Below, piece by piece: positions 1 to 64,000 of a stretch of 64,000 bases of DNA. Below the pieces are notes generated by a model. The model did no database searches and was not told the origin of the DNA. It saw nothing but the letters and a program-made list of their open reading frames with translations. A program made the translations under genes and the position numbers. Position 1 is the stretch's first letter; every line of letters starts with the position of its first letter. The stretch is from Streptomyces justiciae (GTDB lineage: Bacteria; Actinomycetota; Actinomycetes; Streptomycetales; Streptomycetaceae), in assembly GCF_015163075.1 (NCBI RefSeq), contig NZ_JADDXU010000009.1, positions 1-64,000 on the forward strand. Reading direction: 5' to 3'.

Positions 1-12
1 AATCGGACTCAC
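1..12 (-). CDS. First codons of a gene running off the left edge
   Basis: On the minus strand a GTG codon at 12-10 is preceded by a GGAAGG ribosome binding site seven bases upstream, and the frame stays open to the window edge (Val-Ser-Pro-Ile). Only four codons are visible, so no product can be named. It would be the first gene downstream of the phoH-like gene, separated from it by a terminator and a long leader. In some Streptomyces a transglycosylase gene sits next to this phoH type, but nothing here proves that. Confidence 0.35.
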
Positions 13-300
13 ACGGTTTCCTTCCAGCGTCGTCCGCTTCGGTGACCCTGGCGGACGCAATCTTGCCCCTGGCGCTGACCTCCCAACTGCTGGGTCACGG
101 GAGGTACGGGCCCGGTGGGCAACTCCCGTGCGGGAGGCGCCGCGTGGTGCTCGGGCGGCATACGACGTCGACTATGGAGTTGAAGCTGGTGTTGCTGTGG
201 TGCCGTACCGCTGGCGGTACAGGTGTGTCGTATGCGGGGCCTGACAGGAGTGAGACTCTGCCGTAACCGGACGCCGGGTGGCAATTCTGAGTTGCGTGTG
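13..300 (-). promoter_or_regulatory. Long structured leader of the left-edge gene
   Basis: About 290 bases without a convincing gene separate the phoH terminator from the GTG at 12. The stretch holds several strong inverted repeats: GTACCG/CGGTAC at 205-220 with a four-base loop, CTCCCG/CGGGAG around 123-136, and CATACGAC (159-166) pairing with GTCGTATG (227-234). This is the look of a folded 5' untranslated region read on the minus strand. Cell-wall lytic enzymes of Streptomyces often have c-di-AMP (ydaO) riboswitches, but I could not match the ydaO core here. Confidence 0.4.
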
Positions 301-353
301 AAAGCTCACATCCCGTTTGACCCCAGGGATTTTGAGAAACCGCAACATGCGAA

Positions 354-394
354 GGCGCCGCCCGACTAGGCTCTAGGCCTTTTCGGACGGCGCC
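354..394 (-). terminator. Terminator hairpin after the phoH-like gene
   Basis: Twelve-base arms (354-365 and 383-394, beginning GGCGCCG and ending CGGCGCC) pair with a single mismatch around an 18-base loop. The hairpin begins 17 bases beyond the stop codon of the minus-strand phoH-like gene. Confidence 0.6.
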
Positions 395-411
395 AACTGA
401 CGGGTACTACC

Positions 412-1737
412 TCAGATTTGGCCGTCTTCGAGCATTTCGGTCACAAGGGCGGCAATCTGGGACCTCTCGGACCGCGTCAGCGTGACGTGGGCGAAGAGGG
501 GGTGTCCCTTCAGCTTCTCCACGACGGCGACGACACCGTCGTACCGCCCCACCCGCAGGTTGTCCCGCTGGGCCACGTCATGGGTGAGGACCACCCGCGA
601 GTTGGCGCCGATCCGGGACAGCACGGTGAGAAGCACATTCCGTTCCAGCGACTGGGCCTCGTCCACGATCACGAACGCGTCGTGCAGCGAGCGGCCGCGG
701 ATGTGGGTGAGCGGCAGGACTTCCAGCATCCCGCGCGCGGTGACCTCCTCGATGACCTCGCGGCTGGTGACCGCGGACAGCGTGTCGAAGACCGCCTGCG
801 CCCAGGGGCTCATCTTCTCGGCCTCGGAACCCGGCAGATAGCCGAGCTCCTGCCCGCCGACCGCGTACAGCGGACGGAAGACCATGACCTTCTGGTGCTG
901 GCGGCGCTCCAACACCGCCTCCAGGCCCGCGCACAGCGCGAGCGCCGACTTGCCGGTGCCGGCCCGGCCGCCCATCGAGACGATGCCGACGTCCGGGTCG
1001 AGGAGCAGGTCCAGCGCGATACGTTGCTCCGCGCTGCGTCCCTTGATGCCGAACGCCTCCCGGTCGCCGCGCACCAGCCGGATGTTGCCCTCGGCGGTGA
1101 CCCGGCCGAGCGCCTTGCCGCGCTCGGAGTGGATGGTCAGCCCGGTGTGCACGGGAAGGTCGGACGCCTCGGGCACATACACGTGCCCTTCCTCGAAGAG
1201 GACGTCCACCTGGTCGCCCGGCAGGGTCAGTTCGGACATTCCGGTCCAGCCGGAGGAGTCCGTGATGGCGAGTTCGGCGCGGTACTCCTCGGCGAGGAGA
1301 CCGACCGAGGACGCCTTGATCCTGAGCGGGAGATCCTTCGACACGACGGTGACGTCGAACCCCTCGGCCTGCAGATTGCGGGCGACCGCGAGGATGCGGG
1401 AGTCGTTGTCCCCCAGGCGGTAGCCGGTCGGCAGAACGCTGGGGTCCGAGTGGTTGAGCTCGACACGGACGGTGCCGCCGAGTTCCCCGATCGGGATGGG
1501 GGCGTCGAGGCGACCGTGCCTGACCCGGAACTCGTCGAGCAGGCGCAGGGCCTGCCGGGCGAAGTAGCCGAGCTCGGGATGGTGCCGCTTGGCCTCCAAC
1601 TCCGTCACCACGACGATGGGGAGCACGACCTCGTGCTCGTCGAAGCGGCTCAGGGCGTTCGGGTCGGCCAGCAGAACGCTGGTGTCGAGAACATAGGTGC
1701 GCCGGTCTGGCTTGTGGCGCTTTGTGCTGGTCACCAC
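412..1737 (-). CDS. PhoH family protein (PIN domain plus PhoH-like ATPase)
   Basis: The 441-residue product has an N-terminal PIN ribonuclease-type domain (about residues 15-145, starting [12 protein letters not shown] and carrying the acidic LGDNDSR segment) and a C-terminal PhoH-like P-loop ATPase domain with Walker [10 protein letters not shown] at 256-264 and Walker B VIVDEAQ near 357-362. This PIN-PhoH fusion (PhoH2 type) is an RNA helicase/nuclease linked to RNA turnover in actinobacteria; the role here is inferred. The frame is open for 80 more codons upstream, but the arginine/proline-rich extension is not conserved in the family, and the GTG at 1737 (with a second GTG directly after it) fits the usual VTSTKR N-terminus. 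A terminator follows at 354-394. Confidence 0.9.
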
Positions 1738-2041
1738 GGAAGGACGTACCCCCTCGGATGAGGTCGGGGAGCGACGGAGTGGAGCTGGACCGGTCGACGG
1801 CCCGTCTGCACGGGCCGGGAACCGGCCCTCCGCCTGTTCGTCCGTGCGGTCGCCGCACGATCGGGCTGGTGCAAAGGGCCTCCCGGGCGGACGGCCCCGT
1901 GCCGTCCGCTGAGGATCCGACACCCGTGGTTCGGGTGTCGACCTGCTTGGCTTATGCCCTCGAACATGCGGTGCCATGCCAGCGCATATGACGGCGCGCT
2001 GGTGAACTCTCTGTTACTTCCGTCCCAAACGGGGTACTCGG
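1738..2041. other. Non-coding stretch upstream of the phoH-like gene
   Basis: No convincing gene lies here. It should hold the phoH promoter. A perfect hairpin, GACACCCG (1919-1926) and CGGGTGTC (1932-1939) around a five-base loop, lies about 180 bases upstream of the phoH start and could be part of a leader or a second terminator for uppS. Confidence 0.4.
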
Positions 2042-2062
2042 CGCACTCCTCGGGGGAGTGCG
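2042..2062 (-). terminator. Terminator hairpin after the cis-prenyltransferase gene
   Basis: CGCACTCC (2042-2049) and GGAGTGCG (2055-2062) pair perfectly around a five-base loop, four bases past the uppS stop codon on the minus strand. No T-run follows, as is common in Streptomyces. Confidence 0.6.
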
Positions 2063-2066
2063 TGTG

Positions 2067-2840
2067 TCAGCCGCCGTAACGCCGGTGGCGGGCCGCGTAG
2101 TCGCGCAGGGCGCGCAGGAAGTCGACCTTGCGGAAGGCCGGCCAGAAGACCTCACAGAAGTAGTACTCGGAGTGGGCCGTCTGCCACAGCATGAATCCGG
2201 ACAGCCGCTGTTCGCCGCTGGTGCGGATGACGAGGTCGGGATCGGGCTGGTCGCCGGTGTAGAGGTGGCGGCCGATCGCGTCGATGGTGACGGACTCGGC
2301 GAGCTCCTCCAGCGAGGTGCCCTTGTCGGCGGCGTCGAGCATCATCGAGCGCATCGCGTCGACGATCTCCTGGCGGCCGCCGTAGCCGATGGCGACGTTG
2401 ACGAGTATCCCGTCGACGTGGGCGGTGGTCTCCTCGGCTTCCTTCAGCGCCGTCTGCATCTGGGAGGGCAGCAGGTCGGGGGTTCCGACGTGGTGCACCC
2501 GCCAGCGTCCGTCGGCCGCGAGCGTGCGTACGACGTCCTCGATGATGCCGAGCAGCGGCCCGAGTTCCTCCTGCGCCCGGTCGAAGTTGTCCGTCGACAG
2601 CAGCCACAGCGTGACGACCTCGACGTCCGTCTCGGAGCACCAGCCGAGGAATTCCTCGATCTTCTCGGCACCCGCCCGGTGACCGTGCACGGTGGTGGAG
2701 CCGGAGGCCTTCGCCCAGCGGCGGTTGCCGTCCATGATGACGCCGATGTGCTTGGGCACCTGAGCGTGGTCCAGGTGGCCTTCCACCCGGCGTGCGTAGA
2801 GCCTGACCAGCAGGCCGCGCAGCTTGTCGCGCAGGTTCAC
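2067..2840 (-). CDS. uppS: Isoprenyl transferase (cis-prenyltransferase, UppS family)
   Basis: The 257-residue protein is a cis-prenyl diphosphate synthase, which adds isopentenyl diphosphate in the Z configuration to make polyprenyl carriers for cell-wall synthesis. The signature IGVIMDGNRRWAK (about 32-44) contains the catalytic Asp37 that binds diphosphate, and the C-terminal RTSGEQRLSGFMLWQ segment binds the second substrate. Its N-terminus (MNLRDKLRGLLVRLYARR) resembles the second actinobacterial paralogue, related to the mycobacterial Z-farnesyl diphosphate synthase, rather than the era/recO-linked enzyme; that subtype is from memory. The GTG at 2840 has ACGGAGGGG 11 bases upstream. Confidence 0.92.
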   Translation of the reverse strand: MNLRDKLRGLLVRLYARRVEGHLDHAQVPKHIGVIMDGNRRWAKASGSTTVHGHRAGAEKIEEFLGWCSETDVEVVTLWLLSTDNFDRAQEELGPLLGIIEDVVRTLAADGRWRVHHVGTPDLLPSQMQTALKEAEETTAHVDGILVNVAIGYGGRQEIVDAMRSMMLDAADKGTSLEELAESVTIDAIGRHLYTGDQPDPDLVIRTSGEQRLSGFMLWQTAHSEYYFCEVFWPAFRKVDFLRALRDYAARHRRYGG

Positions 2841-2985
2841 GTGATTGTCAGCCCCTCCGTACAGATACGGTCCCCGCGCGCGGAAGCCTACCGGGGTGAC
2901 GGAGGGAGGCTTGAGCGTGGGTCGAATGCGGGGGCGGGCGAGGGGGCCGGCGGGGCTCGCGGCAGGGGCGTCGAGACATGAAAAA

Positions 2986-3020
2986 CGGGCCGGTCCGTGG
3001 GGGGGAGACGGACCGGCCCG
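2986..3020. terminator. Perfect 13-bp hairpin with T-tract on the minus strand
   Basis: CGGGCCGGTCCGT (2986-2998) and ACGGACCGGCCCG (3008-3020) pair perfectly around a nine-base loop. On the minus strand the hairpin is followed by TTTTT, the form of an intrinsic terminator. It lies about 145 bases upstream of the uppS start, so it either ends an unrecognised upstream transcript or acts as an attenuator in the uppS leader. Confidence 0.6.
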
Positions 3021-3579
3021 AGGGGGGGTTTCCACCATAACCCTTCGTAAGTGATGCTGCGTGCATCGGCGTGCCACAACTACTCTCCGGAGTCATGCGG
3101 CGACGGCCCGCTGGGCGCGAAACGCCCCATTCACGGCGGGCTCATGGCCGGAACACAGCGGATTCCCAGGGCAAACGTGTGAGTCGCGGTGAGATCCAGA
3201 GGGCCCAGGACACTTCCGACGCCACGCCGACGCGTCACCTTCGCATCCCCCACCCGAGTGACCCCACCCTCGCGCACCCCCTTGACGCGCCCGGTCAACC
3301 CCCACGAGCTGCAAGGCAGGGCACCGCGCAGCCCCCTCCGCCGCGCGGTGCCGCCCGCGCAGCTTTGCTCACGCGAATTACCTTGGTCTGAACTTACGTG
3401 AGACGAAGGTAAGAAGCGAGCTGACGGTGATAACGATGTGGAAACCTCCTGAATCCCATGGAAGCGAAGGGGGAATGGGGACTCGATGCACCGATTGCCC
3501 GATTTGCGATCCTGTCACCCCGAAGACCACTCGCCCCCTTAGGACACCTTCTGACCTCTATCGGCCCTAGCGTCGGCTC
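3021..3579. other. Non-coding stretch between uppS and the winged-helix gene
   Basis: No gene could be supported. Short open frames on both strands lack ribosome binding sites or recognisable products. The stretch holds the inverted repeat at 3379-3411 and should contain the promoter of the winged-helix gene at 3580, which has no clear Shine-Dalgarno sequence (GGCTC directly before the ATG). Confidence 0.4.
3379..3411. repeat. Inverted repeat, possible operator
   Basis: TACCTTGGTCT (3379-3389) and AGACGAAGGTA (3401-3411) are inverted copies matching at 10 of 11 positions, separated by 11 bases, in an A+T-richer patch about 170 bases upstream of the winged-helix gene. It could be an operator or a weak hairpin; no regulator is identified. 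Confidence 0.35.
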
Positions 3580-4740
3580 ATGACGACGAGCATCACGTGG
3601 GACCAGGCGAACGCGCGCCGACTCGACCGGCAGTTCTTGGCCACTTCCGCGCCGGAGGGCGTCCCGGCCGCCGAGGTGGTCGCCGCGATGCTCGGGGCGC
3701 ACGCGCAGGTGATGTCCGCGGCCGAGCTCTCGGTGGGGGTGCGCGGCGACACCCTGACCCGGGCGGACGTGCGCAAGGCGCTGTGGGAGGACCGCACGCT
3801 GGTGAAGATGCACGGCCCACGCGGCACCGTCCACCTCCTCCCCGCCGAAGAACTCCCCCTCTGGTGCGCCGCCCTGTCCGCCGTACCGTCCGGAACGAGC
3901 GGCCAGGCCGCCGACGTACGGGTGACCGAGCGGCAGGCCGACGAGATCGTGGCGGCGATCGCGGACGCCCTGGACGGCGTGCACCTCACCATCGACGAAC
4001 TGAGCGAGGAGGTCGTCGCCCGCACCGGCCCCTGGGCCGGCGACCTCGTGATGCCGGCGTTCCAGACGCTCTGGCCACGCTGGCGCCAGGTGCTGCACCG
4101 AGCCGGTCAGTCCGGCGCCCTGTGCTTCGGCCCGAACCGCGGCCGCAAGGTGACGTACACCCGCCCGCCCCTTTTCGACCCGCTGCCGCAGGAAGAGGCG
4201 GTACGTGAACTCGTACGCCGCTATCTGCACGCCTACGGCCCCTCCACACCGGCCTGGTTCGCCAAGTGGCTGGCGGCGCCCGGGGGTTGGGCGGCGAAGC
4301 TGTTCGGCCGGCTGGCGGAGGCGGGGGAGATCGAGAAGGTCGGGTTCGAGGGGGCGGGAGACGCGTGGGTGGCCGCTGGGGACTTGGCGTTCCCGGCCGA
4401 CAGGCGAGTGCGTGGGGTGCGGCTGCTGCCCTACTTCGACGCGTACGGCATCGCCGCGCAACCCCGGGAACGGCTGTTCCCCGGCGACGCGTACCGCAGG
4501 GCGCTGGCGGGCGGCCAGGCCGGCAACTACCCGGTGCTGCTGGTGGACGGTGTGGTGACCGGGGTCTGGCATCAGCGGCGCCAGGGGCGGCGTACGACGG
4601 TGACGGTGGAGCCGCTGGTGCGGCTGACGGCCCGTCAGGAACGGGAGTTGGGTGAGCGGGTGGAGCGGGTGGGGGCGGTGCTGGAGGCGGAGCGGGCGGA
4701 GTTGGTGGTGGGGGCGGTGACGACGGGTCCGCACGCGTGA
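3580..4740 (+). CDS. Winged-helix DNA-binding protein, AlkZ/HTH_42 superfamily
   Basis: The 386-residue protein belongs to the winged-helix family (PF06224) that includes AlkZ, a DNA glycosylase which unhooks interstrand crosslinks and protects producers of DNA-alkylating antibiotics. Family marks are the N-terminal helical LGAHAQVMSAAELSVGVR block (residues 38-55), the MHGPRGTVHLLP strand-turn and the C-terminal LLPYFDAYGIAAQPRERLFP region. At the position where AlkZ has a catalytic QxQ, this protein reads His-Ala-Gln, so activity is uncertain. It stands alone, convergent with the methyltransferase gene. Its last codons lie in the 52-bp tandem duplication. Confidence 0.8.
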   Translation: MTTSITWDQANARRLDRQFLATSAPEGVPAAEVVAAMLGAHAQVMSAAELSVGVRGDTLTRADVRKALWEDRTLVKMHGPRGTVHLLPAEELPLWCAALSAVPSGTSGQAADVRVTERQADEIVAAIADALDGVHLTIDELSEEVVARTGPWAGDLVMPAFQTLWPRWRQVLHRAGQSGALCFGPNRGRKVTYTRPPLFDPLPQEEAVRELVRRYLHAYGPSTPAWFAKWLAAPGGWAAKLFGRLAEAGEIEKVGFEGAGDAWVAAGDLAFPADRRVRGVRLLPYFDAYGIAAQPRERLFPGDAYRRALAGGQAGNYPVLLVDGVVTGVWHQRRQGRRTTVTVEPLVRLTARQERELGERVERVGAVLEAERAELVVGAVTTGPHA

Positions 4741-4825
4741 CGCGTCAGGCCGGGTGGTGGGGCTTGCGGGCCTGACGGGTCCGCACGCGTGACGCGTCAG
4801 GCCGGGTGGTGGGGCTTGCGGGCCT
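4722..4825. repeat. Exact 52-bp tandem duplication across two gene ends
   Basis: Two identical 52-base units occupy 4722-4773 and 4774-4825. The first includes the stop codon of the winged-helix gene; the second includes the stop codon and last seven codons of the convergent methyltransferase gene. Each unit contains the palindromes CACGCGTG and GACGCGTC and a loosely self-complementary half from AGGCC to GGCCT, so each copy may fold as a bidirectional terminator. Identity over 52 bases suggests a recent event. Confidence 0.9.
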
Positions 4826-5606
4826 CGAAGAGGTGGCGGGTGCTGTGGGCGACGAAGGGCCCCTCGGCCTCGATCCGCTCGTGCAGGGACCGGAGTTGGG
4901 GCTCGTACTTCTCGACGGTGAAGTCCGGGACCATCCACACCACCTTGCGCAGGAAGTGGACGACGGCGGCGATGTCGTAGAACTCCATCCGGAGCCGTTC
5001 TGAGCGCAGGTCGACAATCTCGAGACCGGCGGCCTCGGCCCCGGCGCGCTCCCGCTCGGGAAGGCGGGCGGCGCTCTGCTCCTCCGGCAGCGGCCCGAGG
5101 AAGTGCTCGACGAGCTCGAACGCGCTGCGAGCGCCCACGTGTTGGGCGAAATAGGTCCCGCCGGGCCGCAGTACGCGCGCGATCTCGGGCCAGTTGGGGC
5201 TCACCGGATGCCGGCTGCTGACCAGGTCGAAGGCCTCGTCCGCGAACGGCAGCGGCGCGTCCTCGGGCGCGGCGACGACGGCGACGCCGCGGGGGCGGAG
5301 CAGGGCGGTGGCCTTGGCTACGTTCGGCGGCCAGCCCTCGGTGGCGACGGCGAGGACGGGAGCCTTCGGCTCGACCTGGGCGAGGGCGAAGTCGAGCACC
5401 TCTCCTCCCCCGGTCTGGATGTCGAGGGCGGCGGTCGCGCCGGCGAGCCGGGCTGCCATGGCGGTGGCGTACCCCCACGAGGGCCGCGCCTCGGTGGCCC
5501 GCCCCTCGAACCAGGAGAAGTCCCAGCCGGCGGTGGGGACGGCGGCGCCTTCGGCGAGGAGGTCGTCGAAGGTCCGGTGATCGTGGTGTCGAGGGGTGTC
5601 GGGCAT
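4797..5606 (-). CDS. Class I SAM-dependent methyltransferase
   Basis: The 269-residue product has a Rossmann-type methyltransferase fold: motif I appears as AALDIQTGGGEVLDFAL (about 60-76), where the usual DxGxGxG becomes DIQTGGGE, and motif post-II/III as AFDLVSSRHPVSPNWPEIARVLRPGGTYFAQHVG. The C-terminal segment with FLRKVVWMVPDFTVEKY is typical of a Streptomyces group annotated as methyltransferase domain 11/25. The substrate is unknown. It is divergent from the DinB-fold gene at 5658, sharing a short promoter region (5607-5657). Its last codons are encoded in the second copy of the 52-bp duplication. Confidence 0.85.
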   Translation of the reverse strand: MPDTPRHHDHRTFDDLLAEGAAVPTAGWDFSWFEGRATEARPSWGYATAMAARLAGATAALDIQTGGGEVLDFALAQVEPKAPVLAVATEGWPPNVAKATALLRPRGVAVVAAPEDAPLPFADEAFDLVSSRHPVSPNWPEIARVLRPGGTYFAQHVGARSAFELVEHFLGPLPEEQSAARLPERERAGAEAAGLEIVDLRSERLRMEFYDIAAVVHFLRKVVWMVPDFTVEKYEPQLRSLHERIEAEGPFVAHSTRHLFEARKPHHPA

Positions 5607-5657
5607 GCGATCGATCGTCGCAGAGCGATGTCAGTGGGCGCTGCTAATTTTTCCGGC

Positions 5658-6185
5658 ATGACGAATGCTGAGGTCACGGAGGACAGGGCGGCCGGCATGC
5701 CGTACCGCGGCAGCGAGAAGGAGACGCTGCGGGCGAGCCTGGACCGGCATCGGGACGCGGTGCTGTGGAAGCTGGAGGGACTGGACGACGAGCAGCTGCG
5801 CCGCCCGATGACCCCGTCCGGCACGAGTCTGCTGGGCCTGGTCAAGCATCTGGGATCGGTGGAGTACGGCTGGTTCGCGGAGACCTTCGGCGGCGAGGTC
5901 GAGGAGTTCTGGTTCGACCCCGACACGGACGAGGACATGCGGGCCGACCAGGGCGAGACGACGGCGCAGATCGTCGAGTTCTACGGCCGCGCGAGAGCGG
6001 CGGCGGATGCGGTGATCGCGCGGGTGCCACTGGAGGGGCTGGGCCGCCCGTCGTGGCGTGACCACGAAGTGTCCCTGCGCTGGGTCCTGGTCCACATGAT
6101 CGAGGAGACGGCTCGGCATGCGGGACACATGGATGTGGTGCGGGAGTTGATCGACGGGGCTACGGGGGATCATCGGCCGGGGTGA
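5658..6185 (+). CDS. DinB family protein (DUF664)
   Basis: The 175-residue protein matches the DUF664 branch of the DinB/YfiT four-helix fold: ASLDRHRDAVLWKLEGLDDEQLRRPMTPSGTSLLGLVKHL near the start, with His112-like positions in LVKHL, and HMIEETARHAGHMDVVRELIDG at the end. The three histidines of the family metal site are present (LVKHLGSVEYGW, and the HMIEETARHAGH pair). These proteins include thiol-dependent S-transferases; the substrate is unknown. The ATG at 5658 follows TTTTTCCGGC without a good Shine-Dalgarno sequence. Confidence 0.85.
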   Translation: MTNAEVTEDRAAGMPYRGSEKETLRASLDRHRDAVLWKLEGLDDEQLRRPMTPSGTSLLGLVKHLGSVEYGWFAETFGGEVEEFWFDPDTDEDMRADQGETTAQIVEFYGRARAAADAVIARVPLEGLGRPSWRDHEVSLRWVLVHMIEETARHAGHMDVVRELIDGATGDHRPG

Positions 6186-6243
6186 CGGGTCTGGTCTGGT
6201 GGGGGGTGGGGGTGACGGGCTGGCCTGTGGCCGGGGGGTGACA

Positions 6244-6291
6244 GGTCGGCCTACGGCGTGGGCGGCAGGTCGGCCTGTGGCGTGGGCGGCA
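6244..6291. repeat. 24-bp tandem repeat at the end of the acetyltransferase gene
   Basis: Units 6244-6267 and 6268-6291 differ at two positions. In the minus-strand reading frame one unit encodes PTPQADLP, while the change in the other turns CAG into the TAG stop codon of the acetyltransferase gene. Downstream bases 6186-6243 contain further partial copies of the same G-rich motif. Confidence 0.75.
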
Positions 6292-6754
6292 GGACGAGGA
6301 GGGTGTGTTCGTCGTCGCCGTGGCGGAGGGTGCCGGCGTGCTGGAAGCCGAGCTTCTCGAGGAGCCGTACGGAGGCGGTGTTGCCGTTGAAGGGGTCGGC
6401 GTACAGCGGCCGCACGGGTTCCTCGTCATCTAGATAGCGCCGCAGGGCGGCGGTGCCGATCCCCTTCCCCCAGTACGGCCGCCCGAGCCAGTACCCGAGA
6501 AACCGCCGCTCGCCCTCCCACCAGCTGACGACATGACCGGCGGGCTGACCGCCCACGGTGACGGTACGGACGAGACAGGTCTCGTCTCCGAGGACGCTGT
6601 CGCGCCAGTGGGCCATGAACCGGTCGCGGGGCCGGGGTGTGAACCGGGACCGCCGTAGGGCCTCGCCGTCGTGCTCGAAGGCGAGGAACGCTTCGAGGTC
6701 GGTGTCACGGACGCCCCGCAACCGGACTGTGAGGGTGTCGTCCGGGTAGCTCAT
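6251..6754 (-). CDS. GNAT family N-acetyltransferase
   Basis: The 167-residue protein is a Gcn5-related acetyltransferase of the RimJ/RimL type. The acetyl-CoA site shows as FLGYWLGRPYWGKGIGTAALRRYL (the R/Q-x-x-G-x-G/A segment is RPYWGKGIG), followed by NGNTASVRLLEKLGFQHAGTLR, the usual alpha4-beta7 region. The acceptor is unknown. The start ATG at 6754 lies one base beyond the stop of the preceding oxidoreductase gene, so the two are translated from one transcript. The C-terminus ends in a duplicated PPTP-type tail that comes from a 24-bp tandem repeat. Confidence 0.88.
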   Translation of the reverse strand: MSYPDDTLTVRLRGVRDTDLEAFLAFEHDGEALRRSRFTPRPRDRFMAHWRDSVLGDETCLVRTVTVGGQPAGHVVSWWEGERRFLGYWLGRPYWGKGIGTAALRRYLDDEEPVRPLYADPFNGNTASVRLLEKLGFQHAGTLRHGDDEHTLLVLPPTPQADLPPTP

Positions 6755-6755
6755 G

Positions 6756-7643
6756 TCACGGCACGAGGGGCCGGACCTCCTCGGCGGCGAACCGTACGAA
6801 GCCTTCCGGATCGGGTTCGTCGCCGGTCGGTTGCAGAATGACGGCGTCGGCACCGGCCTCAGCGAGCCGCTGAACGGCTTTGGCGACGGCGCCGGCGTCA
6901 CCCGCGACACCGAGGTCGGGCACGTCTTGGAGCCCTTCGTCGACGAGCTCGGCGTGCAGACGCCGGGCGGCGTCGGGCCCGGTGGCGGTGAGGAGATAGA
7001 CGACGACGCGATGGGACTCGGGGAGGTTCACCCCGCTGCGCAGGGCAGCCTCCCGCCCCTCATCGATGAGTTGCCGTGCCCGTCGTACGCCGTCGGCGGT
7101 GGTGGAGGCGGTGAGGATGGTGCCGTCGGCGGCTTCGCCGGTGAGGCGCAGGGTACGGGGGCCGGTGGCGCCGGCGAGGACGGGTACGGGGGTGGCGGGC
7201 GGCCAGTCAAGACCGACGTCGTCGAGCCGCACGTACCGCCCGTCGCAGGTGACGCGTTCCCCCCTCAACAACGCCCGCAGCGCGACGAGATGCTCCCGCA
7301 GCAGCGTCACCGGCGACTCGACCCGCGCCCCGACCTGCCCCATCCAGTCCTGCACCCCATGCCCGACCCCGACGACGGCCCGCCCCGGGAACATCCGGTG
7401 CAGCGAGGCGACTTCCATGGCGGCGATGGCAACGTTCCGCAACGGCACGGGAAGCAGCCCGACCCCGACCTTGACCCGCTCGCTCCAGGCGAGCGCGGCG
7501 GCGGCGGTGGAGATACCGCCCTCTCTGAAGCAGTCCTCCCAGAGCCAGAGCTCTTCGAGGCCCGAATCGTCGGCGAGGCGGGCGATGTCGCGGAGGCGTT
7601 CGGGGGGTAGTTGGGGACGGAAGACTGCGCCGAGGTCGGTCAT
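6756..7643 (-). CDS. LLM class (F420/flavin-dependent) oxidoreductase
   Basis: The 295-residue protein has a luciferase-like (beta/alpha)8 barrel of the TIGR03620/F420-dependent type: LGAVFRPQLPPERLRDIARLADDSGLEELWLWEDCF at the start, the VKVGVGLLPVPLRN strand, and the FPGRAVVGVGHGVQDWM segment that lines the cofactor site. Such enzymes use F420 or FMN to oxidise or reduce small molecules; the substrate is not evident. The ATG at 7643 has GGTAGGAAG upstream, better than further upstream starts. It forms a pair with the GNAT gene. Confidence 0.87.
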   Translation of the reverse strand: MTDLGAVFRPQLPPERLRDIARLADDSGLEELWLWEDCFREGGISTAAAALAWSERVKVGVGLLPVPLRNVAIAAMEVASLHRMFPGRAVVGVGHGVQDWMGQVGARVESPVTLLREHLVALRALLRGERVTCDGRYVRLDDVGLDWPPATPVPVLAGATGPRTLRLTGEAADGTILTASTTADGVRRARQLIDEGREAALRSGVNLPESHRVVVYLLTATGPDAARRLHAELVDEGLQDVPDLGVAGDAGAVAKAVQRLAEAGADAVILQPTGDEPDPEGFVRFAAEEVRPLVP

Positions 7644-7653
7644 GGTGGTCTTC

Positions 7654-8367
7654 CTACCCATGGGGTGGACGGCGGGCAACCTCTTTACGGGCCGCCGGTC
7701 CGATCTCGGCCGGAGGCTCGAATCGAACCGTCTCCGCGATCTGCCTGAGGATGACGCGGTACTCACTCCGACGCGCGACAGCCGTCGTGCTGAGGGTGAG
7801 CACGGCCAGGCGCTTACAGTCGGGGTGGGGCAGATACGCATGAACCTGCAGCAGAGGCTGCTGTGGGAGCCTCTCCGCGGCCGTCGACCTCAGCGTTCGC
7901 TCGCTCAAGGCTGCTGGTCCGCAGGGCAGTTCGAGGCACTCGATGTGAGTGTGACCGGCGGCCGATGTGACCGCCCGGGCGGCGGTGACACCACGCGGAG
8001 CGACATTGGAGTCGCACCAGGAGATGGTGAAGAAGGAGAACAGAAGGCGGCGGCCACCTGCGCCTGCCTCCTCCACATCGTCACGGTGGAGGCCGACGGC
8101 ACAGTGCACCGTCCCGGCATCGCGGAGTGCGGCCAGCGCCTGCTGCCCCGACGCGATGTGGGCGATGAACTGTTGGCGGGCCACGTCGTCGGGTGCTGAG
8201 CTCAGCAGCGGAGCGGCTGCTTCCCGTAGGGCGTCGGCGGCCGCCGAGTCCGGTGTCGGGAGCAGGGCGTCCACAGGCAGGGTGGTGAAGCCGGCGGGCT
8301 CGGCGAACCAGAGTTCCGCAAGAGGGTCGTTGAGGGAGTCGTCGAGAAGGATCGTGGGGGTCGTCAC
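7654..8367 (-). CDS. Unknown protein, last gene of the WXG100-like group
   Basis: I do not recognise this 237-residue protein. It has no signal peptide or membrane segment. The chain mixes an acidic N-terminal half (LLDDSLNDPLAELWFAEP, PDDVARQQFIAHIASGQQALAAL) with a strand-rich C-terminal half (LLFSFFTISWCDS, LLQVHAYLPHPDCKRLAVLTLSTTA) that could be a lipocalin- or MPT63-like fold, though this is a guess. It starts 19 bases after the membrane protein gene at 8387 and ends the run that begins with the WXG100-like gene, so it may be a dedicated partner or immunity factor of the exported protein. Confidence 0.7.
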   Translation of the reverse strand: MTTPTILLDDSLNDPLAELWFAEPAGFTTLPVDALLPTPDSAAADALREAAAPLLSSAPDDVARQQFIAHIASGQQALAALRDAGTVHCAVGLHRDDVEEAGAGGRRLLFSFFTISWCDSNVAPRGVTAARAVTSAAGHTHIECLELPCGPAALSERTLRSTAAERLPQQPLLQVHAYLPHPDCKRLAVLTLSTTAVARRSEYRVILRQIAETVRFEPPAEIGPAARKEVARRPPHG

Positions 8368-8386
8368 AGCGCGTCGCTCCGTACGG

Positions 8387-9046
8387 TCAAGGGTGGGCCG
8401 GTGTCACACCTGCCTGTCTGCCACGCTCGATGTCCACCGGTGTGGCACCCCAGTCCGCGAAGCGTTGCCCACTGCGGACATCGGTCTTCTGCTCGACGAT
8501 GTGCAGCCGGCGAGGAGCCGTCCCCTCTGCGGTAGGCGCCCCGATCAGCCCGACGAAGCGCGGATCGCCCGCAAACCAGACCGTTTCGATCTCGGCCTTG
8601 AGCTGAGGTTTCGCGCGAGGCGCCATACGACGGCTCCACCACTCGGTGCGCAGATGTTCGGCGAAGACAAGCGGCAACTGCTGATCCGTACGGGCAGGGT
8701 TGGGAAGCTCGAACCATCCGTACTGGCGGCCGACAACTTCTGGCCGCTTGGTCAGCCCGTGCGGAATATCGGGAACGACCTGCCACGGGTACGTGCGCAG
8801 GATCCGGCGCATCCACAGTGCTGCTCCGAAGTAGTGGTATTGGGTCACGGTCCGGTACGCCCCGTAGACGAAGTACGGCATGCAGATCCAGACGACCCAG
8901 TCCGGAGTGTGAAGGGACACGCCGAGGAGGACGATCCAACCGCCAATCCAGCCGACCAGACCGATGACGTTCATGATCATGTGCCGTGCCCAGGCACGAC
9001 GCGTAGGCGGGTGGGCCCACGCAGTGGGATGGTGAGCGGGGTTCAT
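8387..9046 (-). CDS. Unknown membrane protein with cytoplasmic C-terminal domain
   Basis: The 219-residue protein begins with a charged stretch followed by two closely spaced hydrophobic segments (VIGLVGWIGGWIVLLGVSL and WVVWICMPYFVYGAY, about residues 27-64). The remaining 150 residues are soluble-looking, with QYGWFELPNPARTDQQLPLVFAEHLRTEWWS. I cannot assign a family. It starts 24 bases downstream of the exported-protein gene at 9071 and precedes the unknown gene at 7654. Its position suggests an accessory or immunity function for the exported protein. Confidence 0.7.
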   Translation of the reverse strand: MNPAHHPTAWAHPPTRRAWARHMIMNVIGLVGWIGGWIVLLGVSLHTPDWVVWICMPYFVYGAYRTVTQYHYFGAALWMRRILRTYPWQVVPDIPHGLTKRPEVVGRQYGWFELPNPARTDQQLPLVFAEHLRTEWWSRRMAPRAKPQLKAEIETVWFAGDPRFVGLIGAPTAEGTAPRRLHIVEQKTDVRSGQRFADWGATPVDIERGRQAGVTPAHP

Positions 9047-9070
9047 CGAGTTCTTCCCTCCTGTGGAACC

Positions 9071-10435
9071 TCAGAAGACATGAGTGGCCAGCTTGAAGAT
9101 TCCGGCGTTGTCGAGGACGAGACGCGTACCGTCGATGCCTGCGACCGATCCGTCCTTGATGTCACTGGCGTCGGCGTCGACCAGTTTGTTGTGAAGGCCG
9201 AATCCGCCGGTGCCGACACCGGTCAGCCCCGAGGCGCCCTCGATCACGCGGGCCGCCTTCTCGGGGTCGCTGCAGCCGCGGACAGCTCTAGCGATCAACG
9301 GATTGCCCAGTTCGGAGATGATCCGCGTCTGTTCGACGGTCTTCGACCCGTACGTCGCTGCCTTCTCCCAGAAGCCAAGACTTTGAGCGCCCGACCGAAT
9401 CGCCTGCGTCGCCTCCGCACCTCCCTTGACCACCGCGCCCAGACCGGGAAGCGCCCCGGCAAGATCCGCCCCCACCGATACCGTGTTGCTCCAGAAGTCG
9501 GCGTCCAGTTCGCCTTTGGTCACCCCGTCCCAGAGCGAGGCGCGCACCTCCGGATCCGAGCCCCTCAGTGCAAAGGCCGCCAGGCTGACTGCCGACGATG
9601 TGAGCATGAGCATTGCGATGGTGGCCATCGTCCAGCCAAGAGGTCCGGAGAGCAGTAGCACCGCCACCGCGATCGCTCCAGCCACGAAGCTCAGGATGTC
9701 CGGCAGGTTGTCGCTCAGCCAGTCGAGGGCCTCGTCGAACCAACCCGGTTCGTGTGGGACCAGCTTCTTCGTCGCGTCGCGGATCTTGCCCGCGCGACGC
9801 TTGGCCGTGCTCTCGTGTTCCTCGGCGAGCTTCTTCGCCCTGCCGATGACTTTGTCGAGTTCGGCCTGGGCCTCTTTGACGTCGCTGTTGGCGTGGGTCA
9901 GTGTCTTCTGTGCGGCATCGCTGTCGGCCCCCTTCCCCCTCAGGTGGGGGTCGTCCGCCGCTTCAGCCGCCCGTCCTTCCGCCCGGTCGACCGCCGCCCG
10001 GGCGTCCTTCGCGTCCTCTTCGAGCTTCCTGGCCCGCCGCTGGTAGTCGTCCAGCTCGCCTTCCCAGCTAACGAGCTGCTTGGCCGCCTTGCGGATCGAA
10101 TGGGCGGCGTTCTTCAGGTTCAACGGCAGTGGGCCGCCGTCAAGTTGTTCACGGAACGCGACCGCCGCGTCGCCCTTCCAGTAGCTGCCGTCGAGCAGCT
10201 TGGTCACCAAGTCATGGGCGCCTTCGAGGGTCTTGGCGCAGTCGTTGAGCTTTTTGTGCAGTCCCCGGACGGTCTCCGTGTCACCCGGTACCGGGTTGAA
10301 GCCCAAGTGCGGGTAGTGCGGGTTCGGGACGGGAGACGTCGTCTGCAGGCCCTGGGGCTTCCTGAGGTCGTCGTCGTGCCGGCGGTAGCGGGAGTCGGTC
10401 GAGCGGGGTCGCTCGACACCTGGCGTGAGGGTCAC
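9071..10435 (-). CDS. Putative type VII secreted protein with N-terminal WXG-like domain
   Basis: The 454-residue protein starts with a helical export-type domain seen in actinobacterial type VII substrates: FNPVPGDTETVRGLHKKLNDCAKTLEGAH, then SYWKGDAAVAFREQLDG, where W-K-G is the WXG turn. A long coiled coil rich in Ala, Lys and Glu follows (about 110-195), then a two-segment hydrophobic region (DILSFVAGAIAVAVLLLSGPLGWTMATIAMLMLT, about 218-255) and a helical tail. No catalytic toxin domain is recognisable. The GTG start overlaps the stop of the upstream small gene in GTGA. I infer it is exported with its small neighbour. Confidence 0.78.
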   Translation of the reverse strand: MTLTPGVERPRSTDSRYRRHDDDLRKPQGLQTTSPVPNPHYPHLGFNPVPGDTETVRGLHKKLNDCAKTLEGAHDLVTKLLDGSYWKGDAAVAFREQLDGGPLPLNLKNAAHSIRKAAKQLVSWEGELDDYQRRARKLEEDAKDARAAVDRAEGRAAEAADDPHLRGKGADSDAAQKTLTHANSDVKEAQAELDKVIGRAKKLAEEHESTAKRRAGKIRDATKKLVPHEPGWFDEALDWLSDNLPDILSFVAGAIAVAVLLLSGPLGWTMATIAMLMLTSSAVSLAAFALRGSDPEVRASLWDGVTKGELDADFWSNTVSVGADLAGALPGLGAVVKGGAEATQAIRSGAQSLGFWEKAATYGSKTVEQTRIISELGNPLIARAVRGCSDPEKAARVIEGASGLTGVGTGGFGLHNKLVDADASDIKDGSVAGIDGTRLVLDNAGIFKLATHVF

Positions 10436-10752
10436 TTCCCGCCCCCGCGCTTCGCTTCCCGGGCGGCCTTCTCCAGCGCCGCTTCCAGCGCCTTGTCCAC
10501 CTCGCGATAGCTGTCCCTGCTCTTGCCGATGATCTCGGCGAGGTCCTCCGTCTGCTTGCCGATCTCCTCGGCGCCGTACTTCCACTCGTCCTGGAAGTCC
10601 TCGCACGCGGAGTCGAGATCGTCCGTGCCGAGGCCTCGGACGCCGGCGTCCGACAGTGCCTTGCGGACCCCGGCGAGCTTGTTCGTCGACTTTCTCAACT
10701 TCCCCATGAAGTCGGAGAGTTCATCACCGTCAACGGCCAGCCGACCCGCCAT
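10432..10752 (-). CDS. WXG100-like small helical protein
   Basis: The 106-residue product is wholly helical, with ELSDFMGKLRKSTNKLAGVRKALSDAG, then DDLDSACEDFQDEWKYGAEEIGKQTEDLAEIIGKSRDSYREVDKAL. Length, lack of a signal peptide and the FQDEWKYG turn in the middle (W-x-x-G in place of WXG) fit an ESX/WXG100-type partner of the exported protein that follows with a 4-base overlap. The ATG at 10752 is chosen over one seven codons upstream because GGGGAG lies seven bases before it. No EccC-type secretion ATPase lies in the window, so the secretion apparatus would be encoded elsewhere. Confidence 0.78.
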   Translation of the reverse strand: MAGRLAVDGDELSDFMGKLRKSTNKLAGVRKALSDAGVRGLGTDDLDSACEDFQDEWKYGAEEIGKQTEDLAEIIGKSRDSYREVDKALEAALEKAAREAKRGGGK

Positions 10753-10818
10753 GCGCTCGCTCCCCGCTCTCACCGTGTGCGCGAGTGACGGACTCTATCC
10801 ACGCCGCCCGCACGACAA

Positions 10819-10857
10819 GTCGGGCGATCACTCTCCCGTGGGGAGTGATCGCCCGAC
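10819..10857 (-). terminator. Strong terminator hairpin after the exported-protein gene
   Basis: GTCGGGCGATCACTC (10819-10833) and GAGTGATCGCCCGAC (10843-10857) form a perfect 15-bp stem with a nine-base loop. It begins 18 bases past the stop codon of the minus-strand gene ending at 10876 and separates that transcript from the WXG100-like group. Confidence 0.85.
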
Positions 10858-10875
10858 CGTGGGACGTCGTGATCG

Positions 10876-11907
10876 TCAGCGGTTGACGGCCTGGATCTCC
10901 TGTACGACGACATCCTGCGTCGCGCCGAAGTTGCCGTCGGGCAGGTCGCCGCCCGCGCCGTCGGTGCCGGTCCAGTGGATTTCCCAGGTGACCGTTGCCC
11001 GGAGGGGGAAGGTGGCGTCGCCCGAGGAGCGCAGGTACTTCACTCCGCAGGCCGGTGTCTCGTCGGCCTTGCCCTTGGCGTACGGCTCACCGATACGGCC
11101 GTTGTTGATCTCGCAGACGCCGGAGGCCGGGTAGGTGACGGCGTCGGCGGTTCCGGGCTCGATCTTCAGCGACACCGGTTCGGCGGTCGCGGTCGCCGAG
11201 ACGTTGATCGCCGGGACGGTGGCCGTCACTGAGACCGGCTTGAAGGCGGCGCCGTCGAGCCAGGCCCAGGTCGGGAGGTTGACCTTGGTCGCCTCTGCGG
11301 GGGCCAGGGTGACCTTGGTGCCGGGGACGCGGATCTCGTTGTAGGCGAGTTCGGCGAGGACCTCAGGGGTGACGGCGTTCTCGTACTCGGCGGGCGGGGC
11401 GTCGCCCGTGTCCACCCAGAAGGGGCCCTTGTCGCAGGAGTCCCAGCCCGGGGGGTAGCTCTTGTCGACGTACGAGTCCCACCAATAGCCCTTGCCGGTC
11501 TTGTCCTTGTTGAAGCCCTTTTCCTCGTCGTCCGCGTTGTACTTCTTCCGCTGCGCGGCGTCCCACTCGTAGCCGGTCGACTCGGCTTCCCAGATCGGCT
11601 CGAGCGTCTTCTGCAGCTGCTCCGGGGTGTACTTCGGGGCGTACCAGCAAGGGGGCGGGGTCCAGGAGGTGCTCGACGTGAGGGCGCCGGTGGAGGTGCC
11701 GCTGCCGTTCTTGGAACGATCGAAGACGACGCCGCCGGCGGTCACACTGAGGGTGCCATCGTCGTTGGCATTGGCGCCGGTATTCGCGCCGTCGCCGTTC
11801 TCTCCGTATTTGCCACGGCCGGCATAGGCCGTCTGGGACGCGAGAAGCGAGAAACCTATGATCGCCAGAGCTGTTGCAGCCCTCGCCACTTTCCTTACGG
11901 CTGGCAC
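10876..11907 (-). CDS. Secreted protein of unknown function
   Basis: The 343-residue product has a Sec signal peptide (ATALAIIGFSLLASQTAYA, cleavage about residue 29) and a mature part that begins with a low-complexity Gly/Asn stretch. Then comes a Trp/Tyr-rich region (WTPPPCWYAPKYTPEQL, GYWWDSYVDKSYPPGWDSCDKG) with paired cysteines and a beta-rich C-terminal half, all expected outside the membrane. I have no firm family name, although similar proteins occur beside lipoproteins in Streptomyces. The GTG start at 11907 overlaps the preceding lipoprotein gene by 13 bases and its ribosome binding site AGGGGG lies inside that gene, so translation is coupled. Confidence 0.78.
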   Translation of the reverse strand: MPAVRKVARAATALAIIGFSLLASQTAYAGRGKYGENGDGANTGANANDDGTLSVTAGGVVFDRSKNGSGTSTGALTSSTSWTPPPCWYAPKYTPEQLQKTLEPIWEAESTGYEWDAAQRKKYNADDEEKGFNKDKTGKGYWWDSYVDKSYPPGWDSCDKGPFWVDTGDAPPAEYENAVTPEVLAELAYNEIRVPGTKVTLAPAEATKVNLPTWAWLDGAAFKPVSVTATVPAINVSATATAEPVSLKIEPGTADAVTYPASGVCEINNGRIGEPYAKGKADETPACGVKYLRSSGDATFPLRATVTWEIHWTGTDGAGGDLPDGNFGATQDVVVQEIQAVNR

Positions 11908-12551
11908 GCCTTGTTCCCCCTGTTCGAGGCGATGTTGCTGGTCTGCCAGACTCCCTCGGCATTCTTGGTGAGGCTGGCGTTGTACAGCACGTAGGAGCTG
12001 TCGTCGCTCGGCGTCTTGTCGACCTTGTTGGTCTTCCGGTCCTTGATGAACGACTTGCTCTCGTCGGAGCAGTAGGTCACATAGGCCTTGTTCGCTCCCG
12101 AGAGCGTCACCTTGTAATTGAAGTACCGGGTCTCCCCGGTCCAGGAGTCACCGCCGTCGATGTATCGCTGCACGTAGGTGATCGACGACTCCAGCGCCTT
12201 GCCCGTGTTGTAGAAGCCGAGCGCCTTCGTGCCCGTGCTCGCTTCGAAGATGGCCTCGTCCACGGAGTTGACGCTCAGCGTGCTGTCGGCGAGAGCCGCG
12301 TCCTTCGCCGCGTTGCCGGTCTTCTCGTACTCGAAGACGTTCTTGGCGTCGGACGGGAACGTGATCTTCGGGCGGCCGGAGGTGTCCGACTCGCTCGGGC
12401 TCGGCGACGCCGACTTGTCGTTGCCGGTGTCGGCTCCCGCGATCTTGTCGTTGTCGTTCTTGGAGCTGTCATCGCTCCCGCACGCGGACAGCGTCAGGGC
12501 CGCTGCGGCGGTCAGCGTGAGCGCTGCGATCAGGGTGGGGCGGCGATTCAC
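11895..12551 (-). CDS. Lipoprotein of unknown function
   Basis: The 218-residue protein has a lipoprotein signal peptide ending in the lipobox LSAC (about residue 20-23), an Asp/Ser/Lys-rich linker (to about 65) and a domain with the NTF2-like look: KNVFEYEKTGNAAKDAALADSTLSVNSVDEAIFEASTGTKALGFY, then SWTGETRYFNYKVTLSGANKAYVTYCSDESKSF. It would be anchored on the outer face of the membrane. The GTG at 12551 follows AGGAG by six bases. It is the first gene of a coupled pair with the secreted protein, so the two probably work together at the cell surface. Confidence 0.82.
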   Translation of the reverse strand: MNRRPTLIAALTLTAAAALTLSACGSDDSSKNDNDKIAGADTGNDKSASPSPSESDTSGRPKITFPSDAKNVFEYEKTGNAAKDAALADSTLSVNSVDEAIFEASTGTKALGFYNTGKALESSITYVQRYIDGGDSWTGETRYFNYKVTLSGANKAYVTYCSDESKSFIKDRKTNKVDKTPSDDSSYVLYNASLTKNAEGVWQTSNIASNRGNKACQP

Positions 12552-12886
12552 GATCGGCTCCTGGTGAGGCGAGGCTTCTCTTGAGCGAACCAACGCTATC
12601 CAGCGGGGTGGGGCGACACCAGGGTGAAGCGGCCCACTCAGTGGTGCGAAAGGGGCCAAATTGGCTGCACCCAGGCTCGATTGAGCGGTCACGGTTCCGT
12701 AACGTGCGACGAACCGGTTGTTCCACTTATGAATGAGCAAAGGAGGAAGTGGCGAGGTCGCCTTGCGTCTCTGGCCTTCTCTTGGGGCGAGCGTTCACTT
12801 CGGCTCCCTGGGATGTGTGTTCTCTTGGGTGGAGTGACGCTGTCCAGGGCACGTCAGTTGCAGGGTGTGAAGAGAGGGGCCCGGGT
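12552..12886. other. Divergent promoter region
   Basis: This stretch separates the lipoprotein gene (minus) from the DUF192 gene (plus) and should carry both promoters. The DUF192 frame stays open back to a GTG at 12749 that follows AAAGGAGG too closely for a good start. No other gene is supported. Confidence 0.4.
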
Positions 12887-13267
12887 ATGGGGCGGCGGTT
12901 GCGGGATGGGCGCGGGTTGTTGGTTGTGCGGGGGGAGGTGGGGGGTGTCTCTGTTCCCCTGGAGATCGCCACCTCCTATCGGGCCCGCACAAAAGGGCTG
13001 TTGGGGAGGGACGGGGTTGACGGGGCGATTCTGTTGTCGCCTGCCAACAGCGTGCACACCTTTCGGATGCGGATTCCGATCGACGTCGCCTATCTCGATC
13101 GCGATCTCGTCGTCATCGCCGTACGGACCATGAAACCCGGGCGGTTGGGGATGCCGCGGGTGCGGGCTCGGCATGTTGTTGAAGCCGAGGCCGGTGCCAT
13201 GGTCGGGTGGGGGTTGCGGGGTGGGGTGCGGGTGGAGGTCCTGGCGGAGGGGGATGCCGTCGAGTAG
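12887..13267 (+). CDS. DUF192 domain-containing protein
   Basis: The 126-residue protein matches the compact beta-rich DUF192 family (PF02643): SVPLEIATSYRARTKGLLGRDGVDGAILLSPANSVHTFRMR, then PIDVAYLDRDLVVIAVRTMKPGR and a terminal Gly/Val-rich strand region. Function is unknown, but in actinobacteria the family is often found near Tad pilus genes, and a large Tad locus lies 7 kb away. The ATG at 12887 has AGAGAGGGG upstream at a good distance. Confidence 0.85.
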   Translation: MGRRLRDGRGLLVVRGEVGGVSVPLEIATSYRARTKGLLGRDGVDGAILLSPANSVHTFRMRIPIDVAYLDRDLVVIAVRTMKPGRLGMPRVRARHVVEAEAGAMVGWGLRGGVRVEVLAEGDAVE

Positions 13268-13275
13268 GGGTGCGC

Positions 13276-13291
13276 CGGCCGAGACCGGCCG
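13276..13291. terminator. Short hairpin between convergent genes
   Basis: CGGCCG (13276-13281) and CGGCCG (13286-13291) are self-complementary arms around a four-base loop, placed between the convergent DUF192 gene and the gene ending at 13292. It may stop transcription in both directions. Confidence 0.4.
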
Positions 13292-13882
13292 TCACCAACC
13301 CAGCTGTGCCTCGCCCAGCACCTCGCTGCCGATGTAGGCCGCCAGCTTCCGTGCCCTCGGCAGGTCTCCCCACTTGTCCACGTGTACGAAGAGGGTGTGG
13401 TCCTCCGACCCTGTGCCCCATTGCGCGTGGTCGCCGTGGAAGACGAGCTGGACGCCGTCGTATTTCGGCGAGCCCTGGTGATCCGTCTCCGGGTCCTTCG
13501 GCCACGTGCCGTGCCATTCGATGGCTGCCATTCCGGTGCCTACGGCCGCCACGAAGAGGTCCTCCACCTCACCCCGCGGAAACTCCTCCGAGATCTCCAA
13601 CGGCAACGCCGCTTCCAGCGTGGCATCGTCCGCTGTCGTCACGTCCGCCTCGAAGAAGAGGTAGTCGCCGGTGGTCGGGTCCTTGCGGGTGGTCGCGTAG
13701 TCGTACGGGCCCTGCGGGAGGACCTTCGCCATCCCGCGCACCTCCGCCACCGTGTGCAGCTCCGCCATCAGCCACACCTCGGCCTCGACCGACTCCAGCA
13801 GCTCTACCAGGCGCTTGGCCTGTGTGTATGCCAGCGCCGCGTCGGGGGTGCGGAGGATCGGGTATGCCCTGGAGTTGCCCAT
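13292..13882 (-). CDS. Unknown soluble protein
   Basis: The 196-residue acidic protein is not recognised. It starts MGNSRAYPILRTPDAALAYTQAKRLVELLESVEAEVWLMAELH, has a beta-rich middle (GDYLFFEADVTTADDATLEAALPLEISEEF) and a C-terminal part with WHGTWPKDPETDHQG and HTLFVHVDKWGDL. No signal peptide or membrane segment is present. Stand-alone acidic proteins of this size near exported proteins can be immunity factors, but no partner toxin is adjacent, so that is only a thought. The gene is convergent with the DUF192 gene. Confidence 0.75.
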   Translation of the reverse strand: MGNSRAYPILRTPDAALAYTQAKRLVELLESVEAEVWLMAELHTVAEVRGMAKVLPQGPYDYATTRKDPTTGDYLFFEADVTTADDATLEAALPLEISEEFPRGEVEDLFVAAVGTGMAAIEWHGTWPKDPETDHQGSPKYDGVQLVFHGDHAQWGTGSEDHTLFVHVDKWGDLPRARKLAAYIGSEVLGEAQLGW

Positions 13883-14565
13883 GGGGGGAGAGTCACATGC
13901 CGTTGCGGCGCGCCGCCAACGGATATCGGCAGTCCCGATTCAATGCGAGGCGCCAGCCTTGAGGGCCTCTATGAAGAGGGTGAAGGTGGGGGTGGGGATG
14001 GTGAGCGTGGCTCGGGTGACGACTTGCGCCAGTTGTCCATGGGACGCCTCATAGTTCCTTCGCCAGCCGGTTGATGAACTCACGCGACCGTTCGGGGCGA
14101 GCGAAACACCTTCCACCTTACGGAAGCGAGTTCGAAAGGCGCCCAGTTGTGCCTCGCAGTCGATGAAGGCCGAGCCGTGGGGTACATCGCGCACCACGGT
14201 GTCCAGCTTCCGGACCGGGCCACCGACTTGCGGATCCGGGCGTGGGAAGCGGACCCACAACCGCCGGAGTCTGTCAGCGAGTTGGGGCTCGGCGAGGAGG
14301 GACGGGGCTCGTGCTGATTCGGGCCTGTGCCGATCTGTGGGGTGGCAGCCCCTGTCGAGGGACGGGCGGAGTGGGAAGTACGTGTGGTGTGAGTTGGCTG
14401 CCGCTTGAGCCGCCTTCTGGCCGCTGAGCAGGCGAAACGGAAGCGTCCCGGCCGTGTCCTTGATCCGTAACGATCGCGGAGGGTGTCTGGATCGGTGCGG
14501 TCCGCTGTGCAGAATTCAGAGCGCCGGTTCAGACAAGTCCAGTCCACATCACTCGGGGGAACACC
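13883..14565. other. Weakly coding 680-base stretch
   Basis: No intact gene is convincing. The minus strand contains the coding-like remnant described at 13940-14400. The plus strand should hold the promoter of the lipoprotein gene at 14566, which has GGGGGAACACC directly before its ATG. Confidence 0.4.
13940..14400 (-). pseudogene. Possible gene remnant
   Basis: A minus-strand frame reads LLAEPQLADRLRRLWVRFPR, then GGPVRKLDTVVRDVPHGSAF and IDCEAQLGAFRTRFRKVEGVSL, ending at the TGA at 13940. Its third codon positions are about 75-80% G+C, less than neighbouring genes but more than random. No ATG or GTG start with a ribosome binding site is present; only a TTG at 14260 could begin it and the protein-like part seems to extend upstream of that. 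I do not recognise the family. It may be a decayed gene or a small gene with an unusual start. Confidence 0.3.
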
Positions 14566-15261
14566 ATGGGCGCTGCCCGCACCAGACTCAAGACGTACAC
14601 CCTCGGCGCCGCGGCCGTCGTCGCGCTGCTGGCCTCCACTGCGTGTGAGGCGGGCGGGGGTACGGGTGACGCTGCGGCGAGCGCTACGCCGTCCAGCTCG
14701 TCCAGTGCCTCCGGTGCATCCGGTGCGTCCAGCAGCACTCCCAGCGCTCCCGGTACCGTCACTCCCGGCTCCGACGACGAGAACGCCGGCGAGAGCACCG
14801 GTGAGGAAGCCAGGCCCTGCACCGACTCCGACGTCTCCGTCGTCACCAAGGTCTACCCGCACGACGAAGCCCGGCATCTGCTGCTCACAGCCACGAACAC
14901 CAGTGACTCGACGTGCACGTTGTACCTCTACCCGAACGTGTCCTTCGGTGACGGTGCCGTGGAGCAGATCGGTCAGATGGAGTCCAAGCCGAAGAAGCTT
15001 GCGACGGTCGCGCCGGGTGGGAAGGGGTACGCGGGGCTGCTGCTCTGGCGGGCGGGCGAGGAGACGACCGCCGTGAAGTCGATGACGATCGGCTTCGTGG
15101 ACATCGAGAACGTCGAGGCGGGGGTCGCGCAGCTCGCCGTCGAGTTCCCGGACGGCACCGACTTCCTGAACGTCGGCGATCCCGCCGTCAGCGCCACGCC
15201 TCAGGTCACCTACTGGAACACCGACCTCGCCGCGACCGAGAAGTTCATGTTCGCCCGGTGA
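14566..15261 (+). CDS. DUF4232 domain lipoprotein
   Basis: The 231-residue protein has a lipoprotein signal with lipobox LASTAC (Cys27), a long Ser/Ala/Gly linker (30-80) and a DUF4232 domain from about residue 84. The domain marks are CTDSDVSVVTKVYPHDEARHLLLTATNTSDSTCTLYLYPNVSF, with two cysteines that usually form a disulfide, and the C-terminal VTYWNTDLAA strand. These are small extracellular beta-sandwich proteins of unknown ligand, common in Streptomyces. The gene has its own promoter region and the ribosome binding site GGGGGAAC. Confidence 0.87.
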   Translation: MGAARTRLKTYTLGAAAVVALLASTACEAGGGTGDAAASATPSSSSSASGASGASSSTPSAPGTVTPGSDDENAGESTGEEARPCTDSDVSVVTKVYPHDEARHLLLTATNTSDSTCTLYLYPNVSFGDGAVEQIGQMESKPKKLATVAPGGKGYAGLLLWRAGEETTAVKSMTIGFVDIENVEAGVAQLAVEFPDGTDFLNVGDPAVSATPQVTYWNTDLAATEKFMFAR

Positions 15262-15325
15262 TGGAAACGGGCGTGCTCGCGCGACCACGCAGAAGCCCCG
15301 TACACCGGCTGGTATTACTTGGTGC

Positions 15326-15703
15326 ATGCAGGAAGAGACGGCGCGGTCCGCGATCGACACGTTCATCTCCGCCTTCAACGCCTCGGACGACGCGTATGTG
15401 ACGTCGCTGCTGTCCCAGGCCCTGACCTCGGACGTGGTCTTCTGGGGGCCGTTGGGGCGGAGCGAGGGGATCGAGGCGGTCGAGCGGTTCGTGCTGGACA
15501 TCCGGCGGCATCCGGCGGGGGCGGGCACGATGGTGCGCTGCTCTGCGGTGGACATGCCCGATGAGTGGGCGCGGTACGAGTGGGTCTTCACCACCCCGGA
15601 CGGCGGTCCGCGCCTCGCGGGAACGGACGTCGTCCATCTGCGCCGTAGCCTCATCGACCAGATCATCGTCTTCGCCGGGGAGATCAAGCCGTCGGGCGCC
15701 TGA
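15326..15703 (+). CDS. NTF2-like / SnoaL-like protein
   Basis: The 125-residue product fits the NTF2-like cone fold: ETARSAIDTFISAFNASDDAYVTSLLSQALTSDVVFWGPLGRSEGIEAVERFVLDIR, then WARYEWVFTTPDGGPRLAGTDVVHLRRSLIDQIIVFAGE. Members include isomerases, dehydratases and binding proteins; no catalytic pattern permits a precise call. It lies 64 bases after the DUF4232 lipoprotein gene and is convergent with the gene ending at 15723. Confidence 0.82.
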   Translation: MQEETARSAIDTFISAFNASDDAYVTSLLSQALTSDVVFWGPLGRSEGIEAVERFVLDIRRHPAGAGTMVRCSAVDMPDEWARYEWVFTTPDGGPRLAGTDVVHLRRSLIDQIIVFAGEIKPSGA

Positions 15704-15722
15704 GCAACACCGGTCGCCAGAT

Positions 15723-16109
15723 TCAGAATCGGGAGATGCCGGGCGGTCCGCTCACCACTTCGATCGATCCCCAGTCCCCTTCCACATGGAAGGCCGCGCC
15801 GTCCCAGTAGAGGGCGTCGATCCCGCCGTAGTCCGTCTCGCCGGAGGCATCCACAGCGGGTGGCGTTCCCTGATCGGTCCAGGTGAGGCTGCGGACGTCC
15901 GGAAAGTCGATCCTGGCTCGCGCGTAGCAGTTCTGTTCGCCGGGGGCGGGTGGACGGTAGGCCGGGTGCTCCGGGGTCAGGACCAGTTCCACGTCCAGGG
16001 TGAGCCGACCCGGGGCGGCCTTCAGGTCCAGGACGAAGCTGTTCTCAAGGTGCACTCCCTCGAATCCGCTCAGTTGCGGGTAGTCGACCCTGAATCCATA
16101 TGTGCTCAC
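15723..16109 (-). CDS. Unknown protein, end of the membrane-toxin group
   Basis: The 128-residue protein is predominantly beta-strand (SFVLDLKAAPGRLTLDVELVLTPEHPAY, CYARARIDFPDVRSLTW, AFHVEGDWGSIEVVSG) and lacks a signal peptide. I have no family name. It begins 17 bases after the stop of the gene at 16127 in the same direction, so it is likely in the same transcript as the membrane protein with the toxin-like tip. Small beta proteins in such places are often immunity proteins. Confidence 0.72.
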   Translation of the reverse strand: MSTYGFRVDYPQLSGFEGVHLENSFVLDLKAAPGRLTLDVELVLTPEHPAYRPPAPGEQNCYARARIDFPDVRSLTWTDQGTPPAVDASGETDYGGIDALYWDGAAFHVEGDWGSIEVVSGPPGISRF

Positions 16110-16126
16110 GGCTGGTCACAGCCCCC

Positions 16127-16735
16127 TCAAGTGCCCAGGGTCGTCCCGAACATGGTGAGGGGCGGCTCCACTCGTCCCACCGCTTGCGCCAGTTGGAGGT
16201 GCCGGGCCGCCACCTCCGGACGTACGCCCAGGAGATCCGGCCACTCGTCCCACCGCACACCCGCCCCGGTCACCAGGCCGTCCCAGTCCACGTCCTCCGT
16301 GATCCCGCGGCGGTCAAGCACAAAGCCGATCGTGTCCTCCCTGTCCGACACGACGGCCTGCCAGGCGGCATGGATCACTGCCTCCCTCTCCTTCGCGGTC
16401 ATACCGTCGAGGCCGAACTCGACGACCACTTCATCGCCACCCGGCTTGAGGAGCCGGTCGAATCTGCGGACTCTCGTGAACACATCCGTGTCGCCGTCCA
16501 GCCACAACTGGAAGTTGGCCTCATCGACCGAACGCAGTGCCAGGCCGGTGAACAAGTCCGAGCGTCCGACCGGGATCTGCTCCCCCCATGACTCGGGCCC
16601 GTTGGTGATCGTCGTGATGACGCCGGTCGACGGGTTGGCCAGTGTGATCCCGGCGGCTTCGAAGGTGGCCACGAGGTGCTTCGCACTGTCTGCGGACCAC
16701 GCCCCCCGGTACCAGTGGAAAAAGCCGTCACTCAC
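16127..16735 (-). CDS. Unknown protein, candidate immunity protein
   Basis: The 202-residue soluble protein reads MSDGFFHWYRGAWSADSAKH, then LVATFEAAGITLANPSTGVI, an alpha/beta pattern with FQLWLDGDTDVFTRVRR and a helical C-terminal half ending HLQLAQAVGRVEPPLTMFG. I do not recognise the family. It starts 12 bases after the stop of the gene at 16748, whose C-terminal tip looks like a polymorphic toxin. In such systems the next gene downstream nearly always encodes the immunity protein, so that is my inference. Confidence 0.72.
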   Translation of the reverse strand: MSDGFFHWYRGAWSADSAKHLVATFEAAGITLANPSTGVITTITNGPESWGEQIPVGRSDLFTGLALRSVDEANFQLWLDGDTDVFTRVRRFDRLLKPGGDEVVVEFGLDGMTAKEREAVIHAAWQAVVSDREDTIGFVLDRRGITEDVDWDGLVTGAGVRWDEWPDLLGVRPEVAARHLQLAQAVGRVEPPLTMFGTTLGT

Positions 16736-16747
16736 AGCGAATCACCA

Positions 16748-17821
16748 TCACCTCGTAAACGTGTGCACGTTCGCATCGCCCAGGATCTTCCGGGCGAGCT
16801 TCAGGGCAGGCTCAGGCGTTCCCTCTTCGAGATAGACCTGTGCCCGTACGCCTTGCTGCTCGGCCGCGTATTTCAGGATGTGGCACTTCTCCCCGAACTT
16901 CGCGAGATTCCGGGCCTTGGCCGGTCCGCCCACGGCAATATACGACCCGTCTCCACCGATGACGTCGACGTCCGTGGTTCCCGCGCCCGGCTTGGTCACC
17001 TTCATGCCGGGCTTGCCCGGGGCGCCAGAGGGGATCGTGCCATCGGTCAGCTCCGCGACCTTCTGTTCGCGGGCGGCACCGACACGTTCCGCCCGCTCGG
17101 GGTCCGTCGATCGTGACCGGCCCTCGCCCGGCGACGCCGTCTCGCCATCGGCCGCTTCTCCTTCCGAGCCGGTGGCGCCCACCGCCATGAGCGCGATCCC
17201 GGCCAACCCCAGTCGCGCGGCGAGTGCGGCGCCCAGTGTGCCCTCCCCCGTGGCCGTGGCGCCGGCCAAGGCGAGGCCCGCGCTCGGTGGGAACAGAGCC
17301 AGGAGGGAGAGGAGGAGCAGGGCGAAGCCCAGGTAGACGAGGAAGTGGTCCAGGGCGTCCAGGAGGTGGGCGGGTGGGATCGCCTGGCCGTCTGGGCCTG
17401 CTTCGCCCAGGCTTCGCCACAGCAGGAGGGTTCCGGTCGTGGCCGATGCCAGGGCCGAGGCGGTGCGGAAGCGGTGGGTGACGAGGGGCTCGGCGAGGAG
17501 GGGGGCGGTTGTGGCCACTTGGCGCCAGGTGCGGAGCAGGATCGAGAGTTGCCAGGCGATCCATGCCAGGGCGGCGACGGCGAAGGCCCGCAGGAGCTGG
17601 GGGCCCGTGCCCGTCGTGAAGAACTCCTGCACCTCGGCCGTCGATCTGAACGAGCCCAGACCGAGGAAGACGACGGACGGGAGGACCAGGACGCAGGGGA
17701 TGAGGAGGGTCAGCACGCGTCTCGTGCGAGTGGTGGCAGACGTGGCAGTGCTGGCGGTGGCGGGCGCGCTGGTGTGTGTGCCGTTGCGCGTATTCGGGCT
17801 CTCACACCAGGGGTACGCCAT
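16748..17821 (-). CDS. Multi-pass membrane protein with C-terminal polymorphic-toxin-like tip
   Basis: The 357-residue protein has about five hydrophobic segments (36-58, 78-97, 122-137, 157-186, 197-218), an acidic Ser/Glu linker with a PGKPG segment near 268-273, and a small C-terminal domain at 283-357. That tip has the signature VDVIGGDGSYIAVGGPAKA, LAKFGEKCHILKYAAEQQGV and YLEEGTPEPALKLARKILG, which I know from C-terminal tips of contact-dependent and other polymorphic toxins (CdiA-C-like, nuclease type). A toxin tip on a short integral membrane protein is unusual. The ATG at 17821 is preferred because third positions in this frame are about 80% G+C before the alternative GTG at 17716. 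It overlaps the upstream protease gene by 112 bases. Confidence 0.7.
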   Translation of the reverse strand: MAYPWCESPNTRNGTHTSAPATASTATSATTRTRRVLTLLIPCVLVLPSVVFLGLGSFRSTAEVQEFFTTGTGPQLLRAFAVAALAWIAWQLSILLRTWRQVATTAPLLAEPLVTHRFRTASALASATTGTLLLWRSLGEAGPDGQAIPPAHLLDALDHFLVYLGFALLLLSLLALFPPSAGLALAGATATGEGTLGAALAARLGLAGIALMAVGATGSEGEAADGETASPGEGRSRSTDPERAERVGAAREQKVAELTDGTIPSGAPGKPGMKVTKPGAGTTDVDVIGGDGSYIAVGGPAKARNLAKFGEKCHILKYAAEQQGVRAQVYLEEGTPEPALKLARKILGDANVHTFTR

Positions 17822-18867
17822 GTCCTCGGGTCGTCGGTCGCCGCTATGCGGGCGGCCGTGTCGGCCACCGCCTGGCGTAACGGGTCCTGGGGGTGGGGCA
17901 GGGCCGCGGCGGCTTCGTAGAACAGAGAGCGGCGCAGGCGTAAGAAGCGCAGGGCTATGAGCGGGGTCCAGGGGGCGCGCAGCGACGCGTAGTGGAGTAC
18001 CGCCGCGATCGTGTCGCCGTCCCGGCGCTCGGCGGGGAGGAGTGTGTCGGGGAGTCGGCGTTTCGCTCGGTGCAGGGCGACGACGTCTGCCGTCATGGCG
18101 AGGAGCAGTGCGGCGAGAGGGGCCAGGCGGAGGGGCGTCTCGCAGTTCTCCAGCCAGTCGTCCGCGGGTGTACGGGCGTGTGTGGCCGCGTAGTTGTTCA
18201 GGGTGTGGTGGGCCACCGCCGCGCCCAGCGGGAGCAGTGCCAGGGGTTTCCACCAGCCCCTCGCTCGCCACAGCACTCCCACTCCCAGGCCCGCGAGCGC
18301 CGACCACACCAGGTGCGTGAACGTCCCGACCGCCACCTCGCCTCCGCGCCCCAGGTCCAGGGGTGCGACCGGCGCGGGCAGCCAGGACGTGAGGACGTGC
18401 GCGGGACCCGGGACGTACGGCGCCGACAGGCTCTCCGGCACGATCCAGCCACCGTGCGCGGCAATGGCCCGGTCCGCGTCCAGGGCGTACCGCAGCAGCG
18501 CCTCCAGCAGACCGAAACCCGCGCCTAGGGCGGCCCCGAGGATCGTGAAGTCGGTGAGGCCCCACTGGCGGCGGACCTTGGCGTACAGGCCGACCAGCAG
18601 GAGCGGGGAGATCTTGATCAGTTCCTCGACCCATGGTGCCGCGGTGTACGCGGTGGTGTTCACGACCCGGATCAGGGACTGGTCCGTCTGCTCGGCGATC
18701 AGTCGCGTGTACGTCAGTTCCAGGAGCGCCGCCACCGTGCCGCACGCGTACACGCCGACGAGCACGGTGAACAGCGTCGTCGCGGTGCCCACGGAACGTG
18801 TGGGCGCGGAGAGCAGGAGCAGTTGTACGACCCCGTACATGGCGGCGGCCACCATGAGCACGGTCAC
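17710..18867 (-). CDS. PrsW family intramembrane metalloprotease
   Basis: The 385-residue membrane protein has the PrsW motifs of the CPBP/PrsW superfamily: WVEELIKISPLLLVGL (Glu81-Glu82), GAGFGLLEALLRY (Glu122), THLVWSALAGLG (His185) and AVAHHTLNNY (His220/221), all within membrane segments. PrsW proteases cut anti-sigma factors and other membrane proteins. The GTG at 18867 starts two bases after the stop of the OmpA-like gene, so the genes are coupled. The last 37 residues (from about WRTPGVRARIRATAH) have poor third-position G+C and overlap the next gene, which suggests a run-on tail from a frameshift. Confidence 0.82.
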   Translation of the reverse strand: MTVLMVAAAMYGVVQLLLLSAPTRSVGTATTLFTVLVGVYACGTVAALLELTYTRLIAEQTDQSLIRVVNTTAYTAAPWVEELIKISPLLLVGLYAKVRRQWGLTDFTILGAALGAGFGLLEALLRYALDADRAIAAHGGWIVPESLSAPYVPGPAHVLTSWLPAPVAPLDLGRGGEVAVGTFTHLVWSALAGLGVGVLWRARGWWKPLALLPLGAAVAHHTLNNYAATHARTPADDWLENCETPLRLAPLAALLLAMTADVVALHRAKRRLPDTLLPAERRDGDTIAAVLHYASLRAPWTPLIALRFLRLRRSLFYEAAAALPHPQDPLRQAVADTAARIAATDDPRTWRTPGVRARIRATAHTPARPPPPALPRLPPLARDAC

Positions 18868-18869
18868 GG

Positions 18870-19496
18870 TCAGCCCTCCGAGCGCGGGAAGGAGACCTCC
18901 ACCCTTCGGTTCTTCTTCCGGCCCGTCTCCGTCGAGTTGTCGGCGATCGGGTACTGCTCGCCGTAGCCGCGTACCTCGTACGTGATGCCCGCGTCGTTCA
19001 GTTCCTCGTCGAGGACGTCCTGGACCGCGTTCGCGCGCTGGCGGGAGAGGACGTCGCCGTGGGCCGACGAACCCAGGTTGTCCGTGAAGCCGAAGACCCT
19101 GATCCGTGTCGCGTTCTGCTTCTTGATCTCGTCGGCGATCGAGGCGATACGGGCCTTGGAGTCGTCGCTGAGCTTCGCGCTGTCCTTGCTGAACAGGACC
19201 TCGGCCTGGAGGGCGAACTTGACGTCTGCGTTGGTGTCCTCGCGGCGTTCCTCGCCGCCCTCGTCCTCGACCACCTGCTTGATGTCCAGGACCTTCGGCT
19301 CGGCGAGCGTGGCGCCCTCGGGGAGTTTGAGGTCGGGGTCGTTCGGGTCGACCTCGACGGGGGCGGAGGCGGTGGCTTCGGTGCCTGGGGGGACGCTGGG
19401 GGTCTCGTCGGCGTGCGCGGTCGTGATGCCGTAGACGTTCGTGACGATCAGGACCGTGGCGGCGGCCCAGGCCACGCGGGGGGTGGTGAGGGTCAT
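18870..19496 (-). CDS. OmpA family protein (peptidoglycan-binding)
   Basis: The 208-residue exported protein has a signal peptide (AWAAATVLIVTNVYGITTAHA), a Pro/Glu-rich linker and a C-terminal OmpA-like domain (about 95-205): FSKDSAKLSDDSKARIASIADEI, RIRVFGFTDNLGSSAHGDVLSRQRANAVQDVL and NRRVEVSF. In this fold the Asp of TDNLGS and the Arg of LSRQRA bind diaminopimelate of peptidoglycan. It probably anchors a surface assembly to the wall; the Tad genes upstream suggest the pilus. ATG 19496 has GTGAGG upstream; a GTG at 19508 overlapping the previous stop is an alternative. Confidence 0.87.
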   Translation of the reverse strand: MTLTTPRVAWAAATVLIVTNVYGITTAHADETPSVPPGTEATASAPVEVDPNDPDLKLPEGATLAEPKVLDIKQVVEDEGGEERREDTNADVKFALQAEVLFSKDSAKLSDDSKARIASIADEIKKQNATRIRVFGFTDNLGSSAHGDVLSRQRANAVQDVLDEELNDAGITYEVRGYGEQYPIADNSTETGRKKNRRVEVSFPRSEG

Positions 19497-19504
19497 GGCC
19501 TGCC

Positions 19505-20089
19505 TCACCCGGAGATCTTGATCGTGGCGCTGGAGAAGGTGGGGAGTTGGAGGGTTACGTCTGTGGTGGATTCGGGTGGGGAGGGGAATTGCATGAAGAC
19601 AGCAACGGCTTCGCCCGCCTTGAGCATCTGGAAACCTGTTGTCGTCAGGGGGCGTCCATCTGTGTCGCGCAGGACGTAGTAGCGCTTCTTCTCCTTCGAG
19701 TCCACGAGGGTGGCCCCGCCGAGGGACCTGCCGTGGGCCATGACCTCGGTCTCATCGCCCTGCAACGCCGCAGGCACCGTGACCGGCTTGGCGGCGTCGT
19801 TCTTCAGCGTTCCGTTCACGGTGACGAATCCACCCGAGTCCCGCTCGGCGGTGGTGATCTGGAGAACCAGCCCGCTCGCCCCCTTCAACTCCGCCTGAAT
19901 CTCGTCCGACTGACCCTCCTGGGGGCTCGGCGCGGAACCATCCTTCTGGGGAGCAGATGCCGTCGTCTCCGGCTTCTTGTCGTCGTCGCCGCCTCCGCCG
20001 CAGCCGGCCACACCGGCGGCCAGTCCGGCCGCGAGCGCCAACGCGGCCACCCCTCTACGGGCCTGCGCAGTGAACCGAATGCTGCTCAT
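19505..20089 (-). CDS. Lipoprotein of unknown function in the Tad run
   Basis: The 194-residue protein has a lipoprotein signal with lipobox GVAGC (Cys30), a Gly/Asp/Lys-rich linker and an extracellular beta-domain (GLVLQITTAERDSGGFVTVNGTLKNDAAKPVTVPAAL, YYVLRDTDGRPLTTTGFQMLKAGEAVAVFMQFPSPPESTTDV) reminiscent of Ig-like or DUF4352-type sandwiches. It is followed by the OmpA-like gene with a 4-base GTGA overlap if that gene starts at 19508. I infer a surface role together with the OmpA-like protein, possibly as pilus accessory, replacing TadD-type lipoproteins. Confidence 0.82.
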   Translation of the reverse strand: MSSIRFTAQARRGVAALALAAGLAAGVAGCGGGGDDDKKPETTASAPQKDGSAPSPQEGQSDEIQAELKGASGLVLQITTAERDSGGFVTVNGTLKNDAAKPVTVPAALQGDETEVMAHGRSLGGATLVDSKEKKRYYVLRDTDGRPLTTTGFQMLKAGEAVAVFMQFPSPPESTTDVTLQLPTFSSATIKISG

Positions 20090-20123
20090 GCGTCTGCTTC
20101 CTTCGTCACTCGTCGTTCGCTTG

Positions 20124-20723
20124 TCAGTCGGCCAGGTGGACGTCGAAGAGATCCTCGGGCTCCGGCAGATCGTCGAGATGCTCCGGGTCCAGGTCCCAGA
20201 TCTGGTCGTCCTTGCAGGTGAGGCGCGGCAGTACGTCGTCGGCCGCGTCCTCCGCCGGGGGTTCGAACGTGCACAGGGACTCGATCTCGGCGGTGGCGGA
20301 CGCCTTGGACTGCTTGTCCTCCGTGCCCGGGATGACGGACTCCCCCACGGACTTGTTGGTCCTCACCTCTACCGTGTAGGCCAACAGCCCCTCCGGATCG
20401 CAGACCAGCACCACGGCGTCGTTCTGCGCCGCCAGTTGGTCCGCCCGCCCGCATGAGGGGTCGAGCCCCTCCGCGTTGCCGTTGAAGATGGCCTGCCACT
20501 TGGTCGGGTCGAGGACGTCCGTCACCCATTGGTCCGCGAGTTGGTCCCGCCGGTCCTGGGCTGCCGCCAAGGCCGCCGCATCAGCGGCCGTCTGGGCACC
20601 GTTCTTGTTCGCCGCGGCCTGGCCGACCGCAAGGTACGCGAACGCGAGAAAGAGCAGGGCCCCCACCACCGTGATGTAGATGGGGAACGCCTGCCCTGCA
20701 TCGCCGCGTACGCGCCTGCGCAT
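20124..20723 (-). CDS. tadG: TadG-like pilus assembly protein
   Basis: The 199-residue protein begins MRRRVRGDAGQAFPIYITVVGALLFLAFAYLAVGQAAANKNGAQTAADAAAL split across the usual TadG/TadE_2 N-terminal motif, where GQAFPIYI precedes a single membrane helix and NGAQTAADAAALAAAQ is the hallmark segment after it. The rest is an extracellular acidic domain with four cysteines. It is a minor pseudopilin-like component of Flp pili. Its ATG overlaps the stop of the flp gene in ATGA, so the two are co-translated. Confidence 0.88.
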   Translation of the reverse strand: MRRRVRGDAGQAFPIYITVVGALLFLAFAYLAVGQAAANKNGAQTAADAAALAAAQDRRDQLADQWVTDVLDPTKWQAIFNGNAEGLDPSCGRADQLAAQNDAVVLVCDPEGLLAYTVEVRTNKSVGESVIPGTEDKQSKASATAEIESLCTFEPPAEDAADDVLPRLTCKDDQIWDLDPEHLDDLPEPEDLFDVHLAD

Positions 20724-20917
20724 CAGCCCGTGATCTCTCCGATCTTTGTGGTGATCGCGTCGGCAATCTGCTGGCCGATGTTCGTGCCGAGAAGAATCAG
20801 AATGATCGCGACGACCACCGCGATGATGCCCAGGTATTCCACGGCCGTCTGCCCCTTGTCGTTTCGCTCGACGCGGGCCTTGAGGTACGAGACCGTGGTG
20901 TTGATCCAGTTGCTCAT
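20723..20917 (-). CDS. flp: Flp-type pilin
   Basis: The 64-residue prepilin has a short polar leader, the type IVb processing site and hydrophobic stalk NDKGQTAVEYLGIIAVVV (G cleaved before Q-T-A-V-E, with the conserved Glu at position +5), then AIILILLGTNIG and a short tail. It would be the main subunit of a Tad pilus, cut by a prepilin peptidase that is not in this window. The ATG at 20917 has GGAGGG seven bases upstream. A 96-base gap separates it from the regulator gene, so flp may have its own promoter and be made in excess. Confidence 0.9.
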   Translation of the reverse strand: MSNWINTTVSYLKARVERNDKGQTAVEYLGIIAVVVAIILILLGTNIGQQIADAITTKIGEITG

Positions 20918-21013
20918 GGCGTTGCCCTCCGTTGTCCGTGGTGCGTGCAACGTACGAGGTGACGCCCTTCTTGCCAGAGGGTCCCAGGGCCCAAATCCGG
21001 GCCCAAAACGCGC

Positions 21014-21844
21014 TCACCGCAGGTCTCCGTGGGAATCCGGGGCCGTTCCCAGCCACTTGGCGGCGGCCTCGGCGCGGCTGGTGCTGTGGAGTTTGGCGAA
21101 GATGCGGTTGATGTGGTTCTTGACCGTCTTCTCGCTGATGAAGCAAGTGGCGGCGATCTGCTGGTTGTTCATGCCGGACGCGATGAGCTCCATGATCTCC
21201 GCCTCCCTTGCGCTGAGTTGATACCGAGACTGTGCCATAGACGGTTGCAGTTGCGAAAGCGGTTTGACAGAAGTCCCTTGTGAGTGGGGATTTGGGATCT
21301 CTGCGTCGTATGCAGTTGCACTTGACAGGCCGAGGTTCTCCGGCAGGGGTGCGGGCTTCGAGCTGCGCAGGCCGGCCATTACGGCGCCCGCCGCCGACGC
21401 CGTGAAGTGGGCGCTGCCGGAGCCGATGTCCCGTACCGCCGCGATCAGTTGGTCGGCCGTGAACTCGCCGTGGACCAGGTAGCCGCCGGCGCCTCGACGG
21501 AGGGCCTCGTGGACGATCTCCGACTCGCTGCTGTACGTCAGCATCAGCACCGGGGCGATCGGTACCAGGTGCGGGAGGGCCGAGATGCCGTCCACCCCGG
21601 GCATCCGTACGTCCAGGAGGATCACGTCGGGGCGGTGGCGGCGAGCGGCCTCGTACGCCTCTCGGCCGTCCGTCGCCTCCGCTACGACCGTGATGTCCTC
21701 GCGGCCCGAGAGGAGGGCGGTGAGGCCCGCGCGGACCACCGGGTTGTCGTCCGCCACCAGGACCCGGAGGTGGGTGCGTCGGGATGCCTCGATCGGCTCG
21801 GTCGGCTCTACCGGGTCGTGGGGGATCGTCTGGTCGGGCGTCAT
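21014..21844 (-). CDS. LuxR-family response regulator
   Basis: The 276-residue protein has a receiver domain (about 25-140) with phosphorylation site Asp78 in VILLDVRMPG, acidic pair Asp32-Asp33 and Lys-site region replaced by GGYLVHGEFT, where the usual invariant Lys (KxxP or KDx) is missing. A linker of 65 residues leads to a LuxR/GerE helix-turn-helix at 208-265 (LSAREAEIMELIASGMNNQQIAATCFISEKTVKNHINRIF, a textbook match). It overlaps the sensor kinase gene by ATGA and sits between tadC and flp, so it is expected to control the pilus genes. Confidence 0.9.
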   Translation of the reverse strand: MTPDQTIPHDPVEPTEPIEASRRTHLRVLVADDNPVVRAGLTALLSGREDITVVAEATDGREAYEAARRHRPDVILLDVRMPGVDGISALPHLVPIAPVLMLTYSSESEIVHEALRRGAGGYLVHGEFTADQLIAAVRDIGSGSAHFTASAAGAVMAGLRSSKPAPLPENLGLSSATAYDAEIPNPHSQGTSVKPLSQLQPSMAQSRYQLSAREAEIMELIASGMNNQQIAATCFISEKTVKNHINRIFAKLHSTSRAEAAAKWLGTAPDSHGDLR

Positions 21845-23322
21845 GCGGCCTCCTCTCGGATCGTGGCCAGCGGGAGTTCCAGGCGGACCTCCGTGCCCTT
21901 GGGGTGGTCTCCTCGGCCGATGCGGATGCGGGCCCCGACGGACGCGGCTCGCTCGACCATGCCGACGAGGCCGAAGTGGCCTGCTCTGCCGAGTTGTTCG
22001 AGCGTGGTGTTCTCGGGGAGGCCGCGGCCGTCGTCGTAGACCGTGATGCGCAGGAGGTCGCCGTGGACGCCTGCGCTCACGTCCACCTGGGTCGGGGACG
22101 CGTGGCGGTGGGCGTTCTCCATGGCCTCCGTGGCGATGGTGAGGAGATTGCGGGTCACCGTGGGTGGGAGCGGGGGGAGGGTGGTCTTGTGGTCGCCGGT
22201 GGGGTGGTACATGGCCGGGATGTTTGTGCGGGTGCTGAAGTCCGTTGTTCTGGCTGCCAGTTCGGCCATCACGTCCGTGGGGTGGTCCGGGGTTGCCTGG
22301 CGGCGTAGGTCTGCCAGGAGTTCGCGGGATTCCGCGGCTGCCCTGCGGGCGGAGCGGGCCACCAGGTCGGCCTGGTTCTTCAGCAGGGTCGGGTCCGTGT
22401 TCGCCGCTGCGGCTGAGGACGCCAGGCCTTCTGCTGCCAGGGCCACGCCGTGCAGGGTCTTCGCCACCGAGTCGTGCATCTCGCGGGCGAGGCGGGTGCG
22501 TTCGGTGGCGACTGCTTCGGTTGCTGCGAGGCGGGCCTGGACCGAGGTCAGGGCCTGGGTGGCTGCGCCGAAGCGGAGGAGGAGGTTGCGCAGGGTTACG
22601 CCCATGGCGCCTGTGACCACGCAGAGGCCGGGGAGGAGCAACGCCTCGGCGACCGTGGGGTGGAGGTCCTTCGAGCTGGCGTAGACGGTCACGAGGATCA
22701 GGCCCTGGAGGGAGGCGAAGCAGCCTGCGCCTCGCCAGCCGTAGACGAGGCCGGCGAGGAGGGGGGTGCAGACGCTGACGTAGGCGAGGGTGGTGTCGGG
22801 GCCGGCCGAGATGAGGAGGAGGGCGCCGAAGAGGGTGTCTGCGGCGAGGAGGGTGGGGTGGCGGAGGAGTAGGGGGCCGAAGCGTTCCCAGTCTCTGAAG
22901 AGGACGTAGGAGCCCATGAAGGTGACGAGTACGGCTGCGGCGACGAGGCGGGCGCCTAGGCCGGGGGCGGCGTTGAGGAGGGCGGCGGGGGAAGCCAGGG
23001 CGATCATGGCCAGGCGGAAGCCGAAGACCTGGCGGCACATTGCCTGGAGGGCGTTGGCTTGGAGGGGGATTGTGGGTGCGGGTGCGGGTGCGGCTGCGGG
23101 TTCGTGGGTGGGCATCCGGCCTTCGGCCGGATTTGGGTTCCCACCCGCACCGCCCGTGCGGGTTTCGATTTCGGGTGCGGGTGGCCCCTGTGGGGGCTCA
23201 GCGCCGTCGGCGGCTGACCGCGCAGTCGTGGAGATCTCCGGCCCCGGCGCTTTCTCCCCCGCCATTCTCGAACGTCGCCACAGCCCCCCGGCCCCATCCG
23301 CCCTCGGCCTCGTCATCGTCAT
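21841..23322 (-). CDS. Sensor histidine kinase (NarL/DesK type)
   Basis: The 493-residue kinase has a long low-complexity Pro/Ala-rich N-terminus (1-90), about five or six membrane segments (100-247), a HisKA_3 dimerisation helix with phospho-acceptor His283 in LAREMHDSVAKTLHGVAL, and a HATPase domain with EAMENAHRHA (N box) and DDGRGLPEN (G1 box). It pairs with the LuxR regulator by a 4-base overlap. The ATG at 23322 has GGAGG six bases upstream and lies 15 bases past tadC. The N-terminal codons include an 8-bp palindrome (ATCCGGCC/GGCCGGAT). Confidence 0.9.
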   Translation of the reverse strand: MTMTRPRADGAGGLWRRSRMAGEKAPGPEISTTARSAADGAEPPQGPPAPEIETRTGGAGGNPNPAEGRMPTHEPAAAPAPAPTIPLQANALQAMCRQVFGFRLAMIALASPAALLNAAPGLGARLVAAAVLVTFMGSYVLFRDWERFGPLLLRHPTLLAADTLFGALLLISAGPDTTLAYVSVCTPLLAGLVYGWRGAGCFASLQGLILVTVYASSKDLHPTVAEALLLPGLCVVTGAMGVTLRNLLLRFGAATQALTSVQARLAATEAVATERTRLAREMHDSVAKTLHGVALAAEGLASSAAAANTDPTLLKNQADLVARSARRAAAESRELLADLRRQATPDHPTDVMAELAARTTDFSTRTNIPAMYHPTGDHKTTLPPLPPTVTRNLLTIATEAMENAHRHASPTQVDVSAGVHGDLLRITVYDDGRGLPENTTLEQLGRAGHFGLVGMVERAASVGARIRIGRGDHPKGTEVRLELPLATIREEAA

Positions 23323-23336
23323 CTTCGGCCTCCGCT

Positions 23337-24224
23337 CTACTTGCCCGTGATCGAGCCGAAGTCCGTCCCCGAGCCCAGGATCAGGCCCGCGCCCAGGAGG
23401 AGCATCGTTGCCGGGACCATGAACGTGGTGATCATCATCGTGGCCTTGGGGACCGCGCGGGCGGCCTTGCGGCGGGCGTTCTGGGCGTCCGTGCGGCGCA
23501 TGTCCTTGGCGAGGGCGATGAGGGTGTCGACGATCGGGGCGCCCAGTTCCTCGCCCTGTTGCAGCGCCGTCACGAACATCGCGACCTGCTCGGAGTCGTT
23601 GCGGCGACGTAGTTCCGCGAAAGCCTCACGCCGGCTCATGCCCAGGTCCATCTGGCGCAGCGTGATGCGGAGTTCGTCGGCCCACGGGCCCTCGTACTTC
23701 GTCGCCACCCGGTCCAGCGCCTGGCGGAAGCCCAGGCCCGCGCTGACCACCACCGCCAGTACGTCCAGGAAGTCCGGCAGCGTGCGCTCGATGACGTCCT
23801 TGCGTACGCGGATCGCCGACCAGATGCCGACCTCCGTCCAGAACGCCCCGAACGCGAAGAGGAGCAGCGCCAGGAGCCAGCTGCCCCGCATGACGGACAG
23901 GAGGCCGCCGAAGCCGCCCAGGAAGCCGTACACCGCCCGGCGTGCCGCGTAGCGGTCTATCGTCAGGCCGCCGGGGTTGCCCGCCAGGTCGATCTTGCGC
24001 CGGTACTTCGCCACCTGCTTCGGGCCCATCAGCCGCAGTACCGCCGGCGCGTACCGCATCCCCAACCGGTCGATCACCGAGTCCACCGCGCCCGTGCGCG
24101 TGGCGCCGACCTCCAGCGCCAGCACCAGGTCGCTCGGCAGCTTCGCGTCCGCCCTGTACATGCGGATGCCCGCGAAGACGCCCCAGACGGACAGCCCCAT
24201 CAGCAGTGCGAGTCCGATCGCCAT
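23337..24224 (-). CDS. tadC: Type II/IV secretion system F family protein (TadC)
   Basis: The 295-residue membrane protein is a T2SSF-domain platform protein: the cytosolic domain reads LPDFLDVLAVVVSAGLGFRQALDRVA, MDLGMSRREAFAELRRR and FVTALQQGEELGAPIVDTL, with membrane segments before and after (VYGFLGGFGGLL, LLALLLFAFGAF, MMITTFMVPATMLLLGAGLIL). With TadB it forms the inner-membrane base that the TadA ATPase drives. It lies 18 bases after tadB. Confidence 0.92.
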   Translation of the reverse strand: MAIGLALLMGLSVWGVFAGIRMYRADAKLPSDLVLALEVGATRTGAVDSVIDRLGMRYAPAVLRLMGPKQVAKYRRKIDLAGNPGGLTIDRYAARRAVYGFLGGFGGLLSVMRGSWLLALLLFAFGAFWTEVGIWSAIRVRKDVIERTLPDFLDVLAVVVSAGLGFRQALDRVATKYEGPWADELRITLRQMDLGMSRREAFAELRRRNDSEQVAMFVTALQQGEELGAPIVDTLIALAKDMRRTDAQNARRKAARAVPKATMMITTFMVPATMLLLGAGLILGSGTDFGSITGK

Positions 24225-24242
24225 GGCCTTGCCTCCCCTCCC

Positions 24243-25199
24243 TCACACGTCGATACGGGACAGACGGCGGATCAGGATGAAGCCCACCGCGTACATCGCG
24301 AACGCCACGATCACCACGCCCTGGCCGACCGGGGAGCCGGTCATGCGGTCCAGGGCGCCGTCCTTCACCCCGTTCATCAGGAACAGGGAGCCGATGCCGA
24401 GGACCGGGACCGCGTACGACGTCATGTTGACCTGGGAGAGCTGGGTGCGGACCTCACGCCGGGTCTCCTTCCGCTCCTCCAGCGTCTCCGTCAAGTTCCG
24501 CAGGGCTCCTACCACTTGGCCGCCTGCTCGGTTGGAGAGGACCAGGGTCGTCACCAGGACCACCAGTTCCCTCGACGGCAACCGCTCCGCCATCTCCCCC
24601 AGCGCCTCGTCCAGTGACGCGCCCAGCGCCAGCTGGTTCGCCACCTTGCCCAGCTCCTCCCCCGCCGGGGCCTCCAGCTCCTCCGCCGCCATGCCGATCG
24701 CCGTGCGCAGGGCCAGGCCCGCCTGGGTGGCGTTCGCCAAGATCCTGGAGAGTTCCGGGAGTTGGTTGATGAACTTCTCGATGCGCTTCTGGCGTTGCCA
24801 GTTGAGGAATTGCAGGGCCGCCCAGATGCCCAGCAGGCCGGCGAGGGGGCCGAAGAAGGGGGCCAGGGACGCCTGGCCGATCAGGAACAGGCCGGCCGCG
24901 CTCGACATCATGTAGACGAAGAACTCGCCCGGCGTGATGTCGAGGCCGGTCGCCGCGAGTCGCAGCTCCAGCTTCCTGCCGAACCGTGTGCGGCGCAGCC
25001 GCCGGTCCAGTTTCGGGAAGCGGCGCCTGCGGACGCCCGCCTCGATCTGGCCGGTCGCCGAGAGGCGGTCGATGAGGGCCTGGCGCTGGGCCTTGCCCAT
25101 GGCGTACGCGTGCAGGCCCGCCACCGCGAGGCCGCAGGCGACCAGAGTGAGGCCGGTGGCCAGCTGGATCAGGGTGTGCAGTTCCATCAGCCAGTCCAC
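24243..25199 (-). CDS. tadB: Type II/IV secretion system F family protein (TadB)
   Basis: The 318-residue inner-membrane protein has the T2SSF domain with INQLPELSRILANATQAGLALRTAI and LVLSNRAGGQVVGALRNLTETLEERKETRREVR, flanked by an N-terminal hydrophobic segment, two central ones near 95-130 and two at the C-terminus. It is the partner of TadC in the pilus motor. The GTG at 25199 directly follows the TAG stop of tadA; an in-frame ATG four codons later is a possible alternative start. Confidence 0.92.
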   Translation of the reverse strand: MDWLMELHTLIQLATGLTLVACGLAVAGLHAYAMGKAQRQALIDRLSATGQIEAGVRRRRFPKLDRRLRRTRFGRKLELRLAATGLDITPGEFFVYMMSSAAGLFLIGQASLAPFFGPLAGLLGIWAALQFLNWQRQKRIEKFINQLPELSRILANATQAGLALRTAIGMAAEELEAPAGEELGKVANQLALGASLDEALGEMAERLPSRELVVLVTTLVLSNRAGGQVVGALRNLTETLEERKETRREVRTQLSQVNMTSYAVPVLGIGSLFLMNGVKDGALDRMTGSPVGQGVVIVAFAMYAVGFILIRRLSRIDV

Positions 25200-26537
<1,338 letters not shown>

Positions 26538-26550
26538 GGTCGTACCTCGT

Positions 26551-26916
26551 TCAATGGTCGAGCGGCATGGTGGCGGTCTTGGTCGCGTTACCGAAGTCCC
26601 AGACGAGGAGGGGGATGTCGACGGTGGCGGTGACCGTCACCGTGTCGTCGCCCTGGGCGGCCGAGCAGGACACGGACAGCCAGTCGCTCACCGCGTTCGC
26701 GCAGCCCTCCTGTGCGCTGCGCTCCAGCGAGGCCGCCCGTGCCCCCGCCCTGGCCGCTGTGCCGGCCTGCTGGGCGGCGTAGGCGATGAGTCCGACCTGG
26801 ACGCCGGCGAGGGCGACCAGGAGCAGGATCGGGATGAAACCCAGGTACTCGATGGCTACTTGGCCGCGGTCACGCCGGGCTTCACGACCGTCGAGGACTT
26901 TCTCGTCGTACGACAT
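26551..26916 (-). CDS. tadE: TadE-like pilus protein
   Basis: The 121-residue protein has the TadE N-terminal pattern DRGQVAIEYLGFIPILLLVALAGVQVGL, where the conserved Glu follows GQVAI, then AARAGARAASLERSAQEGC and a short extracellular domain with two cysteines. TadE-like minor pseudopilins take part in Flp pilus biogenesis. It starts one base after the stop of the other tadE-like gene at 26918 and ends 13 bases before tadA. Confidence 0.88.
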   Translation of the reverse strand: MSYDEKVLDGREARRDRGQVAIEYLGFIPILLLVALAGVQVGLIAYAAQQAGTAARAGARAASLERSAQEGCANAVSDWLSVSCSAAQGDDTVTVTATVDIPLLVWDFGNATKTATMPLDH

Positions 26917-26917
26917 C

Positions 26918-27292
26918 TCAGTCCTTCTCCTCCTGCACGGCCCCCGCGTGCCCCTCGACGGTGAACGGGAAGCCGATCGAGCCGGGGAAGAGCACGGGCA
27001 CCTTCAGGGACACGTCGGCCGTGACGTAGTCGCCGTCCGCCGTGCAGTTCACCTCGGCGTCGCCCTGCCAGGCGCCGGGCAGGTCCTTGAGGCCCGCCTC
27101 CTGGCAGGCCGCCTGGCCCTCCGATGCCGTCCCCGCCCGTACCGCCTGGTCCGCGGCATGCCCGGCCAGCGTGAACGTATAGCCGACCAGCACGAACTGC
27201 CACACCAGCACCAAGGTGGCGATGATCAGCGGCGTCATCCCGAGGAACTCGATGGTCACCTGGCCGCTGTCCCCGTACCGGCGCCGCCTCAC
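26918..27292 (-). CDS. tadE: TadE family protein
   Basis: The 124-residue protein carries DSGQVTIEFLGMTPLIIATLVLVWQFVLVGYTFTLAGHAADQAVRAG split over the TadE membrane segment, with Glu at +5 after the Gly-Gln cleavage-like site, then a short extracellular domain with a disulfide-type pair (AACQEAG and EVNCTADG). It overlaps the tadZ stop codon by four bases and is one of two tandem TadE-like genes. Confidence 0.88.
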   Translation of the reverse strand: MRRRRYGDSGQVTIEFLGMTPLIIATLVLVWQFVLVGYTFTLAGHAADQAVRAGTASEGQAACQEAGLKDLPGAWQGDAEVNCTADGDYVTADVSLKVPVLFPGSIGFPFTVEGHAGAVQEEKD

Positions 27293-28536
27293 GGCCCGAG
27301 CTCCCTGCGCCTGCGGAAGCTCACCGCACCCCGGTCACGGCCCTTGTGTGCACCGGACCCCTCCCGCGCCTTGACCAGCCCCAACTCCCCCGCCAGGGCC
27401 CACAGCGCCTGCTTCACCGTGCTCTTGTTGTCCAGCTCGTGCACGCGGCCCGCGTCCACGACTCCTTGCAGTTCCTTGAAGTTGGCGGGGATCGCGGTTC
27501 CGGCGACGGCCGTGCCGGTGATCTTCTGGACCAGGTGGGGCTGGATCTCCGTACCGCGGGTGTGCCGGTTGACGACGACGGTCGTCTCCTCGGCCTTGCG
27601 GATCTGGAGCCGGTCCCACATGCGTACGGTCCGCTTGGCGCCGCGTACCGCGACCACGTCCGGCGTGGTGACCAGCAGCGCCGCGTCCGCCATCTCCACC
27701 GCCGCCGCCCCCGCGCCGCCGAGTTGGGCGCCGCAGTCGACGACGACCACCTCGTAGCGGGAGCGCAGGGCGCTGACGATCTGGCGGGCGGCGCGGTCGG
27801 TGACCTCCTCGCCGCGTTCGCCCTCGCCGGGGGCGAGGAGCAGGGCGACGCCGGTGTCGTGGCGGTAGACGGCGTCCGCGAGGACCCTCGGTGAGATGTC
27901 CGTGATCGCCGCCAGGTCCACCACCGACCGGCGGAACTGGACGTCCAGGAAGGAGGCGATGTCGCCGGTCTGGAGGTCCATGTCGACCAGCGCGGTGCTG
28001 CGGCCGGACGCCTGGGCGGCCAGGGCGAGTTGGATGGCGGTGAGGGTCGCGCCGACCCCGCCCTTCGCGCCGCTCACGGTGACCACGGTGCCGCCGACGC
28101 CGGTGAACACGTCGACGCCTGCGCCGAGATGACGTCGTACGCCGACCGACCAGGCGGCGACGGCCTGGACGCGGTTGGCGAGCTCGTCGTAGTGCAACGG
28201 GAGGGCGACCAGGCCGCGGGCGCCGTAGTCCATGGCCGCCTGGAACAGGCCGGGGCTCGCGTCGGAGGTGACGAGGATGACGCCCACCGCCGGGAAGCGC
28301 AGGGCGACTTCGCGGATGAGCTCCAACGCGGGGACCGGGCCGATGCGTTCGTGGACGACGACGACCTCGGGGAGTTCGTCGACGGACTCGGCGGCGAGGC
28401 GGGCCAGGGTGTCGACGAGCTGGGTGGAGTCGACGACCGGGGCGACCGGTTCGGCGTCCGGGAGCTGGCTGAGGAGGGTGGTGATGGAGCGGACGGCGTC
28501 CGCGTCGCCTACGGCCGGCAGGATCCTCGTGGGCAT
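27289..28536 (-). CDS. tadZ: CpaE/TadZ-type ATPase with atypical P-loop
   Basis: The 415-residue protein has an N-terminal receiver-like domain (about 1-130, lacking the full phospho-acceptor set) and a MinD/ParA-type domain from 148. The deviant Walker A reads KGGVGATLT at 158-166, so the signature Lys158 is kept but the P-loop Lys is Ala163. Walker A' (ALVDMDLQTGDIASFLDVQ) and the VVVDCGAQLG switch region are present. TadZ localises the pilus machinery at specific sites. The C-terminal 70 residues end in a basic tail (GAVSFRRRRELGP). It is followed by tadE with a 4-base overlap. Confidence 0.9.
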   Translation of the reverse strand: MPTRILPAVGDADAVRSITTLLSQLPDAEPVAPVVDSTQLVDTLARLAAESVDELPEVVVVHERIGPVPALELIREVALRFPAVGVILVTSDASPGLFQAAMDYGARGLVALPLHYDELANRVQAVAAWSVGVRRHLGAGVDVFTGVGGTVVTVSGAKGGVGATLTAIQLALAAQASGRSTALVDMDLQTGDIASFLDVQFRRSVVDLAAITDISPRVLADAVYRHDTGVALLLAPGEGERGEEVTDRAARQIVSALRSRYEVVVVDCGAQLGGAGAAAVEMADAALLVTTPDVVAVRGAKRTVRMWDRLQIRKAEETTVVVNRHTRGTEIQPHLVQKITGTAVAGTAIPANFKELQGVVDAGRVHELDNKSTVKQALWALAGELGLVKAREGSGAHKGRDRGAVSFRRRRELGP

Positions 28537-28543
28537 ACGGCTC

Positions 28544-29251
28544 TCACTTGTCCTTCGCGAGTTCGTACGTGCGGTCCTGGTCGGGAACCGGCTGGTCGCC
28601 GCCCGAAGCCACCAGGGCGAGCCGGACCCGCTCGGCGAACGACTCGGCGTAGGTGAGGCGCTGGGCGTCGAGGGTGGAGAGGGCGAAGGTGATCGGGACG
28701 GCCTCCTTGGAGCGCTGGTCCCGGTTGCTCTCGTCGGGGTCGAGCGAGGTGAGCCTGCCGACGTCGAGGACTTTCGCGTTCGTTACGATGATCTTGGACT
28801 GGGCGGGGCTACCCTCCCGCTCGCCCTCGAAGGTGGCGTACACGTTGACCGTGGAGCCCGGCGTGATCTTGCCGGCGACACCGGTCGCCGCGTCGATCAT
28901 GATGGCGACCTCCTGCTGCCCGGGCTGCAGAGCCGGCTGTGCCACGATCATGTCGCTCTGCAGCAGGGAGCCCTTCTCCAGCTTGGTCACCGCGATCTTG
29001 CCCTCGATGTCGCGCAGATCGGTGACGGCGTTGGCCGACAGCCATCGCTCGGGCATCGAGATCTTCTCGAACTGGGCCCTGCTCAGCGCCGTGTAGGGCT
29101 GGATCTCGGACTTGACCTCGTACGCGGTGACCTCGGGGCCGACCTTGGACTTCGCGTCGTTGATGACGGACAGCACACCGGCGAAGGCCGCCAGGGCGCA
29201 GACGACCGACAGGATCAGGAGTATGACGCCGCGGCGCTGACGGGAGTTCAT
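28544..29251 (-). CDS. cpaB: Flp pilus assembly protein CpaB/RcpC
   Basis: The 235-residue protein has an N-terminal membrane anchor (RRGVILLILSVVCALAAFAGVL) followed by a SAF-type beta-clip domain (VKSEIQPYTALSRAQFEKISMPERWL, IAVTKLEKGSLLQSDMI) and the RcpC domain (EVAIMIDAATGVAGKITPGSTVNVYATFEG). In diderms it lies near the secretin; in actinobacteria it probably meets peptidoglycan. It precedes tadZ by seven bases. The ATG at 29251 has GAGG 11 bases upstream. Confidence 0.9.
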   Translation of the reverse strand: MNSRQRRGVILLILSVVCALAAFAGVLSVINDAKSKVGPEVTAYEVKSEIQPYTALSRAQFEKISMPERWLSANAVTDLRDIEGKIAVTKLEKGSLLQSDMIVAQPALQPGQQEVAIMIDAATGVAGKITPGSTVNVYATFEGEREGSPAQSKIIVTNAKVLDVGRLTSLDPDESNRDQRSKEAVPITFALSTLDAQRLTYAESFAERVRLALVASGGDQPVPDQDRTYELAKDK

Positions 29252-29291
29252 GAACCGGACAACCTCATTGGGGGATGTGGGTCGGCAGGGC

Positions 29292-30134
29292 TCACCCGGT
29301 GGTGAGTTGGTGCTGTTCGAGGGGCGATGTCGCGGAGCAGAAGACACAGCGGTCGCCGATGACGTCGATGCCGCACCAGTGGCAGCTGGACTGCCGTACG
29401 GACGTCACCAGTTGGTAGAGGACCGACAGGTCGGGCAGGAAGGTGCAGAACTCGACCAGCTTGGCGGTGCCCCACCAGGCGGCGGACTCGGCGGGCAGCG
29501 GCGCCTCGCGCAGTCCCTGGACGTTCCAGGCGGGCGCGAGGGTGTTGGCGACCCAGTCGGTCTGGAGCTGGCCCTTGGCGACGAGCATCGAGGTGGCGAA
29601 CTCGGGCCCCGACAGGGACGCTTCGGGGCCGATGCGGACTAGTTGCGGCTCGGGGTGGGCGATCACGCCGAACTGGCTGCCGGGCACCCAGGACTTGGCG
29701 TGGGACTTCAGCCCGACGGGGACGCGATCGAGCTTGGTGACGGAGCCGAGGACGGCACCGGCGTGAATGTAGTGGGTGAGCAGCCGGCCGGCGGAGGCGA
29801 GGACGCCGGGGCTGAGGTCGCAGGAGGCGAGCTGCCGCAACTGGCGGGCCAGGACGGCCAGTCCGAGGGGCGGCAGATCGGGACGGAAGAGCGCGATCCG
29901 GTCGCTCTCCAGCAGGGAGCGGATGGTGTGCAGCCGCCGTTCCACACCGGGAGCGACCACCTGCGAGCACACGACGATCACATGGCCGCACTGGTCGATC
30001 AGCTGTTGCAGGGCCGCCAGCGCCTGGTCCAGCGGCTGCCGGTCGAGGTCCTTCAGGACGACCGCGGGCACGGTCCGCTCGTCCTGCGGCGGCAGTGCCA
30101 TGTCGGCACCGGTCACGGCAATGGCAGTTGGCAC
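29292..30134 (-). CDS. Unknown protein with C-terminal zinc ribbon, first gene of the Tad run
   Basis: The 280-residue protein is cytoplasmic by prediction and ends in a four-cysteine knuckle pair, CHWCGIDVIGDRCVFC, which looks like a zinc ribbon. The N-terminal half resembles an alpha/beta nucleotide-type fold (LDQALAALQQLIDQCGHVIVVCSQVVAPG) with no clear catalytic motif. It is the first gene of the pilus run, 40 bases before cpaB, and similar proteins accompany Tad loci in Streptomyces, as I recall. The GTG at 30134 has GGGAG six bases upstream, better than an in-frame start 18 codons earlier. Confidence 0.78.
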   Translation of the reverse strand: MPTAIAVTGADMALPPQDERTVPAVVLKDLDRQPLDQALAALQQLIDQCGHVIVVCSQVVAPGVERRLHTIRSLLESDRIALFRPDLPPLGLAVLARQLRQLASCDLSPGVLASAGRLLTHYIHAGAVLGSVTKLDRVPVGLKSHAKSWVPGSQFGVIAHPEPQLVRIGPEASLSGPEFATSMLVAKGQLQTDWVANTLAPAWNVQGLREAPLPAESAAWWGTAKLVEFCTFLPDLSVLYQLVTSVRQSSCHWCGIDVIGDRCVFCSATSPLEQHQLTTG

Positions 30135-30407
30135 GCGCAGCTCCCCGTTCCCATGCCCCGCCGGCCCGACCGGCGTTACCCGACCCACCCAGTCGACTTC
30201 ACTGCGTGACTACGCAAGCACTCTAACCACGCGGTTGTGACCGGAGAACAGCGTTTGTGTAGCTGGCGAGGAACTGCCGTTACACAAGTTGCGCCAAATC
30301 GGGGCAGGTTGAGCATCTTGCCCGACACATTTCGGTCCTGGGGCCCTTGCCAGGGTCGCCGGGTGGGCCCAGGGACCCATGCGGCTCACCCATCGAGATG
30401 GACGAAC
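30135..30407. other. Divergent promoter region of the Tad run and chitinase
   Basis: About 270 bases without a gene. The minus-strand promoter for the pilus run should lie near 30190-30260. No clear operator is visible apart from the chitinase repeats that follow. Confidence 0.4.
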
Positions 30408-30456
30408 TGGTCTGGACCTATTGACAGATGGATTGGTCTGGACCAGCTTATTGTCA
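30408..30456 (+). promoter_or_regulatory. Chitinase promoter with two DasR-type repeats
   Basis: Two 12-base repeats, TGGTCTGGACCT (30408-30419) and TGGTCTGGACCA (30434-30445, a near-perfect palindrome), flank and follow the hexamer TTGACA at 30421-30426. A -10-like region (CAGCTTAT) lies at 30444-30451. Streptomyces chitinase promoters carry paired repeats of TGGTCTAGACCA type, bound by DasR, the N-acetylglucosamine-responsive GntR repressor. The start codon follows within a few bases of the expected transcription start. Confidence 0.75.
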
Positions 30457-32150
30457 TGTCCCCACAGAGACGATCGACCCGGCTCTGGTCCGGAGTCGTC
30501 ACCGTTGCCCTCGTCGCCTTCTCCCTCTCCCTCGCGGGCGCGGGACAGGCCTCCGCAGCCGACGTCAACAACGCCAAGAACGCCGGATTCGAGTCCGGCC
30601 TGACCAACTGGACCTGCACGGCGAGCAGCGGTACGACCGTCTCCTCGCCGGTCCACTCGGGCGCCGCCGCCCTGAAGGCGACCCCGGCGGGCCAGGACAA
30701 CGCCAAGTGCACCCAGTCCGTCGCCGTGAAGCCCAACTCGACGTACACGCTGAGCGCCTGGGTCCAGGGCGGCTACTCCTACCTGGGCGTCACCGGCACC
30801 GGCACGACGGACGTGTCCACCTGGACCCCCGACTCCGCGTCCTGGAAGCAGCTGTCGACCACGTTCACCACCGGCGCCTCGACGACGTCGGTCACGGTCT
30901 ACACCCACGGCTGGTACGGCCAGGCCGCCTACTACGCCGACGACCTCTCGGTCTACGGCCCCGACGGAGGCGGCGGCACCGACCCGACGCCCACGATCCC
31001 GGCCGCACCGGCGGGCCTGGCGGTCTCCGGCACGTCCTCCTCGTCGGTGTCCCTGACCTGGAACACCGTCTCCGGCGCCACCGGTTACAACGTCTACCGC
31101 GGCGGTACGAAGGTGACGGCGGTGACCGGCACCTCGGCCACGGTGACCGGCCTCGCGGCCTCGACGTCGTACTCCTTCCAGGTCACGGCGACCAACTCGG
31201 CGGGTGAGTCCCCGAAGTCGGCGACGGTGACGGGGACAACGACGGCGACCCCGACCGGCCCCGCGCTCCCGAAGCACGCGGTCACCGGCTACTGGCAGAA
31301 CTTCAACAACGGCGCCACCGTCCAGAAGATCTCCGACGTCCAGTCCCAGTACGACATCATCGCCGTGGCCTTCGCGGACGCGACGACGACGCCGGGCGCC
31401 GTCACCTTCAACCTCGACTCGGCCGGTCTCGGCGGCTACACCGTCGACCAGTTCAAGGCGGACATCGCGGCGAAGAAGACGGCCGGGAAGAAGGTGATCA
31501 TCTCGGTCGGCGGCCAGAACGGCACGGTGTCGATCAACGACTCGACGTCGGCGACGAATTTCGCCAACTCCGTCTACTCCCTGATGCAGACGTACGGCTT
31601 CGACGGCGTCGACATCGATCTGGAGAACGGCATCAACGCCACCTACATGACCCAGGCGTTGCGGTCGCTGTCCTCGAAGGCGGGCTCGTCGCTCATCATC
31701 ACGATGGCGCCGCAGACCATCGACATGCAGTCGACGTCGAACGGCTACTTCCAGACCGCGCTCAACATCAAGGACATCCTCACCGTCGTCAACATGCAGT
31801 ACTACAACAGCGGTTCGATGCTGGGCTGCGACGGCAAGGTGTACTCGCAGGGCTCGGTGGACTTCCTCACCGCGCTGGCCTGCATCCAGTTGGAGGGCGG
31901 ACTCGCCCCGTCCCAGGTGGGGTTGGGCCTGCCCGCCTCGACGAGCGGCGCGGGCAGCGGGTACGTGTCACCTACGGTCGTGAACAACGCCCTGGACTGC
32001 CTGACCAAGGGCACGGGGTGCGGTTCCTTCAAGCCGTCGAAGACCTATCCCGACCTACGGGGCGCGATGACCTGGTCGACGAACTGGGACGCCTCGGCCG
32101 GGAACGCCTGGTCGAACGCGGTGGGGCCGCACGTGCACGGGCTGCCGTAG
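30456..32150 (+). CDS. Secreted chitinase, GH18 with carbohydrate-binding module and FnIII
   Basis: The 564-residue enzyme has a signal peptide (about 1-36, ending GQASAAD), a carbohydrate-binding module (about 37-170, NAGFESGLTNWTCTAS to YYADDLSVYG), a Gly/Pro linker, a fibronectin III domain (about 178-262) and a GH18 barrel (270-564). The catalytic DxxDxDxE motif is DGVDIDLE at 383-390 with acid/base Glu390, preceded by the VIISVGGQNG strand. It hydrolyses beta-1,4 links in chitin outside the cell. The ATG lacks a Shine-Dalgarno sequence, so the mRNA is probably leaderless. It is single-gene, convergent with 32164. Confidence 0.92.
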   Translation: MSPQRRSTRLWSGVVTVALVAFSLSLAGAGQASAADVNNAKNAGFESGLTNWTCTASSGTTVSSPVHSGAAALKATPAGQDNAKCTQSVAVKPNSTYTLSAWVQGGYSYLGVTGTGTTDVSTWTPDSASWKQLSTTFTTGASTTSVTVYTHGWYGQAAYYADDLSVYGPDGGGGTDPTPTIPAAPAGLAVSGTSSSSVSLTWNTVSGATGYNVYRGGTKVTAVTGTSATVTGLAASTSYSFQVTATNSAGESPKSATVTGTTTATPTGPALPKHAVTGYWQNFNNGATVQKISDVQSQYDIIAVAFADATTTPGAVTFNLDSAGLGGYTVDQFKADIAAKKTAGKKVIISVGGQNGTVSINDSTSATNFANSVYSLMQTYGFDGVDIDLENGINATYMTQALRSLSSKAGSSLIITMAPQTIDMQSTSNGYFQTALNIKDILTVVNMQYYNSGSMLGCDGKVYSQGSVDFLTALACIQLEGGLAPSQVGLGLPASTSGAGSGYVSPTVVNNALDCLTKGTGCGSFKPSKTYPDLRGAMTWSTNWDASAGNAWSNAVGPHVHGLP

Positions 32151-32163
32151 GCGGCCGGACCGC

Positions 32164-32448
32164 TCAGTCGCCGTCGAGCATCTCGTAGGTCTCGGCGAAG
32201 ATCTCGCCCTCACAGGCGTAGTGCTCGCCGCGCACTCCCTCGATCAGCATCCAGCCGGGCGGGATCTCGTCCGGCGCCGAGCCCCGCTCCATGGTGCGGA
32301 TGCGGAGGACCCGCCCGCCGTCCCGCTCTTCCGAGGCGACGAAGTCGTCGCCGAGGAAGGCACGGACGGCGGGCAGGTCCTCTTCGCGGCCCGTCCAGAG
32401 CAGCGCGCGCACGGTGACCGGGCGCTTGCGGGCGCGGACGACTGGCAT
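32164..32448 (-). CDS. Unknown small protein
   Basis: The 94-residue protein (RARKRPVTVRALLWTGREE, then FLGDDFVASEERDGGRVLRI and the GWMLIEGVRGEHYACEGEIF tail) is a small alpha/beta soluble protein. The pattern VxVxAxxWTG...DW/GWMLIxGxxGExYxCxxxIFxxTY resembles short phage- and Streptomyces-type hypothetical proteins of about 80-100 residues, but I cannot name a function. The ATG at 32448 has AGGAG six bases upstream. It lies 38 bases downstream of helR in the same direction. Confidence 0.75.
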   Translation of the reverse strand: MPVVRARKRPVTVRALLWTGREEDLPAVRAFLGDDFVASEERDGGRVLRIRTMERGSAPDEIPPGWMLIEGVRGEHYACEGEIFAETYEMLDGD

Positions 32449-32486
32449 GAAGGGCTCCTGAGGGGTCGACGTCATGAACCACATTG

Positions 32487-34649
32487 TCAGGAGCTGGACA
32501 GAACAACCAGCCGTTCGGTCGCGCGTGTCATCGCGACATAGCGGTCCACCGCTCCCTCGACCCCCGTGCCGAAGTCCTCCGGGTCGACCAGGATCACGAG
32601 GTCGAACTCGAGCCCCTTCGACAGTTCGGGAGTCAGGGAGCGGACACGGGCCGTGGGCTCGAAGGTCTCGTCGCCGATGACGCAGGCGATGCCTTCGGCG
32701 GGGTGCTCGGCGAGCCAGGTGTCGAGGACCGGGGTCAACTCCTCCACGCGTCCGTGCAGGACCGGGATGCCGCTGCTGCGGATGGAGGTGGGGACGTTGG
32801 CGTCCGGGAGGGCGGCGCGGATGACCGGCTCGGCCTCCGTCATCACCTCTTCCGGGGTGCGGTAGTTGATGCTCAGGGACGCCATGGTGATGCTGGTCAG
32901 GCCGATGCGGCGCAGGCGCTCCTCCCAGGTCTCGGTGAAGCCGTGGCGGGCCTGGGCGCGGTCGCCGACGATGGTGAAGCTGCGGGACGGGCAGCGCAGC
33001 AGCAGCATCTGCCATTCGGCGTCGGTGAGTTCCTGCGCCTCGTCGACGACGATGTGCGCGAACGGGCCGGCCAGCAGGTCCGGTTCGGCGACGGCGAGTT
33101 CGGACTCGTCGACCAGGTTGCGCTGGAAGTCCGCGCGGCGCAGCTGGGTCATCAGGCCCTCGCCGTCCGGGTCGGCCGCGATCAGGTTCTCGACGACCTG
33201 CGCCATCTGCTCACGCTGGGCGGCGAGCGCGGCCTCTTGGCGACGCTTGCGGCCGTCCGCCTTCGGGTCGCCGAGGCGCTGCCGGGCCGCGTCGAGGAGG
33301 GGCAGGTCGGAGACGGTCCAGGCCGCCGGGTTCGCGCGTTGCAGGGTGCGGACCTCGTCGCGGGTCAGCCAGGGCGCGCACAGGCGCAGATAGGCGGGGA
33401 CGGTCCACAGGTCGCCCACCAGGTCCGCCGCCTCCAGCAGGGGCCAGGCGCCGTTGAGGGCGCCCACCAGCTCCTTGTTCTGGCGCAGCACCCGGCGGAA
33501 CAGCTGCGGCGGGACGTCGTCGCGCCCCTCGTACTTCTCCTCCAGGATCGCGACCAGCTTGTCCCAGATCTGGCCGCGGGCCTCGTTGTGCGGGGTGCCC
33601 GGTTCCGGGGCGTCGAAGGCCTCGGCCCAGTCGGCGGCGGTGAGGCGGAGGTCGGTGTGGTCGACCGTGACGGTCAGGCCCTCGGCGGGCGGCTCCTCGT
33701 AGAACCGTACGGCCTTCTCGATCGCCTTCACCAGGTCCGCCGAGGACTTCAGCCGGGCCACCTCCGGGTCGGTCTCCAGAGTCGCCTCCGCTCCTTCCTC
33801 GACCAGGTCGCGCAGGATGCAGGTCTGCACGCCCTCCTCGCCGAGGCTGGGCAGGACGTCGGCGACGTAGGAGAGGTAGGGGCGGTGCGGGCCGACGAAG
33901 AGGACGCCGCCCCTGCGGTGGCCGAGGCGCGGGTCGGAGTAGAGGAGGTGGGCGGTGCGGTGCAGGGCGACGACCGTCTTGCCGGTGCCGGGGCCGCCGT
34001 CGACGACGAGCGCGCCTCGCGAGCCGGCGCGGATGATGGCGTCCTGGTCGGCCTGGATGGTGGCGAGGACGTCCCGCATCCGGTCGGAGCGGTTGCTGCC
34101 GAGGCTGGCGATGAAGGCGGACTGGTCGTCGAGGGCGACCTGCCGCTCCAGGCCGTCGGCGGTGAACACCTCGTCCCAGTAGTCGCTGATCCGGCCGTCG
34201 GTCCAGCGGTAGCGGCGGCGGCTGATCAGGCCCATCGGGTTGGCGTGGGTGGCGGCGAAGAACGGCTCGGCGGCCGGGGAACGCCAGTCGATCAGCAGCC
34301 GGCGGCCCTCGCTGTCGGTGAGGCCGAGGCGGCCGACGTAGAGGGGCTCGGGGTCGTCGGCGGTGACCATGCGGCCGAGGCAGAGGTCGAGGCCGAAGCG
34401 GCGCAGGGTGCGCAGCCGGGCGGTCAGGCGGTGGATCTCCGCGTCCCGGTCCATCGCGGCCCGGCCCGCGCCGCCGGGTGCCTTGAGCTCGGCGTCGAGG
34501 CGGGCGGAGAGGTCGGCGATCGACTCCTCCAGGCTCGCCGCGATGGCCGCGAAGTGCCGCTCGTCACCGGCGATCAGGGTGGGATCGGCCTTGGCGGAGA
34601 GACGGTCGGGGAGGGCGAACGCCGAGGCGGCGGTTCCCTGGGGGTTCAC
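32487..34649 (-). CDS. helR: HelR-type RNA polymerase-recycling helicase-like ATPase (rifamycin resistance)
   Basis: The 720-residue protein belongs to the UvrD/HelD superfamily 1 group. Marks are IDWRSPAAEPFF (120-131), Walker A GGPGTGKT (218-225), HIVVDEAQELTDAEW (Walker B), FTIVGDRAQARHG, INYRTPEEV, and the C-terminal SKGLEFDLVILVDPE and MTRATERLVVL. HelR proteins of Streptomyces and mycobacteria bind RNA polymerase and displace rifamycin; I assign HelR because the gene lies directly after a rifamycin glycosyltransferase and a rifamycin-associated element. The GTG at 34649 follows GGAG by eight bases; an ATG at 34697 is possible but has no such site. The gap to rgt is short. Confidence 0.85.
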   Translation of the reverse strand: MNPQGTAASAFALPDRLSAKADPTLIAGDERHFAAIAASLEESIADLSARLDAELKAPGGAGRAAMDRDAEIHRLTARLRTLRRFGLDLCLGRMVTADDPEPLYVGRLGLTDSEGRRLLIDWRSPAAEPFFAATHANPMGLISRRRYRWTDGRISDYWDEVFTADGLERQVALDDQSAFIASLGSNRSDRMRDVLATIQADQDAIIRAGSRGALVVDGGPGTGKTVVALHRTAHLLYSDPRLGHRRGGVLFVGPHRPYLSYVADVLPSLGEEGVQTCILRDLVEEGAEATLETDPEVARLKSSADLVKAIEKAVRFYEEPPAEGLTVTVDHTDLRLTAADWAEAFDAPEPGTPHNEARGQIWDKLVAILEEKYEGRDDVPPQLFRRVLRQNKELVGALNGAWPLLEAADLVGDLWTVPAYLRLCAPWLTRDEVRTLQRANPAAWTVSDLPLLDAARQRLGDPKADGRKRRQEAALAAQREQMAQVVENLIAADPDGEGLMTQLRRADFQRNLVDESELAVAEPDLLAGPFAHIVVDEAQELTDAEWQMLLLRCPSRSFTIVGDRAQARHGFTETWEERLRRIGLTSITMASLSINYRTPEEVMTEAEPVIRAALPDANVPTSIRSSGIPVLHGRVEELTPVLDTWLAEHPAEGIACVIGDETFEPTARVRSLTPELSKGLEFDLVILVDPEDFGTGVEGAVDRYVAMTRATERLVVLSSS

Positions 34650-34712
34650 TTGATCAGCTCCGATGGAGGCCGGATGCGGGTGATTGACGATGTTCAAGGA
34701 TGAGGGTCGGTT

Positions 34713-35948
34713 CTAGGCCACGATGGTGCCCGCCATGCCGATCAGCAGCTTCGCCGCCGTCGTCGCCCCGTCCGTGCGGACCGTGGCCGCCAGGGACCTG
34801 GCCCGTTCGGCGGTGTCGGGGGCGAGGGCCACGGTGAGCGCGGCCGACAGGGAATCGTAGGTCGGGTTCGGGCCGTCGTGGGCCGCGCCGATGCCGAGCT
34901 CGGCGACGCGGCCGGCCCAGTAGGGCTGGTCGGCCATCTGGGCCACGACCACCTGGGGCGCGCCGGCCCGGGCGGCGGTCGTGGTGGTGCCGGCGCCGCC
35001 GTGGTGCACGACCGCGGCGACCCGGCGGAACAGCTCCTGCTGGTTGACCTCGCCGACGACGCAGCAGTCGTCCTCGCCGTCGATCAGCGCCAGGTCGGCC
35101 CAGCCGCGCCCGAGCAGGACGCGGTGGCCCTGCGCGCGGACCGCCTCCACCGCCGCCCGGGAGACGTCCGCCGCGTCCCGCAGCGGCATGCTGCCGAAGC
35201 CGACGTACACCGGCGGGGCGCCCGCCGCCAGGAACGTCTCCAGGTCCGCGGGGAGCGGCCGGGCGTCGGTGCGGATCCAGGCGCCGGTCTGGACGACGTC
35301 GAGTTCGGCCGGCTCCTGCCAGGGGCTCAGGGCCGGGTCGGACGCCAGGAGCGGGCGGGCGGTGAGGACGTGGTCGCGGATGTCCGGCACCGGGGGCAGG
35401 CCGAGCGCCGCACGCCGGGCGTTGACCGCGCCGCCGAACAGCTCGTTGAGGACCTCGGTGTTCAGGTCCCACAGCTCGCGGTTGTCGGTGACGTCCGCCG
35501 GGAGCGGGTGACCGGGGAAGGCGAGCGGGGGGTGGTGCGGGGAGGGCAGGTAGGACGGGAAGTAGGAGACGAACGCATACGGGACGCCCGCCTTCTCGGC
35601 CGCGGCACGCGCGGCGGCAGCAGCCGGGAGCAGGCCCGTCGCCACCACCAGGTCGCTCCCCTCGGCGACCGGGGCGACCGCGTCATACACCGAGTCGAAC
35701 AGCCAGGCGGCCCGCTCGGCCATGGTCGGGGGCAGCTTGGTCGGCTTCCCGGTCAGGGCGTCCGTCGCCAGCGCCCGCACCGACTGTCCGATCGGCACCA
35801 GCGGGACGCCGACTGCGGCCAGCAGTTCCTCGAAGTCGGGCGGCGCGCAGACCCGCACCTCCGCGCCGAGTTCCCGCAGCGCCACGGCGAGGCCCAGCAT
35901 CGGCTCCACGTCGCCGCGCGACCCGTACGTCAGCAGCACAACACGCAT
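34713..35948 (-). CDS. rgt: Rifamycin glycosyltransferase-like protein (GT1 family)
   Basis: The 411-residue protein is a macrolide/vancomycin-type GT-B glycosyltransferase. The N-terminal domain opens MRVVLLTYGSRGDVEP, and the donor-binding region shows as VVHHGGAGTTTTAARAGAPQ (314-333) followed by MADQPYWAGRVAELG, the sugar-nucleotide site. Rgt enzymes inactivate rifampicin by adding glucose to its C23 hydroxyl. Assignment to Rgt rests on a rifamycin-associated element 60 bases upstream and on the helR neighbour, not on active-site differences. ATG 35948 is chosen; an ATG five codons earlier has only a weak ribosome site. Confidence 0.85.
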   Translation of the reverse strand: MRVVLLTYGSRGDVEPMLGLAVALRELGAEVRVCAPPDFEELLAAVGVPLVPIGQSVRALATDALTGKPTKLPPTMAERAAWLFDSVYDAVAPVAEGSDLVVATGLLPAAAAARAAAEKAGVPYAFVSYFPSYLPSPHHPPLAFPGHPLPADVTDNRELWDLNTEVLNELFGGAVNARRAALGLPPVPDIRDHVLTARPLLASDPALSPWQEPAELDVVQTGAWIRTDARPLPADLETFLAAGAPPVYVGFGSMPLRDAADVSRAAVEAVRAQGHRVLLGRGWADLALIDGEDDCCVVGEVNQQELFRRVAAVVHHGGAGTTTTAARAGAPQVVVAQMADQPYWAGRVAELGIGAAHDGPNPTYDSLSAALTVALAPDTAERARSLAATVRTDGATTAAKLLIGMAGTIVA

Positions 35949-36006
35949 CCGCGTTTTCCCCATTTCCGCAGGTCCCGGCTTCAGGTCGACGATTCTGCGG
36001 TACGAG

Positions 36007-36040
36007 GGGGGCCTTGCCGCAAGGCCCCCGGTGCGCTATA
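36007..36040 (-). promoter_or_regulatory. Rifamycin-associated element (RAE) with adjoining -10 box
   Basis: A perfect 23-bp palindrome (36007-36029) consists of GGGGGCCTTGC and GCAAGGCCCCC arms around one central base. Read on the minus strand its centre is CTTGCGGCAAGGCCCC, as in the published RAE found upstream of rifamycin-inducible arr, rgt, rph, rox and helR genes. A -10-like TATAGC occupies 36040-36035 directly upstream, so the RAE would lie in the first transcribed bases, 59 bases from the rgt start codon. Confidence 0.85.
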
Positions 36041-36098
36041 CATTGAATATGGCAAGAGGTGTCCGCACCTTCTTGCCTTTCGTGTTTCCGGGCCCCGG

Positions 36099-37088
36099 TC
36101 AGCCTTGCAGGGACGTGCGATGGCCGTGCGCCGGGTCCGCGGGGCAGACGAAGAGATTGAGAGTGCCGACCCGGCCCACGCTGACGTGAGTCGGGGCGAG
36201 GACCCGGTCCTCCAGGGGAATCCAACTGGCGGCGCCGCCATGTTCCGAGGGGCGGATCGCCAGCAGGAGTTCCATGGGCGTGCCGCAGGAACAGACCATC
36301 GAGTGCGGGCCGGTGACACCCCAGTAGGCGTAACCGCCCACCTTCCAGCCGGCGGCCACCGCGAAGTCGGCGTCGTAGCTGAGGGGGTCGTCGGCGTCCT
36401 CTTCGCTCTCCCAGAGTTCCTCCTCCCACTCCTCGATCCTCAACTGGAGGTCTTCATCAAGGAGTTCGGGCCACTCGTACTCCACGACCCCTGGCTCCGG
36501 GTGCAGGACGCAGGGCTCGGGGACCAGGCCCTCGTAGCCGACGACCGGTGGGAGCGGCGGGTTCGTGAGTACGGCGTCCATCGCGGCCTCGGAGTCGCGC
36601 CAGCGCAGGTGGACGCCGGGGGTGGGCGGGAGGCCATGGGACTCGAAGGGGCACCACAGCACCTGGAGGAGGTCGTGGCCGGGCGGCGCCGGGAGGTTCG
36701 GCACGTCACGGGCGTACAGCTGGGCCAGGGCGAGGAGGGGGACGGGGTGGGTGTCTCCGATGTCCGGGAGCTTGTGCCGGCGTTGGAGGGTGGTGAGGCG
36801 GTCGCGTTCCTCGTCGGTGAGGGCGCGGTCGTGCGCGGCCGCGTGGATGCGCCGTTCCTCGCGGATGTCCTCGATCCTGCGGCCCTTGTTCCTCCGGTGC
36901 TCCTGCGTGCACGTCGGCCATGCCTCGTCCGCGGGCCACAGCAGCGGGCCGCCCACCGAGCTGTCGTACGGGGTGGGCGTGCCGGGGCGGGGGTGGAGGC
37001 GGGTGGTGGTGCCGCGGTGGGCGGCGAGTTCGGGGAACAGGGCCTCGATGTCGAGCGGGCGGGGCGGTGTCGTACGCGTGCGGGTCAT
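36099..37088 (-). CDS. DUF1963-like protein
   Basis: The 329-residue protein resembles YwqG/DUF1963 proteins: SSVGGPLLWPADEAWPTC near residue 44, PVPLLALAQLYARDVPNLPAPPGHDLLQVLWCPFE in the middle, and a GWKVGGYAYWGVTGPHSMVCSCGTPMELLLAI region resembling a Cys-rich C-terminal half. Function is unknown; such proteins are typical of bacterial contact and stress islands, and immunity roles have been proposed for SUKH/DUF1963-like folds. The ATG overlaps the stop of the preceding small gene in ATGA, so the two act together. Rare W and C residues make it distinct from neighbours. Confidence 0.77.
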   Translation of the reverse strand: MTRTRTTPPRPLDIEALFPELAAHRGTTTRLHPRPGTPTPYDSSVGGPLLWPADEAWPTCTQEHRRNKGRRIEDIREERRIHAAAHDRALTDEERDRLTTLQRRHKLPDIGDTHPVPLLALAQLYARDVPNLPAPPGHDLLQVLWCPFESHGLPPTPGVHLRWRDSEAAMDAVLTNPPLPPVVGYEGLVPEPCVLHPEPGVVEYEWPELLDEDLQLRIEEWEEELWESEEDADDPLSYDADFAVAAGWKVGGYAYWGVTGPHSMVCSCGTPMELLLAIRPSEHGGAASWIPLEDRVLAPTHVSVGRVGTLNLFVCPADPAHGHRTSLQG

Positions 37089-37504
37089 CGCATCGGCTTG
37101 TAGTAGCCGAGGATCGCCTGGAGGCCCGTGAACCACTCGCGCAGGCGTTCCTTGGGTTTGGCCTCGACCTGGCACTCGTAGAACTGGCCGTTGTGCAGGA
37201 CCACCGCGACGACCAGGGCCTTGCCGTTCGGGGTGGCCTTGTAGTGGACGGTGTGGATCTCGGGCCAGCTGAACTCGGCCTCCGCGTCGCGTATTTCGAA
37301 GGCGACGCCGGTCATGTCGATGACCACGGAGTTGTGGCGGTCCACGGCCAGGAACTCCGGGCCGGCGGGGGCCGCCGGCGGGGGCGCGTACTGCGGGGGG
37401 TGCTGCGGTGCGTACTGCGGCGGGTACTGCGGGGGCGGTGGGCCGAAGCCTCCGGGCGGGGGGCCGTAGGACGGGGGTGGTGGGCCGTAGGGCGGCTGGG
37501 TCAT
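37085..37504 (-). CDS. Proline-rich protein with PH-like C-terminal domain
   Basis: The 139-residue protein has an N-terminal Pro/Tyr/Gly repeat (PPYGPPPPSYGPPPGGFGPP then PPQYAPQHPPQYAPPP, to about residue 45) and a C-terminal beta-rich domain FLAVDRHNSVVIDMTGVAFEIR, EFSWPEIHTVHYKATPNGKALVVAVVL, ending in a helix. That layout is a PH-like fold, also seen in the Asp-rich protein at 42908. The ATG at 37504 has a GGGGGAAA ribosome site. It is followed by the DUF1963-like gene with a 4-base overlap. Confidence 0.8.
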   Translation of the reverse strand: MTQPPYGPPPPSYGPPPGGFGPPPPQYPPQYAPQHPPQYAPPPAAPAGPEFLAVDRHNSVVIDMTGVAFEIRDAEAEFSWPEIHTVHYKATPNGKALVVAVVLHNGQFYECQVEAKPKERLREWFTGLQAILGYYKPMR

Positions 37505-37692
37505 CGGTTTCCCCCGGTGGGTGCCTCGTACAACTGTCGTACAGCTTCGGTACCGAAACCTACCTGGGCGGCAACCACCTTCCGTAACCCTGTCCGTCCT
37601 CTCTCCGAGGCCTGTGAAACATTTCCCCGGGCCCATCGCATCAGTAGAAGTGAGGACGGTGCACGCCGGGCGCCCATGAGCAGGGGGATCAC

Positions 37693-38202
37693 ATGAGACA
37701 GGTCCTTGCGGACCAGTACGCGGAGTTCGCGGCGGCGCGCGCGGGGCATCTGTACCGCTCCGCGTGCCTGCTCACCGCCGGCGACACGCATCTCGCCGAG
37801 GATCTCGTGCAGGAGACCCTGGGCCGGCTCTACATCGCCTGGCACCGGGTGAGCCGGGTCGGCAACCCCGCCGGGTACGCGCAGACCGTGCTCACCCGGG
37901 CCTTCCTCGCCCACCAGCGGCGGCGCAGCAGCACCGAGCGGGCCACCGACACGTTCCCCGACCGGGCCGCCGCCGACCAGCGCGACGTACCGCTGCGGCT
38001 GACGCTGCTGGAGGCGCTGGCCCGGCTGCCCGCCAAGGACCGGGCGGTGGTCGTCCTGCGCTACTGGGAGGACCGCTCGATCGAGGAGACCGCCGACGCG
38101 ATGCACGCCAGCTCGGCCGCGGTGCGTACCCGTTGCACGCGTGCCCTCGGCCGACTGCGCGAGCTGCTCGGCGAGGATCTCGGCGAGTACGCGCGCTTCT
38201 GA
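37693..38202 (+). CDS. SigE-family ECF RNA polymerase sigma factor
   Basis: The 169-residue protein has region 2 (FAAARAGHLYRSACLLTAGDTHLAEDLVQETLGRLYIAWHRV, with the polymerase-binding DLVQET) and region 4 (LRLTLLEALARLPAKDRAVVVLRYWEDRSIEETADAMHASSAAVRTRCTRALGRLRELL). It is the short SigE-type (SigE_rel) group of actinobacteria. The ATG follows AGGGGGATCAC. The next gene, 56 bases on and in the same direction, encodes a membrane protein in the usual place of an anti-sigma factor. Confidence 0.93.
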   Translation: MRQVLADQYAEFAAARAGHLYRSACLLTAGDTHLAEDLVQETLGRLYIAWHRVSRVGNPAGYAQTVLTRAFLAHQRRRSSTERATDTFPDRAAADQRDVPLRLTLLEALARLPAKDRAVVVLRYWEDRSIEETADAMHASSAAVRTRCTRALGRLRELLGEDLGEYARF

Positions 38203-38258
38203 TCACCCCCACCCCACGACTTCCCATCACTCAGACCTCGCGGAAACGGTGGTTTGCC

Positions 38259-39545
38259 ATGCCCGTTGACCAGCACAGCGATCCCTTCGAGGACCGCGTC
38301 GCCGCCGAACTGCGTGCCGCCGGCGGCGGATTCGAACCCGACCTCACCGCGCTCACCACGGCCGGCCTGGCCCGCGGGCGACGGCTGCGACTGCGGCGCC
38401 GGGCCGCGGTGGTGGGCGGCGCGGCCTCGCTCGCGCTCGTGGGGGTGGGCGGTGCGCTGCTGCTGCCGGGTGGGGGGTCGGACGCGGATCAGTCGTCGGT
38501 GGCCTCCACGCCCAGTGCCAGGTCGACCGTGGCGCCCGTGTCCGGCCAGGAGCTCATCGGCACGCTCAAGGAGCAGCTGGGGTACGGCAAGTTCAGCCAG
38601 GAGAGCGGGCGCGGCACGGCGGACAAGCCGGGGCCGTACGCCTCGCTCGTGTGGGACGACGGGGACGGGGGTTCCGCCGTCTCCGTCAGCCTGGAGAAGG
38701 TCGAGCCGGGCAGTGAGAACGCCCGGCAGTGGGCCGAGTGCCCAGACAAGACGTTCACGCCGTACGACAGTTGCACGACGAGTCGGCTGGACGACGGCGC
38801 GGTGCTGAGGATTCTCCAGGGGTACGAGTACCCGGACAAGCGGGAGCCCACCAAGTTCTGGTCCGCCGACCTGATCACCGCGAAGGGCCAGCATGTCGCG
38901 GCCTACGAGTGGAACGCCGAGGCCGAGAAGGGCTCGCCGGTCACCCGGCCCGAACCGCCCCTGGACGCGGCCGAGTTGAAGAAGCTGGTGACCGCGCCGG
39001 TGTGGCTGGCGGCGGTCGACGCCATTCCCGAGGCGGAGAAGCCGTCGTCACCCGCGCCGGAGGAGACCACGGCCCCCACGACCGACATCCGCAAGACGCT
39101 CGTCGATCTCCTCCCGTCCGGCGTCACACCGGTCTCGCGGGGCGGCGACGAGTCCGGCTGGGGCTATGTCGTCGTGGACGACGGCAAGGGCAAGAGCCTT
39201 GTCGAGATCAACGTGCAGCCGAACATGGGGGATCTGCTCGGCGAGGGCATGTTCGCGGGTGCCGAGGAGGTCGGCGACGGCACGATGCTCGTCACCCGTG
39301 AGGACGCCGGTGACAAGGACGTGGCGGGCGTGGTCCGGTGGACCGTCGACACGGTGCGGATCAACGGTCTGCGGGTCGTGATCAGCGCCTACAACCAGGG
39401 CGGACCGCACGACGCGCCGGGCCGCGACAAGCCCGCCCTCACGATGGAGCAGCTCAAGACGATCGCGCTCAGCCCGGCGTGGGGGCCGAGCCGCGAGGAC
39501 ATCTACGGTCACAAGGACGATCAGAAGAACTCCGACCAGGGCTGA
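38259..39545 (+). CDS. Membrane-anchored protein, likely sigma-factor partner
   Basis: The 428-residue protein has a cytoplasmic N-terminal 45 residues (DPFEDRVAAELRAAGGGFEPDLTALTTAGLARG), one membrane segment (AAVVGGAASLALVGVGGALLL, about 49-69) and a 350-residue exterior domain of beta-rich, Glu/Lys-rich character. The short N-terminal region is not a canonical zinc anti-sigma domain, but SigE-family sigma factors of Streptomyces are often followed by such proteins, and the cytoplasmic part could bind the sigma factor. It overlaps the convergent transporter gene by 25 bases. Confidence 0.82.
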   Translation: MPVDQHSDPFEDRVAAELRAAGGGFEPDLTALTTAGLARGRRLRLRRRAAVVGGAASLALVGVGGALLLPGGGSDADQSSVASTPSARSTVAPVSGQELIGTLKEQLGYGKFSQESGRGTADKPGPYASLVWDDGDGGSAVSVSLEKVEPGSENARQWAECPDKTFTPYDSCTTSRLDDGAVLRILQGYEYPDKREPTKFWSADLITAKGQHVAAYEWNAEAEKGSPVTRPEPPLDAAELKKLVTAPVWLAAVDAIPEAEKPSSPAPEETTAPTTDIRKTLVDLLPSGVTPVSRGGDESGWGYVVVDDGKGKSLVEINVQPNMGDLLGEGMFAGAEEVGDGTMLVTREDAGDKDVAGVVRWTVDTVRINGLRVVISAYNQGGPHDAPGRDKPALTMEQLKTIALSPAWGPSREDIYGHKDDQKNSDQG

Positions 39546-40837
39546 TCCCAGATCTGCTTCACGCACAGCACCAGGAACAGCAGCCCGGCGATCACCAGCA
39601 TCGCGTTGCTGAGCAGGCCGTTGCGCCATTCGGTGGGCGTGCGCGAGGAGTTGAGGAGCCAGATCAGGGTGCCGGCGAGGAAGGGGAGGAACGCCGCGCC
39701 CAGGACGCCGTAGAGGATGATCAGGCGGAAGGGCTGGCCCTGGAAGAGCAGGACGATGGGCGGGAAGGTCAGCCACAGCAGGTACGCGCGGAAGGGCCAG
39801 GAGCGTTCGCGGGCGCCGGAGGCGACCTCCTCGCCCTTCGCCTCCTGGCTCGTGCGGTAGCGGGCCACGAAGTCGGCGAACATCAGGCTCACGCCGTGCC
39901 AGACGCCGATGAGGGAGGTGAAGGAGGTGGCGAAGAAGCCGATCAGGAAGAACTTGGCGGTCGCCGAGCCGTACTCCTTCTCCAGGATGTCGCTGAGCTG
40001 GATCAGCCCCTTGTCGCCGCTCGCGATGGCGATGTTCGCCGAGTGCAGCAGTTCCGCGCCGACGAAGAGCATCGCGATGACGAAGATGCCGGTGGTGGCG
40101 TAGGCGACGCGGTTGTCGAGCCGCATGACCTTCATCCAGCCGGTGTCGGTCCAGCCCTTGGCGTTGACCCAGTAGCCGTACGCGGCGAGCGTGATGGTGC
40201 CGCCGACGCCGCCGATCAGGCCGAGGGTGTTGAGGACCGAGTCCTTCTCGTCCGGCAGGACGGGGAGGAGGCCGGCGAGGGCGTCCGGGAGGTTCGGGGT
40301 GACGCGGATCGCCAGGTAGACCGTCACCACGAACATGACGCCGACCAGGACGGTCATGACCTTCTCGAAGACCTCGTACTTGTTGAACCAGACGAAGACC
40401 AGCCCGACCAGGCCGCAGGCGATCGCCCACCACTTGAGGTCCATCACGTCCGGGAACAGCGCCTGGAGCGGCAGCGCGCTCGACGACATCGCCGCCGCGC
40501 CGTACACGAAGCCCCAGATCACGACGTAGACGACGAAGAACCACGTGGTCCAGCGGCCCAGGCTCGCCCAGCCGTCGAAGAGGGTGCGGCCGGTGGAGAG
40601 GTGCCAGCGGCCCGCGGCCTCGGCGAGGGAGATCTTCACCAGGCAGCCGATCACGGCGGCCCACAGCAGGGTGTAGCCGAAGTTGCTGCCGGCGATGAGG
40701 GTGGCGACCAGGTCGCCCGCGCCGACACCGGTGGCCGCGACGACGATGCCGGGGCCGATGTACTTCCAACTGGACTTGCGGGGTGTGGGGGTGGTCGATA
40801 CCTGGGTGTCGGTGGGGTTTCCCGTGGTGTCCGCCAT
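39521..40837 (-). CDS. Nramp-related transporter without the canonical metal ligands
   Basis: The 438-residue integral membrane protein has about eleven membrane segments and Nramp/SLC11-type signatures (GPGIVVAATGVGAGDLVATLIAGSNFGYTLLW, WHGVSLMFADFVARY). In helix 1, where Nramp metal transporters have DPGN, it has GAGD at 39-42, and the helix 6 MPH triplet is absent (YGYWVNAKGW in that area). It therefore belongs to the Nramp-related group, for which magnesium or other cargo has been proposed. Its start ATG at 40837 stands 63 bases from the gene at 40901. The N-terminus is short and cytosolic. Confidence 0.85.
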   Translation of the reverse strand: MADTTGNPTDTQVSTTPTPRKSSWKYIGPGIVVAATGVGAGDLVATLIAGSNFGYTLLWAAVIGCLVKISLAEAAGRWHLSTGRTLFDGWASLGRWTTWFFVVYVVIWGFVYGAAAMSSSALPLQALFPDVMDLKWWAIACGLVGLVFVWFNKYEVFEKVMTVLVGVMFVVTVYLAIRVTPNLPDALAGLLPVLPDEKDSVLNTLGLIGGVGGTITLAAYGYWVNAKGWTDTGWMKVMRLDNRVAYATTGIFVIAMLFVGAELLHSANIAIASGDKGLIQLSDILEKEYGSATAKFFLIGFFATSFTSLIGVWHGVSLMFADFVARYRTSQEAKGEEVASGARERSWPFRAYLLWLTFPPIVLLFQGQPFRLIILYGVLGAAFLPFLAGTLIWLLNSSRTPTEWRNGLLSNAMLVIAGLLFLVLCVKQIWDQPWSEFF

Positions 40838-40900
40838 GAAGGTCAACAAACCGCAAAGATCCAGCACTGACAAGAGGGCGTGCGCGGGCCTGCGCCGCAC

Positions 40901-41356
40901 CTACACACGGCCCCGGCCGCAGCCGTCCGACGCGCAGGTGCCCAGCTCGAACCACACGGTCTTGCCCGTACCGTCCTGGTGGCAGCCCCAGCGCAGGGCG
41001 AGCGCGTCGACCAGGAACATCCCGCGCCCGTTCGTGGCGGAGCCGGCCGCCAGTACCCGGGGCACGCGGTGGCCGACGTCGGAGACCTCGCAGCGCAGGA
41101 CGCCGTGCGCGGCGGTGAGGGTGAGGCGGATGCGGCTGCCGGCGGAGTGCAGCAGGGCGTTGGTGGCCAGCTCGCTCACCAGCAGTTCGGCGGTGTCGGT
41201 GAGGTCGTCCAGGTCCGCGAGCCCCCAGCCCTCCAACTGCCGTCGGACCAGGGCGCGGGCCTCGCGGACCGCGGTGGGACGGGGCTCGTACTCGACGCTC
41301 AGATGGCCTGCCCCCAGCGGGGGTTGAGGGTACGAGGCGTACCGGGGACGCAGCAT
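40901..41356 (-). CDS. ATP-binding protein, anti-sigma-regulatory kinase fold
   Basis: The 151-residue protein is an HATPase_c_2 (RsbW/SpoIIAB-like) ATPase: [28 protein letters not shown] contains the N-box, [46 protein letters not shown] holds the G1/G2 boxes. Streptomyces have dozens of these and use them to bind anti-anti-sigma factors or transcription factors. No partner gene is adjacent. It is 63 bases upstream of the transporter gene in the same direction. Confidence 0.9.
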
Positions 41357-41564
41357 GGCACCAGCATGTCCACCCGGACGGCCGTGTCACACGGGGAGGA
41401 CTACCCGATTCACTACCTACATACAGGAGTTCGAGCGCACAGTTCGCGCCAGTGCGTCTTTATTCACCCTTGACCTGCTCATGCCATGCCTCGACCATGA
41501 GCCGCACACCCGCACCACGTACGTCGCACTGAATCGCCACTCCCCACTCCCACAAGGAGACTTC

Positions 41565-42911
41565 ATGCGACTTCGGACACGAGGCGCAGGCGCCCGGGGC
41601 GGCAGACGCACCGCCGCGTTCGCCGCCCTGCTCGCCCTGGCGCTCGCCGCGCCCCTGACCTCGATGGACGCCTCCGCCGACAGCGTCGGCAAGGCGGCGC
41701 CCTCAGCGGACGACATCCGGCAGTACGAGATCCACCAGCACACCGACCAGCTGACCCGTACGGCCATCCAGCAGACCGGCGTCACGGTGGACGAGGCCGA
41801 CGAGGAGACCGTGGTGGTCTCCGGGCGGGCCGACCAGATCAAGAAGCTGCGCCGACTCGGCTACCAGGTCGAGGCGTTGGGCTCCGCCCCGGACCGGCTG
41901 GCCGAGGACGAGCTGCGGCTCTACGACTTCCCGTCGGCCGACTCGCGCTATCACAACTACGCGGAGATGACGAACGAGATCAACAGCGTCGTCTCGGCCC
42001 ACCCGGACATCGTCAGCCAGCGCGTCATCGGCACGTCCTACCAGGGGCGGAACATCGTCGCCCTCAAGATCAGCGACAACGTGGCGACGGACGAGTCCGA
42101 GCCCGAGGTGCTGTTCACCCACCACCAGCACGCGCGCGAACATCTCACCGTCGAGATGGCGCTCTACCTGCTCAACCAGCTGACCTCCGGCTACGGCACC
42201 GACTCACGCGTGACCAGCCTGGTCAACAGCCGGGAGATCTGGATCGTGCCGGACCTCAACCCCGACGGCGGCGAGTACGACGTCGCCACCGGCTCGTACC
42301 GCTCCTGGCGGAAGAACCGGCAGCCCAACTCCGGCTCCTCGTACGTCGGCACGGACCTCAACCGCAACTGGAACTACCGGTGGGGCTGCTGCGGCGGCTC
42401 GTCCGGGTCGACGTCCTCGGAGACGTACCGCGGATCGGCCGCCGAGTCGGCGCCCGAGGTGAAGGTCGTCGCGAACTTCGTGCGCAGCCGGGTGGTCGGC
42501 GGGGTGCAGCAGATCAAGGCCGGGATCGACTTCCACACGTACAGCGAGCTGGTGTTGTGGCCGTTCGGGTACACCACGGCCGACACGGCGACGGGGATGA
42601 CGGCCGACGACCGCAACGCCTTCGCCACGGTGGGGCAGAAGATGGCCGCGAGCAACGGCTATACGCCGGAGCAGTCGAGTGACCTGTACATCACCGACGG
42701 GTCCATCGACGACTGGCTGTGGGGGAACCAGAAGATCTTCGCGTACACCTTCGAGATGTATCCGACGTCCAGTTCCCAGGGTGGGTTCTATCCTCCCGAT
42801 GAGGTGATCGCTCGGGAGACCGCCAGGAACCGGGACGCCGTGTTGCAGCTGTTGGAGAACGCCGACTGTATGTACCGGTCCATCGGGAAAGAGGCCCAGT
42901 ACTGCAGCTAG
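41565..42911 (+). CDS. Secreted M14-family zinc carboxypeptidase
   Basis: The 448-residue secreted enzyme has a signal peptide (about 1-38, ending DASA), a propeptide (40-130) and an M14 peptidase domain (from about 132). The HXXE zinc motif is HQHAREH (His189 and Glu192), substrate-binding Asn/Arg appear in [15 protein letters not shown], the third zinc His is in [13 protein letters not shown] and the catalytic Glu is in [10 protein letters not shown]. It removes C-terminal residues from peptides. The ATG at 41565 follows AAGGAGA by four bases, and 209 bases upstream hold its promoter. Its stop codon overlaps the convergent gene by four bases. Confidence 0.92.
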
Positions 42912-43414
42912 TCGTCGGACGCGTCGTCGTTCTCTTCGAAGTACTCGTCGAGAACCGCGTCCAACTGCTCTTCCCACAGCTTGAAATCGGCCCTGGCCGT
43001 CGCCTCGATCTCGATCGGGTACCAGCGGCGGTCAGGGGTGTGGACCGTGATCGTGAATCGCTTGCCGAAGCGGGGGGACTCCGTCTCCACCGCGCCGATC
43101 TCGTCCCAGCCGAACTCGCACCGCTCCTCGTCGAGGCTGAGGCGTACGCCCTTCGCGTCGGCGACGATCTTCGCGCGGCGGTCGGAGGCCTCGAAGACGG
43201 GGCCCTCGGCCGCCGCCTCCTCCTCGGTCTCCTCCTCTTCGGCCGTCTCCGGTTCCTCGGGGGCGGCCTCCTTCTCTGCGAGGGGCTCCTCGGCGTCCGC
43301 CGGCTTGGCGTCCTCGGGCTCGCCGGACACGGGTGAGGTCAGCCCGGGGATGAAGGCCGGGTCGAATCCGGCGCCTTCCAGGGGCTTGCTGCTCGAACCT
43401 ATGCGCTGCTCCAC
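42908..43414 (-). CDS. Acidic protein with a PH-like domain
   Basis: The 168-residue protein has a long Glu/Ala/Pro-rich N-terminal half (about 30-75, low complexity) and a C-terminal domain [66 protein letters not shown], a PH-like beta barrel seen in several Streptomyces proteins, similar in plan to the protein at 37085. It has no signal peptide. The GTG start at 43414 has only a weak site; no better start is visible. Function unknown. Confidence 0.77.
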
Positions 43415-43479
43415 GGTCGGAAGTATGGCGGACGAAGCTGTGCCGTGGGGCGCCGGGGGCGGAAGCGACGGGAGAAGCT

Positions 43480-43500
43480 CTTGCAGAAAATTTCTGCAAG
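43480..43500 (+). promoter_or_regulatory. MalR-like palindrome upstream of the PfkB gene
   Basis: CTTGCAGAAA (43480-43489) and TTTCTGCAAG (43491-43500) form a perfect palindrome with one central base, 41 bases upstream of the PfkB start codon. The half-site CTTGCAG resembles operators of MalR/LacI-family repressors in Streptomyces. A second partial TTCTTGC follows at 43501-43507. Confidence 0.65.
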
Positions 43501-43541
43501 TTCTTGCCCGCCCGGAAACACGGCTGCTTGACTCGGCTTTC

Positions 43542-44465
43542 ATGAGCCCCGAGACCGATGTCCTCGTCCTGGGCGGCGCCGGCGTGGACACCATCGTCCA
43601 CGTCCCCGAGCTGCCACTCCCCTACGCCGACAGCTACATGATCGAGCCGGGCATCGTGAGCCGCGCCGGACAGAGCGGGGACTTCGTCGCGCTCGGCGTG
43701 CACGCGCTCGGGCTGCGCGCCCACCACATCGACGTCGTCGGCGACGACCACGAGGGCGACCTGGTGCGCGCGCTGCACCGGGACCGGGGCATCCCATTCA
43801 CCGAGGTGCGCTCGGCCTCGGGCACCAAGCGGGCGGTCAACCTGGTCGGCCCGGACGGGCGGAGGCTCTCCCTGTACGACATCACGCGCGGCCAGGACAC
43901 CGACCGGCTCCCCGAGGACACCCTGCGCACCCTGGCGGGCGCCGCCCGGCACGCGCACGTGGTGATCACCCACCCGTGCGCCCACGCCCTGCCGGTGCTG
44001 CGCGAGGCCGGGGTGACGGTCTCGACGGACCTGCACAACTGGGACGGCGAGAACCCGTACCACGAGGCCTTCGCCCTCGCCGCCGACCTGGTCTTCCTGT
44101 CGACGACCGCGCTGGCCGACCCGGAGGCCACCATGAGGGACATCGCCGCGCGCGGCCGGGCGAGTGCCGTGGTCGCGACCGCCGGGGCGGAGGGGGCGTA
44201 CCTGCTGGCCGACGGCGAGCTGACCCACGTACCGGCCGTCGAGCCGCCCGCTCCGGTGGTGGACTCCAACGGTGCGGGCGACGCCTTCGCCGCCGCGTTC
44301 CTGCTCGGCCGGCTGGCGGGCGCGGACCCGTTGCGCTGTGCGCGGTACGGGGCGGTCGCGGGCGCGTACGCCTGCACGGTGCCGTCGACGCGGGCGGACG
44401 CGATCGGGCGGGACGAACTCCTGGCGCGGGTGGCCGAATTGGAGGCGGAGAAGGCCTTCGGCTGA
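43542..44465 (+). CDS. PfkB family carbohydrate kinase
   Basis: The 307-residue kinase has PfkB signatures: GGAGVDTIVHVPELP at the N-terminus, GGNxxN-like region RAGQSGDFVALGVHALG, and the C-terminal VDSNGAGDAFAAAFLLGRLAGADPLR with the catalytic Asp in GAGD. The sugar is unknown; the second PfkB protein in this window (51921) is more KdgK-like. A perfect LacI-type palindrome lies in its promoter region, suggesting sugar-dependent control. It is a single gene followed by tandem repeats. Confidence 0.9.
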   Translation: MSPETDVLVLGGAGVDTIVHVPELPLPYADSYMIEPGIVSRAGQSGDFVALGVHALGLRAHHIDVVGDDHEGDLVRALHRDRGIPFTEVRSASGTKRAVNLVGPDGRRLSLYDITRGQDTDRLPEDTLRTLAGAARHAHVVITHPCAHALPVLREAGVTVSTDLHNWDGENPYHEAFALAADLVFLSTTALADPEATMRDIAARGRASAVVATAGAEGAYLLADGELTHVPAVEPPAPVVDSNGAGDAFAAAFLLGRLAGADPLRCARYGAVAGAYACTVPSTRADAIGRDELLARVAELEAEKAFG

Positions 44466-44594
44466 CCGGCCGGAGGACACGGGGGCCGGAATCTGCCCCG
44501 TTAGCGAGGTAGCCGGGGCCTGGAATCCGCCCGGCCGGAGGACACGAGGCCGGAATCCGCCCCGTTACCGAGGTAGCCGGGGCCCGGCATCCGC
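44466..44594. repeat. Two imperfect 65-bp tandem repeats between pfkB and caspase genes
   Basis: Unit 1 (44466-44530) and unit 2 (44531-44594) both begin CCGGCCGGAGGACAC and contain GAGGTAGCCGGGGCC; they differ at a handful of positions and one base of length. The 188-base gap also contains the caspase promoter region after 44595. The GC-rich dyads could terminate the pfkB transcript. Confidence 0.8.
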
Positions 44595-44653
44595 CCCGCT
44601 GTCGACCGGTTCTCCGTGCTCCGCGACCGGCCCGCCTGCCAGACTGTCCGGCC

Positions 44654-46519
44654 ATGGGGACGATCTACGCGTTCATGGCGGGCGTCAACGCCTACCCGCC
44701 GCACATCGCCACGCCGCTGTCCGGCTGTGTCAACGACGTGCGTGCGGCACGGGAGTTGCTGGAGGAGCGCGGCGGGGACGCCGTCACGGTACGGACCGTC
44801 CTGGACGGGGAGGCCACGGTCGAGGCCGTCGAGGAGGGGGTCCGGGCCTTCCTCGGGGCGGCCGGGCCCGGCGACACGGCGTTGTTCTGGTTCTCGGGGC
44901 ACGGCAGTGAACGGGTCGCCACCGGTGCGGAGTTGCTCGTCGAGGCGACGGGCTGGAGCCAGGCGCTGGTCTGCGTGGACGGGCCCCTGTCCGACAAGCG
45001 GCTGGGCGCGCTGCTGGACGAGGTGGCGGGGCGCGGGGCGCATGTCGTGGCGGTCCTCGACTGCTGCTACTCGGGCGGCGCGACCCGCGAGGACCGCGTC
45101 CCGGCCGACCTGACCACCCGCCACGCGCCGGCCCGCCCGGAGTGGCCGGCCGCCCGCGACACGGCACCCCCGCGAGGCACCGCCCGCCATCTCCTGCTCG
45201 CCGCGAGCCGACTCGACCAACTCTCCTACGAGGGCTGGTTCGACGGGCGCCGCCAGGGCATCTTCACGCACGCCCTGCTGGGCGCGGCACGGGCGGCGGG
45301 CCCGGACGTCACCTACCGGCAGCTGCTGGCGGCGGCGGACGCGCGGGTACGGCGGTCCGGTGGCCGGCAGCAGCCCGTGCTGTTTCCGGAGACGGCCGAG
45401 GTCGCCGATCTGCCGTTCCTCGCGGGTGCAGTGGCGGAGGGTGCCACCGGTGACCATCTGCTGCGGTGCGGGCGGGAGGGGTGGGAGGTGGACTGCGGGA
45501 CGGTGCACGGGCTGCGGGGCGGGGAGGGTGCCGGGGGCACGGAGTTCGCGGTGATCGGGGACGGGCGGGTCATACGGGCTCGCGTGGTGCGGGCCGAGCG
45601 GGCGCTGGTGGAGCCGGTGGGCTGGGCGCCGGACCCGGAGCGGGTGTACCCGGTCGCGCTGACCGCCCTGTCGACGCCGCCCGCGACGGTGAGCGTCGAG
45701 GGGGCGGACGAACGGCTCCGGGCGGCGATCACCTCGTACGACACTCCCCTGCTCCAAGTCGTCGACAGATCCGAAGAGTTCGGAGACCTGCACTTCCGGG
45801 TGGTGCAGGACGCCGGTGCGGTGGAGGTGCTGGGGCGGGACGGGACGCGGTTCGTGGAGCCGCTGTGGCTCGGCACGAGGTCGGGCATGCGGGACGGTTC
45901 GACCGGCGGTCCGTACGACGGGAAGGGCGTCGTCGGCTGCCTCACCCACCTCACCCGCTGGCATCGGCTCCGCGATCTCACCTCCCGGCCCTCCACCCTG
46001 GACAACCAGGTGCAGGTGGAGATCGCCCCGTGGGGCGGCGGGGACGCGCTGGTGCCGGACGGGCGAGGGGAGATCGTGTGCGCGTACGGGCCGGACGGGG
46101 AACCGCCGTTGGTGTCCATCCGGATCACCAACCGTTCACAGCGCCCTCTTTGGTGTGCGCTGATCGATCTCAGCGACAGCTACGCCAGTGATCCGGCGCT
46201 GTTCCCGGGGCACTTCATCGGGCCGGGGCGGACGGGGTACGCCCTGGACGGGGAGCCGGTGCGGCTGGCTCTGCCGCAGTCCAGGTCCGCCACGTCCGGC
46301 GCGGAGGCGCGGGACTGGCTCAAACTGATCGTCGCGGAGGGCGAGTTGAACACCGTGCCGTTCCGGATGCCGGCGTGGAGCCCGTGGGCGTCCGGCGCGG
46401 ACGAGGAGGTGCTGCGCTTCGGTGCAGCCTCCGACGGACGCGACCTCGGACCGGCGACCCAGGGTACCCCGGGCCGCTGGGCCACCCGCACGGTCGTCCT
46501 GCGGACCGTCGTCCCCTAG
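44654..46519 (+). CDS. Caspase-like (metacaspase, peptidase C14) protein
   Basis: The 621-residue protein has an N-terminal caspase-fold domain (about 1-245) with the catalytic His83 in ALFWFSGHGSE and Cys138 in VVAVLDCCYSGG, plus ARHLLLAASRLDQLSYEGWFDG and FTHALLGAAR, as in bacterial metacaspases. A 370-residue C-terminal part follows, mostly beta-strand, which I cannot name (GDALVPDGRGEIVCAYGPDGEPP, VRLALPQSRSATSGAEARDW). No transmembrane segment or signal peptide is seen. It is convergent with, and overlaps by four bases, a RES-domain gene. A role in regulated cell death or conflict is inferred from the fold and neighbours. Confidence 0.88.
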   Translation: MGTIYAFMAGVNAYPPHIATPLSGCVNDVRAARELLEERGGDAVTVRTVLDGEATVEAVEEGVRAFLGAAGPGDTALFWFSGHGSERVATGAELLVEATGWSQALVCVDGPLSDKRLGALLDEVAGRGAHVVAVLDCCYSGGATREDRVPADLTTRHAPARPEWPAARDTAPPRGTARHLLLAASRLDQLSYEGWFDGRRQGIFTHALLGAARAAGPDVTYRQLLAAADARVRRSGGRQQPVLFPETAEVADLPFLAGAVAEGATGDHLLRCGREGWEVDCGTVHGLRGGEGAGGTEFAVIGDGRVIRARVVRAERALVEPVGWAPDPERVYPVALTALSTPPATVSVEGADERLRAAITSYDTPLLQVVDRSEEFGDLHFRVVQDAGAVEVLGRDGTRFVEPLWLGTRSGMRDGSTGGPYDGKGVVGCLTHLTRWHRLRDLTSRPSTLDNQVQVEIAPWGGGDALVPDGRGEIVCAYGPDGEPPLVSIRITNRSQRPLWCALIDLSDSYASDPALFPGHFIGPGRTGYALDGEPVRLALPQSRSATSGAEARDWLKLIVAEGELNTVPFRMPAWSPWASGADEEVLRFGAASDGRDLGPATQGTPGRWATRTVVLRTVVP

Positions 46520-47169
46520 GGCGCCAATTGGACGTAGTACGGCTGGAGTACGGAGTTCAGCCACTCCCGGCCCTCGGCCGTGTCGAAGTCCACGGTGTCC
46601 TCCTCCTGGGCGCGCAGGGCGCCGGCCGGGCTGCGGTCGCCGAACAGGACCACCGTGCGGTCGGCCGGTTCCCGCTTGGACGCCCAGAGCAGGCCCTGGG
46701 CCCACGGCTCGGTGTGGCGGCGGATCCAGTGGGCCCAGTCGCGGGTGTACGGGTACTCGTGGGCCTCGGTGTGCACCAGCCAGGTGTCCTGGTGGACCGC
46801 GGCCAGGTCCTGGGCGCTGACCAGCGGCAGGACGTTCAGGTCGGCGGCGAGCCGCAGGGTGCTCAGGCGGCGGCCCTCGACCGCGCGGCGCGGCAGCAGA
46901 CGCGGGCCGCCGGCGGGGTCGAAGGGCAGGGAGCGCAGCAGGGTCTCGCAGACGGCGGCCGTGGGGCCGAGGCCGGCGTAGAGATAGCCGTACGTGTCGC
47001 AGGAGGTGGCGTCGAAGCGGCCGCCGCCGTAGAGGCAGTGGGAGGGTCTCGGGTTGAAGCCGGTGGCGGGGCGGTGGGAGCCGTGGATGCGGTAGAGCGG
47101 GGTGCCGCGGGTGAGCGTGACCTTGCCGGGGGTGCCGGTCAGGGCTTCGGGCGGCCGGTAGTTGGGCAT
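46516..47169 (-). CDS. RES-domain NAD+-degrading enzyme (toxin-like)
   Basis: The 217-residue protein has the RES signature: Arg27 in PLYRIHGSHRPATGFNP, Glu75 in AAVCETLLRS and Ser164 in GLLWASKREP, with the conserved GGGRFD and YGYLYAGLG motifs. RES proteins are NAD+ glycohydrolases or phosphorylases (MbcT of M. tuberculosis, whose product is ADP-ribose-1''-phosphate) and act as toxins paired with an Xre/MbcA antitoxin. Here the gene follows an MbcA-like gene by 44 bases. It is a little longer than the usual 150-180 residue toxins. Confidence 0.86.
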   Translation of the reverse strand: MPNYRPPEALTGTPGKVTLTRGTPLYRIHGSHRPATGFNPRPSHCLYGGGRFDATSCDTYGYLYAGLGPTAAVCETLLRSLPFDPAGGPRLLPRRAVEGRRLSTLRLAADLNVLPLVSAQDLAAVHQDTWLVHTEAHEYPYTRDWAHWIRRHTEPWAQGLLWASKREPADRTVVLFGDRSPAGALRAQEEDTVDFDTAEGREWLNSVLQPYYVQLAP

Positions 47170-47213
47170 GGTCAGTCACTTCCCATCCGGCGGGCCGTCT
47201 TCCGTCCTCGGGC

Positions 47214-47891
47214 TCATTCCCCACTCTCCATCAGAAACCTTGCCGTATCGACCAGTTGACGGTCACGGCCGGTGCCCAGCAGGCTCGCCGGGCTGGTGCC
47301 GAGCCAGGCGTTGGCGGACAGCCACCAGTCGGCGGCGCCCCACGGGTCGCGGTCGGCGGCGAGGAGGGCGTTGACCTCCAGGACGACCAGCCAGGGCAGG
47401 GTGTCCTCGGAGAACTGGAACCGCGGCAGGCGCAGCCGTCCGCCGATGCCGGGCAGCCGGATCAGCTCGGGCGCGAAGGGGGCGCCGCCGCGCTGGAGCA
47501 GCGTCTCGGCGTCCAACGCGGGCTCCGCGAGCAGCCGTTCGCGCACCGGGCCGAGGACAGGGCCGACCATGCGGTGCCCGTCGATGAGGAGGACGGCGAG
47601 ATCCTCGGCGGCGAAGCCCTGCACGGTCGGCCGGCCGCCACCGGTCGTCGGCGTCCCGGTGAACCGCGCCCCGGTGTCCGCCCCGAACTCGTCCGGCACC
47701 GACTCCGCCAGCAGGTCGGCGGCCTGTTGGGCGGCGGCGTACCGGAGCCGCTCGTCCCGCTCCTCGTCGCGGACGACGGCGACCAGCCCGGTCAGCCGCT
47801 CCCGTTCCTCGGTGCCGAGGCGGCCGGCGACCCGGTCCCAGCGGGCCGCGGCGGCGGCGAGGACGACGTACGGATCGTCGGGCACGCTCAT
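47214..47891 (-). CDS. MbcA/Xre-like putative antitoxin
   Basis: The 225-residue protein has a helical N-terminal half (DDPYVVLAAAAARWDRVAGRLGTEERERLTG) and a C-terminal part that resembles the Xre/MbcA/ParS toxin-binding domain: RLRLPRFQFSEDTLPWLVVLEVNALLAADRDPWGAADWWLSANAWLGTSPASLLGTGRDRQLVDTARFL. The combination of a PxFQF strand, DPW, WL..N and GxSPxxLL is shared with RES-Xre antitoxins, but the length and the lack of an obvious helix-turn-helix are unusual. It overlaps the macro-domain gene by ATGA and precedes the RES gene by 44 bases, as an antitoxin would. Confidence 0.75.
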   Translation of the reverse strand: MSVPDDPYVVLAAAAARWDRVAGRLGTEERERLTGLVAVVRDEERDERLRYAAAQQAADLLAESVPDEFGADTGARFTGTPTTGGGRPTVQGFAAEDLAVLLIDGHRMVGPVLGPVRERLLAEPALDAETLLQRGGAPFAPELIRLPGIGGRLRLPRFQFSEDTLPWLVVLEVNALLAADRDPWGAADWWLSANAWLGTSPASLLGTGRDRQLVDTARFLMESGE

Positions 47892-49009
47892 CGGTCGTCC
47901 TCCGCGGGCACGTTGGGGGCCAGGAGCCGCTCCAGCAGGTCGGCGCGGGCGTGGCGGCGTACGACGAAGTGGATCTCCCAGTCGGCGCCGCGGGCGAGTT
48001 CGGCCTCGACGGCGGCCCACAGCGCGCCGAAGCTCTCCAGCGGGGTGAGGCCGCCGCGCCCGGCGCCGAGCAGGGGCAGGCAGACGGACCGCAGGGGCGG
48101 GTCGTGGGCGCCGGACTCCTCGGCGAGCAGCGCGAAGACGCGGGCGACGCCTCGGGTGATGTCGGCGGGCTGGACGTCGTAGTCGTTGGTCTCGGGGCGG
48201 GGTACGGCCACGGCGACGTGGTAGATCCGCCGGATGCCCTGGCCCTCCAGCGCGCCCGCGGAGGTGACGGCGACCGTCCCGGGCTGTGCCGCCCGGCCGG
48301 GAGCCCCGTGCCGGGCGGTCCAGCCCCGTAACTCGTCGTCGATCCTGTCGTCGACGAGTCCCCCGACGGGGTCCCGGTGCGCGCCCGCGCGGCGCAGGGT
48401 GGCGGAGACGGACGACTTGTACGGCGCCGGCAGCGCGAAGTAGGTGTTCGACGGCGAGACGACGACGTCGATGTCGCGCAGCAGGTCGACGGAGTGGACG
48501 TGCAGGGTGACGGGGACGGTACGGCGGTCGATGCGCGGGCGCAGGGCGCGGTGGGCGGCGGGCATGCGGTCGTACGGAGGTGGGGGTGATCCTCTCCGGG
48601 GCGTGCCCTGGGCGACGAGCTGGACGACCTGTTCGGCCACCTGCCCGAGGACCATGAGCTCGTGGTGCTTGCGGAACCGCTCGACGCTCACCCCGTACAC
48701 CTGGGCGGCCCGCCGGCGCCGGTCGGCGGCCGGCCAGTCGCGGGTGCCCTGGGCGAGGCCGAGGCTGTACTCGGCGGCGGTCTGGAGGGTGCCGCCGCCC
48801 ATCCTGGAGACGGCGAGCCGCAGTACCTTCTCCACCGGCCCCCCTGGCGACTCGCCGTCTCCCCGCGGGAGTTCACGGGCGGCCCCGGCGAGCGCCGGTA
48901 CGTCGAGCGCGCGCAGCCTGACGACTCCGGCCCGCCGCACCTTCCGCACCTCCGCGAGAACCGCTCCGTGATCGGGCACGTGAGGCGACGGCGGCATGAC
49001 GATCAGCAT
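47888..49009 (-). CDS. Macro-domain protein with actinobacterial effector-associated N-terminal domain
   Basis: The 373-residue protein has an N-terminal helical module (about 20-125, GGPVEKVLRLAVSRMGGGTLQTAAEYSLGLAQGTR, RRRRAAQVYGVSVERFRKHHELMVLGQVAEQ) that occurs at the front of diverse actinobacterial effectors, and a C-terminal macro domain (about 185-365): IDVVVSPSNTYFALPAPYKSSVSATLRRAGA, PGTVAVTSAGAL, RIYHVAVAVPR, SVCLPLLGAGRGGLTPLESF. Macro domains bind or cleave ADP-ribose derivatives. It is the first gene of the operon with the antitoxin-like and RES genes. ATG at 49009 or 48997 are both plausible starts; neither has a strong ribosome site. Confidence 0.83.
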   Translation of the reverse strand: MLIVMPPSPHVPDHGAVLAEVRKVRRAGVVRLRALDVPALAGAARELPRGDGESPGGPVEKVLRLAVSRMGGGTLQTAAEYSLGLAQGTRDWPAADRRRRAAQVYGVSVERFRKHHELMVLGQVAEQVVQLVAQGTPRRGSPPPPYDRMPAAHRALRPRIDRRTVPVTLHVHSVDLLRDIDVVVSPSNTYFALPAPYKSSVSATLRRAGAHRDPVGGLVDDRIDDELRGWTARHGAPGRAAQPGTVAVTSAGALEGQGIRRIYHVAVAVPRPETNDYDVQPADITRGVARVFALLAEESGAHDPPLRSVCLPLLGAGRGGLTPLESFGALWAAVEAELARGADWEIHFVVRRHARADLLERLLAPNVPAEDDR

Positions 49010-49110
49010 CGCACCGCCGTCGCGACCCTCACAAGCCCGCTCCGTACAACCATTCCAGCGCACGCCCCGGTCGCGAACGGGTCGCGTCCGGGGCGAAGTC
49101 AGGGCGCAGG

Positions 49111-49164
49111 GAAGGGAGTTACGAGAGGAAGGAGGCTCAGGACTCGGGGAAGGGAGTTACGAGA
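49111..49164. repeat. Short direct repeat duplicating a gene end
   Basis: GAAGGGAGTTACGAGA occurs at 49111-49126 and again at 49149-49164. The second copy contains the stop codon of the GntP gene (minus strand), and the similarity continues for some 20 bases, so the unit looks like a partial duplication of the gene's 3' end. Confidence 0.6.
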
Positions 49165-50638
49165 CGAAGAGGCTGAGTACGGCCGCCACCACGAACCCGA
49201 CCACCGACAGCACCGTCTCCAGCACGGTCCACGTCTTCAACGTGTCGCGTTCGCTGATGCCGAAGTACTTGGCGACCATCCAGAAGCCGCCGTCGTTGAC
49301 GTGCGAGGCGAAGATGGAGCCGGCCGAGATGGCCATGATGACGAGGGCGACGAAGGCCTGGGAGTGGTCGCCCTCGGCGAGGAGGGGCGCCACGATGCCG
49401 GCCGTGGTGACGATGGCGACCGTGGCCGAGCCCTGGGCGACCCGCAGGACCACCGAGATCAGGTAGGCCAGGACGATGACCGGGAGACCGACGTCGTTGA
49501 AGGTGTCGGACAGGGCCTGGGCGACGCCGCTGGCCTTGAGGACGGCGCCGAAGACGCCGCCCGCGCCGACGACCAGCAGGATGTTGCCGACCGGCTTGAG
49601 GGACGAAGTCGACACCGTCTCAAGGGACTTGCGCGACCAGCCTCGCCGGATGCCGAGGAGGTAGTACGCGAGGAGCAGGGCGATCGTCAGGGCGACGAAG
49701 GGGCTGCCGAAGAACTCGATGACCGAGCGGCCCGTGGAGGGGTCGAGGGCGATCGAGGAGAAGGTCGCGGCGAGGATCAGGACCAGCGGGGTGCCGATGA
49801 TGCCGAGAACCGTGCCGAGCGGGACAGGGTCCTCACGCGGTACGACACCCTGCGCGCGCTGCTCCTCGATCACCGCCAGCCGTGCCTCCGCCGCCGCCTC
49901 GACCATGTCCTGCGGTACGGCGACGAAGATGCGGCGGCCGATCCACGCCGAGAACGCCCACGCGGCCAGCACCGCCGGGATGCCGCAGACGACGCCCATC
50001 AGGATGACCCAGCCGAGGTCCACGTGGAGGAGCCCGGCCGCGGCCACCGGGCCCGGGTGCGGGGGCAGGAAGGCGTGGGTCATCGACAGGCCCGCGAGCA
50101 GCGGGAGGCAGTACAGCAGGATCGACTTGCCGCTGCGCTTCGCCGCCGCGTAGACGATCGGGGCCAGGACGAAGATGCCGACGTCGAAGAAGACCGGGAT
50201 GCCGAAGATCAGACCGGTGAGGCCCATGGCGAGCGGGGCTCTCTTCTCACCGAAGAGATTGAGCAGCCGGGACGCCAGCACCTCGGCCCCGCCGCTGACT
50301 TCGAGGATCGCGCCGAGCATCGTGCCGAGGCCGATGATGATCGCGACATGGCCGAGGATGCCGCCCATGCCGGACTCGATGGTGGAGACGGCGTCGGACC
50401 GCTGGACGGTGCCGAAGAGTTCGGTGACCGACAGGCCGGCGAGCAGGCCGACGGCTATGGAGACGGCGAGGAGGGCGACGAAGGGCTGGATCCTGACCTT
50501 GATGATGAGGAACAGCAGCAGCGCGATGCCGATGGCGGCGACGGTCAGGAGACCGGCGGTGCCGTCGACGAGGAGGAGGAGACCGCCGGTGTGGGGTGGG
50601 GCCTCGGTGGGTGTGGTGGCGGCGAGCGGAAGGGACAT
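49157..50638 (-). CDS. GntP-family gluconate:H+ symporter
   Basis: The 493-residue membrane protein has the GntP fold: GGLLLLVDGTAGLLTVAAIGIALLLFLI, GLGTMLGAILEVSGGAEVLASRLLNLFGEKRAPLAMGLTGLIFGIPVFFDVGIFVLAPIVYAAAKRSG, and FLPPHPGPVAAAGLLHVDLG (the PPHPGPxAA motif), repeated at the end by ASHVNDGGFWMV. These carriers import gluconate, related aldonates or D-serine. It stands 114 bases upstream-side of ridA and heads the same way, so it may belong to the RidA/IclR/KdgK group. Confidence 0.92.
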   Translation of the reverse strand: MSLPLAATTPTEAPPHTGGLLLLVDGTAGLLTVAAIGIALLLFLIIKVRIQPFVALLAVSIAVGLLAGLSVTELFGTVQRSDAVSTIESGMGGILGHVAIIIGLGTMLGAILEVSGGAEVLASRLLNLFGEKRAPLAMGLTGLIFGIPVFFDVGIFVLAPIVYAAAKRSGKSILLYCLPLLAGLSMTHAFLPPHPGPVAAAGLLHVDLGWVILMGVVCGIPAVLAAWAFSAWIGRRIFVAVPQDMVEAAAEARLAVIEEQRAQGVVPREDPVPLGTVLGIIGTPLVLILAATFSSIALDPSTGRSVIEFFGSPFVALTIALLLAYYLLGIRRGWSRKSLETVSTSSLKPVGNILLVVGAGGVFGAVLKASGVAQALSDTFNDVGLPVIVLAYLISVVLRVAQGSATVAIVTTAGIVAPLLAEGDHSQAFVALVIMAISAGSIFASHVNDGGFWMVAKYFGISERDTLKTWTVLETVLSVVGFVVAAVLSLFVS

Positions 50639-50752
50639 GGGGGTCCTCTGCGTAAGAACATGAAGCTTTCGGGCAGGGCGAATCGCGGCATGGCCACCCG
50701 TGGGGGACCATGCCGACTGCTTACGGCGTGCGGGAGTTGAGGGAGAGCGGAC

Positions 50753-51163
50753 TCAGCCGAGGACGGCGAGCGCGTCGATCTCGATGAGGAGCCCGGCGGG
50801 CAGACCGACGTAGACGGTCGTACGGGCGGCAGGCGGCTGGGTGAGCCCCTGCTCCTCGAAGTAGGTGTTGTAGATGCCGTTCATCTCGGCGAAGTGGTCG
50901 ACGTCCGTGAGGTAGACGCGGATCATCATCACGTCGTCCCAGGAGGCGCCGCCCTCCTCCAGGATCGCCTTGACGTTGGCGAGGGTCTGGAGGGTCTGCT
51001 CACGCAGGGTGGGCCCGGCGGGCGTCGGGGGCTGCCCCTCCACCGCCGGCAGGAACCCGACCTGCCCGGCGACCTGAAGGATGTTGCCCTTCCTGACGCC
51101 GTGCGAGAACTTCGCGGGCGGGGTGGTGTGGGTCTTGGGGGTGAGGGCGATCTTCTCGCTCAT
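50753..51163 (-). CDS. ridA: RidA family protein (imine/enamine deaminase)
   Basis: The 136-residue protein fits the RidA/YjgF/UK114 family: FSHGVRKGNILQVAGQVGFLPAVEG, TLREQTLQTLANVKAILEEGGASWDDVMMIRVYLTDVDHF and the C-terminal PPARTTVYVGLPAGLLIEIDALAVL, with the active-site Arg in ARTTV. RidA hydrolyses reactive 2-aminoacrylate-like imines released by PLP-dependent deaminases. It overlaps iclR by ATGA. A D-amino-acid deaminase-like gene lies 2 kb away in the same cluster. Confidence 0.93.
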   Translation of the reverse strand: MSEKIALTPKTHTTPPAKFSHGVRKGNILQVAGQVGFLPAVEGQPPTPAGPTLREQTLQTLANVKAILEEGGASWDDVMMIRVYLTDVDHFAEMNGIYNTYFEEQGLTQPPAARTTVYVGLPAGLLIEIDALAVLG

Positions 51164-51924
51164 GGGGTGACTTCCTTGACGGGGGTTCTGCCGGAGTACT
51201 CCCCGCTGATCGTTTCCGCCGTGCGGCGGACCAGCGGGAGCAGGGTGAGGAGTTCGTCGGCGGTGACGACGACGTTCGGCGCGGAGACCGACATCGCGGC
51301 GACGACACGGCCGTCGGCGCCGCGGATCGGGGCGGCGACGCAGTTGATGGACTCCTCGTGGCCACCGAGGTCGGTGGCCCAGCCCTGTTCGCGCACCCGC
51401 TCCAACTCCTTGAGGAAAGCGGGGGCGTTGGGGGTCGAACGGGCCGTGTACAGGGGGTAGTCGAGCTTGTCGGCGAGGGCGCGGCGCTCGGCCTCCGGGA
51501 GGTCGGCGAGCAGCTGCTTCGCGACGGCGGCGACGGTGATGGCGACGGGCTTCCCGATCCGCGAGTACATCCGCACGGGATACCGGCTCTCGACCTTGTC
51601 GATGTAAAGAACGTCCTCCTCCTCGTAGACGGCGAGGTGGACGGTGTGGCCGACCTGTTCGTTGAGGCGTACGAGGTGGGGGTGGGCGATCTCGCGGATG
51701 TCGAGGTTCTCCATCGCCTCCTGGGCGAGGGCGATGAGGCGGGCGCCGAGGCGGTAGCGCTGGTCGGACTGGCGGTAGACCATGCCGTGTTCGTGGAGCG
51801 TACGGAGGAGGCGGAGCGCCGTTGACTTGTGGACGCCGAGGCGGTCGGCGACCTGGCCGAGATCGGCGGGGCCCTCGGCGAGCAGCGGCAGGATGCTGAG
51901 CGCGCGGTCGACGGTCTGACTCAT
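51160..51924 (-). CDS. IclR-family transcriptional regulator
   Basis: The 254-residue regulator has an N-terminal winged helix (SQTVDRALSILPLLAEGPADLGQVADRLGVHKSTALRLLRTLHEHGMVYRQSDQRYRLG, 2-62) and a C-terminal effector-binding domain (AHPHLVRLNEQVGHTVHLAVYEEEDVLYIDKVESRYPVRMYSRIGKPVAITVAAVAKQLLADLPE), which in IclR proteins binds small carbon compounds. It overlaps the kinase and ridA genes by four bases each, so it lies inside the operon it probably controls. The divergent promoter at 53085-53219 holds a palindrome that is a natural operator candidate. Confidence 0.93.
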   Translation of the reverse strand: MSQTVDRALSILPLLAEGPADLGQVADRLGVHKSTALRLLRTLHEHGMVYRQSDQRYRLGARLIALAQEAMENLDIREIAHPHLVRLNEQVGHTVHLAVYEEEDVLYIDKVESRYPVRMYSRIGKPVAITVAAVAKQLLADLPEAERRALADKLDYPLYTARSTPNAPAFLKELERVREQGWATDLGGHEESINCVAAPIRGADGRVVAAMSVSAPNVVVTADELLTLLPLVRRTAETISGEYSGRTPVKEVTP

Positions 51925-53084
51925 GGGGTGCGTACCTCCTCCGGGGCCTGCGCGGCTTGCGTCCAGCCGGGGCCGAGTCGAAGTGTCTCCCACGTCCGCT
52001 CATCGAGTGCGACCAGTCGATCGGCGTGTGCGCGGGAGGGGGGTGCGGCGAGGTCGCCGGGGGCGGTGAGGGTGGCGGCGGCCCAGAGGTGGCCGGTGCG
52101 GAGGCTTGTGTTCACGGGGAGTCCACGGAGGACGCCGGACAGGAACCCGGCGGCGAAGGCGTCACCGGCGCCGGTGGTGGAGACGATGTCGACGGTGGGG
52201 GCGGGTTCGAAGGTGCGGGAGGTGGGGGCTGGGGCAGGGTGGGTTTCACTCGCCCGCGTTGGCGGGGTGCCGCTGCGCCCACCCGTGCCGCCCAAGCGGC
52301 ACGACTGCCCGCAGTCAAGCGGGCCTAGGGGCGCGGGGAACTGCGCGACCAGCCCCCACTCGCCCGCGGCCGACACGAAAGCGGTAGCCCCCCTTCCTCC
52401 TTGCTTCACCACCAGCACCGCCGGCTCCGGCAGCAGCTCGCGCACCGCCTCCGGTCCGTCTGCAACCCCCCACGCCTCCTCCGCCTCGTCCTCCCCCACG
52501 AACACCACGTCCGCCCCGCGCGCCAACTCCAGCAGCACTCGCGGTCCCTCGGTGGAACGCCACAGTCCCGCCCGATAATTCACGTCGAAGGACACCAGAG
52601 GCCGTCCCTCGTAACGCGCCGTCAGGGAACGCATCAACTCCAGGCAGCCGTCCGACAGCGCCGCCGTGATCCCGGACAGGTGCAGGACGCGACCCGCGCC
52701 CACCTCCACGTTCCCCACCGTCATCGCCGACGCCGCCGACCCCGCCCGGTAATAGGCGACCTCGTGCGCGGACGTCCCCCGCTCCCCCGCCGTACGGAAG
52801 TACACCCCCGTCGGCCGCAGGGCGTCCCGGCGTACACCGCTGACGTCCACGCCGTACGAGCCGATCGTCTCGACCAGGTGGTCACCGAACCCGTCCGCCC
52901 CCACCCGGCTGACCCACCGCGCGGAATGCCCGGCCGCGGCGAGGACACACGCCACGTTGGACTCCGCGCCGCCGATCGCACGGTCGAAGGACGGTACGTC
53001 GGCGAGGCGGCCCGGTCGGGTGGGCAGGAACGTGACCATGGACTCGCCGAGCGAGACGACGTCCACGACGTCCGGGGCGTTCAC
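51921..53084 (-). CDS. PfkB sugar kinase, 2-keto-3-deoxygluconate kinase-like, with in-frame insert
   Basis: The 387-residue protein is close to KdgK: VSLGESMVTFLPTRPGRLADVPSFDRAIGGAESNVACVLAAAGHSARWVSRVGADGFGDH, FDVNYRAGLW and the phosphate-binding DIVSTTGAGDAFAAGFLSG (Asp308). Between VSAAGEW (about 243) and the TVDIVSTTG strand sits a 50-residue Pro/Thr/Ser-rich segment (about 244-296) absent from the family; part of it is coded by a dispersed repeat. The GTG at 53084 follows GAGGAG by 11 bases. The kinase would phosphorylate KDG or a similar keto acid if the insert lies in a surface loop. Confidence 0.85.
   Translation of the reverse strand: MNAPDVVDVVSLGESMVTFLPTRPGRLADVPSFDRAIGGAESNVACVLAAAGHSARWVSRVGADGFGDHLVETIGSYGVDVSGVRRDALRPTGVYFRTAGERGTSAHEVAYYRAGSAASAMTVGNVEVGAGRVLHLSGITAALSDGCLELMRSLTARYEGRPLVSFDVNYRAGLWRSTEGPRVLLELARGADVVFVGEDEAEEAWGVADGPEAVRELLPEPAVLVVKQGGRGATAFVSAAGEWGLVAQFPAPLGPLDCGQSCRLGGTGGRSGTPPTRASETHPAPAPTSRTFEPAPTVDIVSTTGAGDAFAAGFLSGVLRGLPVNTSLRTGHLWAAATLTAPGDLAAPPSRAHADRLVALDERTWETLRLGPGWTQAAQAPEEVRTP
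52327..52354. repeat. Dispersed intergenic repeat, copy inside the kinase gene
   Basis: A 28-base sequence beginning AGGGGCGCGGGG and ending GACCAGCC matches the reverse complement of 59821-59848 at 27 of 28 positions. The same kind of sequence is widespread between genes in Streptomyces, as I recall. Here it lies inside the coding region of the KdgK-like kinase. Confidence 0.85.
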
Positions 53085-53219
53085 GATGGTCGTAGCTCCT
53101 CGTCGTCTCGGGCCCGGGCGGCTCCATTGACCCGGCGTTGGCCTGGATGTTAGACAGCGATGAGCGACATACGCAATGGACGTTGCAGAGAGTGCAACCG
53201 ACCTGATCAGGGAGGCCCC
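53085..53219. promoter_or_regulatory. Divergent promoter region with IclR-type palindrome
   Basis: Between the kinase gene (minus) and the PLP enzyme gene (plus), GTTGCA (53182-53187) and TGCAAC (53193-53198) form a perfect palindrome around GAGAG. It stands 22 bases before the PLP enzyme start codon. The IclR regulator of the cluster is the obvious candidate to bind here. Confidence 0.6.
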
Positions 53220-54497
53220 GTGTCTCGTGACACCGGCACCGAAGCCCTCGCCCGCCTCGCGGAGGAACGCGTCGACCACCGCTTCAAGGGCCTCCCCCCG
53301 GACGCCGACGGCCTCACCGTCGGCGAGCTGGCCGCCCAGCGCCGCAACCTCTTCACGGACGGCTTCACCACCCCGGTGCTGGCCCTCTCCGCCGAGCGCC
53401 TGGAGCACAACCTCCGGCTCATGGAGACGTACGCCGTCCGGCACGGTCTCGCCTTCGCCCCGCACGGCAAGACCTCCATGGCACCGCAGCTCTTCCAGCG
53501 CCAGATCGAGCACGGCGCCTGGGGCATCACCCTCGCCGTCCCGCACCAGGTCCGCGTCGCCCGGGCATACGGCATCCAGCGGGTCTTCCTCGCCAACGAG
53601 CTGACCGACCCCGCCGCGCTCCGCTGGATCGCCGGTGAGCTGGAGTCGGACCCCGCCTTCCGGATCATCTGTTACGTCGACTCCGTGCGCGGCGTCGAGC
53701 TGATGGACCGGGCGCTGCGCGGGGCCGCCCGGCCGGTGGACGTCGTCGTGGAACTCGCCGCCGGTGAAGGGGCGCGTACCGGCGTCCGTACCGAAGCCGA
53801 GTGCGCGGCGGTCGCCGATGCCGTGGCGGGCACCGATACCCTGCGGCTCGTGGGGGTCGCCGGGTACGAGGGCGAGGTGCCGCAGGCCGATCCCGAGCGC
53901 GTGCACGCCTGGCTGCGGCGACTGGTCGCGCTCGCCGTCGACTTCGACAAGGCGGACCGCTTCAACGGCGTGGACGAGATCGTCGTCAGCGCGGGCGGCA
54001 GCGCCTGGTTCGACGCGGTCGCCGACGTCTTCGCGGAGATCCCCGAACTCTCCCTTCCCGTACTGAAGTTGCTGCGCTCCGGCGCCTACGTCTCGCACGA
54101 CGACGGGCACTACCGGAAGATCACTCCTTTCAACCGCGTCCCGGAGGAGGGCGCCCTGGAACCGGCGTTCCGGCTCTGGGCGCAGGTCGTCTCCCGGCCC
54201 TCCGCCGAGCAGGCCTTCGCCAACGCGGGCAAGCGCGACGCGGCCTACGACCTTGGCCTGCCGTCCGCCCAGGTGGTACGCCGGGACGGGGCGGAGCGGC
54301 CGGCGGCCGGCATCGAGGTCACCGGGCTGTCCGACCAGCACGCCTGGCTGCGTACCGGCCCGGAGGCGGACCTGGAGGTCGGGGACTGGGTCGGGCTCGG
54401 TCTGTCCCACCCGTGCACGTCCTTCGACAAGTGGCAGCTGATCCCGGTGGCCGAGGCGGACGGCACGGTCGTCGAGTACATCCGTACCTACTTCTGA
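53220..54497 (+). CDS. PLP-dependent D-amino acid deaminase-like / alanine racemase-fold protein
   Basis: The 425-residue protein is a fold-type III PLP enzyme of the D-threonine aldolase/DSD1 group: LAFAPHGKTSMAPQLFQRQ carries the PLP-binding Lys in PHGKT, with TLAVPHQVRVARAYGIQRVFLANEL, VGVAGYEGEV and VLKLLRSGAYVSHDDGHYRKITPF, and the metal-type SHPCTSFDKWQLIPV at the end. These proteins remove ammonia from or cleave D-serine, D-threonine and similar amino acids; the exact reaction cannot be read. The GTG at 53220 follows GGGAGG by four bases. It is co-transcribed with the deacylase gene. Confidence 0.88.
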   Translation: MSRDTGTEALARLAEERVDHRFKGLPPDADGLTVGELAAQRRNLFTDGFTTPVLALSAERLEHNLRLMETYAVRHGLAFAPHGKTSMAPQLFQRQIEHGAWGITLAVPHQVRVARAYGIQRVFLANELTDPAALRWIAGELESDPAFRIICYVDSVRGVELMDRALRGAARPVDVVVELAAGEGARTGVRTEAECAAVADAVAGTDTLRLVGVAGYEGEVPQADPERVHAWLRRLVALAVDFDKADRFNGVDEIVVSAGGSAWFDAVADVFAEIPELSLPVLKLLRSGAYVSHDDGHYRKITPFNRVPEEGALEPAFRLWAQVVSRPSAEQAFANAGKRDAAYDLGLPSAQVVRRDGAERPAAGIEVTGLSDQHAWLRTGPEADLEVGDWVGLGLSHPCTSFDKWQLIPVAEADGTVVEYIRTYF

Positions 54498-54508
54498 GAG
54501 GGACCGCC

Positions 54509-56092
54509 ATGGAAGAGCTCGTCATCCGGGACGCGGACGTCGTCGACGGCAGTGGTGAACCCTCGTACCGCGCCGATGTGGTGGTCGACGGCGGCCGGAT
54601 CGTCTCGATCGTCAAGGAGGCCGCCGACGCCGGCTGCCAACGACCCACGGCGCGGCGCGAGTTGGACGCCGAGGGTCTCGTCCTCTCCCCCGGCTTCATC
54701 GACATGCACGCCCACAGCGACCTCGCCCTGCTGCGCGACCCCGACCACAGCGCGAAGGCCGCGCAGGGCGTCACCCTCGAAGTCCTGGGCCAGGACGGGC
54801 TGTCGTACGCCCCCGTCGACGACCGCACGCTCGCCGAGATGCGCCGCGCGATCACCGGGTGGAACGGGTACGGCGACGACATCGACTTCGACTGGCGGAC
54901 GGTCGGCGAGTACCTGGACCGGCTCGACCGGGGCATCGCCGTCAACGCGGCCTACCTCATCCCCCAGGGCACGGTCCGGATGCTCGCCGTCGGCTGGGAG
55001 GACCGCGAGGCGACCCCGGCCGAGCTGGACCGGATGCGGCGGCTCGTCGCCGAGGGCATGGAGCAGGGCGCGGTCGGCATGTCGTCCGGGCTCACCTACA
55101 CGCCCGGCATGTACGCCAAGGACGCCGAACTGACCGAGCTGTGCCGGGTGGTGGCGTCGTACGGCGGCTACTACTGCCCGCACCACCGCTCCTACGGGGC
55201 GGGCGCCCTTGAGGCGTACGAGGAGATGGTGGCCCTGACCCGGGAGGCGGGCTGCTCGCTCCATCTCGCCCACGCCACCATGAACTTCGGCGTGAACAAG
55301 GGCCGGGCGCCGGAGCTGATCGCCCTGCTGGACAAGGCCCTGGCGGACGGCGCCGACATCAGCCTCGACACGTATCCCTACACACCGGGCAGCACAACTC
55401 TCGCTGCCTTGCTGCCGAGTTGGGCGAGCGAGGGCGGTCCGGAGGAGATCCTCAGGCGGCTCGCGGACGACGACACCGCCGAGCGCATCCGGCACCACTT
55501 GGAGGTCGTCGGCTCGGACGGCTGCCACGGGGTGCCGGTCGAGTGGGAGACGATCGAGATCTCGGGGGTCGGTGATCCCGCACTGGCGGACCATGTGGGC
55601 CGCCGCGTCGACGGCTGGACGACCGCCCGCCGGCTGCTGCTCGCCGACCGGCTGGCCCCGTCGATCATCCAGCACGTGGGCCATGAGGAGAACGTCCGGC
55701 AGATCATGCGCCACCGCGTCCACACCGGCGGCTCGGACGGCATCCTCCAGGGCGCGAAGCCGCATCCGCGGGCGTACGGCACGTTCCCGCACTACCTCGG
55801 CCACTACGTACGGGAGTTGGGGGTGCTGTCCCTGGAGGAGTGCGTCGCGCATCTGACCGGCCGCCCGGCGGCCCGGCTCCGGCTGCCCGACCGCGGGCTG
55901 GTCCGCGAGGGCTACAAGGCCGACCTCGTCCTCTTCGACCCGGCGACGGTGGCGGCGGGCTCGACCTTCGCCGAGCCCCGCGCCCTCCCGACCGGCATCC
56001 CGCACGTCCTGGTCGACGGCCGTTTCGTGATCGAGGACGGCCACCGGACGGACGTCCTTGCGGGACGCTCCGTCCGGCGAACCCCCTCGTGA
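54509..56092 (+). CDS. N-acyl-D-amino-acid deacylase
   Basis: The 527-residue amidohydrolase (D-aminoacylase type) shows GFIDMHAHSDLALLRDP with the two metal His residues near position 66-68, EVLGQDGLSYAP, GMSSGLTYTPGMYA, YCPHHRSYG, HATMNFG, SLDTYPYTPGSTTL and GHEENVRQIMRHRVHTGGSDGI, with the catalytic Asp in GGSDG. It hydrolyses N-acyl-D-amino acids to free D-amino acids, which the upstream enzyme could then process. It starts 11 bases after the PLP enzyme and ends three bases before the convergent protease gene. Confidence 0.93.
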   Translation: MEELVIRDADVVDGSGEPSYRADVVVDGGRIVSIVKEAADAGCQRPTARRELDAEGLVLSPGFIDMHAHSDLALLRDPDHSAKAAQGVTLEVLGQDGLSYAPVDDRTLAEMRRAITGWNGYGDDIDFDWRTVGEYLDRLDRGIAVNAAYLIPQGTVRMLAVGWEDREATPAELDRMRRLVAEGMEQGAVGMSSGLTYTPGMYAKDAELTELCRVVASYGGYYCPHHRSYGAGALEAYEEMVALTREAGCSLHLAHATMNFGVNKGRAPELIALLDKALADGADISLDTYPYTPGSTTLAALLPSWASEGGPEEILRRLADDDTAERIRHHLEVVGSDGCHGVPVEWETIEISGVGDPALADHVGRRVDGWTTARRLLLADRLAPSIIQHVGHEENVRQIMRHRVHTGGSDGILQGAKPHPRAYGTFPHYLGHYVRELGVLSLEECVAHLTGRPAARLRLPDRGLVREGYKADLVLFDPATVAAGSTFAEPRALPTGIPHVLVDGRFVIEDGHRTDVLAGRSVRRTPS

Positions 56093-56095
56093 GTA

Positions 56096-57010
56096 CTACG
56101 GCTTGGGCAGCGTGCAACCGCTCTTGCTCAGGTCGAGCTTGTTGTCCAGGCCGAAGCAGGCCGGGATCTGGTAGGTCTCCTGGGCGTAGTTGATGCCCTC
56201 GCGGACGGTGACGTTGCCGCTCGCGTCGACCTCACAGGGGTTGTTGTCGGTGCAGCGGCCGCCGTCCTCGTTGCCGGTGTTGTTGACGGCGACGACCTTG
56301 CCGGTGGCGTTGTCGATGACGGGCGAGCCCGAGGTGCCGCCGATGGTCTGGCAGGCGGAGGTGTAGCGGACCGAGTCCTTCCAGGTCCACGCGCCTTCCT
56401 TGAGGCGGTAGGCGAACCCGTCGATGTTGCAGGCGTACGTGCGCTTCCAGTAGCCGGAGACGACCGTGATGGCGGTGCCGGCGACCGGGTGGGTGTCGTT
56501 CAGGGTGAGCGCGTCGATGCCGTACGTGCTCTTGATCGACGCGTAGGTGCGGGTGAGCTGGTAGATCGACACGTCGGTGTCGGTCATCGTCGCGTAGGCG
56601 ATCTTGTTGGCGCGGAGCGTGCCGACCCGGGTGCCGGCGGAGTTGAGGAGCCCGAAGCTGCGGGTCGAGGCCTGGTCGACGATGACCTCGCCGGCCGCCG
56701 GGAAGCCGGTCTCCAGGCAGTGCCCGTTGGACATGACCAGCGCGGGGTCGTCTGCCTCGGAGTTGGGGAAGCGGATGACGGACCCGGAACAGTTGCTGAG
56801 CGAGACGGTGCCGGCGAAGGAGACGGCCTGGACCTGGGGCGCGAGCGCCTGGTTCAGGCTCGCCGAGGCGGACGTGACCGTGTCCCAGACCGTGGAGACG
56901 GCGGTGCTGGTGTCCACCGCGCTCGTGGTGTCCGGGGCCGCGACCGCGGGTGCCGCGCCGACCCCGGCCATGGCCAGGGCGATCACTACGGCACCGAGAG
57001 GCTTCTTCAT
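56096..57010 (-). CDS. Secreted trypsin-like serine protease
   Basis: The 304-residue secreted protein has a signal peptide (ending APAVAA, about 25), a short propeptide-like stretch and a trypsin-fold domain with His97 in MSNGHCLE, Asp146 in TDTDVSIYQL and Ser227 in IGGTSGSPVI. Cysteine pairs (YACNIDG with TSACQTIG, and GRCTDNNPCEVD) suggest disulfides. It matches Streptomyces secreted trypsin-like peptidases rather than the subtilisin group. The ATG at 57010 has GAGGGGAC upstream. Its neighbours give no pathway. Confidence 0.9.
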   Translation of the reverse strand: MKKPLGAVVIALAMAGVGAAPAVAAPDTTSAVDTSTAVSTVWDTVTSASASLNQALAPQVQAVSFAGTVSLSNCSGSVIRFPNSEADDPALVMSNGHCLETGFPAAGEVIVDQASTRSFGLLNSAGTRVGTLRANKIAYATMTDTDVSIYQLTRTYASIKSTYGIDALTLNDTHPVAGTAITVVSGYWKRTYACNIDGFAYRLKEGAWTWKDSVRYTSACQTIGGTSGSPVIDNATGKVVAVNNTGNEDGGRCTDNNPCEVDASGNVTVREGINYAQETYQIPACFGLDNKLDLSKSGCTLPKP

Positions 57011-57194
57011 GTGGGGGTCCCCTCATTGCGACGAGGGTGACCGGAGAATCTCCGGCCACCCGCCAAGTTGTCATGCGCATTCTCATCGCGTGGGGGCGGC
57101 CGGGCAAGGAGTTCTTTCGAGCGATGGGGGTTTCCCTATGCGTCCCCTGTCAACAGGCGAGCTGCTGCCCACAGTTGGGGACTTCATGCATCGG

Positions 57195-57896
57195 CTACCT
57201 GGGTCGTTTGGTGCTGCCCTGTCCCTTGCCGGGCTTGCCGTCGGAACCGGAGCCGGCGTCGGAGCCCGAGCCACCCGGGTCGGACGGGGTCGCGCTCGAC
57301 GTGGGCGCGGGGGCGGTCGTCGTCGTGGCGGACGCGCCGGCCGAGGGCTCGGCCGTCTTCGACTGCTTCTCCGAGGGCGCCGAGGACGGCGCAACGGAAG
57401 CCGACGCGGAACCGCTCCCGGAGGCGCCCGGCCCGTCACCCTCGGTCTCGCCGGGCGGGCCCGCGGTAGGTTCCGTCGACACGTCGGGCGCCGCCGACCC
57501 CGTACGCCGCTCCTTGCCCTCGGAGTCGCCGGACGACCCGGACAGCGAGAACCCGGCGATCAGCGCCACCACCGACACCGCGCCCACGGCCCCGGCCGCG
57601 ACCGCCACGCGCCGCGAGCGCCAGGGGCCGGCCTTGGGCTTACGACGGGAGCGGGGGCCGGCCGGGGCGGGCGGCGGCTCCGGAACGTCCAGGGCCCGCG
57701 TCACCCCAGGAGCCTCCGCCACCGAAGGCAGCTCGGCCGTCTCGTCGTACGCGTTCTGCCAGCCGTGCGCGATGGCCGGGTCGGCGTACTCGTCGTAGGA
57801 GGGGGGTGGCTCGGGCTGCGGGTGGTACACGTTCGGCGCACCCTGGGGCTCTCCGGCCGCGCCGATGCCGTTGTCGTACTGGGGTGGCCTGGACAT
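57195..57896 (-). CDS. Single-pass membrane protein of low complexity
   Basis: The 233-residue protein has an N-terminal Pro/Tyr-rich cytosolic part (ARRPPQYDNGIGAAGEPQG type, about 1-90), a basic stop region, one membrane segment (VAVAAGAVGAVSVVALIAGFSLSG, 95-118) and a Ser/Gly/Pro/Thr-rich exterior tail. No domain is recognisable. Such proteins are common in Streptomyces near membrane kinases or as part of cell-wall complexes. The promoter region lies at 57897-58021 shared with the aminotransferase gene. Confidence 0.8.
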   Translation of the reverse strand: MSRPPQYDNGIGAAGEPQGAPNVYHPQPEPPPSYDEYADPAIAHGWQNAYDETAELPSVAEAPGVTRALDVPEPPPAPAGPRSRRKPKAGPWRSRRVAVAAGAVGAVSVVALIAGFSLSGSSGDSEGKERRTGSAAPDVSTEPTAGPPGETEGDGPGASGSGSASASVAPSSAPSEKQSKTAEPSAGASATTTTAPAPTSSATPSDPGGSGSDAGSGSDGKPGKGQGSTKRPR

Positions 57897-58021
57897 GGCC
57901 GCGCATTGTAGGGACGGAGGGGGTCCCAGAGACAGCTACCGGCGATAACCCCCCAAACCGCCCGTCTCACGTGATGGGAAACACCGCCCATGGGTCGTTA
58001 CCGGGCCGTAAGCTCCCTGAC

Positions 58022-59233
58022 ATGCAGGTGATCCAGTCGACCAAGCTCGCCAACGTCTGTTACGAGATCCGGGGCCCGGTTCTCGAGGAGGCCATGCGGC
58101 TTGAGGCGGCGGGTCACCGCATCCTCAAGCTGAACACCGGCAACCCGGCCGCCTTCGGGTTCGACTGCCCGCCGGAGATCCTCGAGGACATCCTGCGGAA
58201 CGTGTCGTCGGCCCATGGCTACGGCGACGCGAAGGGCCTGCTGGCCGCGCGCCGGGCCGTGGTGATGCACAACCAGACCCTCGGCATCGAGACCGACGTC
58301 GAGCACGTCTTCATCGGCAACGGCGTCTCCGAGCTGATCGTGATGGCGATGCAGGCGCTGCTGGATGACGGCGACGAGGTGCTCGTGCCGTCCCCGGACT
58401 ATCCCCTGTGGACCGCCGCCGTGTCCCTGTCCGGCGGTACGGCCGTGCACTACCGGTGCGACGAGCAGTCCGACTGGATGCCGGACCTCGCGGACGTGGA
58501 GCGGAAGGTCACCGACCGCACCAAGGCGATCGTCATCATCAACCCCAACAACCCGACCGGGGCGGTGTACGACGAGGCCATGATCCGCGGGCTGACGGAC
58601 ATCGCGCGCCGCCACAACCTGCTGGTCTGCTCCGACGAGATCTACGACAAGATCCTCTACGACGACGCGGTGCACATCCCGACCGCATCCGTCGCGCCCG
58701 ACCTGCTGACCCTCACCTTCAACGGCATGTCGAAGGCGTACCGGGTGGCCGGGTACCGGGTGGGCTGGATGTCCATCTCCGGCCCGCGCGCGCACGCCGA
58801 CTCCTACATCGAGGGCCTGACCATCCTCGCCAACATGCGGCTGTGCGCGAACATGCCGGGGCAGCACGGGGTCGTGGCCGCGCTCAGTGGGCGGCAGACC
58901 ATCGAGGATCTGGTGCTGCCCGGTGGGCGGCTGCGGGAGCAGCGGGACGTGGCGTACGAGCTGCTGACGCAGATCCCGGGGGTGAGCTGCGTGAAGCCCA
59001 AGGGGGCGCTGTATCTCTTCCCGCGCCTCGACCCCAACGTCTTCAAGATCAAGGACGACCGGCAGCTGGTCCTGGACCTGCTGCGGCGCGAGAAGATCAT
59101 GGTCGTGCAGGGGACCGGGTTCAACTGGAGCGAGCCCGATCACTTCCGGGTGGTGACACTGCCGACGGCGCGTGATCTGCGGGATGCGGTGACGCGGATC
59201 GGGAACTTCCTGGACGGTTACAGCCAGCCGTAG
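58022..59233 (+). CDS. PLP-dependent aminotransferase (AlaA-like, fold type I)
   Basis: The 403-residue enzyme has the aminotransferase I/II signatures: HRILKLNTGNPAAFGFDCPPEILEDILRN, GIETDVEHVFIGNGVSELIVMAMQALLDDGDEVLVPSPDYPLWTAAVSLSGG, IVIINPNNPTGAVYDEAM and the PLP-lysine region LTFNGMSKAYRVAGYRVGWM. It resembles E. coli AlaA, an alanine-forming transaminase with pyruvate as acceptor. No ribosome site precedes the ATG at 58022, so the mRNA may be leaderless. Confidence 0.9.
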   Translation: MQVIQSTKLANVCYEIRGPVLEEAMRLEAAGHRILKLNTGNPAAFGFDCPPEILEDILRNVSSAHGYGDAKGLLAARRAVVMHNQTLGIETDVEHVFIGNGVSELIVMAMQALLDDGDEVLVPSPDYPLWTAAVSLSGGTAVHYRCDEQSDWMPDLADVERKVTDRTKAIVIINPNNPTGAVYDEAMIRGLTDIARRHNLLVCSDEIYDKILYDDAVHIPTASVAPDLLTLTFNGMSKAYRVAGYRVGWMSISGPRAHADSYIEGLTILANMRLCANMPGQHGVVAALSGRQTIEDLVLPGGRLREQRDVAYELLTQIPGVSCVKPKGALYLFPRLDPNVFKIKDDRQLVLDLLRREKIMVVQGTGFNWSEPDHFRVVTLPTARDLRDAVTRIGNFLDGYSQP

Positions 59234-59311
59234 GTTCAGTTTCGCGATCGCAGCCAACTTTAGAATGAATCTAAGCTAGGATGGTTTCCTGACAGCACAG
59301 GAGGCCATCCC
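59234..59311 (+). promoter_or_regulatory. Promoter of the small gene at 59312, with inverted repeat
   Basis: An A+T-rich patch holds TTAGA (59260-59264) and TCTAA (59270-59274) as an inverted repeat, followed at once by a -10-like TAGGAT at 59277-59282. The arrangement looks like a promoter with an overlapping operator, but I cannot name the regulator. Confidence 0.45.
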
Positions 59312-59707
59312 ATGTACGAACCGATCCGCACCAAGTCGGTCCACAGCACGATGGCCGGCACCACCACCGACTTCCCGCACCGCAGCCGTGAGGAGGAGCT
59401 GGACATCCAGCTCGCCGGGCATCTGTCGGCGTTGCTCGCGGTGACGGACGAGCTGCGTTCGCTTGAGCCGTCCACGGACCTGGACACCGCCGCGGAGCGG
59501 CTCGCCGAGCAGGTGACGCGGTTGCGGGGCGGCGGTACGCCGGTCCGGGCGGTGGCCTCGGGCGCGGGGGACGTCGCAGCTCTGCATGAGCGGGCGCACG
59601 CCCTTGCGGGGCGGGCGCTGGTGGTTGCCGCATCGCGCGCCGACACAGCGGTGGCGATCCTCGCCGCCGAGCGTATGGACGCCCACGCATTGAGCAGCGT
59701 CGGCTGA
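59312..59707 (+). CDS. Unknown small helical protein
   Basis: The 131-residue protein is alpha-helical (EEELDIQLAGHLSALLAVTDELRSLEPSTDLDTAAERLAEQVTRLRGGG, HERAHALAGRALVVAASRADTAVAILAAERMDAHALS). No signal peptide, membrane segment or catalytic motif is visible. Such short conserved Streptomyces proteins are of unknown role, sometimes associated with stress. It has a ribosome site CAGGAGG and a terminator follows, so it is likely a single-gene transcript. Confidence 0.8.
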   Translation: MYEPIRTKSVHSTMAGTTTDFPHRSREEELDIQLAGHLSALLAVTDELRSLEPSTDLDTAAERLAEQVTRLRGGGTPVRAVASGAGDVAALHERAHALAGRALVVAASRADTAVAILAAERMDAHALSSVG

Positions 59708-59721
59708 CACCCAGAAACGGC

Positions 59722-59759
59722 CCCGGTCCGCGTGCACCCGCAGCGACGCGCGGACCGGG
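59722..59759 (+). terminator. Terminator hairpin after the small helical protein gene
   Basis: CCCGGTCCGCG (59722-59732) and CGCGGACCGGG (59749-59759) form a perfect 11-bp stem with a 16-base loop, beginning 14 bases past the stop codon. Confidence 0.75.
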
Positions 59760-59820
59760 AGCCACAGATTTGCTGCTCGCCGTAGGGGTTCATGCCGGTT
59801 CGCGGGTGCCGGTTCGTTGT

Positions 59821-59848
59821 GGCTTGTCGCGCAGTTCCCCGCGCCCCT
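59821..59848. repeat. Dispersed intergenic repeat, second copy
   Basis: The 28 bases GGCTTGTCGCGCAG to CGCGCCCCT are the inverse copy of 52327-52354 with one mismatch, located between genes as is usual for this element. Confidence 0.85.
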
Positions 59849-59937
59849 GAGCGGCGTTGCAGTACCGGAGACGGTAGGACACCGTCCGTTCATCCTGCGC
59901 GCCGGGGAATGTTTTGTTCCGCGAGCACTCTCCCCCT

Positions 59938-61011
59938 GTGAGACGAATCATCGGAATCGTCCTCGCGATCCTGCTGGTCGGTGGCGTGGTGGTGGCCGTC
60001 GTCGCAGGGCGCACTGATGGGGACGCGGGCACGGCAACGAAGACCGTGCAAGGTGTGATCGGGTCGGAGAAGGCGGAGTTCTTCGCCGATCCCGATGTGG
60101 TGAAGGCCCTCGCCGCCAAGGGCTACACCGTGAAGGCCGAGACCTCCGGGTCCTGGGCCATGGAGGGGCTGGACCTCAAGGGGTACGACTTCGCCCTTCC
60201 CTCCAGTCAGGCGCCGGCCGTCGAGCTCGCCGAGAAGTACAAGGTACGGGGGACCCTCCCCCGCCCCTTCTACTCGCCCCTCGTCGTCGTGGCGCACCGA
60301 AGCGCCGCCGAGGTGCTCGCGGGCAACGGGCTGGCCACGCTGGACGGGAAGAGCCGCGGCACCCTGGACATGGGCGCGTATCTCGACGCGGCCCGCGCCG
60401 GGCGGACCTGGCAGCAGCTCAAGGGGGCCGGGAAGTACGGGGAGTTGAGCGGCACGCTCTACATCTCCAGCACCGACCCGGAGTCCTCCAACTCCGGCGC
60501 CCTCTATCTCGCCGCCACCTCCTACGTCGCCAACGGCGGCAAGGTGGTCGCGAGCGACGCCGACGTCGCGCGCACCGCGCCGCTGCTGAAGAAGCTCGTC
60601 AGCGTCCAGGGCACCCAGCAGACCAGCACCGACGCCTCGTTCCGGGACTTCGTGAGCGGGGTCGGCAACCCGCTGGTCCTGGTGTACGAGTCGCAGGTCG
60701 CCTCGCTTCTGTCGGGCGGGCAGCAGCCCGGTGACCTGGTCGTCCTCTACCCGGACACCACGGTCAACAGCGACCACACCGTCGTACCGCTCACGGAAGA
60801 CGGGCGGGCGCTCGCCGAACTCCTGTCCAGCGACCCGGAGTTGCGCAAGCTGCTGGTCCGGCACGGGTTCCGGCCGCAGGGGGCGGCCACCGCGTTCGGC
60901 TCGGCCGACGCTCATCTCAAGCAGGAACTGACCGGCGTCCGCCAGGCTCCCGTGCCCACCTCCGCGGTGCTGCACGAGCTGGCCCGCCGCGCTACGGGGG
61001 ACGACAAGTGA
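59938..61011 (+). CDS. Substrate-binding (type 2 periplasmic fold) protein, TelA operon
   Basis: The 357-residue protein has an N-terminal anchor (IIGIVLAILLVGGVVVAVVAG, about 4-24) and an extracellular substrate-binding-type domain: TVQGVIGSEKAEFFADPDVVKALAAKGYTVKAETSGSWAM, YDFALPSSQAPAVELAEKY, ISSTDPESSNSGALYLA, VYESQVASLL. It resembles the phosphate/molybdate-type binding proteins of the ABC family but no permease gene follows. The GTG at 59938 has no Shine-Dalgarno site and may be leaderless; ATG 59914 is an alternative. It overlaps the TelA gene by four bases. Confidence 0.82.
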   Translation: MRRIIGIVLAILLVGGVVVAVVAGRTDGDAGTATKTVQGVIGSEKAEFFADPDVVKALAAKGYTVKAETSGSWAMEGLDLKGYDFALPSSQAPAVELAEKYKVRGTLPRPFYSPLVVVAHRSAAEVLAGNGLATLDGKSRGTLDMGAYLDAARAGRTWQQLKGAGKYGELSGTLYISSTDPESSNSGALYLAATSYVANGGKVVASDADVARTAPLLKKLVSVQGTQQTSTDASFRDFVSGVGNPLVLVYESQVASLLSGGQQPGDLVVLYPDTTVNSDHTVVPLTEDGRALAELLSSDPELRKLLVRHGFRPQGAATAFGSADAHLKQELTGVRQAPVPTSAVLHELARRATGDDK

Positions 61012-62177
61012 CCGACATCGACAACGACTTCGTGCTGACGCCGCCCGACGCCGTCGCCGCCGTGCCGCGGGAGCGGGCCGGCGGGCTGGTGCCCGTCGAG
61101 GACTCCGTCCGTACGGGGATGGCACAGAAGGCCGCCGACTATGTGGCCGGGCTCGCGGCGCTCGACGCCCGCTCCCCCGAGTTCGCGGGGAAGGTCGGCG
61201 AGATCACCGGACTGGGCGCCGGGGACATGCGCAACGCCGCCGCGCAGTCCAACCGGATGCTGGAACGGACCGTGCGCAGCCTGCCCGACAAGGGCGGGGA
61301 CGCACAGGCCCAGGTCGCCGGTTCGCTCGTCGAACTGCGGCGGGTGGTCGAGGACCTGGACCCGCGTGACCTGGCTGTCGCCAAGGGGCGGAAGTTCCTC
61401 TCCCGGCTGCCGGGTGGCAACAAGGTGCGGGACTACGTGGCCAAGTACGCATCGGCGCAAGGGACGTTGAACCGGATCGTGGGTGCGCTGCGCGGCGGGC
61501 AGGACGAACTGCGGCGGGACAACGCGGCGTTGCAGACCGAGAGGGTGCGGCTGTGGGAGACCATGGGCAAGCTCCAGGAGTACGTCGTGCTGACCGAGGC
61601 CCTGGACACGGCCGTCGAGCAGCACATCGACGGGGTCGCCGACCCGCAGCAGGCTGACAGCCTGCGGGCCGACGTGCTCTTCCCGGTCCGGCAGAAGCAC
61701 CAGGACCTGCTGACCCAGCTGGCGGTGTGCGCGCAGGGCTACCTCGCGATGGACGTCGTACGCCGCAACAACGAGGAGCTGATCAAGGGCGTCGACCGGG
61801 CCGCGACCACGACCGTGTCGGCGCTGCGGATCTCCGTGATGCTGGCCTCCGCGCTCGACAACCAGAAGAAGGTCATCGAGCAGGTCAACGCGTTGCGCGG
61901 GACGACCGAGGACCTCATCCGGGGCAACGCCGAGATGCTCGCCACGCAGAGCGGGGAGATCCAGCGGATCGCCGCCGACCCGGCCGTGGGCGCGGAGACC
62001 CTGCGGTCGGCGTTCCAGCAGATCTATCGCACCCTCGACGCCATCGACACCTACAAGGTGCAGGCGACCGAGGTGATGGCGTCGACGGTTGAGTCCCTGA
62101 CGTCCGAACTCCAGCACGCCACGGCGTACTTGGAGCGCAGCCGGTCCCAGGGTGCGCTGGAAGGGGGCCTCGGATGA
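61008..62177 (+). CDS. Toxic anion resistance (TelA) family protein
   Basis: The 389-residue helical protein fits the TelA/KlaA family (PF05816): VGEITGLGAGDMRNAAAQSNRMLERTVRSLPDKGGDAQAQVAGSLVELRRVVEDLDP, then RRDNAALQTERVRLWETMGKLQEYVVLTEALD and VMLASALDNQKKVIEQVNALRGTTEDLIRGNAEML, the conserved C-terminal helices. TelA proteins are linked to tellurite and phage or stress resistance and are often seen next to binding-protein or VWA-domain proteins. It overlaps both neighbours by four bases. Confidence 0.9.
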   Translation: MTDIDNDFVLTPPDAVAAVPRERAGGLVPVEDSVRTGMAQKAADYVAGLAALDARSPEFAGKVGEITGLGAGDMRNAAAQSNRMLERTVRSLPDKGGDAQAQVAGSLVELRRVVEDLDPRDLAVAKGRKFLSRLPGGNKVRDYVAKYASAQGTLNRIVGALRGGQDELRRDNAALQTERVRLWETMGKLQEYVVLTEALDTAVEQHIDGVADPQQADSLRADVLFPVRQKHQDLLTQLAVCAQGYLAMDVVRRNNEELIKGVDRAATTTVSALRISVMLASALDNQKKVIEQVNALRGTTEDLIRGNAEMLATQSGEIQRIAADPAVGAETLRSAFQQIYRTLDAIDTYKVQATEVMASTVESLTSELQHATAYLERSRSQGALEGGLG

Positions 62178-63700
62178 GACGAGCACTGATGTGCGCCCTC
62201 ACCGCCGTCGCCCTGCTCGCCGGCTGCACCGCCGGTGAGGAGAAGGGCGGAGGGTCGGACCCCGACGCGCTGCACATCCTCGCCTCCAGCGAACTGAGCG
62301 ACATGGAGCCGATCCTGGAGCGGGTCGGCGCGGACCTCGGCGTCCCCGTGGAGCTGTCCTACGCGGGCACCCTGGACGCCGTCGACCGGCTCGCGAAGGG
62401 CAAGGCGGACGGGCGGTTCGACGCGGTGTGGCTGTCCTCCAACGACTATCTGCGGCTGCGCCCCGAGGCGGCCCGGAAGATCGTGTCCGAGACCACCGTC
62501 ATGGCCAGCCCGGTCGCCCTCGGCGTCAAGCCCGCCACCCTGCGCGACCTGGGCTGGAAGCCCGAGGACGTGACCTGGGCGCAGGTCGAGAAGGCCGTCG
62601 CGGACGGCAGGCTGACCTACGGCATGACGGACCCGTCCCGCTCCAACTCCGGCTTCTCGACGCTGATCTCGGTCGCCTCGGCCCTCTCCGGCGCCCAGTC
62701 CGCGCTCACCGACGCGGACATCGCCGAGGCCGGCCCGCGGCTGAAGGAGTTCTTCCGGGGCCAGAAGCTGACCTCCGGGTCGTCGGGCTGGCTGGCGACG
62801 GCCTACAAGCGGCGCGGCAACGTCGACGCGCTCCTCAACTACGAATCCGTCCTCAAGGGCATCCCGGGCCTGACCGTGATCCGCCCCCGCGACGGCGTCG
62901 TCACCGCCGACTACCCGCTCTCCACGCTCGCCTCGGCCGACGCCACGGACCGTGACACCGTGCGGCGCCTGGGCGAGGCCCTGCGCAGCCCGGAGGTCCA
63001 GCGCGAGATCACCGAGCGCACCCACCGCCGCCCGGTCGTCGCCGGGGTGGCGCCCGCGGCCGGGCTCGACACCACCCGGCGGCGCGAACTGCCCTTCCCC
63101 GGCAGCCGTTCGGTGGCCGACGGGCTGCTCGACTCGTACGAGAACGAACTGCGCCGCCCCTCGCGGACCGTGTACGTCCTGGACACCTCGGGCTCCATGG
63201 AGGGCGAGCGCCTGGACGGCCTGAAGGCGGCGCTCACCGACCTCACCGGGGACTTCCGGGAACGCGAGGAGGTGACGCTGATGCCGTTCGGGTCGGACGT
63301 GAAGAGCGTACGGACCCATGTGGTGGACCCCGCCGACCCGAAGTCCGGGCTCGACGCGATCAAGAAGGACACCGCGGGTCTCGAAGCCGACGGGGACACC
63401 GCCATCTACACCTCGCTGGAGAAGGCGTACGACCGGCTGGGCGCCGACGAGGACACGTTCACGTCGATCGTGCTGATGACGGACGGCGAGAACACGGCCG
63501 GGGCGGACGCCGGCGAGTTCGACGACTTCTACGAGCGACTCGACGGCACCGCACGGCAGATCCCCGTCTTCCCCATCCTCTTCGGCGACTCCGACCGGTC
63601 CGAGCTGGAGCACATCGCCGACCTGACCGGCGGCCGCCTCTTCGACGCCCAACAGGGCTCGCTGGACGGCGCCTTCGAGGAGATCCGTGGCTATCAGTAG
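62174..63700 (+). CDS. Lipoprotein joining a substrate-binding domain to a VWA domain
   Basis: The 508-residue protein has a lipoprotein signal with lipobox LLAGC (Cys18), a binding-protein domain (about 27-320: ALHILASSELSDMEPILERVGADLGVPVELSY, DAVWLSSNDYLRL, YGMTDPSRSNSGFSTLISVASAL) and a C-terminal von Willebrand A domain (335-505) with the metal site Asp337-Thr-Ser-Gly-Ser in YVLDTSGSMEG, TAIYTSLEKAY and the ITDxxxx equivalent LMTDGENTA. It would sit on the outer face of the membrane and bind a partner by the VWA domain. The ATG overlaps the TelA stop codon by four bases. Confidence 0.9.
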   Translation: MRRALMCALTAVALLAGCTAGEEKGGGSDPDALHILASSELSDMEPILERVGADLGVPVELSYAGTLDAVDRLAKGKADGRFDAVWLSSNDYLRLRPEAARKIVSETTVMASPVALGVKPATLRDLGWKPEDVTWAQVEKAVADGRLTYGMTDPSRSNSGFSTLISVASALSGAQSALTDADIAEAGPRLKEFFRGQKLTSGSSGWLATAYKRRGNVDALLNYESVLKGIPGLTVIRPRDGVVTADYPLSTLASADATDRDTVRRLGEALRSPEVQREITERTHRRPVVAGVAPAAGLDTTRRRELPFPGSRSVADGLLDSYENELRRPSRTVYVLDTSGSMEGERLDGLKAALTDLTGDFREREEVTLMPFGSDVKSVRTHVVDPADPKSGLDAIKKDTAGLEADGDTAIYTSLEKAYDRLGADEDTFTSIVLMTDGENTAGADAGEFDDFYERLDGTARQIPVFPILFGDSDRSELEHIADLTGGRLFDAQQGSLDGAFEEIRGYQ

Positions 63701-64000
63701 GTATCTGGAGTCCCGCAAGAACATCGCGGGCAGCGCGTGCGGGCTGGTGGGAGTGGCGCTCACGCTGGCCGGGGTGGCGGGACCGTACTGGCCGGTCGTC
63801 GTCGCGGGGCTGTACGGCGCGGGCGCCCTCGTCGCCCCGCCGGAGCGGCCCGCGCTGCCGGAGTTCCCGGACGCCTCGGCCCAACTGGACGCGCTGCGCG
63901 GTGACTTCGAGAAGCTGTGCGGCTATCTGGCGGAGGTCGAGCTGCCCCCGGCCGCCGCCGGGCGCCTCACCGAACTGACCGAGCTGCTCACCGCGTTGCT
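63687..64000 (+). CDS. Membrane protein cut by the right edge, TelA operon
   Basis: A GTG at 63687 follows GAGGAGATCC and overlaps the stop of the VWA gene; the frame stays open to the edge (104 residues seen). The product starts VAISRYLESRKNIAGSACGL and has two hydrophobic segments (about 14-50: GSACGLVGVALTLAGVAGPYWPVVVAGLYGAGALV), then PPERPALPEFPDASAQLDALRGDFEKLCG. It looks like a double-pass membrane protein. The gene continues past 64000, so the family cannot be named. Confidence 0.8.
   Translation, partial: MAISRYLESRKNIAGSACGLVGVALTLAGVAGPYWPVVVAGLYGAGALVAPPERPALPEFPDASAQLDALRGDFEKLCGYLAEVELPPAAAGRLTELTELLTAL

What the first reader, a model, noticed from the sequence alone, without database searches (positions are those of the whole stretch)
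32487..36040. Rifamycin resistance operon rgt-helR under a perfect rifamycin-associated element
Seen: a 23-bp perfect palindrome (36007-36029) whose centre matches the published RAE, with a -10-like TATAGC directly upstream, 59 bases before a glycosyltransferase gene that is followed, 63 bases on, by a HelR-type helicase. Known: RAE sits upstream of rifamycin-inducible arr, rgt, rph, rox and helR genes; Rgt glycosylates and HelR releases rifamycin from RNA polymerase. The unusual point is that a drug-modifying enzyme and a target-clearing factor share one RAE-controlled transcript.
Basis: partly seen in the sequence, partly recalled or inferred. Interest (0 to 1): 0.75.

Follow-up and report, generated by a model that had tools for sequence, protein, structure and literature searches.

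The report
Rifamycin resistance operon, common in Streptomyces
A Streptomyces chromosome carries two neighbouring genes, one predicted to add a sugar to rifamycin antibiotics and one predicted to knock the drug off RNA polymerase, behind a single drug-response DNA element; the pairing turns out to be common, and remains of the first gene in related species show that it is often lost while the second is kept.

Summary
In detail: on the minus strand a perfect 23-bp palindrome (36007-36029), preceded by TATAGC, sits 58 nt before a 411-aa glycosyltransferase (GT) gene and then, after 63 nt, helR. HelR passes its NCBIfam model (1271 bits, cut-off 750). The GT's best family is Rgt, but at 471 bits against a cut-off of 800, which none of 392 Streptomyces genomes reaches; "Rgt-like" is the safe name. 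The arrangement is not unusual: 41 of the 110 helR loci most similar to this one (itself included) have a GT between element and helR. In 24 of 68 GT-less leaders a GT fragment remains; the N-terminal ones show no amino-acid constraint, so GT was lost repeatedly while element and helR stayed together. The element is wider than its palindrome: a directional module of about 70 bp with -10-like boxes on both sides (TATAGC in 132 of 138 Streptomyces windows, CAnAAT in 110) is shared with rox and rph loci and with other genera. A perfect palindrome is a minority form (position 6 pairs in 31 of 138). Induction, co-transcription and drug glycosylation remain inferred. A known kind of system; the additions are the wider module and the loss record.

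The parts
36043..36056 (-). upstream conserved box (CTTGCCA...TCAA) of the extended RAE module
   Evidence: consensus of 138 RAE windows; the pattern GCCANNNTCAANNTATAGCGC at up to 1 mismatch is found in the genome only at its two RAEs
36035..36040 (-). TATAGC, -10-like box (predicted promoter P1), 5 nt before the palindrome
   Evidence: TATAGC at this position in 132 of 138 Streptomyces windows; TA in 32 of 33 gene-oriented RAEs of other genera
36007..36029 (-). rifamycin-associated element, 23-bp perfect palindrome; its first G's would lie near the P1 start
36017..36022 (-). TTGCGG inside the palindrome, possible -35 of a second promoter P2 (19-nt spacer, long)
   Evidence: sequence; analogy to mycobacterial helD P2, whose -35 overlaps the RAE (PMC10719064, section read)
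35992..35997 (-). CAGAAT, -10-like box (predicted promoter P2)
   Evidence: CAnAAT in 110 of 138 Streptomyces windows and 24 of 33 others
34713..35948 (-). Rgt-like glycosyltransferase gene, 411 aa
   Evidence: NCBIfam NF000354 471 bits, below its cut-off of 800 (scanned from the longer start); nearest solved structure GtfB 1iir; in a clade of helR-linked GTs
34650..34712 (-). 63-nt intergenic gap; no terminator-like site, promoter-like site or RAE found
32487..34649 (-). helR, 720 aa, GTG start
   Evidence: NCBIfam NF041254 1271 bits, cut-off 750; P-loop GGPGTGKT; only copy over the cut-off in the genome

Best explanation
A bicistronic rifamycin-resistance operon. When rifamycin is present the RAE promoter module fires (inferred from the family) and one mRNA runs through the GT gene into helR (inferred from anatomy). 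The Rgt-like enzyme glycosylates free drug (inferred), while HelR clears drug from RNA polymerase that is already poisoned (reported for the family, not shown for this protein). The genome has a second, unlinked RAE-driven GT of another lineage, so both RAEs of this genome drive this enzyme family. In Streptomyces the order RAE-GT-helR is widespread; many RAE-helR loci are what remains after GT was deleted.
For: HelR model passed, single copy over the cut-off. GT's best family is Rgt. The same module precedes genes whose best NCBIfam family is rox (5) or rph (2) among ten Streptomyces loci scanned (three of these seven are locus-end fragments or otherwise under the cut-off) and helR, rox or an Rgt-like GT in other genera. 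GT directly before helR in 41 of the 110 most similar helR loci, window included; RAE before the GT seen in 36 directly and in the 5 with short flanks after a refetch or in another locus of the same genome; never an RAE between the genes. GT remnants in 24 of 68 GT-less leaders, none on the minus strand and none in control stretches upstream. Over 20 codons, 19 N-terminal remnants differ equally at the three codon positions (0.280, 0.261, 0.216) while 20 intact GTs do not (0.147, 0.072, 0.292). The host's RpoB region reads [26 protein letters not shown], which by my knowledge is the drug-sensitive form.
Against: No expression, transcript or enzyme data. The GT is 329 bits below the Rgt cut-off and also close to glycopeptide glycosyltransferases (422.8 bits to GtfB). 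The 19-nt spacer of the putative P2 is long. The GT-helR gap is 63 nt here and reaches several hundred nt elsewhere, so a second promoter for helR is possible.
Confidence: 0.82

Rival explanations
1. Two transcription units: the RAE drives the GT only, and helR has its own promoter in the gap or inside the GT gene.
For: The gap is 63 nt, not an overlap; GT-helR distances vary widely among relatives.
Against: No promoter-like site on the minus strand (but that simple scan also misses the conserved RAE boxes). RAE-helR without GT is common (68 of 110 loci) and GT-loss scars leave helR behind the RAE, so helR is an RAE gene in its own right.
Confidence: 0.12
2. The glycosyltransferase acts on another natural product (glycopeptide-type GtfA/B/D relative) and is only incidentally next to helR.
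For: Rgt cut-off not met; GtfB is a strong match.
Against: Shares the RAE module with rox, rph and helR loci; linked to helR in many species; of the eight neighbouring ORFs tested, five have families (ParA-like, CpaB/RcpC, chitinase GH18, Nramp, ECF-type sigma) and three have none, with nothing biosynthetic among them.
Confidence: 0.08
3. The RAE-flanking boxes are conserved by descent only and have no function.
For: Most windows come from one genus, so columns are not independent.
Against: The boxes are shared between loci with unrelated downstream genes and between genera, while DNA further out is little conserved.
Confidence: 0.07

Closest known systems
RAE-controlled rifamycin resistance genes (rgt, rph, rox, arr, helR; RAE of Spanogiannopoulos et al. 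2014 as cited in PMC10719064; the 2014 paper itself not held)
   Same: palindrome core, position upstream of a resistance gene, gene families
   Different: Two resistance genes of different mechanism behind one RAE. My eight paper searches turned up no text stating this order, but the 2014 paper and Surette et al. 2022 are not held, so it may be in print
HelR of Streptomyces venezuelae (SVEN_6029) and of Mycobacterium abscessus
   Same: Protein family (NF041254 met) and an upstream RAE, as passages of PMC8655204 and PMC10719064 report for those
   Different: Here a GT gene lies between RAE and helR
Rgt1438, rifamycin glycosyltransferase of Streptomyces (name recalled; family NF000354)
   Same: Best-matching family over nearly its full length
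   Different: 471 bits against a cut-off of 800
Dual-promoter rifampicin sensing of Bacillus subtilis helD and pps (PMC12802891, passages seen)
   Same: Two promoters at a rifampicin-response gene
   Different: There the promoters are convergent and helD has no RAE; here two tandem -10-like boxes flank the RAE

Membership tests
HelR (NCBIfam NF041254) | score over curated cut-off, full length | tested here: met
   1271 bits against 750, residues 11-717, profile 1-705 of 706
HelR | displaces rifamycin from RNA polymerase | not testable with these tools
   needs biochemistry
Rgt, rifamycin-inactivating glycosyltransferase (NF000354) | score over curated cut-off 800 | tested here: not met
   471 bits; 0 of 392 Streptomyces genomes over the cut-off, best 708
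Rgt | glycosylates rifamycin | not testable with these tools
   needs an enzyme assay
RAE | palindrome with CTTGCnGCAAG core upstream of rifamycin resistance genes | tested here: met
   the published consensus itself was not seen
RAE | rifamycin-inducible transcription | not testable with these tools
   needs RNA measurement
Operon | one transcript spanning both genes | tested here: inconclusive
   same strand, 63-nt gap, no terminator-like site, order recurs in 41 of 110 loci; no RNA data

The most novel reading that the evidence does not exclude
The RAE is not just an operator for an unknown regulator but the middle of a directional tandem-promoter module of about 70 bp. P1 (TATAGC) would start at the invariant G-run of the left arm, and P2 (CAGAAT) would use the same arm as its -35, so that the two polymerases compete for the palindrome. 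Rifamycin would then be sensed by RNA polymerase itself, through changed escape or slippage at the G-run of P1, which frees or redirects P2. This would make the open question of how the RAE senses the drug directly testable. It resembles the P1/P2 layout reported for mycobacterial helD (there the RAE is said to lie about 20 bp after the P1 start, so the match is not exact) and fits the tolerance of right-arm changes.
Probability: 0.15. Interest if true: 0.78.

Novelty: new member of a known kind. Interest (0 to 1): 0.42.

Why it matters
It shows that drug modification and target rescue are commonly wired to one rifamycin switch in Streptomyces, and that in many lineages the modifying enzyme was lost while the RAE-helR connection stayed: a record of which resistance strategy is retained. 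The extended, oriented module gives concrete bases to mutate for the unsolved question of how the RAE senses rifamycins.

Tried and rejected
RNA hairpin reading of the RAE: the left-arm G's at -7 to -10 are invariant (138 of 138) while the right arm changes without compensation at +10 and +11, and position 6 is unpaired in 107 of 138; the leader fold has z -1.76, with 12 of 200 shuffles as good. Not favoured as main mechanism.

Leader peptide in the GT-less leaders: a peptide whose sequence matters is unlikely, because codon positions differ equally in the remnants. But the GT frame stays open: 0 stops in 570 codons of 19 remnants, where a simulation treating them as independent gives 4.9 on average and 0 in 0.25% of runs (relatedness ignored, so this is weaker than it looks), and in 15 of 19 the open frame picked ends close to the helR start (for L073 that frame starts out of the GT frame). 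Translation through the leader, for example coupled to helR, is therefore not excluded. A first count used ungapped sequences, three of them (L180, L184, L119) without a GT hit; one search replaces it with the same outcome.

Third gene of the operon: the 94-aa ORF at 32164-32448 is found behind helR only in the nearest relatives L037 and L039, not in L041, L042 or L047. Not core.

RAE-linked genes of a new kind: three of ten scanned Streptomyces RAE loci gave no family because my script chose a wrong frame; other frames read by eye as rox-like (L007, L028) and rph-like (L029). Four more (L015, L017, L035, L036) were not scanned.

GT as a proven Rgt: not claimed, because the cut-off is missed.
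Full report
What is there. On the minus strand lie, in order, TATAGC (36040-36035), a 23-bp perfect palindrome (36007-36029), a glycosyltransferase gene (ATG 35948, stop ends 34713, 411 aa), a 63-nt gap, and helR (GTG 34649, stop ends 32487, 720 aa). The GT start at 35948 rather than 35963 follows from alignment with relatives. A simple scan of 32100-36300 found no terminator-like or sigma70-like site on the minus strand; it also misses the conserved RAE boxes, so it says little about promoters.

Who the proteins are. HelR passes its NCBIfam model (1271 bits, cut-off 750), and is the only one of the genome's matches to that model over the cut-off, the next scoring 427. The glycosyltransferase's best family is Rgt, rifamycin-inactivating glycosyltransferase, at 471 bits, far below the cut-off of 800. 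None of 392 Streptomyces genomes reaches that cut-off, the best match being 708 bits, so it seems to be set tightly. The nearest solved structures are the glycopeptide glycosyltransferases GtfB, GtfA and GtfD. I therefore call it Rgt-like. The genome's RpoB has the usual rifampicin-region residues (the comparison with drug-sensitive enzymes is from my knowledge), so the host polymerase should be a drug target.

The element genome-wide. The pattern GGNCTTGCNGCAAGNCC occurs at two places in this genome: here and on contig C9, in front of a second GT of the same family (62% identical; 573 bits to Rgt), again with TATAGC 5 nt before the palindrome. It occurs in 318 of 392 Streptomyces genomes and in 129 of 296 genomes, 50 of 114 genera, drawn from the class with Streptomyces included. 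Of 30 Streptomyces RAE loci fetched, 16 had GT or HelR hits. Of the other 14, ten were scanned: the best family is rox in five (L010, just under its cut-off as a fragment, L011, L013, L022, L031) and rph in two fragments under the cut-off (L016, L020); three gave no family because my script picked a wrong frame (read by eye as rox-like or rph-like). Of ten loci from other genera scanned, seven match HelR (several as fragments under the cut-off), L209 rox, L210 a related flavin monooxygenase better matched by another model, and L211 Rgt at 437 bits.

Is the pairing unusual? I took the 110 Streptomyces helR loci most similar to this one by bit score (30, 80), from 109 genomes and with the window itself as one of them. 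In 41 a GT on the same strand lies directly upstream; in 63 the RAE is under 400 nt from helR with no GT hit in that screen; in 5 it is 412-1132 nt away; one is cut by a contig end. For all 41 an RAE before the GT was seen: 36 directly, 5 after a refetch or in another locus of the same genome. None has an RAE between GT and helR. One of the 41 (L181) has an interrupted GT. The sample is the top of a ranked list, so the proportion applies to close relatives, not to every helR.

How it changed. On a quick tree of 87 GTs (ten with unknown linkage, a few loci present twice, with long-branch warnings) the label 'linked to helR' changes at least 9 times on well-supported branches; on a quick tree of 35 HelRs the label 'GT upstream' changes at least 5 times. 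Direction is shown by scars. Of 68 GT-less leaders between RAE and helR, 24 match GT protein in the forward direction: 22 of the 28 leaders with an RAE-helR distance of 200 nt or more and 2 of the 40 shorter; none on the minus strand, and none in the control stretches upstream of the RAE. Two of the 24 (L067, L115) are weak, E 0.008. Sixteen keep about residues 1-46 (query numbering), four keep other N-terminal lengths (L156, L067, L115, L185), and four keep other parts (L131 and L135 278-367, L134 359-412, L182 357-403). That is at least five different retained pieces, counting L181.

Are the scars relics? In the 19 N-terminal remnants with a GT hit other than L185, aligned and start codon left out, the three codon positions differ equally: 0.280, 0.261, 0.216 over 20 codons and 0.272, 0.290, 0.228 over 30. 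Twenty intact GTs give 0.147, 0.072, 0.292 over 20 codons. Over 10 codons the remnants still show a lower second position (0.373, 0.190, 0.261). So amino acids are not held, which is what decaying relics do. Against a simple relic: the GT frame has 0 stops in 570 codons, against 4.9 in a simulation that ignores relatedness, although another frame also has only 3 in 553. Translation of the leader may be kept for a reason such as coupling to helR.

What is conserved around the element. In 138 distinct Streptomyces windows (43 RAE-GT-helR, 67 RAE-helR, 28 RAE-GT without helR seen) the conserved unit reads about CTCCTTGCCAcTcTCAAcnTATAGCGCACnGGGGGgCTTGCGGCAAGgCCC...gtcgTgCCGCAgAATC and fades outside. 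TATAGC is exact in 132 of 138 and CAnAAT in 110. A matrix from these windows scores the ten scanned rox/rph-type loci, none of them in the training set, above the 99.9th percentile of random windows for both flanks and in one orientation. Some other loci in that table are the same as training loci and are not counted. Of 48 loci from other genera scored, the upstream flank is above that percentile in 46 (not L237, L250) and the downstream flank in 45 (not L209, L211, L228). Among 51 loci (50 of other genera from the class plus L046), 33 could be oriented by a helR, GT or rox-like gene, 16 could not, and 2 (L212, L215) gave no window; of the 33, 32 have TA at the first box, 22 the full TATAGC, and 24 CAnAAT at the second. 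In this genome the upstream box with TATAGCGC occurs at up to 1 mismatch only at the two RAEs.

Shape of the palindrome. Only 31 of 138 pair at position 6, so the window's perfect palindrome is a minority form. Left-arm G at -7 to -10 is invariant, while +10 is C in 110 and +11 in 70 of 138, without compensation. Part of the windows were chosen with a pattern that fixes positions 7 and 8, none with one that fixes 9 to 11. This argues against an RNA hairpin and for a directional DNA element.

How it most likely works. Shown here: anatomy, family membership of HelR, recurrence, scars, module. Inferred: that rifamycin induces the module, that one mRNA carries both genes, that the GT glycosylates rifamycin and that this HelR rescues polymerase. 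[quoted passage not shown] The present data place two conserved -10-like boxes on either side of the RAE. Whether these equal the mapped mycobacterial promoters I could not check.

Novelty. RAE, HelR and Rgt are known. My searches did not turn up the RAE-GT-helR order, the wider module or the GT scars, but two main papers are not held, so I make no claim that these are unpublished. Papers seen: PMC10719064 (passages and one section), PMC12802891, PMC8655204, PMC7283461 and PMC13246000 (passages), PMC13214531 (outline and abstract); others only in listings.

Noticed in passing
L006 3678-4995 (own genome contig C9): Second RAE of the genome, driving a paralogous Rgt-like GT; its highest identity in the tree (75%) is to a helR-linked GT of another species.
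   Followed up: partly
leaders of L131, L135, L134, L182, L185, L117 and others: Remains of the glycosyltransferase gene between RAE and helR in 24 of 68 GT-less leaders; the N-terminal remnants lack amino-acid constraint yet keep an open frame without stops, which I cannot fully explain.
   Followed up: yes
L072 near 755 and 1275: Two RAEs 520 bp apart, one before helR and one before a divergently oriented GT.
   Followed up: no
L046 4936-6248: RAE with an Rgt-like GT in a record labelled Bosea sp. Root483D1 (by my knowledge an alphaproteobacterial genus); some neighbouring ORFs look proteobacterial by eye, suggesting that the RAE-GT unit crossed phyla.
   Followed up: partly
L047 5001-8355: Glycomyces GT-helR pair with no RAE core match in the fetched 11 kb.
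   Followed up: no
window 32164-32448: 94-aa ORF 38 nt after helR, present behind helR in the nearest relatives only; no Pfam family.
   Followed up: partly
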